Assembly (NCBI GenBank): GCA_014190275.1
Contig: BJGE01000020.1
Span: 1-33,073 of the forward strand
Length of the DNA stretch: 33,073 bases
Reading direction: 5' to 3'
Source: Actinomycetes bacterium
GTDB lineage: Bacteria > Actinomycetota > Actinomycetes > S36-B12
A model generated the notes under the pieces. That model did not search any database, was not told the origin of the DNA, and worked only from the letters and a program-made list of their open reading frames with translations. Shown here one piece after another: positions 1 through 33,073 of this stretch. How positions within the stretch are numbered: the stretch's first letter is position 1; each line of letters begins with the position of its first letter. The translations under genes were made by a program, and so were the position numbers.

Positions 1-919
1 TGTCAAATACGGGGTGACCCGCGACTCCGTGCTCGGCCTTGAAGTGGTTCTTGCCGACGGTCGGGTCACTCGAATCGGACGACGCACCATCAAAGGCGTG
101 GCCGGCTACGACCTCACCGGGTTGATGGTCGGTAGCGAGGGCACCCTTGGCATTGTGACGATGGCGCGCCTAAAGCTGCGTGCGCTACCCCCGCCGCCAA
201 CAACCGCGGTGGCAGTATTCGCTGATGTTGGTGCGGCGGGCCGGGCCGTTGAGCAGATCATGGCGCGGTTGACCCCGAGCATGCTTGAGTTGATGGATCA
301 GGCGACCATCACGGCGGTGGAAACCTGGCGCCCGATGGGTCTTGATACCTCAGCCGGCGCCTTGCTGATCGCCCAGACCGACGCTGCGGGGAGTGCGGGT
401 ATTGCCGAAGCTGATCTGCTGCTCGAGATTTTTCAGCGCAATGGTGCGTCGGAGGCCTACCGGTCCGAGGATCTTGAGCAAGCCGAAATGCTCGTGGGCG
501 CCAGGCGCATGGCGATCCCCGCCCTGGAGATGATGGGGGATTGGCTGCTTGACGATATTGCGGTACCGCGTTCGCAACTAGCGCAAGCGATGGTCATGAT
601 CGCGGAGATTGGGCAGCGAAATGACGTCTTCATCGGCACCTTCGGCCATGCCGGTGACGGCAACCTGCACCCGACGATTGTGGTCCCCCGCGGTGACGAA
701 GAGGCTGCGGCTCGTGCGATGGTCGCCTTCAGTGAGATTCTTGACGTCGCCCTAAAAGTTGGCGGCACAGTCACCGGTGAACACGGCATTGGCACCTTAA
801 AGCGGGAGCACCTAGCTCTCGAACTTGATGAAGTCGCGACTGATTTGCATTCGCGCGTGAAAGCCGCCTGGGATCCACTGGGGATTTTGAATCCCGGCAA
901 AGCGCTGCCGCGCTGGTAG
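1..919 (+). CDS. FAD-linked oxidase (glycolate oxidase GlcD-like), C-terminal part; 5' end outside window
   Basis: Frame open from window edge; translation has FAD-binding/oxidase C-terminal motifs (VVLADGRVTRIG, KGVAGYDLTGLMVGSEGTLGIVT, GHAGDGNLHP, GEHGIGTLK, DPLGILNPGK). Confidence 0.9.
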   Translation, partial: VKYGVTRDSVLGLEVVLADGRVTRIGRRTIKGVAGYDLTGLMVGSEGTLGIVTMARLKLRALPPPPTTAVAVFADVGAAGRAVEQIMARLTPSMLELMDQATITAVETWRPMGLDTSAGALLIAQTDAAGSAGIAEADLLLEIFQRNGASEAYRSEDLEQAEMLVGARRMAIPALEMMGDWLLDDIAVPRSQLAQAMVMIAEIGQRNDVFIGTFGHAGDGNLHPTIVVPRGDEEAAARAMVAFSEILDVALKVGGTVTGEHGIGTLKREHLALELDEVATDLHSRVKAAWDPLGILNPGKALPRW

Positions 920-932
920 CAGCGGCGCTCAA

Positions 933-3782
933 CTACTCAAGTCGAATATTTGGCAGTACCTTGCCGAGCCAGCGTGGCACCCACCAGTTGGCTTTTCCGA
1001 ATAGGGTCATCAACGACGGTACCAAAATCAGTCGCACGATGAAGGCATCAATGAGCACCGCAGAAGCTAGCGCAACTCCGAACAATTTGATGGTGTCAAT
1101 CGGAGTCGGCACGAATGACAGGAACACACTCGTCATGATCGCGGCGGCCGCGACAACAACGCGCCCGGAGCCGGCCAATCCAAGGCGTACCGAGAGCGAA
1201 TTATCTTTAGACGTTTCCCACTCTTCGCGCATGCGCGAAACTAAGAACACGTGATAATCCATCGAGAGGCCAAATAGCGCGGCGAACACCATGATTGGCA
1301 AGAAGGGCAAGATCGGACCGGTGCCGGTGACCCCGAGGATCGAATCGCCAAACCCCAATTGAAATACCGCGACCGTGACACCTAATGCCCCAGCGAAGCT
1401 AAGTAGTGAGGTTAGAGCGGCGGTTAACGGGATGAGCAGCGAGTGGAAGAGCAGCATTAGGGCGATGAAGCCCAAGCCGACAACGAGAAGCAAGAACACC
1501 GGCAGTGCGGCCGTTAATCGCGTGGTGAAATCCTCCGCAACGGCTTGGGTGCCCCCCACATAGATTTTTGTTCCGGACTCTGCGAGCACCTTGGGTGCGG
1601 TCTGGGTGCGGATGACGTCGAGCAATGCACCGGTTGCTTTGTCAGATGGCGAGGTACTGGGTTGCACGATGACCGAGGTGACTGTGCCGCCGGATCCGAA
1701 TACTGATTTATCTAGTTTGAGTATCGGCAGCATGCCTGAGGAGGGGATGGTTTGCGCCACGCCCGGTGTCGCCTCCAGCGCTTCGATGGTTTTGCCCAGT
1801 GCCTCGTAATCGTCCTTACTTGAAGTCTCGACCGCGAGGAAGAAAGGCCCGTTCACCCCGGGGCCGAAGCCTTCGGCCAAGAGATCGAAGCCGATGCGCT
1901 GCGGGCTGCCGGCTGCGGCGCTCGAATCATCCGGAAAGCCCAACTGCATTGAGGTGGCCGGGAAAGCCAGACCGCCGACGATGGCGAGGGCAATGAGCGC
2001 AGGGATTATCGGCTTACGTTGCAGGAGTTTGCCGTAGGAGTTCCAGCGCGAGGTTTGTGGATCAAAAGCCTGTGGGTGCCTGGCCCACGGGGCGCGCAGG
2101 CTGAGGGCGCGGGCCCCCAACAGGGAGAGCAATGCGGGCATCATGACAAGGGCAGACAGCAGCACCAGCAGGACGGCTACCGCTGCGGCAAGGGCGAGCC
2201 CGTTGAAGAAGTTGATTTTGAGCACGAACATACCTAGCAGTGCGATGATGACGGTTGAGCCGGCGAACAGGACGGCCTTGCCGGCGGTGCCCACCGCAGT
2301 CAGCGCAGCTTCCTTCGGCGCCAATTGTGATCTAACACCTTGGTTGAATCTATTTAGGATGAAAAGTGCGTAGTCAATACCGACGCCAAGGCCGATCATC
2401 GCCGCCAGCGTAGGCGCAAATGATGCAACGTCGGTGAGGTGTGCTACCACCAAGATCATTAACTGCCCAGCCACCAAGCCGGTGAGGGCGACAACGATGG
2501 GTAGGCCCGCTGCGACAAGTGACCCGAAGGCGAGGAGCAAAATGATGATTGCGGCAAGCAGGCCAATCACCTGTGCGGTATCGGGTCCGAGCCCGGCTGC
2601 GTCAAGCGCCGCCCCGGAGCCACCGACCACCAAAGCCGCAGTGCCGCCATCCCTGACCAGTGCGGCAATCCGATCGGTCTGATCGGTCGAAGGTGTAGTG
2701 CTGTTAAGAGTGACGGTTGCGTAGGCCACCTTGTCGTCCGCCGACACCGAAGAGATCACCTTTTGGGTCGCGGCCGCGGCTTTTTCGATAACCTTTATCT
2801 CGGCCTTGACTTTATTCATGGCCGCGATTGCCTTGGCGACGTCTTTGGGTAAGCCTGCTGCGAGAGCAGCGAGCTTTTTCGGATCCGCCTTGGCTAGGTC
2901 TTTGAGAACCTCTGGTGGCAATTTCGCAAACTTCGCCAGATCACCGAATCCCTGGGTGACCGCATCGATTTCAGATCGGGTAATGCCCACCAGGAACGAC
3001 AGATCCTCAGGGGTCAATTTCGCGAGCGCATCCAATGTCGGTTTCGAAGCTTCAGCGAATGGCTTCAGCGCGGGCCACTTGGCGACCAGTGCGGCGAGGT
3101 CGACCGCCGGCAGGTTCACAAACACATCGAGGCCACCCACCGCGATCAAGGCGATCTTGATATCAGTCGCGTTGAGCCCGACCAAGAACCGCAGGTCAGC
3201 CGGGGTGATCGCCGCTAGAGCGTCAAGTACTGGGCGCGGTGCCGAAGCAAGGTGGGCGATCTCAGGGAGCGAGCGCCCTATAGCGGCCAATTTTGCGGGA
3301 TCAGTTTTCTCAATGGGAGCCAACGAGTCCAGGGCATCAACCGCGGCGTTGATCTTGTCCTCGGGTATACCGGTTACTTTCGAAATCTCGGCTCGCGCCG
3401 CCTGGCGCACCGCCTTGCGAAAGTCAACCGGCGTGGCCTTTGGGCACTTGGTCCCGAAATTCTTACCGTACGGGCCGGCAACGCATTCGGTGAAGGGCAG
3501 GGCGGCCAGTGCTTTGAGGGTGGGCTCAATCGCTGACTTGGTGGCAGCTGAGGTCACCGATGCGTTTGGGGTCGACCACACCACCTTGAAACTTGAAGTG
3601 GTTGATGGCTTACCGGCTAAGGCGCTGAGCATGTTCTGTGCGGTGGTTGAGGAGGCCCCCGGTAGAGCGAAGCTGTCATTGAAGGTGCCGGCGAAGCGCA
3701 TGGCGCCAAACCCAATAAGCACAATTAGCAGGAACCAAGCGATAAGTGCTCGCACCGGTTGATTAACGGCCCAACGACTCAC
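933..3782 (-). CDS. MMPL family (RND-type) transporter with a repeat-containing extracytoplasmic domain
   Basis: 949 aa; two TM blocks; GLGVGIDYALFILNRF and FGLSMDYHVFLVSRMREEW are MMPL motifs. Confidence 0.93.
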   Translation of the reverse strand: MSRWAVNQPVRALIAWFLLIVLIGFGAMRFAGTFNDSFALPGASSTTAQNMLSALAGKPSTTSSFKVVWSTPNASVTSAATKSAIEPTLKALAALPFTECVAGPYGKNFGTKCPKATPVDFRKAVRQAARAEISKVTGIPEDKINAAVDALDSLAPIEKTDPAKLAAIGRSLPEIAHLASAPRPVLDALAAITPADLRFLVGLNATDIKIALIAVGGLDVFVNLPAVDLAALVAKWPALKPFAEASKPTLDALAKLTPEDLSFLVGITRSEIDAVTQGFGDLAKFAKLPPEVLKDLAKADPKKLAALAAGLPKDVAKAIAAMNKVKAEIKVIEKAAAATQKVISSVSADDKVAYATVTLNSTTPSTDQTDRIAALVRDGGTAALVVGGSGAALDAAGLGPDTAQVIGLLAAIIILLLAFGSLVAAGLPIVVALTGLVAGQLMILVVAHLTDVASFAPTLAAMIGLGVGIDYALFILNRFNQGVRSQLAPKEAALTAVGTAGKAVLFAGSTVIIALLGMFVLKINFFNGLALAAAVAVLLVLLSALVMMPALLSLLGARALSLRAPWARHPQAFDPQTSRWNSYGKLLQRKPIIPALIALAIVGGLAFPATSMQLGFPDDSSAAAGSPQRIGFDLLAEGFGPGVNGPFFLAVETSSKDDYEALGKTIEALEATPGVAQTIPSSGMLPILKLDKSVFGSGGTVTSVIVQPSTSPSDKATGALLDVIRTQTAPKVLAESGTKIYVGGTQAVAEDFTTRLTAALPVFLLLVVGLGFIALMLLFHSLLIPLTAALTSLLSFAGALGVTVAVFQLGFGDSILGVTGTGPILPFLPIMVFAALFGLSMDYHVFLVSRMREEWETSKDNSLSVRLGLAGSGRVVVAAAAIMTSVFLSFVPTPIDTIKLFGVALASAVLIDAFIVRLILVPSLMTLFGKANWWVPRWLGKVLPNIRLE

Positions 3783-3852
3783 ATGTCACCCCAAAGTTTG
3801 CGGAAAATTCATACCCCTAGGCCGGGTTTCGGGTAATCATCACATCTTCTTC

Positions 3853-3881
3853 GCCAGTTAACCGAGCAAACTGGCTTTTTT
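3853..3881 (+). terminator. Hairpin GCCAGTT-N9-AACTGGC followed by TTTTTT on + strand
   Basis: 7-bp perfect stem plus T6 read directly; lies between prx 3' end and MMPL start (both minus strand). Confidence 0.55.
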
Positions 3882-3892
3882 ACGAAAACGAC

Positions 3893-4552
3893 CTACACCT
3901 TAGGCTGAGGTGTCCAGCGTAGGTACGGCTTAACTTCCTCGACATCGCCGAACTTTTCAATCGCATCGGCGGTTGAAACTGTCGGCGAGACGATCACCCT
4001 GCTGCCTAATTGCCAGTTAGCCGGGGTGGCGACGGTGGCCTTGTCGGTGAGTTGCAGTGCATCGACAACGCGCAGGATTTCGTCGAAGTTGCGACCAACT
4101 GATTTCGGATACGTAAGTGTTAAGCGCACTTTATTTGCCGGGTCAATGATGAAGACCGAGCGAACGGTTGACGTGTCACCGGCATTTGGGTGCAACATGT
4201 CATAAAGGTTGGACACGGTGCGATCTGGATCGGCAATGATGGGGAAATTAAGCGGATTGCCGGTTACTTCGCCGATATCACCGGCCCAAGCGTTGTGATC
4301 CGATACTGAGTCAACCGAGATCGCGATGGCTTTTACGTTGCGCTTGTCGAACTCGCCTTTAAGGCCAGCGGTGGCGCCAAGTTCGGTAGTGCAGACTGGA
4401 GTGAAATCGGCCGGGTGGCTGAAGAATACTGTCCAGGCACCCTGTTTCCAATCGTGGAAGTCGATAGGGCCATCGGTGGTGTCTGCTTTGAAGTCTGGGG
4501 CTTCGTCGCCGAGTCGAATCGTCACGGGCAACTCACTTTCGCTAGGGATCAT
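3893..4552 (-). CDS. Peroxiredoxin (AhpC/TSA, 1-Cys/Prx6-like)
   Basis: HPADFTPVCTTELG active site and Prx6-like C-terminal domain. Confidence 0.92.
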   Translation of the reverse strand: MIPSESELPVTIRLGDEAPDFKADTTDGPIDFHDWKQGAWTVFFSHPADFTPVCTTELGATAGLKGEFDKRNVKAIAISVDSVSDHNAWAGDIGEVTGNPLNFPIIADPDRTVSNLYDMLHPNAGDTSTVRSVFIIDPANKVRLTLTYPKSVGRNFDEILRVVDALQLTDKATVATPANWQLGSRVIVSPTVSTADAIEKFGDVEEVKPYLRWTPQPKV

Positions 4553-4631
4553 CGAAGCGCTGGTAGCGCAGCGAATTTACAGTAAACGTGACTTTAGCAA
4601 GTTATCGGCAGCTATGAAACCGGTGATTTCG

Positions 4632-5528
4632 CTAATTCGAACTGGTCGCAATCGGCACCTGAGCTCGAGCGGTCACCAGGGCAGATAAACTCAAGCTCAG
4701 TTCGGCCCGTAGGGGTTGGGAGCGCGCGACGATTAGCCGTTGCTGCTCAACATAGTCGCGCCGACCTTCGGCAGTTTCGATGCAAATCGGCTCATATCCA
4801 AGGTCAATCAGGTCGTAGGGGGCGGCACGCATGTCCAAGGTTCGAGCTGAGCGGGCCAGCTCGAAACAATCGGCAATCAGCTCACTCCTGATGAACGGGC
4901 TGAACCACATCGCATACTTATAGAGATCCATGTTGGCATGCAGGCACCCGGGCTGCTCAAGGTCAGGCTGGCTTTCGCGGCTGGGTTCAAAGCTGTTAAG
5001 TGGCGTTGCCGCCTTTGTGAAGAATCGGTAGGCATCAATATGCGTACAGCGGAGCCCGAGCTCATCGACGGTGGCGGTGAGTTCAGCATTTGTGACACGC
5101 AGCGGAAAACTGCCATGACGAATATCGGGGGTCTGGTAAACCATCGCCCACTCATGAAGGCCGAAACAATTAAGTTGCGCGGGGCGAGCACTAGTGCCAG
5201 CGAGTAATCGAATCACCAAATCCAGTCGGTCCGCTTTCGCCTCGAGCTGACTAACGTCGGCCGTTATGCCATTAGCGTCGTTATTGAGTCGCCGGTACGC
5301 CGGATGCGGGTCGAATTCCGTGACATCGCCTTGGAGCTCAACCCCGTGGCCGGGATGCCAGGACAGGAGCTTATTCACCGAATACGGGTAGTAGTCGAAC
5401 AGGAAGTCATCAACCGGATGCGTAAGGCCGCTCTTGCGCCTTTCGAGCCGTGGAGTGACCCAAGGCAGGACGCGCTCGGTGTGGGCGAGCTGGCGGGCCC
5501 GCCACTGCGGTTCCAAGAGCGCGATCAC
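4632..5528 (-). CDS. Putative 3-methyladenine DNA glycosylase (actinobacterial type)
   Basis: 298 aa; N-terminus ERVLPWVTPRLERRKSGLTHPVDDFLFDYYPY...WHPGHGVEL resembles actinobacterial proteins annotated this way; overlaps next gene by 4 bp. Confidence 0.6.
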   Translation of the reverse strand: MIALLEPQWRARQLAHTERVLPWVTPRLERRKSGLTHPVDDFLFDYYPYSVNKLLSWHPGHGVELQGDVTEFDPHPAYRRLNNDANGITADVSQLEAKADRLDLVIRLLAGTSARPAQLNCFGLHEWAMVYQTPDIRHGSFPLRVTNAELTATVDELGLRCTHIDAYRFFTKAATPLNSFEPSRESQPDLEQPGCLHANMDLYKYAMWFSPFIRSELIADCFELARSARTLDMRAAPYDLIDLGYEPICIETAEGRRDYVEQQRLIVARSQPLRAELSLSLSALVTARAQVPIATSSN

Positions 5529-6694
5529 GTGTCGACCGGCACTAGACCCATGTCGGCGCAGCCGCGCACCAGGGCAGCTAGCCCAAAGGCATCAACGGGG
5601 CCGAGGGCGCCGCCGGTATCGGCCGGATGCGCCAAGCACATCGCCGCGGACCAAGCGAGTGATTCCGCCGTCAACGAATACGGAGACGGGCCGGTAACTT
5701 GAACATGCGAGAGTTGGCGCCCGACACCATCAAAGGTCCGGGCGACCGCAATTGAGTAATTGGTATCGCGTTGGCGTTTCGTGGGTCCTAGCCCGGTGGT
5801 TTCGCCAACCGCGGATTTAACGCCTCGGTGCATGAGGTTGCTCAGTCCGGGAATACGCGCGGCGGTGCTCATAGCACTGCTTGCTGCACTTGCCACCCGG
5901 GTGGCTTTGCCGGCCCACCCCAGATAGACCCCAACATCTTGCACTGAATGGTCAAATCGGGGGAGCGCGAAATGTTCGCTGCCACCCACCGAAAGCCCAG
6001 CGAGAGTCTTACCATCGACCTCGAAGCTGCTGGTGCTTCGCGCACTGCGTTCGGTGCTGATGCCACCATGATGAAATGCAAATGACGGTGCGAGCATTAT
6101 TGCGGCGGCACTTGCTTTAGTGCCACTGCTTATACCGAAACTTTCACCGCCAACGAAGTAACCAATCTCAACTCGTGTTGGCACCGCGCCCATGGATCGG
6201 GCCTGTTGCAACGCGAGTGCGCCGGCGAGATTGCCCGGCACGTAGTCGTAGCCGAAGGCGGTCAGTAGCCGGGCCCCCGTCACCTGCGCCTTCGAGTCGT
6301 AGTGTTCGAAAACTTCACGGATAAATGGCGGTTCGCCGGTGGAGTCGACATAACTAGCGCCGGCATTGATTGCCGCCGTGATGGCCGGGGCGCCCAGGTG
6401 GGTGAAAGGCCCGACCGTGGACACCAGCACATCAGCGGGTGAAGCCAGCAGCGCGTTGACGCTGCCTTGGTCGCCGACCTCGGCAACCTGCCAGGTGGGG
6501 GCGGAATCGATCGGCGCAAAAGGCGCCAACTCGGCAACCAACTCGGTCAACGCGGCCGCAGAGCGCCCGGCTAGAACGGGCGCTAATCCGGCGCGCACCA
6601 TCGACTCGGCGGCAAGGCGCCCGGTATAGCCGGTGGCGCCGAAGAGGATGACGCGGCCGGTCTTTTGCTGGCCCGTCGTGGTTGGCTGGCTCAC
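5525..6694 (-). CDS. Saccharopine dehydrogenase-like / trans-acting enoyl reductase family oxidoreductase
   Basis: Rossmann start VILFGATGYTGRLAAESMVRAG, VSTVGPFTHLG, YVDSTGEPPFIREV. Confidence 0.85.
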   Translation of the reverse strand: MSQPTTTGQQKTGRVILFGATGYTGRLAAESMVRAGLAPVLAGRSAAALTELVAELAPFAPIDSAPTWQVAEVGDQGSVNALLASPADVLVSTVGPFTHLGAPAITAAINAGASYVDSTGEPPFIREVFEHYDSKAQVTGARLLTAFGYDYVPGNLAGALALQQARSMGAVPTRVEIGYFVGGESFGISSGTKASAAAIMLAPSFAFHHGGISTERSARSTSSFEVDGKTLAGLSVGGSEHFALPRFDHSVQDVGVYLGWAGKATRVASAASSAMSTAARIPGLSNLMHRGVKSAVGETTGLGPTKRQRDTNYSIAVARTFDGVGRQLSHVQVTGPSPYSLTAESLAWSAAMCLAHPADTGGALGPVDAFGLAALVRGCADMGLVPVDT

Positions 6695-6734
6695 AGTCGG
6701 CCACGCTACGCCACCGGTGCCCTATCCTTTGGGG

Positions 6735-8120
6735 GTGTCCAATCACCAAGGGTCTGCGATGTGGCATCCGTTCGCCGATATGTCGGTGGTGGCCGGCCAC
6801 GATTTCGTCATCACCTCCGGGCAAGGGGCCCACGTCACCGCCGCTGATGGCCGCACCTATCTAGACGCGACGGCGGCTCTTTGGTACTGCAATGTGGGTC
6901 ACGGGCGCACCGAAATCGCCGATGCGGCAGCCGCGCAGATGCGCGCGATTGCCTCTTATTCGTCCTTCGGTGATTATGCGACCCAGCCAACCCTTGAGCT
7001 GGCTGACCGCTTGGCGGCCTTATCGGGTCTGTCCGACGCGAAGGTGTTCTTCACCTCCGGCGGCAGTGACGCGGTTGATACGGCTCTGAAAATGGTCAGC
7101 CGGTACTGGTCATTACGCGGTGAGCCGAAGCGGACTCGAATAATTGCGCGACACCGTTCATATCACGGTATGCATGTTGCCGGGACTTCGCTCGGAGGTA
7201 TCCCAGCAAATCGTGATGGCCACGGTGAGCCAGATCCCAGGATCCAAAACGTGGCTTGGGATGATGCCGAAGCGCTGGCGCGAGAGATTGATGCCATTGG
7301 GTCGCAGAATGTCGCAGCGTTCTTCTGCGAACCGGTTATTGGGGCGGGCGGGGTCTACCCACCACCTGATGGCTACCTGGTGCGGGTGCGAGATATCTGC
7401 AAGGAACGGGGGGTACTACTGGTCGCCGATGAAGTTATCTGCGGATACGGCCGCACCGGGTCAATGTTTGCCTCGCAACGCTGGGATATGCAACCGGATC
7501 TGATCTTGACGGCCAAAGGCCTAACCTCGGGCTACCTGCCGATGGGGGCGGTGCTGGTCAGCGGCCATATTGCTGAGCCATTCTGGAATACCCCGGGGCT
7601 GGTCTGGCGGCATGGCTACACCTACTCCGGGCACGCGACGGCAGCCGTTGTTGCGAGCGTGAATCTAGACATCATTGAGCGGGAGCAACTCGTTGAGCGC
7701 GTCGCTGACCTGGCCCCGGTACTTTCAGCCGTGCTAAACCCGTTAGCCGGGCACAGTCATGTGGCCGATGTGCGCACCATTGGGCTACTGGGCGCCGTGC
7801 AGTTACGCCCCGAAATCATCAAGGAGGATCCAACCATCGGCGCCCGGCTGGTGCGAGCCGCCCGCTCGCGCGGGGTGTTAACCAGGTTGTTGGCCGACGG
7901 CGGCCTGCAGGTCTCACCGCCGTTTGTGATCACCCGCGAAGATCTGCACGCGATGGGCCGGGCTTTTGATGAGTCACTCGGTGAGGTGGGCTCCACCCGA
8001 GCCAACCCGGATCAGCTCAACGCTGACCTGCTGCCGGACATTACCTTCGACGAGTCCGGCGGCTTCGCTTCAAGTGATAGTCGGCTACTCGCTGAAGTGC
8101 CGCCGCATCACGGGGCGTGA
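6735..8120 (+). CDS. Class III (PLP-dependent) aminotransferase
   Basis: ORF 6633-8120 trimmed to GTG at 6735; motifs FFTSGGSDAVDTALKM, VLLVADEVICGYGRTG, LTAKGLTSGYLPMGAV. Confidence 0.92.
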   Translation: MSNHQGSAMWHPFADMSVVAGHDFVITSGQGAHVTAADGRTYLDATAALWYCNVGHGRTEIADAAAAQMRAIASYSSFGDYATQPTLELADRLAALSGLSDAKVFFTSGGSDAVDTALKMVSRYWSLRGEPKRTRIIARHRSYHGMHVAGTSLGGIPANRDGHGEPDPRIQNVAWDDAEALAREIDAIGSQNVAAFFCEPVIGAGGVYPPPDGYLVRVRDICKERGVLLVADEVICGYGRTGSMFASQRWDMQPDLILTAKGLTSGYLPMGAVLVSGHIAEPFWNTPGLVWRHGYTYSGHATAAVVASVNLDIIEREQLVERVADLAPVLSAVLNPLAGHSHVADVRTIGLLGAVQLRPEIIKEDPTIGARLVRAARSRGVLTRLLADGGLQVSPPFVITREDLHAMGRAFDESLGEVGSTRANPDQLNADLLPDITFDESGGFASSDSRLLAEVPPHHGA

Positions 8121-8485
8121 TTTTGTTTCAGCAGGTCGCGGATCTCAGTGAGCAGTTTGACATCGGCGGGCGTGGCATCCACGGCGCCTTGACCGGTCTT
8201 CCTTCGATATGAGTTCATCGGGACGACGAAGATGAAGTAGATGACCGTCAAGGTAATGATAAAAGTGATGAGGGCATTGAGCATTATGGTGATGTCGATG
8301 ACTTGATCGCGCACCGTGATCTGGCCGACATCAATTCCGCCGCCCAAGAAGATTCCGACAACAGGATTGATCAGTGCCTCCGAAAATGCGCCGACCAGGG
8401 TTGAGAAGGCAGCACCTACCACAAATGCAACAGCCAGGTCGATGACATTGCCGCGCAGTACGAACTCTCGAAACCCCTTAAACAC
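8108..8485 (-). CDS. mscL: Large-conductance mechanosensitive channel MscL
   Basis: MFKGFREFVLRGNVIDLAVAFVVGAAFSTLV is diagnostic. Confidence 0.97.
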   Translation of the reverse strand: MFKGFREFVLRGNVIDLAVAFVVGAAFSTLVGAFSEALINPVVGIFLGGGIDVGQITVRDQVIDITIMLNALITFIITLTVIYFIFVVPMNSYRRKTGQGAVDATPADVKLLTEIRDLLKQNHAP

Positions 8486-8530
8486 TTGGCCTCCCAGGTA
8501 ACTGTTGCGGTTACTTTTACCAAGGTACCG

Positions 8531-8986
8531 CTACCGCGGGCTGGTGGGATGTAAGGCGAAGGTGAGATCGCCGGTGCCGGTCGCGCCGGCAATGCGCAGT
8601 GCTGTTAATTCATCGACCGCGACTACGACGATTGCCGAAGCTGAAGACATAAACCCGCCGGCGGCCGGCACCCCGGTCACTAGCGCACCACGGGCCACCG
8701 TTGAGGCGGTGCCGCTATCAGAAATGGCGATTACGTCGATGACATCACCGAGATGTAGCAACCCAGCGGCGGCAGGTGGTGATAGGGGCACCGGTATTGC
8801 GCGCTCGCCTGGATCCAAGGTGGTGATGGAGTGGGCGGCCTCGGTAGCGGGAAGGTCACCGGCCGAGCGCACCGAGCCCAAGGCGGTAAGCACGGCTAGG
8901 GCCGCGCAGGTTGCGGCCAATGCCCGCCGGTGGCGCCTGATGAATTGCGCGGGGGCGCCCGTGCGAAGTTTTCGCAGGTTGATCAT
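8531..8986 (-). CDS. SAF-domain / CpaB-RcpC-like protein with N-terminal TM
   Basis: Position between mscL and fmdB/ruc; LPATEAAHSITTLDPGERAIPVPLSPPAAAGLLHLGDVIDVIAI is SAF/CpaB-like. Confidence 0.75.
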   Translation of the reverse strand: MINLRKLRTGAPAQFIRRHRRALAATCAALAVLTALGSVRSAGDLPATEAAHSITTLDPGERAIPVPLSPPAAAGLLHLGDVIDVIAISDSGTASTVARGALVTGVPAAGGFMSSASAIVVVAVDELTALRIAGATGTGDLTFALHPTSPR

Positions 8987-9051
8987 GGATGAAGGCTAAG
9001 CAAAACCGGGTGATCCTGCGATTAGTTATCCACAGGCCCGATGATGAGGGA

Positions 9052-9435
9052 TCAGGAGGTGGTGGCTGGCGCTGCGGACTTAGGCGCGGCTTCGGACTTC
9101 TTGGCTGGCTCGCTCGGCTTGGCGTCTCCGGACTTGGCGTCGCCGGACTTGTTGTCGCCGGACTTGCTGTCGCCGGACTTGGCGTCGCCGGATTTGCTGT
9201 CGCCGGATTTGCTGTCGCCGGACTTGGCGGTGCTGGCGGTTGAGTCACTTTTCTTGTCACGGTAGTCGGTGCGGTAGAAGCCAGAGCCCTTGAAAACCAC
9301 CCCGACGTTAGTGAACAGCTTGCGTAGGCCCGGGTCACCGCAAACCGGGCAGATGGTCAAAGTGGCGTCGGTGATCGGCTGCACGACCTCATGATTGGTT
9401 TCACAGGTCGAACACGCATATTCATACGTGGGCAC
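9052..9435 (-). CDS. ruc: FmdB-family zinc-ribbon protein, likely orthologue of M. tuberculosis Rv0991c (Ruc), with repetitive disordered tail
   Basis: MPTYEYACSTCETNHEVVQPITDATLTICPVCGDPGLRKLF: two CxxC knuckles; tail of SGD[SAN]K pentapeptides; synteny with 5-FCL/galU/rimJ; CIRCE upstream; GTG start. Confidence 0.88.
   Translation of the reverse strand: MPTYEYACSTCETNHEVVQPITDATLTICPVCGDPGLRKLFTNVGVVFKGSGFYRTDYRDKKSDSTASTAKSGDSKSGDSKSGDAKSGDSKSGDNKSGDAKSGDAKPSEPAKKSEAAPKSAAPATTS
9121..9234. repeat. Tandem 15-bp minisatellite (consensus TTGGCGTCGCCGGAC / TTGCTGTCGCCGGAC) coding for SGDxK repeats
   Basis: About 7 consecutive near-identical 15-bp units read directly. Confidence 0.9.
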
Positions 9436-9447
9436 GGATCCTCCGAA

Positions 9448-9474
9448 TTAGCACTCGCGGTTATAGAGTGCTAA
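9448..9474. promoter_or_regulatory. CIRCE element (HrcA operator)
   Basis: TTAGCACTC-GCGGTTATA-GAGTGCTAA: perfect 9-9-9 match to the canonical CIRCE, 13 nt upstream of the fmdB/ruc start. Confidence 0.95.
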
Positions 9475-9550
9475 GTGTGCCCGGTCGGGGCGCATTCGTC
9501 CAATCGCCGCCTTGCAGGGCAGGAGTGCAGCAGATCCGTAGGGTTTGGCC

Positions 9551-9946
9551 GTGGGGCAATTTCGCACCCTGGCCTATATCGCGGCCGGAGGCATCATCGG
9601 GTCACTCGGCCGCTTTGGCATAGATGTCTTGGTGGCCGGTAACTTGCCACTTACCCCGCAGGATTTCCCGATTTCAACTCTGGTGGTGAACGTCCTTGGG
9701 TGCTTAGCGATCGGGATACTGGCCCCGTTATTGCTAGCGCGGAGCAACTGGACCAATGCTCGCCCGTTCTTGATCACTGGCATTTTGGGGGGCTTTACGA
9801 CGTTCTCGGCCCTGGCCGTGCAGTCCGGGATCATGCTGCTCGATGGCCAGGCTTGGCGTGCGACGATTTATCTACTGGCCACTCTTGCCGGCGGCCTCCT
9901 CGCTGTTCGCTTGGGGATGCTGATCAGCAATCGGCAACCGCAATGA
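9551..9946 (+). CDS. crcB: Fluoride exporter CrcB/Fluc subunit 1
   Basis: AYIAAGGIIGSLGRFGID, NVLGCLAIGIL, TGILGGFTTFSALAVQ motifs; GTG at 9551 preferred over TTG 9545. Confidence 0.93.
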   Translation: MGQFRTLAYIAAGGIIGSLGRFGIDVLVAGNLPLTPQDFPISTLVVNVLGCLAIGILAPLLLARSNWTNARPFLITGILGGFTTFSALAVQSGIMLLDGQAWRATIYLLATLAGGLLAVRLGMLISNRQPQ

Positions 9947-10314
9947 TCGGGGTATTGGCGGTTACTTTCGGGGCCGCCATCGGTGCACCGATGCGCTATC
10001 TGATCGATCGGTGGTTGACAGCGCGAACGGCGGGGCCTGGCGGTGTTGCCCAATTCCCGTGGGGGTTGCTCACTGTCAATGTCGTCGGTTCGGCAATCGC
10101 CGGCCCGGTCTTGGCGCTGACAACCGGCGACCTTCGCCTGTTCTTATTGGTTGGTCTTTGCGGAGCTTTCACTACTTTTTCTGGATTCGGCTGGGACGCC
10201 AACAGGTTATGGTCGGGAAATCGCAAGGTGTTCTGGGTGACGATTATCGCGATGCCGGTGGCCTGCACCGCGGCTTTCTTGGCTACCTACCCGCTGGCAA
10301 ACACAATTTCATAG
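9943..10314 (+). CDS. crcB: Fluoride exporter CrcB/Fluc subunit 2
   Basis: MIGVLAVTFGAAIGAPMRYLIDRW, NVVGSAIAGPVLAL, GLCGAFTTFSGFGW; ATGA overlap with subunit 1. Confidence 0.92.
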   Translation: MIGVLAVTFGAAIGAPMRYLIDRWLTARTAGPGGVAQFPWGLLTVNVVGSAIAGPVLALTTGDLRLFLLVGLCGAFTTFSGFGWDANRLWSGNRKVFWVTIIAMPVACTAAFLATYPLANTIS

Positions 10315-10318
10315 CTTC

Positions 10319-10945
10319 TTAGCTTTTGGTTTCGCCACCAATGTAGGTGATCGCGTATTCAGTGACTAGCGCGTCAACTTTGCAATCGTGGGGCGCACTT
10401 GGTAGTTCGATGAGTAATTCATCTTGATAATTGATTGCAACGCGGGTCGGACCGCCGGCGGTTGCGGTCGGGAGCAGCGCGAGGATCCTGTCGTAAAACC
10501 CTCCGCCTTGGCCAAGGCGCACCCCGCGTCGATCGATGGCAAGAGCCGGTAAAAAAATTAAAGTTGCCCGCTGGAGAGGTTCAGCATCGATGCCAACCGA
10601 TGGCCCGATGACCTCACGAATCCCAAAGGAGCCGATGGCGGATTCGCTATTGAGCTCCACGACCGCCCAATCGAGTTGACCCGCGCGCACCCGTGGGGCG
10701 ATCACCTGGAGCCCTCGATCGATGAGTGCGCGCACTAGTGAATTGGTGCCCGGCTCGGCTGGGGCCGATAAATAGCACGCAACCCGGGCTCCGGGGGGCT
10801 GGGCCGCGATTAAGGGCCCAGCGTTCACTGCAATTGCCTGCTCGCGCTCGGCCAACTGGGCGGGGGCGGCGGCGGCTCGCTGCGCCCGGATCTGGGCGCG
10901 CAATTGGGCTTTTGCTGCCGGAATCCCGCCTGCGGTAGTGGCCAT
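10319..10945 (-). CDS. 5-formyltetrahydrofolate cyclo-ligase
   Basis: LIFLPALAIDRRGVRLGQGGGFYDR motif; synteny with galU. Confidence 0.93.
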   Translation of the reverse strand: MATTAGGIPAAKAQLRAQIRAQRAAAAPAQLAEREQAIAVNAGPLIAAQPPGARVACYLSAPAEPGTNSLVRALIDRGLQVIAPRVRAGQLDWAVVELNSESAIGSFGIREVIGPSVGIDAEPLQRATLIFLPALAIDRRGVRLGQGGGFYDRILALLPTATAGGPTRVAINYQDELLIELPSAPHDCKVDALVTEYAITYIGGETKS

Positions 10946-10985
10946 GAGGACATCGTGCCCGATCCGGACCCATTAGGGTCGTTGC

Positions 10986-11897
10986 ATGACACAGGCGGCG
11001 GACCGGCAGGGGGTGCGCAAGGCGGTGGTGCCCGCCGCGGGCTTTGGCACCAGATTCCTGCCGGCCACCAAAGCCATGCCCAAGGAGATGCTCCCGGTCG
11101 TCGATAAACCGGCTATTCAGTACGTGGTTGAAGAAGCGGTGGCCGCTGGCCTTGACGATGTCCTATTCATAACCGGGCGCAGTAAGCGCGCGTTAGAGGA
11201 CCATTTTGACCGGAATTTCGAACTTGAAGATGTGCTACGTCTAAAAGGTGATGCCGAGCGACTGACGATGGTCACCACCGCCACCGATCTCGCCCGCATC
11301 CACTATGTGCGCCAAGGGGAGCCCCTGGGTCTTGGCCATGCGGTGCTGATGGCGGAGAACCATGTTGGCGACGAGCCATTTGCGGTGCTGCTTGGCGATG
11401 ACCTAATTGATCCACGGGATCCCATCTTGGCGCGCATGTTGCAGGTGCGTGCCGAGTTCGGCGGCTCGGTGATCTGCTTAATGGAGGTCCCGCGCGCGAA
11501 TATTTCTCTTTACGGTTGCCCGGCGGTGGTTGAAACCGACAGCGCCGACATCGTCATAGTTACTGATCTGATTGAAAAACCCGACGATGCGGAGGCGCCA
11601 AGCTCGTTCGCCGTGATCGGACGCTACTTACTTGACCCTGCTGTCTTCGAGGTATTGCGCGCCACCAAGCCGGGGCGGGGCGGCGAGATCCAACTGACCG
11701 ATGCACTGCGCGTGCTGGCGCAGCTGCCTGTGGTCGCAGGTGGCGGGGTGCGCGGGGTGATCTTCGGCGGGCGCCGTTATGACACCGGTGATCGGATCTC
11801 GTATCTACAATCGGTTATCCAACTCGCATGTGAGCGTCCCGACTTAGGACCCGAACTTCGCACCTGGCTCAAAGACTTCGCGGCGGAGTTGCCGTGA
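10986..11897 (+). CDS. galU: UTP--glucose-1-phosphate uridylyltransferase
   Basis: VRKAVVPAAGFGTRFLPATKAMPKEMLPVVDKPAIQYVVEEA. Confidence 0.97.
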   Translation: MTQAADRQGVRKAVVPAAGFGTRFLPATKAMPKEMLPVVDKPAIQYVVEEAVAAGLDDVLFITGRSKRALEDHFDRNFELEDVLRLKGDAERLTMVTTATDLARIHYVRQGEPLGLGHAVLMAENHVGDEPFAVLLGDDLIDPRDPILARMLQVRAEFGGSVICLMEVPRANISLYGCPAVVETDSADIVIVTDLIEKPDDAEAPSSFAVIGRYLLDPAVFEVLRATKPGRGGEIQLTDALRVLAQLPVVAGGGVRGVIFGGRRYDTGDRISYLQSVIQLACERPDLGPELRTWLKDFAAELP

Positions 11898-12505
11898 CCT
11901 GGCCGGTCACCGTGACCGATGGCCCGGTGGCCCTGCGGCCACTTCGTGGCCGGGACGGTCGCTCCTGGAAAGCAATCCGCTTGCGTAATCAAGAGTGGCT
12001 CAAGGAGTGGGAGGCCACCTTGCCCCCCGAGGGCCGGCAGGCAGGTGAGATCCCAGCTAACTTTGGGGCGATGGTGCGCCGGCTGCGCCGGGAGGCCCGT
12101 GCGGGCAAGATTTTGCCCTGGGCCATGACTTTTGAAGGCCAATTGGTGGGGCAACTGACGGTTGGCGGAATCACCATGGGCTCGCTGCGGGCTGGTTACA
12201 TCGGCTATTGGATAGACCAGAGCTTTGCCGGCCGGGGGATTACTCCCACCGCGGTCGCGTTGGCCTGCGACTACTGCACCGGTGAGTTGGGGTTGCATCG
12301 GGTTGAGATCAATATCCGCCCGGAGAACACCGCCTCACGGCGGGTAGTTGAGAAACTTGGCCTGCGGGAGGAAGGTTTGCGGCCGCGGTACCTCCATATA
12401 GACGGCCAGTGGCGCGATCACATCACCTACTCCGTGATTCAAGGTGACTACTCAGGTGGCGTCTTGGAGCATTGGCGTCGGACCCGAATACCAAGTCAAA
12501 CTTGA
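11894..12505 (+). CDS. rimJ: GNAT N-acetyltransferase (RimJ-like)
   Basis: GNAT fold, YWIDQSFAGRGITPTAVALACDY...NTASRRVVEKLGLREEGLRPRYL; 4-bp overlap with galU. Confidence 0.88.
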   Translation: MTWPVTVTDGPVALRPLRGRDGRSWKAIRLRNQEWLKEWEATLPPEGRQAGEIPANFGAMVRRLRREARAGKILPWAMTFEGQLVGQLTVGGITMGSLRAGYIGYWIDQSFAGRGITPTAVALACDYCTGELGLHRVEINIRPENTASRRVVEKLGLREEGLRPRYLHIDGQWRDHITYSVIQGDYSGGVLEHWRRTRIPSQT

Positions 12506-12594
12506 TTATCTAGTAGCCGGCTTGCCTCCGACACGCCGATTAATTCACGGTTCGCCTCCCAAATGTCCCTCATCCGGGGGCTAGCGTACGAACC

Positions 12595-13365
12595 GTGACC
12601 GGCTTGATCTACGTTGTGATCATTGCCCTTTGGGCGGCTGTCCTGATCCCGATGTGGCTTCGTCGACATGATCGCATCAGCGAGGTGCGCTCCACCAAGA
12701 AATTCAGCACCGCGATGCAGAGCCTGGGTTCGGATCGGCACCGCGCCGTGACTATGTCCAGTTACGAAGCCCACCCGGCCGGTTTCGAGAAGAAAGCACG
12801 TTCCAGAGCCGAGCAGGCGCGCATCGCGAACACTGCGCGGGCGGCCCAGCGGCGGTTGATCGTCTTGAGTTTGTTAGCGGTAACCGTCATGTTCACCTTG
12901 GCGCTCGCATTGCTTTCAGTTATTTCGATCATCATCCCAATGGTGGCAGCGGCGTTAGTGCTGTTGTTCGTCGTAGCTAGTGCGGCAACAGCCTCGTCGC
13001 GCGCAACTGTTGTTGCTGTTACTCGCACCTCACGCATTACGAGTAGCGATGCCGAAGTTGTTCAACTAACCGCGCCGGCAGCGGCTAACGGCGATGAATG
13101 GGAGAACTGGGATCCGTGGGCCGAAGATGATGCTGCCTGGGAAGCCGTACCCACCACATTGCCGACCTACGTCAATGCTCCCCGTGCATCACAGGTGCCG
13201 CGCCGCATTGATCGGGCCAGGCCCGGTGAATGGACCGGCTCGGCGATGGTTGATGCCGCGCACGCCATGCAGCGCAATGTTGCCTTCGCTGACGTAGATG
13301 CAAAGGCGGAAACGGCTGAAATTCCAACTACTGCCTTCGAAGAATCACGGCGCGCAGTCGGCTAA
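12595..13365 (+). CDS. sepX: SepX/GlpR-like divisome-associated membrane protein
   Basis: N-terminus TGLIYVVIIALWAAVLIPMWLRRHDRISEVRSTKKFSTAMQSL resembles actinobacterial SepX/GlpR; follows rimJ. Confidence 0.8.
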   Translation: MTGLIYVVIIALWAAVLIPMWLRRHDRISEVRSTKKFSTAMQSLGSDRHRAVTMSSYEAHPAGFEKKARSRAEQARIANTARAAQRRLIVLSLLAVTVMFTLALALLSVISIIIPMVAAALVLLFVVASAATASSRATVVAVTRTSRITSSDAEVVQLTAPAAANGDEWENWDPWAEDDAAWEAVPTTLPTYVNAPRASQVPRRIDRARPGEWTGSAMVDAAHAMQRNVAFADVDAKAETAEIPTTAFEESRRAVG

Positions 13366-13428
13366 TAGCCAGATCTGGTGTCCAAAGCAAAGCATCGCAG
13401 CACCCTTGCTACTCTTTGGCTCGCATCA

Positions 13429-13501
13429 GGGGCTGTGGCGCAGTTGGTAGCGCGTCTCGTTCGCAATGAGAAGGCCAGGGGTTCGAATCCCCTCAGCTCC
13501 A
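13429..13501 (+). tRNA. tRNA-Ala (anticodon CGC)
   Basis: Cloverleaf: acceptor GGGGCTG/CAGCTCC, anticodon stem-loop TCTCG-TTCGCAA-TGAGA, T-arm AGGGGTTCGAATCCCCT. Confidence 0.95.
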
Positions 13502-13503
13502 CA

Positions 13504-13542
13504 AATATTGATGGCGGTCCCTTAGGGGCCGCCATCAATATT
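13504..13542. terminator. 18-bp stem / 3-nt loop hairpin between convergent tRNA-Ala and microprotein gene; likely bidirectional terminator
   Basis: AATATTGATGGCGGTCCC-TTA-GGGGCCGCCATCAATATT, fully paired with one G-T. Confidence 0.8.
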
Positions 13543-13565
13543 AATCAGGGGTAACGAGTGTTCAA

Positions 13566-13736
13566 CTACTCTTCACTACCCGCAAAGCACCAGCCACTGG
13601 CGCAATAACTTTTTTCACCTGAAGCACGCGTGTTGGCGCTGATGCCAGCGGCACCGGGGCGCACCCAATCGACTCCAAGGGCGAGTCGGTCAATGGGCAC
13701 GTTACTTGCGGGTGCGAGCACACTGGAACGAGGCAC
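13566..13736 (-). CDS. Orphan microprotein, 56 aa, copy A: MPRSSVLAPASNVPIDRLALGVDWVRPGAAGISANTRASGEKSYCASGWCFAGSEE
   Basis: GTG start with SD GGAGA 5 nt upstream; homologous to 24615-24803; missed by the ORF track because <60 aa. Confidence 0.75.
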   Translation of the reverse strand: MPRSSVLAPASNVPIDRLALGVDWVRPGAAGISANTRASGEKSYCASGWCFAGSEE

Positions 13737-13898
13737 TTATATCTCCATGTGTTTGTGGCTTGATTCCGCGAACATTACTTGATCCAGTAGCGGAGACAGG
13801 CACTTGGGTTCAGCAATTGTGACCCGTCACACAAAGTTATGTTTCGGCAACAGCCCGAGATATTTGGGCAAGCTACCTGACTATGCGATCATATTAGG

Positions 13899-14324
13899 GT
13901 GTTCACGGCATTTGGGGAAAGCGCACGGTCGAGGATTATCCTTGCCGGTGCAGCTGCCATCGCGGTGATGATCATGCACGGGCTGGTGGCGATGAGCCCA
14001 GCTTCGGGGAATGTGTGCGGTGAGATCCCGCAGGCGCAGCACTTGATGGCGGCTCCCACCGTCGGCCCTGAAATGGCAGCACACAACCTAGCCAAACACG
14101 TGGTGAGCATGGGAATTGCCCAGATCCCCTCACCGATCGATTCACCATTCAGCAGTATGTGCATCGCGATTTTACTAGCGGGGTTTGTATTCACCTTGAC
14201 CTCTCGTTTGCTCAACTTAAAGGCGCTGGGTTTTAGCCCTGAAAGGTGCCTGACGCTTCCTCCGGTGGGTGATCGAGCACCACCCGGTGTAGACCTAGAC
14301 GAAATTTGTATTTTACGAACCTGA
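13899..14324 (+). CDS. Small membrane protein (DUF6153-like, tentative) upstream of DUF305 gene
   Basis: Two hydrophobic segments flanking a His/Met-containing loop (QHLMAAP, HNLAKHVVSMG); precedes DUF305 lipoprotein. Confidence 0.5.
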   Translation: MFTAFGESARSRIILAGAAAIAVMIMHGLVAMSPASGNVCGEIPQAQHLMAAPTVGPEMAAHNLAKHVVSMGIAQIPSPIDSPFSSMCIAILLAGFVFTLTSRLLNLKALGFSPERCLTLPPVGDRAPPGVDLDEICILRT

Positions 14325-14357
14325 GTTAGCGAGTTTTAGCTGAATCCACTCGCCAAC

Positions 14358-14972
14358 TTGAAAGAGGAAAACATGAATGCACTAAAAAAGTTTGTTTTGC
14401 CTACAGCTTTGCTGGCTTCGGCATTGGTATTAGGTGCGTGCGCTGGATCGCCGGCTAGCACCTCAACTCCAAGCCCGGTGGTTAGTGCCCAGGAGTCCAA
14501 CCCCGCGGTAACCGCAGAAGTAAACGCTAGCGATTTGATGTTTGTTGAGATGATGATCCCGCATCATGAGCAAGCAGTTGAGATGGCTTTGCTGGCTCCA
14601 ACTCACGGAGCTAACCCGGAAGTCCTGGCTTTGGCGGCGAAGATTGCCTCAGCGCAGGGCCCGGAGATCGAGCAAATGCGAGCGATGCTCGATCGGTGGG
14701 GAGTCTCGGAAATGATGTCGCACACCGGGCACCAGATGGACGGAATGGTCTCTGCCTCGGGGCTGAAGGATCTAGACGAAGCATCAGGGGCAGAATTCGA
14801 TCGGCTCTTCTTGACATACATGATCGGTCACCATGAGGGGGCTATCGCAATGGCTCAAGATCCGCTGGTGAACGGCGATGACGCCGAACTAAATGCGCTA
14901 TTGAAAGCAATTGTTAGTGCTCAAAACGCAGAAATCGAACAGATGAACATGATGTTGCAGCAATTGCAGTAG
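14358..14972 (+). CDS. DUF305 family lipoprotein
   Basis: ATG at 14373 after AGAGG SD also possible; lipobox LVLGAC; FVEMMIPHHEQAVEMA and YMIGHHEGAIAMA paired DUF305 motifs. Confidence 0.88.
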   Translation: MKEENMNALKKFVLPTALLASALVLGACAGSPASTSTPSPVVSAQESNPAVTAEVNASDLMFVEMMIPHHEQAVEMALLAPTHGANPEVLALAAKIASAQGPEIEQMRAMLDRWGVSEMMSHTGHQMDGMVSASGLKDLDEASGAEFDRLFLTYMIGHHEGAIAMAQDPLVNGDDAELNALLKAIVSAQNAEIEQMNMMLQQLQ

Positions 14973-14987
14973 CTGGAGGTCTCTTGC

Positions 14988-16619
14988 TCAAACCCAGGTT
15001 GGCATCCACATGCGCAATGTCCACTGCTCATAAGGGATCACCTGTCCGGTCCAGATCGGATACATCCACCAGGCAACGAGCACGATGAGTAGCAATAATG
15101 CGCCGGCGGCAAGTGCCCCCCAGCGCCGGCGAGATTCGCTGGCGCTGGCGGGGCCGATCATCGTCCCCATCGACATGGCCAGTGCAGTGACAACGAATGG
15201 CACGTAGACAATTGTGTAGAAAGTGAAAATGGTGCGATTTAGGTAGAGCAGCCACGGTAGCCACCCGGCGGCGATGCCAACAAGTACCGCCCCTGCCCGC
15301 CAGTCACGCCGCCCGATCCAGCGCCAGCACTGATGGAGGATGGCGGCAATCGCCGCCCACCAAATAATCGGGTTGCCCAATGCGAGAACTTCGGCAGCAC
15401 AGTTGTTGGTAGGGCAGCCTTGGCTGCCGTCCTTGATGCTTTCGTAGAAGAAGGAAGTCGGCCGGGCTTGAAACGGCCACGAAAGCGGGTTGCTCTTATA
15501 GGCGTGCTCGGAGGTGAGACCGACATGGAAGTTCCAAGCTTGAACGTGGTAATCCCACCACGATCTCATGGATGCGGGGATTATCGAAGCGGGTTGCCCC
15601 GCGGCCCAATTGCGGTTGTATGCATCATCACTCAAGAACCAACCTGTCCAAGAGAAGAAATAGACGGCGATAACTATGGCCACCATCGTGATGCCGGCAA
15701 GTGGTGCATCACGCAGCGCAGTTGCTGTCCAGGGCTTTTTCACTCCGATGGCCCGGCGGGCTGAGACATCCCAGACGATTGTCATCAAAACAAATGCGAC
15801 AACGAACCAAATACCTGACCACTTAACCGAGCAGGCCAAGCCAAGTGCGACGGCAGCGGCCCAACGCCAAGGGCGTAAACCGAAGGTTGGCCCGAACCCC
15901 GTAGCGAGTGAGTCCAGTGGGGCTGACGGTTCGGTGTTATTTGCTAGTGACGCTCGTACTTTTGCGGCGAGACGACCCCTGGTTTGATCTCGATCAATTA
16001 CTAGAAGACCGAATGCCGCAAGAATCCAAAATGCCAGCACCATGTCGAGCAGGCCGGTGCGGCTCATCACGATATGGATACCGTCGAGGGCGAGCAACAG
16101 GCCAGCAAGAGTGCCAATTAGATCTGAGCGGGTTAAGCGCCGCACGATCCGGGCGAGCATGATGATGCCGAGAACACCGAGCACAGCTACCGAAATGCGC
16201 CAGCCAAATGGAGTCGCGCCGAAGGCGTATTCACCGAGGGCGATCGTCCACTTGCCAAGTGGTGGGTGCACCACAAACGCGGGGGAATCCTTGAAAAGAT
16301 TTAGCGCCTGCCAGTTGCCGTCCGATTTAAGAATTATCTCGTTGGCATTGTCAATGATCGTTCGTTCGTAGCCGTATTTGATTAGTGACAGTGCTTCTTT
16401 GGGGTAGTAGGTCTCATCGAAGGCAAAAGAATGGGGCCGGCCAAGATCCCAAAGGCGCAAGATGGCTCCGACCAGGCCGACAGCCAGTGGCCCGATCCAA
16501 CCCCTGAGGCCCGATGTGGGCATTGGCTGGCGAAGGCGGTCGGGGAGGGATTCAATGTCACGCCGGGGGGCTGTCGCCGACACCGATACCGCAGCCATGG
16601 GCGTCATCGTATGCGTCAT
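14988..16619 (-). CDS. pmt: Dolichyl-phosphate-mannose--protein mannosyltransferase (PMT)
   Basis: LWDLGRPHSFAFDETYYPKEA, HPPLGKWTIALGEYAFG; divergent from rsmI as in other actinobacteria. Confidence 0.93.
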   Translation of the reverse strand: MTHTMTPMAAVSVSATAPRRDIESLPDRLRQPMPTSGLRGWIGPLAVGLVGAILRLWDLGRPHSFAFDETYYPKEALSLIKYGYERTIIDNANEIILKSDGNWQALNLFKDSPAFVVHPPLGKWTIALGEYAFGATPFGWRISVAVLGVLGIIMLARIVRRLTRSDLIGTLAGLLLALDGIHIVMSRTGLLDMVLAFWILAAFGLLVIDRDQTRGRLAAKVRASLANNTEPSAPLDSLATGFGPTFGLRPWRWAAAVALGLACSVKWSGIWFVVAFVLMTIVWDVSARRAIGVKKPWTATALRDAPLAGITMVAIVIAVYFFSWTGWFLSDDAYNRNWAAGQPASIIPASMRSWWDYHVQAWNFHVGLTSEHAYKSNPLSWPFQARPTSFFYESIKDGSQGCPTNNCAAEVLALGNPIIWWAAIAAILHQCWRWIGRRDWRAGAVLVGIAAGWLPWLLYLNRTIFTFYTIVYVPFVVTALAMSMGTMIGPASASESRRRWGALAAGALLLLIVLVAWWMYPIWTGQVIPYEQWTLRMWMPTWV

Positions 16620-16642
16620 TACTGATTTGGGAGGATGTGCAG

Positions 16643-17557
16643 GTGGCTACCGGTAATGAAGGACCAAATCTGGATCCGGGCACCGGGCCTGAGCCCAAAA
16701 TCGGGCGGGTAGTGCTCGCGGCCACGCCACTTGGTAATGACCATGATGCATCCCCGCGCCTGCGTGCCCTATTAGCTACTGCCGATGTCGTAGCCGCCGA
16801 GGACACCCGGCGCCTGCGCCGCCTCGTCTCGGCGCTCGGGGTAGAGATTTCTGGGCGCGTACTTTCCTACCACGATGCCAATGAGCGCGAACGCGCGGTT
16901 GAACTTGTAGATATCGCCGCAGCGGGTGGCACCGTAATTGTGGTGACCGACGCGGGGATGCCGGTGGTCAGCGATCCAGGCTTTCGCGTTGTTAGCGAAG
17001 CGGTGGCCCGCGGGGTGCACGTCACAGCGCTGCCGGGGCCGTCGGCAGTCCTGACCGCACTTGCGCTATCGGGCCTAGCCGTTGATCGATTTTGCTTCGA
17101 AGGTTTCTTGCCGCGAAAAGCTGGTGAGCGCTCGACACGGCTGCGCGAGTTGATCGATGAGCCGCGCACGATGGTGTTCTTCGAGGCCCCCCATCGACTC
17201 GAGGTGATGCTGCGGGCCCTGGCTGAAAGCCTGGGGAGTGGCCGGCAGGCGGCGGTATGCCGGGAACTCACCAAGACCTACGAGGAAGTCAAGCGCGGCA
17301 CGTTGGGCGATCTCGTGCAGTGGGCCGAGCTCGGGGTGCGGGGTGAGATCACCGTGGTTGTGTCTGGGGCCTCGGCCGAAGAGCGGCGCGCGGCGGTGGG
17401 TCTGGACACTGAACAGGCCCAAGTCGAAGCGGTACTGGCCCGCGAAGCACAAGGGGCAGATCGCCGCACCGCTATTGCCGAAGTTGCCAGGGCCGCCGGC
17501 ATTCCACGGCGGGTGGTGTACGACGCGGTGGTCAAGCACAAGGACGCCAAACCGTAA
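16643..17557 (+). CDS. rsmI: 16S rRNA (cytidine-1402-2'-O)-methyltransferase
   Basis: VLAATPLGNDHDASPRLRALLATADVVAAEDTRRLRRL, TDAGMPVVSDPG, ALPGPSAVLTAL; GTG 16643 after GGGAGG. Confidence 0.93.
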   Translation: MATGNEGPNLDPGTGPEPKIGRVVLAATPLGNDHDASPRLRALLATADVVAAEDTRRLRRLVSALGVEISGRVLSYHDANERERAVELVDIAAAGGTVIVVTDAGMPVVSDPGFRVVSEAVARGVHVTALPGPSAVLTALALSGLAVDRFCFEGFLPRKAGERSTRLRELIDEPRTMVFFEAPHRLEVMLRALAESLGSGRQAAVCRELTKTYEEVKRGTLGDLVQWAELGVRGEITVVVSGASAEERRAAVGLDTEQAQVEAVLAREAQGADRRTAIAEVARAAGIPRRVVYDAVVKHKDAKP

Positions 17558-17566
17558 GATCGCACC

Positions 17567-19198
17567 ATGTCTTCGCCGGTGGCCTCAGCAGCTGGGGCGG
17601 AGAAAGCTTTTTATCTGACGACACCTATCTATTACGTCAATGATGCGCCGCATATTGGGCATGCCTACACGACCACGGCCGGTGATGTGCTTACCCGTTG
17701 GCATCGCCAGCGCGGTGAAAGGGTGTGGTTTCTCACCGGGGTTGATGAGCACGGCACCAAAGTGCAGCGCGCGGCAGATGCCGGGGGCGTAACGCCGCAG
17801 CAGTGGGTTGACAACCTAGTTGAGCGCGAGTGGCTACCCGTGCTCCAAACCGTTGATGCGGCAAATGACGATTTCATTCGCACCACAGAACCGCGCCATG
17901 CAGAGCGCGTGCAGCGATTCTGGGAGCAGGTGCGCCAGCACGGCTTCGTCTACTCGGCGCCTTATGAGGGCCCCTACTGCGTTGGTTGCGAGGAGTTCAA
18001 GTTCGCGGCCGACCTAGCGCCGGGCACCGGCGAATATGAAGGCCAGCAGATCTGCCCGGTGCATGGGCGACCCTGTGAGCAACTTCAAGAGGAAAACTGG
18101 TTCTTTCAACTTTCGGCATTCACCGAGCGGCTTATCGAGCACTACGAAGCTAATCCAGATGCGATTCAACCACGCAGTGCCTACAACGAGGTGATGTCTT
18201 TCCTTCGAGGTGGTTTAGTCGATATCTCGATGTCTCGCTCGAGTGTTTCTTGGGGTATTCCGGTGCCGTGGGAGACCGGCCAGGTCATCTACGTCTGGTT
18301 CGATGCGTTGCTGAATTACGCGACCGCTGTGGGTTACGGAACAGAGCCGGATTCACCCGCGGGCAAGCAATACGCGAGTACCTGGCCGGCCGATGTGCAC
18401 CTGGTGGGCAAAGACATCCTGCGGTTCCACGCCGTCTATTGGCCGGCGATGTTAATGGCCGCGGGGGCGCCGTTACCGCGCAAGGTATTTGCGCACGGCT
18501 GGCTCCTTGTCGGCGGCGAGAAGATGTCCAAGAGCAAGTTAACCGGAATTGCACCGAGTGAGATCATCGACCACTTTGGCTCCGATGCCTTCCGGTACTA
18601 CTTCCTGCGCGCAATCGCCTTTGGGCAGGACGGCTCATTTTCCTGGGAAGACATGTCGGCTCGGTACACCGCCGAGCTGGCAAATGGCCTGGGTAATCTT
18701 GCGTCGCGTGCCACCGCAATGGTGGGTCGATACTGCGAGGGTATTTTGCCCGCGGCCACCGCCGATGGTGAGGCGGAACGAGCAATACAGTCCCTGCTGG
18801 TTGACACAGCCGCGGCGGCCGACACCGCGATGGAGGCTCTTGACTTCTCAACCGGCATCACGGCGGTCAAGGAGTTCATCGAGGCGGTGAACGGTTATGT
18901 CACCGAGCAGGAGCCCTGGGTGCTTGCGAAGGATCCTGCTGATCGCGCGCGACTTGAGACCGTGCTCTACACCATCTGTGAATCCCTGCGTGCCATCGCG
19001 GTGCTGTACAACCCATTGATGCCAAAAACCATGCAGGATTTATGGGGGCAACTAGGGGCAAATGGGTCGGGAGCAAATGGGCTCGGACCATTGGCATCGC
19101 AGCGAATTGACGGTGTTGCAGTTTGGGGGCAACTACCGGTGGGCGCGAGAGTCACGAAGGGTGACTCGCTATTTCCGCGCCTGGAAGAAATCGCCTGA
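17567..19198 (+). CDS. metG: Methionyl-tRNA synthetase
   Basis: FYLTTPIYYVNDAPHIGHAYTT (HIGH), CxxC zinc pairs, KMSKSK. Confidence 0.97.
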   Translation: MSSPVASAAGAEKAFYLTTPIYYVNDAPHIGHAYTTTAGDVLTRWHRQRGERVWFLTGVDEHGTKVQRAADAGGVTPQQWVDNLVEREWLPVLQTVDAANDDFIRTTEPRHAERVQRFWEQVRQHGFVYSAPYEGPYCVGCEEFKFAADLAPGTGEYEGQQICPVHGRPCEQLQEENWFFQLSAFTERLIEHYEANPDAIQPRSAYNEVMSFLRGGLVDISMSRSSVSWGIPVPWETGQVIYVWFDALLNYATAVGYGTEPDSPAGKQYASTWPADVHLVGKDILRFHAVYWPAMLMAAGAPLPRKVFAHGWLLVGGEKMSKSKLTGIAPSEIIDHFGSDAFRYYFLRAIAFGQDGSFSWEDMSARYTAELANGLGNLASRATAMVGRYCEGILPAATADGEAERAIQSLLVDTAAAADTAMEALDFSTGITAVKEFIEAVNGYVTEQEPWVLAKDPADRARLETVLYTICESLRAIAVLYNPLMPKTMQDLWGQLGANGSGANGLGPLASQRIDGVAVWGQLPVGARVTKGDSLFPRLEEIA

Positions 19199-19200
19199 GG

Positions 19201-20055
19201 ATGGGGGTGGTTGTGCCCGAGGTGGCACCAGAGCCGTTGCGATCACCGGTAATTGATTCGCATTGCCACCTTGATGTGTGCGATCGCGCACTACACGGTG
19301 AATCAAGGCCCCATCCAGCCCAAATGCTGAAGCTTGCGGCCGCGGTCGGAGTCACCAAGGTTGTGCAAATTGGCTGTGATGTTGCGGCCGCAAAGTGGTC
19401 GGTCGAGATGGCGGCGCACCACCCGGAGGTTATAGTCGGCGTTGCCTTGCACCCGAATGAAGCGCCACGTATCTTCGCTCGTCAAGGTAAAGGTGGACTT
19501 GAGGACGCCTACGCAGCGATTGCAGAGTTGGCAGGGCAGGATGTCGTGCGTGCGGTCGGCGAGACCGGCCTGGACTACTTCCGCACCGAGGGTGACCTGC
19601 GGATGGTGCAGCAGGAGTCTTTCCGGTGGCATATCAATTTGGCCAAGGAGTTGGGCAAGGCGCTAATTATTCACGATCGAGATTCACATGAGGATGTGAT
19701 TTCAGTTCTGGAGTCCGAGGGTGCTCCAGCTAAAGTTATTTTCCATTGCTTCAGTGGAGATGCAAAGATGGCGAGTTACTGCGCTGATCGTGGTTGGTTC
19801 ATGTCATTTGCTGGCGTAATTACCTTCAAGAATGCCGACGAGTTACGTGCGGCCCTGAAGGTGGTGCCCGATGACTTGGTCCTGGTCGAGACGGATTCGC
19901 CTTATCTGACTCCCGTGCCTTACCGAGGAAAGGCGAATGGGTCATACCTAATGCCCTTGACCGTGCGCCGGATGGCCGAGGTCCGCAGCGTGGACGAAGC
20001 GACGATGGCTCGGCAACTGTGGGATAACACGCACCGGGTCTTCGGTGTCTGGTAG
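19201..20055 (+). CDS. tatD: TatD family hydrolase
   Basis: [50 protein letters not shown]. Confidence 0.95.
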
Positions 20056-20896
20056 CGATATGCTTGGCGCCCGCGAGATTCGCGAGTTGGCGGCGCAGTT
20101 GGGGATCCGGCCGACCAAAAAACTCGGACAGAACTTCGTCATTGATCCAAACACGGTGCAGCGGATTGTGCGGCTGGCCGGCATCAACTCGGCTTCGAAA
20201 GTCCTTGAAGTCGGGCCGGGTTTGGGGAGTTTGACCCTCGCGCTGCTTGAACCCGGGGCACAGGTTGTTGCCGTCGAGATCGATCGAGGGCTTGCGGAGC
20301 AATTACCGCTTACCGTGCGAGCGCACCTGCCCGAGCGGGCCGATGCATTAACCGTGCTACACGCAGATGCCCTTACCTTGCAGGATCTCGGTTTCGAACC
20401 CGATGCGCTGGTCGCGAACTTGCCCTACAACGTTTCGGTGCCGGTGCTCCTGCATTTGCTCAGCACTTTGCCTTCCTTGCGTTCGGTATTGGTCATGGTG
20501 CAAAAGGAGGTGGCTGATCGCTTGGTTGCTGGCCCCGGCTCACGTACTTACGGTGTGCCAAGTGTCAAATTACGTTGGTTTGGTGACCCGCAGGGCGCGG
20601 GAAATGTCGGCCCAAAAGTTTTCTGGCCCGAGCCCAAGGTGGATTCGGGGTTGGTGCGCATGACCTGCCATCAGCCCCCAAACTGCACCTCGTCAAGGGC
20701 TCAGGTGTTTGCGGTTGTTGACGCAGCTTTTTCGCAGCGGCGTAAATCCCTGCGCGCCGCCCTCGGCCAATTTGCCGGCTCCCCAGCGCAGGCGCAGTTG
20801 GCATTGGAGGTAGCCGGAATTGATCCGGGCGCCCGAGGGGAGTCACTTGATGTGGGTGACTTCGCGCGGTTAGCAGATGCATTGGCCCGAGATTAG
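20045..20896 (+). CDS. ksgA: 16S rRNA (adenine1518/1519-N6,N6)-dimethyltransferase
   Basis: [52 protein letters not shown]; alternative start ATG 20060. Confidence 0.96.
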
Positions 20897-20941
20897 CTTG
20901 CTAAAGGTGCCCGAAACCGGGGTAACGTTTACCCTGAGGCT

Positions 20942-21871
20942 ATGACGACGGACCGGCACGTGGGCGCATCGGTCACCGTCAGAGCACCCGCGAAAGTCAA
21001 TCTCCAACTCAGCGTCGGCCCAAAGCGGGCGGATGGGTACCACGAGTTGGCCACTGTTTTCCACGCGGTCAGTTTGTTCGACGATGTGCGTGCCCGCCAA
21101 GCAGAGCCCGGTGCCGGAATCTCATTGACAATTTCGGGCGAGGGTGCGGGTGAGCTGCCACTTGATGAGACAAACCTGGCTTGGCGTGCGGTGCTGTTGT
21201 TGGCCGACCAAGCGGGCCTGCCGGCCGATATAGAACTCCACTTGCACAAGGGCATCCCGGTTGCGGGGGGTATGGCTGGGGGCAGTGCAGATGCGGCGGG
21301 AGCGTTGCTGGCCTGCGAATCCCTTTGGCAACTTGGTATTGCGCGTGAGGAGTTGATGGTTCTTGCTTCGAGTCTTGGATCCGATGTGCCGTTCGCGGTT
21401 CACGGTGGCAACGCAATCGGTACCGGACGCGGCGAGCAGCTGCTTTCTGCGCTGTCGCGCGGAGTATTCGAGTGGGTGTTCGCCCTAGCGGACAAGGGTC
21501 TTTCTACCCCGACCGTATACACCGAGTGTGATCGGTTGCGCGGCGGCAGGGAGATCAAGGCTCCGGTTGTGGCGCCAGAGGTCATGCAGGCATTACGAGC
21601 CGGCGACCCTTTGGCACTAGGTGCGGCCCTGAAAAATGATTTACAGCCGGCAGCTATCTCGCTCCGTCCGATACTTTCCCAAGTACTCGAAGTTGGTGAG
21701 AGTTATGGTGCACTTGGCGCGATCGTGTCTGGTAGCGGACCGACCTGCGCATTCTTGGCGGCGGATGAAGAGCAGGCCCTCGATATTGCGGTTGGGCTGA
21801 CTTCGGCCGGGGTGTGTCGAACCGTCAAGCGGGCAACCGGCGCAGTGCCCGGTGCGCGCATCGTGGCCTAA
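20942..21871 (+). CDS. ispE: 4-diphosphocytidyl-2-C-methyl-D-erythritol kinase
   Basis: VRAPAKVNLQLSVGPKRADGYHELATVFHAV, IPVAGGMAGGSADAAGALL. Confidence 0.95.
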   Translation: MTTDRHVGASVTVRAPAKVNLQLSVGPKRADGYHELATVFHAVSLFDDVRARQAEPGAGISLTISGEGAGELPLDETNLAWRAVLLLADQAGLPADIELHLHKGIPVAGGMAGGSADAAGALLACESLWQLGIAREELMVLASSLGSDVPFAVHGGNAIGTGRGEQLLSALSRGVFEWVFALADKGLSTPTVYTECDRLRGGREIKAPVVAPEVMQALRAGDPLALGAALKNDLQPAAISLRPILSQVLEVGESYGALGAIVSGSGPTCAFLAADEEQALDIAVGLTSAGVCRTVKRATGAVPGARIVA

Positions 21872-21903
21872 GCAACAACTCACCACTCAACAGGGGGTTT
21901 GGG

Positions 21904-22404
21904 CTATGCGTCGAACTCATACGAAAGTGAACGCAACAGGTCGGCGAGTTGCTGTTGCTCCGTGGTGCTGAGCCCAATCAGTAATTCACGTTCACGGTCG
22001 AGTAGATCGGTCAAGGCGCCATCAACTGTTCTTTGTCCGGTGGCCGTAAGCACCACCCGCACCCCGCGGCGATCATTTGGTTCGCGTTCGCGGCGTACTA
22101 ATCCACGGGCCTCTAGCCGGTCGACTCGATTGGTTACCGTGCCGCTGGTGACCATGGCCTGCGCGCCTAGCTGCCCGGGGGAGAGCTCGTATGGCGCACC
22201 GGCGCGGCGTAACGCGGCGAGCACGTCGAATTCCCACGGTTCGAGTTGATGGTCACTAAAGGCTGCACGCCGAGCTAAATCCAGCTGGCGTGCTAGCCGG
22301 GTAACGCGGGACAGCACCTGCAGGGGCGAGGTGTCTAGGTCGGGGCGCTCCCGGTGCCAGGCGCTGACGAGGCGGTCAACCTCATCTGGGCGGGGGCCGG
22401 TCAT
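21904..22404 (-). CDS. MarR family transcriptional regulator
   Basis: Winged-helix MarR pattern LSPGQLGAQAMVTSGTVTNRVDRLEARGLVRREREPNDRRGVRVVLTATG. Confidence 0.92.
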   Translation of the reverse strand: MTGPRPDEVDRLVSAWHRERPDLDTSPLQVLSRVTRLARQLDLARRAAFSDHQLEPWEFDVLAALRRAGAPYELSPGQLGAQAMVTSGTVTNRVDRLEARGLVRREREPNDRRGVRVVLTATGQRTVDGALTDLLDRERELLIGLSTTEQQQLADLLRSLSYEFDA

Positions 22405-22415
22405 AGCCGGAGCCT

Positions 22416-22434
22416 ACGTCAAGAGTCTTGACGT
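22416..22434. promoter_or_regulatory. Perfect palindrome ACGTCAAGA-G-TCTTGACGT upstream of marR (candidate operator)
   Basis: 9+1+9 inverted repeat, 12 nt upstream of marR start codon. Confidence 0.75.
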
Positions 22435-22442
22435 CGAGATTC

Positions 22443-23144
22443 TTAGCGGTCGCGCTTGGTGAGCAGCTGGGGCTTGGCATCAAGGTTTTCGAGTCCACCC
22501 CACGCCAAATTCACCAGGTGCGCCACGACTTCGTCCTTCTTCGGCTTGCGGACATCAAGCCACCACTGGCCGGTCAGGGCCACCATGCCAACCAGCATCT
22601 GGGAGTACATGGGAGCCAACTTGGTGTTGATGCGGTGTGCTGCGAACTCGGCGGCAAGTAGATGCTCAACCTGGGCAGCAACATCGATGATCAAACTGGC
22701 GAATGACCCGGTCTGCTGGGATACCGGTGAATCGCGGACGAGGATCCGAAAGCCATCGGGGTATTCATCGATGTAATCGAAGAGCGCGAGGGCGGCCTGC
22801 TCGACCAGCACCCGCGCATTGCCGCCGGTCAAGGTGTCGCTGATCGTCGACAGCAGATGATTCATCTCGCGGTCCACCACCACCGCATACAAACCTTCTT
22901 TGCCGCCGAAGTGCTCGTAGACAACCGGCTTCGAGACGTCCGCCTTAGCCGCAATCTCTTCAACGGTTACCGCATCGAAGCCCTTTTCGGCGAAGAGTCT
23001 GCGCCCGACATCCAGTAATTGCTCGCGGCGTTCTTGGCCACTCATCCGCACCTTCCCGCGGGTGCGCGGGGGCCGCCGAACTTCACGGCGTTTAGCTAAG
23101 GGAAGTTCAGTGACATTATCGACTTCATTGATCATGGGCACCAT
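22443..23144 (-). CDS. TetR family transcriptional regulator
   Basis: RREQLLDVGRRLFAEKGFDAVTVEEIAAKADVSKPVVYEHFGGKEGLYAVVVD HTH; 13 nt downstream of the desaturase gene. Confidence 0.92.
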   Translation of the reverse strand: MVPMINEVDNVTELPLAKRREVRRPPRTRGKVRMSGQERREQLLDVGRRLFAEKGFDAVTVEEIAAKADVSKPVVYEHFGGKEGLYAVVVDREMNHLLSTISDTLTGGNARVLVEQAALALFDYIDEYPDGFRILVRDSPVSQQTGSFASLIIDVAAQVEHLLAAEFAAHRINTKLAPMYSQMLVGMVALTGQWWLDVRKPKKDEVVAHLVNLAWGGLENLDAKPQLLTKRDR

Positions 23145-23157
23145 TCACTGGAAATAG

Positions 23158-24147
23158 TCACGAAGGAGTAGGGGTTGGTTCTACGTATCCACGGACCCGG
23201 CGGCGCATTGCTGGGTCTTTCAATTTGCTGGCTATGCGCTGTGGCTTGGGCCAGCGCACATCGGTTACGAGTTTCATCGATTCCATCATGCGGATCGCCC
23301 GGGCGCTCATATCGAGTTGGCCTTTCAAGACCCCGTGGCGGGCCAAGGTGGGGTCGGCGTGGTGCAGGCTGTGCCAGGACTCACCAAATGACAAAATCGC
23401 GAGCCAAGGCACATTCGAGGAAAGATCGCGGGTATTAAATGGCCGCGTGCCGAACACATGACAAATTGAGTTGATTGACCAAGTTACGTGATGCACGAGT
23501 GCGATCCGAATCAGCCCGCCCCAGAACAGGCCCGCGAGTGCGCCCAGCCACGACCAAGTTATCAGCCCGCCGAGGAGCGCCGGCAGCAGAATTGAAGCAG
23601 TGAGGATTGCCGGGAAGAACTGCGAGATGCGGCGCAGATCCTTGTCGGCAGCGATATCCGGGGCGTACTGCTCAATCGGGGTTTGGGCTTCATCAAAGAG
23701 CCAGCCAACGTGGGCGTAGTAGAGGCCTTTAGCAATAGCGCGCTTGGACGTGCCGTAACGCCAGGGGGAGTGTGGGTCGCCAACCTCGTCCGAGAACTGG
23801 TGGTGCTTGCGGTGGTCGGCAACCCATTGATCAAGTGAGCCTTGGATCGCCATCGAGCCGGCGATGGCCAACCCGATCTTTACCGCGCGCGGGGCCTTGA
23901 AGGCACCGTGCGTGAAGCAACGGTGGTATCCCAAAGTGATGCCACCGGCGGTGACGGCCCAGAAGAAAAGGATCAGGCCGACGTCAACCCAGGTAAAGAA
24001 GCCGGCCCAGAAAATCGCCAGTGGGATCGCCGCGATGACTGCAAGCAAGGGTAAAATGACGAACGCCGCGATGGTGATTTTCATGCTGTCATTGAGGAGG
24101 CCTTCGTCAGTTTGGCCGCGAACCCCACTATTGGTAAAACTCGTCAT
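23158..24147 (-). CDS. Acyl-CoA/fatty acid desaturase
   Basis: His boxes HRCFTHGAF, HRKHHQFSD, ESWHSLHHAD; ORF extension to 24357 overlaps tRNA-Gln and is rejected, ATG at 24147 used. Confidence 0.9.
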   Translation of the reverse strand: MTSFTNSGVRGQTDEGLLNDSMKITIAAFVILPLLAVIAAIPLAIFWAGFFTWVDVGLILFFWAVTAGGITLGYHRCFTHGAFKAPRAVKIGLAIAGSMAIQGSLDQWVADHRKHHQFSDEVGDPHSPWRYGTSKRAIAKGLYYAHVGWLFDEAQTPIEQYAPDIAADKDLRRISQFFPAILTASILLPALLGGLITWSWLGALAGLFWGGLIRIALVHHVTWSINSICHVFGTRPFNTRDLSSNVPWLAILSFGESWHSLHHADPTLARHGVLKGQLDMSARAIRMMESMKLVTDVRWPKPQRIASKLKDPAMRRRVRGYVEPTPTPS

Positions 24148-24204
24148 GGCTGCATTTTGTTCGAGTTCGGACGTAATCGGCACCGGGCTCCCTAGGGGCT
24201 GTGG

Positions 24205-24239
24205 GGTACCTTCGGTACCGTAACTTACGCTACCGTAAC
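24205..24239. promoter_or_regulatory. Clustered palindromes/direct repeats upstream of desaturase gene (candidate TetR operator)
   Basis: GGTACC-TTC-GGTACC, TACCGTAAC x2 with 15-bp period, TTACG-CTAC-CGTAA inverted repeat. Confidence 0.55.
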
Positions 24240-24312
24240 CAAGGTAAGTGCGCCATTGGAAAACGGTGCATTTAGGGTGATGTCCCCCAAGTGTTTTTGG
24301 GCATGTCATCAA

Positions 24313-24383
24313 TCCCGGGTCGTCTAGCGGCAGGACAGCGGACTTTGAATCCGTCAACGGTGGTTCGATCCCACCCCCGGGAG
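24313..24383 (+). tRNA. tRNA-Gln (anticodon TTG)
   Basis: Acceptor TCCCGGG/CCCGGGA, anticodon stem-loop GCGGA-CTTTGAA-TCCGT, T-arm GGTGGTTCGATCCCACC; near glmU as in other actinobacteria. Confidence 0.94.
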
Positions 24384-24614
24384 CTAATCAACCCCGGGGC
24401 CCCACTCCCGAGGCATTGTTAGTCGACCTTCCCCGCGTGCGGCACCGGGGGCAGGGGTGACGGGGAACCCGTTACTTTGTTCCTGGCCACTAGGTGGTGG
24501 CTTCTGGCTGCTGGGGTGTTCGGGTTCACGCTACGCAAACAACCGGCCCCGACGAAAAGCGGTCAGGGACCAGCAACAGGGTTTAAACACCCCACCTAAC
24601 GGTAGGGACCAGTT

Positions 24615-24803
24615 CTACTCTTCATTACCCTCAAAGCACATAAAGCAAGCTGGGTCTCTCCCCCCAGCGCAAGCAGGACCGTCGTAAGCGGGGTTTAGGG
24701 TGCCGCCGATACCGGCAACTCCAGGCCGGGCCGGGCCCACCCCGAGTGCGAGCCGATCGCAGGCCGCAGAACTAACAGGTGTATTCACTTCAAAACTTGG
24801 CAT
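24615..24803 (-). CDS. Orphan microprotein, 62 aa, copy B: MPSFEVNTPVSSAACDRLALGVGPARPGVAGIGGTLNPAYDGPACAGGRDPACFMCFEGNEE
   Basis: ATG start with SD AGGAG 6 nt upstream; homologous to 13566-13736; same position relative to a tRNA gene. Confidence 0.75.
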   Translation of the reverse strand: MPSFEVNTPVSSAACDRLALGVGPARPGVAGIGGTLNPAYDGPACAGGRDPACFMCFEGNEE

Positions 24804-25092
24804 CGGGTGCTCCTAGGGTTTCGCGGGCCAATAACCAATCGGGCGTCCCTTGACACTACGCCATTAACCCTGATTCATCAATGGCTCGACGAGGCCTTTC
24901 TCGCCAGCGGCCCTCAATCCCCTGCCACCGATTGGACTATCCCGCCCCGCAGCGGTCGCGATCGTTGGTTTTTTGGCCTTTGGCATTTTCGTGTGGCAGC
25001 AGATAATCGTGAGTTCTGGTAATCGGCCGGACGTCCTTGCTTACTTCGAACATAAGCCCTTGTAGCGACCCAATGATCAATAAGATCCCAGC

Positions 25093-26601
25093 ATGGCCAT
25101 CTGGGCGACTCGGCGAGCTAGGCGGTCCTTGGTCCCGATGGCCATGGTGGTAGCGCTGGCCTCGGCAGGCCCGGCGCTGGCGTGGACGCCCGATACCCAG
25201 GTGCCGGCGGCTGCGCCCGCGGATGGCGCTTACCCGATGGGGTCGCCGAAGTACCGCACCATCTGGGTTGACCCCAAAGTCGGAAAGGACTCCCGAAGCG
25301 GTGCCACCCGGGGGCAGGCACTGCGCACGCTGGATGCGGCTTGGCGCAAAATTCCGCAGGGCAAGAAAATCACCGGCATAGGCTTCCGAATTCTCATTAC
25401 GCCGGGAGCGCTGAAGCCAACTGATGTTCCAAACTACTTTGAGTCACGCTACGGCACGGCACAGGCACCAATCCTGATCCAACCGGCAAGCGGCAAAGGC
25501 ACTGTCACCCTGCCGGCGGTGAATATCTTTGACACGAGCTATTTGTATTTCATTGGGCTTAAGTTCGCGTCAGATCTAGGTGACGCCGTGCACTGCGAGA
25601 AATGTAATCACTTTCTCCTTCGCGACAGTGTTGTTCGAGGAGCGCCGCGAGCTAGTGGCAAGGTGGGAGATCTGGTGAAGATAAACCAGTCCCAATACGT
25701 GTACTTGGAGAACAACGATATTTCAGGCGCATCCGACAATGTTGTTGATTTCGTAGCGGTGCAGTACGCCACGTTGCTCAATAACAAGATTCATGACGGA
25801 AGCGATTGGTGCGCCTACGCAAAGGGAGGCTCGGCAAGTATTCGTGTTAGCGGCAATGAGATTTATGACTGCGGGACGGGCGGCTTCACCGCTGGGCAAG
25901 GCACCGGATTTCAGTTCATGACGGCGCCTTGGATCAAATACGAAGCATATGACATCGACGTGATCGACAACGTGGTGCACGATGTCGAAGGGGCGGGCCT
26001 TGGCGTGAATGGCGGATACAACGTGCTGATGGCGGGCAACACTCTTTACCGGGTGGGGGAGCGAGACCACCTACTTGAATTCGTGGCCGGGCACAGGTCA
26101 TGTGACGGCGCCGCGGGCGATGATGGGCGAGATAAGTGCCGACAGTTTTTATCCCAAGGGGGTTGGGGAACCACACGAGTTGACGATGGTGAAAATTATG
26201 TTCGCATACCCAATAAGCACGTATATGTGTATAACAACGTGATCGTTAACCCGCCGGGCACGCAGAGTTCGGGCGCCCAAATTACCGTCGCCGCGCCATA
26301 TTCGGGGGAATGGCAGGTGGGTTCGAATGTCGCCGTTCCGACGTTGTTCGACGAGGACCTACAGATCCGTGGGAACCTAATTTGGGATGGGGACGCAGAG
26401 CACAGCAGCGGCCTTGGCGGTGAGGATTCGGGCTGCCGGAGCGCCAATGCCACCTGCAATGTGGGGCAATATCTGGCCGATAATGCCGTTAACCGGGTGT
26501 ACCCGAACCTGGTTGCCCCGGCTGCTGGCAACTACGCCCTGACCCCAGCGACCGCCGCCGCTTTGGCCGCCCAACGGGTGGCTATCCCGGCTTTCAACTA
26601 A
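25093..26601 (+). CDS. Secreted right-handed parallel beta-helix protein (DUF1565-like)
   Basis: Signal peptide ...[43 protein letters not shown]; repeated short strands [37 protein letters not shown]; numerous Cys. Confidence 0.85.
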
Positions 26602-26717
26602 GCACCACCCCGGTCGATAGAGTTAAGCCACCTTCCCCGGTCCGTCGTTGGCGCAGTGCGGTGCTTGGCCCTAGGCACGATCCGCACGAGCACCCGCAGG
26701 TGAGCGAAGGTGGTGGT

Positions 26718-28196
26718 ATGGCGATGAACCGCCCCAGCGCCGTCATCATCCTTGCCGCTGGCGAGGGCACGAGAATGCGGTCTGCGACCCCAAAGGTGCT
26801 GCACAGTATCGCCGGCCGGTCACTGCTTGGCCACGTCATCGAGGCCGCTGCAACTTTGGAACCTGAGCACCTGGTCGTGGTGGTTGGGCACGGCCGCGAC
26901 CAGGTAATTGAGCATATTGCCGAGATTGCCCCGTGGGCGTTGATCGTGGTGCAGGCCGAGCAACATGGCACCGGGCACGCGGTTCGGGTGGCCTTGGAAG
27001 ACCTTGACGCCAAGGGGGCGGTGTTTGGTGATGCTCCACTAGTCGTATTGACCGGAGATACGCCACTGCTAACAGGTGGCACCTTGGTGCAATTGGTCGT
27101 TGCCCATGACGAAGCCAAGGCGGCGGCGACAGTGCTTACCACCCGTCTTGCAGACCCGTTCGGCTATGGCCGGGTAATCCGCGATGCCGCCGGCGGCGTA
27201 CAGCGCATTGTCGAGCAAAAAGATGCCACGGCTGATGAACGAGCGGTTGCTGAAATCAATTCGGGAATGTATGCCTTTGATCTAACAAAACTGCGTGGGG
27301 TCTTGGGCCGCCTGACCGCCGACAATGCCCAAGGCGAGCAGTATCTCCCAGATGTCGTCGGTCTCTTGCGCGGTGACTCAGCTTCGGTTGCGGCGTCAAT
27401 GTGTCTGGACTCAACGGAGATCATGGGGGTAAATGACCGCGTGCAGCTTGCGGCGGCAGCGGCCATCATGCGAGATCGAATCAACACCCGGTGGATGCGT
27501 GATGGAGTAGCGATCGCTGATCCCGCCACCACTTGGCTAGATGTTGACGTCGATATCGAGCCAGATGTCATGATCTTGCCTAACACGACCTTGCGCGGCC
27601 CCACTTCGATTGCATCAGGGGCCCAAATCGGCCCGGGAACCACTTTGGTGTCATGTGAGGTCGCCGAGAATGCCACCGTGATCCACACCTGGGCGGAGCT
27701 AGCGGTTATCGGTGCGGGCAGCCAGGTGGGCCCATTTACCTACCTGCGCCCGGGAACCGTGCTCGGTGCCGATACCAAGGCCGGGGCCTTCGTCGAGATC
27801 AAGAACTCCAATATCGGCGACTCGTCGAAGGTGCCGCACCTGTCATATGTTGGAGATGCCCAGATCGGCACGGGTAGCAATATCGGCGCGGCAACGGTGT
27901 TTGTCAACTATGACGGGGTCGAAAAGCATCGCACCGTCATCGGCGACCATGTGCGAGTTGGCAGTGACACCATGCTCGTGGCACCGGTGACCATCGGAGA
28001 TGGTGCCTACACGGCGGCAGGTTCGGTAATTACCGAGGACGTGCCCCCGGGGGCGATGGGGGTAGGTCGGTCACGGCAACGCAATATTCTCGACTGGGTG
28101 CTACGGCGCCGGCCAGGCACTGACTCTGCGAGGGCTGCAAATCAAGTTATTTCCACTGTAAGTAAATCCGATACTAACGCACAGGAGGATAAGTGA
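26718..28196 (+). CDS. glmU: Bifunctional UDP-GlcNAc pyrophosphorylase / glucosamine-1-P acetyltransferase
   Basis: [34 protein letters not shown]; left-handed beta-helix C-terminus. Confidence 0.97.
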
Positions 28197-29194
28197 CCGA
28201 ACTCGTGGTGGCCAACAAGAAGAGATTGGTGCTCCTTGCCGGCCGGTCACATCCGCAGCTGGCAAATCAAGTTGCCCAACACCTTGGTATCCCGCTGTCC
28301 AAGACGACGGCATTTGATTTCGCCAATGGTGAGATCTTCGTGCGTTTCCAGGAGTCGGTGCGCGGTTGCGACGCGTTCGTCCTCCAAAGCCACACGACCC
28401 CGATCAATCAATGGATCATGGAGCAACTCATCATGGTTGATGCGTTGAAACGGGCATCGGCAAAGCGCATAACCGTGGTGATGCCGTTCTACGGTTATGC
28501 GCGCCAAGATAAGAAGCATCGCGGACGCGAGCCCATCTCGGCCAGGTTGATGGCAGACCTGTTCAAGGCCGCTGGCGCTGACCGATTGATGACAGTTGAC
28601 CTGCACACTTCACAGATTCAGGGCTTCTTTGATGGGCCGGTTGATCATCTGTTCGCGCTGCCGCTACTCGCCTCACATGTCTCGAATAAAACTGACCGCT
28701 CGCAGATCACGGTGATCTCACCAGATGCGGGTCGGGTGCGGGTTGCCGAACGGTGGACCGATGTGCTCGGGGCGCCCTTAGCGATCATTCACAAGAGGCG
28801 TGACCCGGATGTGGCGAACCAGGTTCGGGTGCTCGAGGTGGTCGGCGACGTTGAAGGTCGGGTCTGTGTGGTGGTCGACGACATGATCGATACCGGTGGA
28901 ACCATTGTTAAAGCCGCCGAGACCTTATTTGACAACGGCGCAGCCGATGTCATTGTGGCAGCCACCCATGCCATCTTGAGCGAACCGGCGGCCGAGCGAC
29001 TGCAAAATTCGCGGATCTCGGAAGTGATAGTTACCGACACCCTGCCCATTGCCGAGCATCAGGCGTTCGCGAAACTAACGGTTCTTTCGATCTCCCAGAT
29101 TTTGGCCAAGGCGGTCAATGAGGTCTTCACCGACGGCTCGGTGACAAGCATGTTTGAAGATCCCGAGACTGCCGTGGTGAACTCCTCCCACTAG
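28193..29194 (+). CDS. prs: Ribose-phosphate pyrophosphokinase
   Basis: [64 protein letters not shown] overlap with glmU. Confidence 0.97.
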
Positions 29195-29258
29195 GAAACC
29201 GGGGGTTAACGAGTACCAGCCAGTGCCGGGGCGCTCGTGGCCCGGATTTGGGTTGGGC

Positions 29259-29367
29259 TAGACTGCGGCTACTCCTCGGCGAGGGTGACCACCTGCTGGT
29301 CACCGTGATCGACGTGGTCGGCGCCCAACGCGCTTCACCGAGGTGAATTTCGCTAAGGAGAAGTACG
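29259..29367 (+). promoter_or_regulatory. Promoter (-10 TAGACT) and structured ~95-nt 5' leader of rplY
   Basis: TAGACT at 29259-29264; GGTGACCA-CCTGC-TGGTCACC hairpin 29284-29304; CCTCGG near 29275 complementary to CCGAGG near 29338. Confidence 0.5.
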
Positions 29368-29952
29368 TTGTCACAGGTAGCAATCACCGCTCAGGCCCGC
29401 TCCGAATTCGGCAAGGGAGCGGCGCGCAAATTACGTCGCGAGGGCCGCATCCCGGCCGTCATCTACGGCAGTGGCAGCGAGTTGCTCCACATCACCCTCC
29501 CCGAGCATGAGCTCAATTTGGCACTTCGCAAGCCGCGGGTGGTGCTCGCGGTCACCTTCGAAGGTTCGACCGTCATCACCAAGCCCCGCGATGTGCAGCG
29601 CGATCCGGTCAAGCGGGTTCTTGAGCACCTTGACCTCGTGATAATTTCCAAACTCGAAGCCGCCACGCGTGGAGACATGGCCGACGCGATGAAGGTTGCT
29701 GAAGTAGCTGCGATCGAAGCCGGCATTGACCCGGGTACGGTCGCTGCGGCGATGCAAGATGCCATCGCACGCGGTGAAGACCCGATGGCAGCTGCCCTTC
29801 ATGCTGTCGCTGACGTTCGCGCACAGGCCGAGGCATATGCCGAGGCCAACAGCGCGCAAGCGGAGGTGGATGATGCAGCGGCAGCGGCCGGGGCGGCCGC
29901 GGCTGCGGCAGCAGCCCCGCCGAGTGCACCAGCCGAACCGGCTGCCGAGTAA
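29368..29952 (+). CDS. rplY: 50S ribosomal protein L25/general stress protein Ctc
   Basis: ARSEFGKGAARKLRREGRIPAVIYGSGSELLHITLPEHEL; Ala-rich acidic tail. Confidence 0.96.
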   Translation: MSQVAITAQARSEFGKGAARKLRREGRIPAVIYGSGSELLHITLPEHELNLALRKPRVVLAVTFEGSTVITKPRDVQRDPVKRVLEHLDLVIISKLEAATRGDMADAMKVAEVAAIEAGIDPGTVAAAMQDAIARGEDPMAAALHAVADVRAQAEAYAEANSAQAEVDDAAAAAGAAAAAAAAPPSAPAEPAAE

Positions 29953-29975
29953 CGACTTACGAAGACGCAAATCCC

Positions 29976-30569
29976 ATGACCTGGCTCATTGTGGGCCTAG
30001 GCAACCCTGGTCCGGACTATTCGGCGACCCGGCACAATTTTGGCTATTTGTCGGTGTCCGAGATCGCGGTGCGCATGGCCGGGCGGTTGGCAAAGCACAA
30101 GCGCGCCAACGCTCTCGTGCTTGAAGGGCGTCTCGGGGCCCCGGGGAGTTCGGTAAACGCGGTGCTCGCCCAGCCGCTTTCTTTTATGAACGAGTCAGGC
30201 GGGCCGGTGAAAGCGTTGATGCAGTTCTATGACGTTGCCGATGAAAACCTAATAGTGCTGCATGACGAACTTGACATCCCCTTCGGCAGCATTCGAGTGA
30301 AGTTCGGCGGCGGTGATAACGGCCACAATGGTTTGAAGAGCATTCGCAAGGCGGTCGGTACGGGTGAGTACCTGCGGGTCCGTCTAGGGATCGGCCGCCC
30401 CGTAGGGCGACAGGATCCGGCGGATTTCGTCCTAAAGCCATTTCCTTCGGCGCAGCGGGCCGAAGCCGTTGTGCTGGTGGCGCGCGGTGCTGATGCTGCT
30501 GAGTCTTTAGTTTTCGAGGGGCTTGAGCGCACCCAGAACATTTTCAATGGTGATGGTGAGGTGGGGTAG
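29976..30569 (+). CDS. pth: Peptidyl-tRNA hydrolase
   Basis: WLIVGLGNPGPDYSATRHNFGY, QPLSFMNESGGPV, HDELDIPFG, GGGDNGHNGLKSI. Confidence 0.97.
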   Translation: MTWLIVGLGNPGPDYSATRHNFGYLSVSEIAVRMAGRLAKHKRANALVLEGRLGAPGSSVNAVLAQPLSFMNESGGPVKALMQFYDVADENLIVLHDELDIPFGSIRVKFGGGDNGHNGLKSIRKAVGTGEYLRVRLGIGRPVGRQDPADFVLKPFPSAQRAEAVVLVARGADAAESLVFEGLERTQNIFNGDGEVG

Positions 30570-31388
30570 ATGCACATGCTCAGTGATGCTGAGTTATCGC
30601 GCGCCATCGCGGCGCAGGCCGGTGAGGCGTTGCTGAACCTGCGCTCGGCATTTGGTGACTTAGATCCGGCTGATAAAGATCGGGCGAATGAATTACGGAA
30701 GTCAGGTGATCGCACCGCCCATGAATTGATTGCGGAGTTCTTGGCGCAGCACCGACCGCAGGATGCTTTGCTGAGTGAAGAGGGCGCTGACGACGACCGG
30801 CGGCTATCGGCAGATCGGGTCTGGATCGTTGATCCCCTTGATGGGACTTGGGAGTATGGCCAAGGGCGGGCGGACTTCGCGGTTCATGTGGCGCTGTGGC
30901 TCCCGGCAACTAAGTCCCTTGCCGCCTGCACGGTAGACCTGCCGGCACAAGGGATATCCCGTTCGATGCTAGATGAGGTGGGCGCACCCGCCGCGTTGCC
31001 GGCGAATCGGCCCATTCGAATAGTGGCATCGCGTACGCGCCCGCCTGCCACCTTGCCGGCAGCCGTGGCGCTGCTGGCGGAAAGACTTGAAATTGCGGGG
31101 ATCAGCGAGCAGGGCGTCGAGATCGTAGACGTCGGTTCGGTCGGCGCTAAAGTCAATGAGATGTTGTGCGGGCGCGCGGAAGGGTATGTACACGACACCG
31201 GCTTCTACGAGTGGGATGTGGCAGCCCCATACGGGGTGGCGGCACACTATGGCTTCCTGGCCTGTCATGTCGATGGGGCACCGGTGACCTTTAATCACAT
31301 GCCCCCTTACGTGACCGACCTGATCGTGGCGCACCCGCGGATAGCACCACTGTTGCTCGAGTGCCTCGCGGAGGCGGCTCAACAGTGA
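30570..31388 (+). CDS. CysQ-like 3'(2'),5'-bisphosphate nucleotidase / inositol monophosphatase family
   Basis: LLSEEGADDDRRLSADRVWIVDPLDGTWEYGQGRADFAVHVALW; YEWDVAAPYGVA. Confidence 0.88.
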   Translation: MHMLSDAELSRAIAAQAGEALLNLRSAFGDLDPADKDRANELRKSGDRTAHELIAEFLAQHRPQDALLSEEGADDDRRLSADRVWIVDPLDGTWEYGQGRADFAVHVALWLPATKSLAACTVDLPAQGISRSMLDEVGAPAALPANRPIRIVASRTRPPATLPAAVALLAERLEIAGISEQGVEIVDVGSVGAKVNEMLCGRAEGYVHDTGFYEWDVAAPYGVAAHYGFLACHVDGAPVTFNHMPPYVTDLIVAHPRIAPLLLECLAEAAQQ

Positions 31389-33073
31389 GCCTGACGGGTC
31401 TACTAAGGGCTGTTGCTGAGCTACCAGAATTCATTCGACTGGCCGAAGCCAGGCTGGCAACGGCGGTCGCGCCAACGGCGTTAGCTCCGGTGCTCTTGGC
31501 CCGACTTGCGGCGCCGGCACCGGTTGGCGCCGCACGACGACTCTTAGTTGTCACCGCTACCGGTCGCGAGGCTGATGATTTAGCCATCGGCCTGCGGGCT
31601 CTTGCACCAAGCAGCACTATCGCAGTATTCCCTTCGTGGGAAACCCTGCCGCACGAGAGGCTTTCGCCGTCCCTTGACACCGTGGGCCGTCGTCTCGCAA
31701 TTCTGCGGCGCCTGGCGCACGCCTCTGCGGCGGATCCGCTAGTGCAGCCGATAGACATCCTGATCGCATCGGTGCGCGCAGTTTTGCAACCGATGGCGGC
31801 GGGCCTTGGCGATGTCGAGCCGGTGCGGCTCAACCATGGGATGAGCGTTGATCTCACCTGGCTTGTTGAGCGCTTGAGTGAGCTCGGGTATGAGAGAAAT
31901 GATTTGGTCGAAAGGCGTGGTCAGTTCGCCGTTCGCGGTGGCATCCTTGACGTATTTCCGCCACCTAATGAGCATCCATTGCGGATTGAGTTTTGGGGCG
32001 ATCTGGTCGAGGAGATTCGGACTTTTTCGGCCGCTGACCAAAGGTCACTTGAACTTGCCGGTGACGGCCTATTTGCACCACCGGTACGTGAGTTGCTTTT
32101 GACGTCAGCGGTGCGTGAACGGGCTCGCTTGCTAGCCACCGCAGCGCCTGAAATTGCCGACATGGCCGGCCGGATCGCCGAAGGCCTGCATGTTGAGGGC
32201 ATGGAGACCTTGATCCCGGTTTTAGTCGACAAGATGGTGACGCTGCCCCAGTTGGTTGACCGGTCATCAACCCTGGTGCTTATCGAGCCCGAGCGGATCA
32301 GAACTCGGGCCCATGACCTGGAGCGCACCGCGGCTGAGTTCTTGGCTGCCTCCTGGCATAACGCCGCGGTAGGTGATCAATCTCCCATTGATCTAGCCGG
32401 CGCTTCTTATGCATCCGTAGACGAGATCTTGGCCACCACCGATGGTCGCTCCATGCCCCGGCTCTTGGTAACTTCGCTTGCGACGGATCTTGAGCTATTG
32501 GACGCAAGCGCTGATGAAGTTATTGATTTTGGTGCTGCCGCGGCCCACGAGTATCGCGGTGATTCGGGGTTGGCGTTTGCCGATATAGCTAAGTGGACGG
32601 CTGCGAGTTGGCGGGTGGTACTAGCTAGTGAGGGGCACGGGTCTGCTGAACGCTTCGTTGAGACATTGTCCGGCGAAGACATCCCGGCTCGATTGGTTGA
32701 CTCATTAGACGATGAGCCGCAGCCCGGGGTCGTGAGCGTGACTACGGCGAGCATGTTGCACGGATTCGTCCTCGAAGGGTGTGCACTAGCGGTGCTGACC
32801 GAGACCGACATTGTCGGTCAGCGCTCCTCAACCAAGGATATGCGTCGGCTGCCGTCGCGCCGGCGCCGCACAATTGACCCACTGGCCCTTGCTAAAGGCG
32901 ACTTTGTAGTCCATGAGCAGCACGGCGTAGGCCGTTATGTGGAAATAGCCAAGCGCGAGGTGGGTGGGGTGGCACGGGAGTACTTAGTTGTCGAGTATGC
33001 GCCGAGTAAACGCGGGCAGCCGGCCGATCGACTCTATGTGCCTACCGATCAACTTGATTTAGTCACTCGATAT
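31385..33073 (+). CDS. mfd: Transcription-repair coupling factor Mfd, N-terminal part (truncated by window end)
   Basis: Open frame from GTG 31385 to the edge (absent from ORF track); PSWETLPHERLSPSLDTVGRRL, RGQFAVRGGILDVFPP, GDFVVHEQHGVGRYV. Confidence 0.95.
   Translation, partial: MSLTGLLRAVAELPEFIRLAEARLATAVAPTALAPVLLARLAAPAPVGAARRLLVVTATGREADDLAIGLRALAPSSTIAVFPSWETLPHERLSPSLDTVGRRLAILRRLAHASAADPLVQPIDILIASVRAVLQPMAAGLGDVEPVRLNHGMSVDLTWLVERLSELGYERNDLVERRGQFAVRGGILDVFPPPNEHPLRIEFWGDLVEEIRTFSAADQRSLELAGDGLFAPPVRELLLTSAVRERARLLATAAPEIADMAGRIAEGLHVEGMETLIPVLVDKMVTLPQLVDRSSTLVLIEPERIRTRAHDLERTAAEFLAASWHNAAVGDQSPIDLAGASYASVDEILATTDGRSMPRLLVTSLATDLELLDASADEVIDFGAAAAHEYRGDSGLAFADIAKWTAASWRVVLASEGHGSAERFVETLSGEDIPARLVDSLDDEPQPGVVSVTTASMLHGFVLEGCALAVLTETDIVGQRSSTKDMRRLPSRRRRTIDPLALAKGDFVVHEQHGVGRYVEIAKREVGGVAREYLVVEYAPSKRGQPADRLYVPTDQLDLVTRY

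Follow-up and report, generated by a model that had tools for sequence, protein, structure and literature searches.

The window, by which we mean the whole stretch of 33,073 nucleotides that was analysed, contains two short genes on the minus strand that encode related peptides. Gene A (13566..13736) encodes a predicted precursor peptide of 56 aa, with a GTG start and a TAG stop; this ORF had been proposed in an earlier sequence-only reading, and translation confirmed it, together with its good Shine-Dalgarno sequence (GGAG, 6 nt ahead of the GTG) and the strong hairpin after its stop. The hairpin (13504..13542), a probable bidirectional terminator, lies between gene A and a convergent tRNA-Ala gene on the plus strand (13429-13502). 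Gene B (24615..24803, minus strand) encodes a predicted precursor of 62 aa, with an ATG start and a TAG stop, and is followed by two hairpins of its own (24541..24611, minus strand); the same or similar 3' sequence stands behind many of the dispersed copies of the family described below. The A/B identity previously counted by eye, 18 of the first 32 residues, was borne out, as was the CF-G-EE ending common to both: their local alignment scores 106, against 23 +/- 4.6 (maximum 56) in 5000 shuffles and 48 for the runner-up among the 485 ORFs of the window. The neighbours are ordinary, being an NTP transferase, a GNAT protein and one unassigned ORF near A, and a fatty acid desaturase, a tRNA-Gln gene and a beta-helix protein near B.

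Alignment with the family, which includes 101 full-length members, divides both peptides into three predicted parts, all on the minus strand. In A these are a leader of 39 aa (VPRSS...ANTRAS, 13620..13736) whose exact cleavage point is a prediction, a core GEKSYCASGWC (13587..13619) whose putative boundary follows from the position of the hypervariable block and the terminal Cys, and the follower FAGSEE (13569..13586), the conserved C-terminal block. In B they are a leader of 39 aa (MPSFEV...GGTLNPA, 24687..24803) and a core YDGPACAGGRDPACFMC (24636..24686), both with predicted boundaries, and the follower FEGNEE (24618..24635). The copy P0001 is among the more diverged of the family and lacks the usual TLNPS site, and thus may be decaying.

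The two peptides had been taken for the only members of their family, which proved far too few. The window belongs to the 2.25-Mb genome of a freshwater (lake) member of the Nanopelagicales (G000), and a search of this genome with the longer peptide, B, found 29 places, 27 of them with E <1e-4; a profile built from 26 members found 29-30 copies. The homologue search without a length filter that the sequence-only reading had advised therefore succeeded, in this genome and across its genus, where the same profile finds 6-46 copies in each of ten genomes. Beyond the genus, at E<=0.001, it matches 6 of 75 further genomes of the taxonomic family; the 40 genomes sampled from the remaining families of the order gave no match. 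Copies occur as separate genes and as short tandem arrays of two to seven, and the counts are lower bounds because the arrays often stop at contig ends; some copies are broken, as in one on contig C67 with an in-frame TAG. The impression that the peptides belong to no known family held, since neither Pfam nor NCBIfam, nor PADLOC, has a curated family for them; moreover, no NCBIfam model, the curated models of cyanobactin precursors included, matched the 26 members at E<=10, and one query for viral relatives found none. All genomes compared are metagenome-assembled (MAGs), as are the named records that bear the family, including Candidatus Nanopelagicales from Lake Baikal. Contamination is unlikely, because ten genomes show the same pattern and ribosomal genes lie beside the maturation cluster presented below. 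Several MAG records titled Bifidobacterium breve (L060, L061, L062 and others) also carry the family and are probably misnamed.

The 101 full-length members share a conserved region of residues 1-38, a hypervariable centre and a conserved end, FEGNEE or a close variant. The leader carries the motif P......DRLALGV..VRPG, with an entropy mostly of 0-2 bits per position as opposed to about 3.7 in the core. The 101 members have 95 distinct cores, mostly of 10-17 residues, in which Gly, Ser, Ala, Cys and Tyr are abundant and charged residues sparse, and in 96 of the members the core ends in Cys; the flanking sites are mostly LNPS before the core and FEGNEE or FAGSEE after it. The leader/core layout suspected from A and B alone is thus supported by the relatives, but the variable part is the middle of the peptide and not its C-terminus: the Cys-containing end, overlooked as a conserved block, is the follower, placed after the last Cys of the core.

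The check for selection on the copies, also advised beforehand, pointed to constraint on the peptide. The dN/dS ratio is 0.37 in the leader and 0.23 in the follower, indicating purifying selection, and 1.5-1.6 when the leader is read in the wrong frames; since the constraint is confined to one frame, it is the peptide that is selected and not the DNA alone. For the core, dN/dS is not readable as selection, as its positions are saturated and were paired by length alone. These values bear on the idea that each repeat is a short MITE- or REP-like mobile element in which the ORF is incidental, as might be supposed from dispersed copies, many of which have common hairpin-bearing 3' flanks and several of which lie at contig ends. 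Such an element would not account for purifying selection in a single frame, for core lengths that change in multiples of three, for the conserved start, stop and Shine-Dalgarno sequence or for the tight co-occurrence with RiPP enzymes, and no common terminal repeats were noticed in the flanks inspected; we regard it as extremely improbable.

Two observations concern the surroundings of the copies. A (13429-13736) and B (24313-24803) each have a tRNA gene close by in convergent orientation, as do a few other copies; insertion linked to tRNA genes was considered and rejected, only 5 of about 26 copies, A and B included, being within ~0.6 kb of one. A sequence TTTTG...GTGTT stands ~70-90 nt before the start codon in 16 of 111 copies (background 0.3%) and could be a common promoter or regulator site; the pattern was hand-made and picked after looking, so that the figure is suggestive.

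No maturase is adjacent to A or B, as had been noted before, but a cluster of cyanobactin type lies elsewhere in the same genome. Enzymes of this kind are best known from cyanobacteria. The only YcaO protein of the genome is encoded on contig C34, where the genes beside it, recognised by eye, include those of EF-G and of the ribosomal proteins S7 and S12. In a survey of 69 relatives, a YcaO of 760-800 aa was present in all but two of the ten genus genomes; the exceptions are G002, where the only frame is truncated by the end of its contig, and G007 (57% complete), which has none. The C34 cluster comprises a LynD/TruD-like cyclodehydratase, a ThcOx/SagB oxidase, two PatA/PatG-family proteases, a sulfotransferase-PqqD fusion, two small ORFs (orf140 and orf264, which match no family) and MFS exporters, and this gene content is conserved across the genus. 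The cyclodehydratase reaches 249.5 bits against TIGR03604 (cut-off 219) and matches LynD, its best PDB match, over the full length (E 7e-147), and the oxidase matches PF22767 (ThcOx) and, as its best PDB match, CyaGox (2e-45). Against TIGR03895 (cut-off 421), protease 1 reaches 450.3 bits and a fragment of protease 2 634.8; their best PDB matches are PatA-type proteases (2e-60 and 5e-84), protease 1 matching both PatA and PatG and protease 2 PatA. PatG_C and PatG_D domains were detected in the cluster, PatG_C being uncommon in the phylum, with 4 of 397 genomes. No PatF was recognised among the cluster proteins scanned.

Some further features were observed at this and other loci. The sulfotransferase with its C-terminal PqqD-like domain (L139:10459-11718, on C34 of G000) is conserved in the genus and in G117 and was not found at the G012 or G021 loci; the fusion suggests leader-guided sulfation. 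A tandem pair of near-identical MFS exporter genes, one broken by a run of N, lies at L139:4473-8100. In G020 and G066, long YcaO proteins that by their length seemed to be the same enzyme were set aside, being only 32% identical and without linked PatA/PatG genes; G006 has a second long YcaO (L145, contig C137), also 32% identical to the cluster cyclodehydratase. A different pair of PatA/PatG-family proteases, scoring up to 685 bits, lies beside an MFS gene in G029 and G044 (L156, L157), genomes without this precursor family.

The distribution of the peptides follows that of the proteases. Among 85 genomes of the taxonomic family, 14 have both (counting G057, where they are split at contig ends), 66 have neither, two have precursors only (57% and 79% complete) and three have proteases only, with a Fisher p=2e-11 that is not that of independent events because the genomes are related. 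Moreover, precursors are linked to the cluster in related genera: one immediately ahead of a protease gene in G117, eight divergent ones around the cyclodehydratase in G012, at least four adjoining the proteases in G021, and others adjoining the cyclodehydratase in G038 and linked to the cluster in G123. In several precursors of G012 and G021 the core is preceded by APS and followed by SASDDE or FADDVE. The cluster of the window's own genome yielded no family member, and all known copies of this genome would therefore have to be processed in trans; we infer such processing from the co-occurrence and from the linkage in relatives. There is one maturation cluster per genome, and in this genus it is unlinked to most copies.

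Many RiPPs have a leader/core layout and cores rich in Cys, and a maturase of another class, a lanthipeptide synthetase, radical SAM or MNIO enzyme, might be imagined. Of the co-occurrences suggested for checking, that with YcaO was found, but profiles for LanC-like, SPASM and MNIO proteins detected nothing in the genome, which has only the one YcaO, making another class scarcely credible. A role for the unmodified peptides as secreted bacteriocins or signalling molecules is also very unlikely. They are small, with one gene per copy and terminators of their own, but by eye no signal peptide or classic export motif was recognised, and neither a conserved follower behind a variable core nor the linkage to PatA/PatG-type proteases would be expected of such peptides.

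Taken together, the sequence data indicate that A and B are cyanobactin-type RiPP precursors matured in trans by a shared cluster elsewhere in the genome, with a probability of about 0.88. We use the term cyanobactin-type, for a product that may be cyclic or linear, because the layout is the same but the canonical motifs and the PatG insert were not found, no curated precursor model matches and no PatF was recognised. In the proposed pathway, the leader motif would recruit the LynD/TruD-like YcaO cyclodehydratase, which would convert core Cys, and perhaps Ser/Thr, into azolines, some of which the ThcOx-like oxidase would turn into azoles. A PatA-like protease would cut after the [N/A]P[S/A] site ahead of the core, and the second PatA/PatG-family protease would cut after the terminal Cys, removing F(E/A)G.EE and perhaps ligating the two ends to close a ring. 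The sulfotransferase-PqqD protein might add a sulfate group, and the MFS proteins would export the peptide.

Within the same pathway the product could instead be linear, the second protease hydrolysing the follower with no macrocyclisation. In the alignment, the helical macrocyclisation insert of PatG, about 35 residues, appears to be absent from all protease 1 orthologues, which have a short loop there (7 residues at a site that spans 42 in PatG 4h6x); an AlphaFold2 model of this domain had a pLDDT of 43 and was discarded. The insert domain is described as shielding the cleavage site from water, and linear cyanobactins exist (PMC4663559). However, the insert varies in length and sequence among macrocyclases (PMC4663559), protease 1 keeps PatG-like CAFC and NWC segments, and a follower behind a C-terminal Cys is the usual layout of a macrocyclase substrate. 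We consider a linear product a real prospect, with a chance somewhat below one half.

Returning to the cyanobactin-type precursors and their shared cluster, genome comparison also bears on how the cores diversified. Several cores differ by zero or one nt between genomes, against 11-26 of 114 nt in the leaders ahead of them, for example 0/36 in the core as opposed to 16/114 in the leader, 0/27 to 20/114 and 0/45 to 11/114. The 3' flank travels with the core in some of these pairs; two pairs match in the core region alone, the flanks on either side being unrelated. Some singleton copies have kept their core between species. For 11 pairs taken together, the divergence of core plus follower is lower than that of the leaders (p=1.6e-9), a value that is overstated because the pairs were chosen for similar cores; the individual mosaics stand. 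Identical core DNA behind clearly different leaders means that cores move as cassettes, and we infer recombination with leader and follower as the homology. Core diversity would thus arise from duplication of whole units and from recombination placing existing cassettes behind other leaders.

More tentatively, as a proposal slightly short of an even bet, these genomes may hold a chromosome-wide combinatorial system in which a single cyanobactin-type enzyme set serves 30-46 mostly unlinked precursors, with conserved leaders and followers as homology arms and products, perhaps sulfated or linear azole peptides, that form a new cyanobactin-related class. If so, cassette swapping acts within and between species of lake Nanopelagicales, and core exchange becomes directly testable via genome comparison. 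Uncultured lake actinobacteria would then hold large unannotated libraries of modified peptides, whose short precursors, encoded at a distance from the enzymes, escape gene callers and cluster-based mining.

Regarding known systems, no paper on Nanopelagicales was found among open-licence papers. In another actinomycete, Saccharopolyspora sp. NFXS83, two strain-specific cyanobactin-like genes lie in a hybrid cluster (PMC10145562); the likeness is in the homologues of cyanobactin biosynthesis, whereas no dispersed precursor family is reported there (PMC10145562). The system resembles the cyanobactins (patellamide, trunkamide, aestuaramide) in its PatA/PatG-family proteases, LynD/TruD-like cyclodehydratase and ThcOx-like oxidase, and in precursors made of a leader, a hypervariable core with terminal Cys and an acidic follower. 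Cyanobactin precursors have a leader and a hypervariable core with two recognition sequences (PMC10885120; PMC4663559), with cleavage behind G(L/V)E(A/P)S and ahead of AYDG (PMC10885120), and according to a 2015 review their clusters were known in cyanobacteria only, with up to 10 precursors per cluster (PMC4663559). Here, in contrast, the hosts are planktonic Actinomycetota, about 30-46 precursor genes are mostly unlinked, RSII and RSIII are non-canonical, without G(L/V)E(A/P)S and AYDG, no PatF was recognised, the macrocyclisation insert appears to be missing and a sulfotransferase-PqqD fusion is added. The prochlorosins and synechococsins (ProcA/ProcM, SyncA/SyncM) offer the other parallel, one promiscuous enzyme acting on tens of genome-scattered precursors in an aquatic bacterium, with 29 and 79 precursors, respectively (PMC10783134). 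Theirs, however, is LanM lanthipeptide chemistry, with a Nif11-type leader, GG cleavage and no follower, and the genome studied here has no LanM/ProcM enzyme, lacking any LanC-like domain. If the combinatorial proposal is true, the prochlorosin strategy of serving many scattered substrates with one enzyme set would have a second, chemically distinct instance, in an aquatic phylum unrelated to the first, and this would suggest that open-water life favours the strategy.
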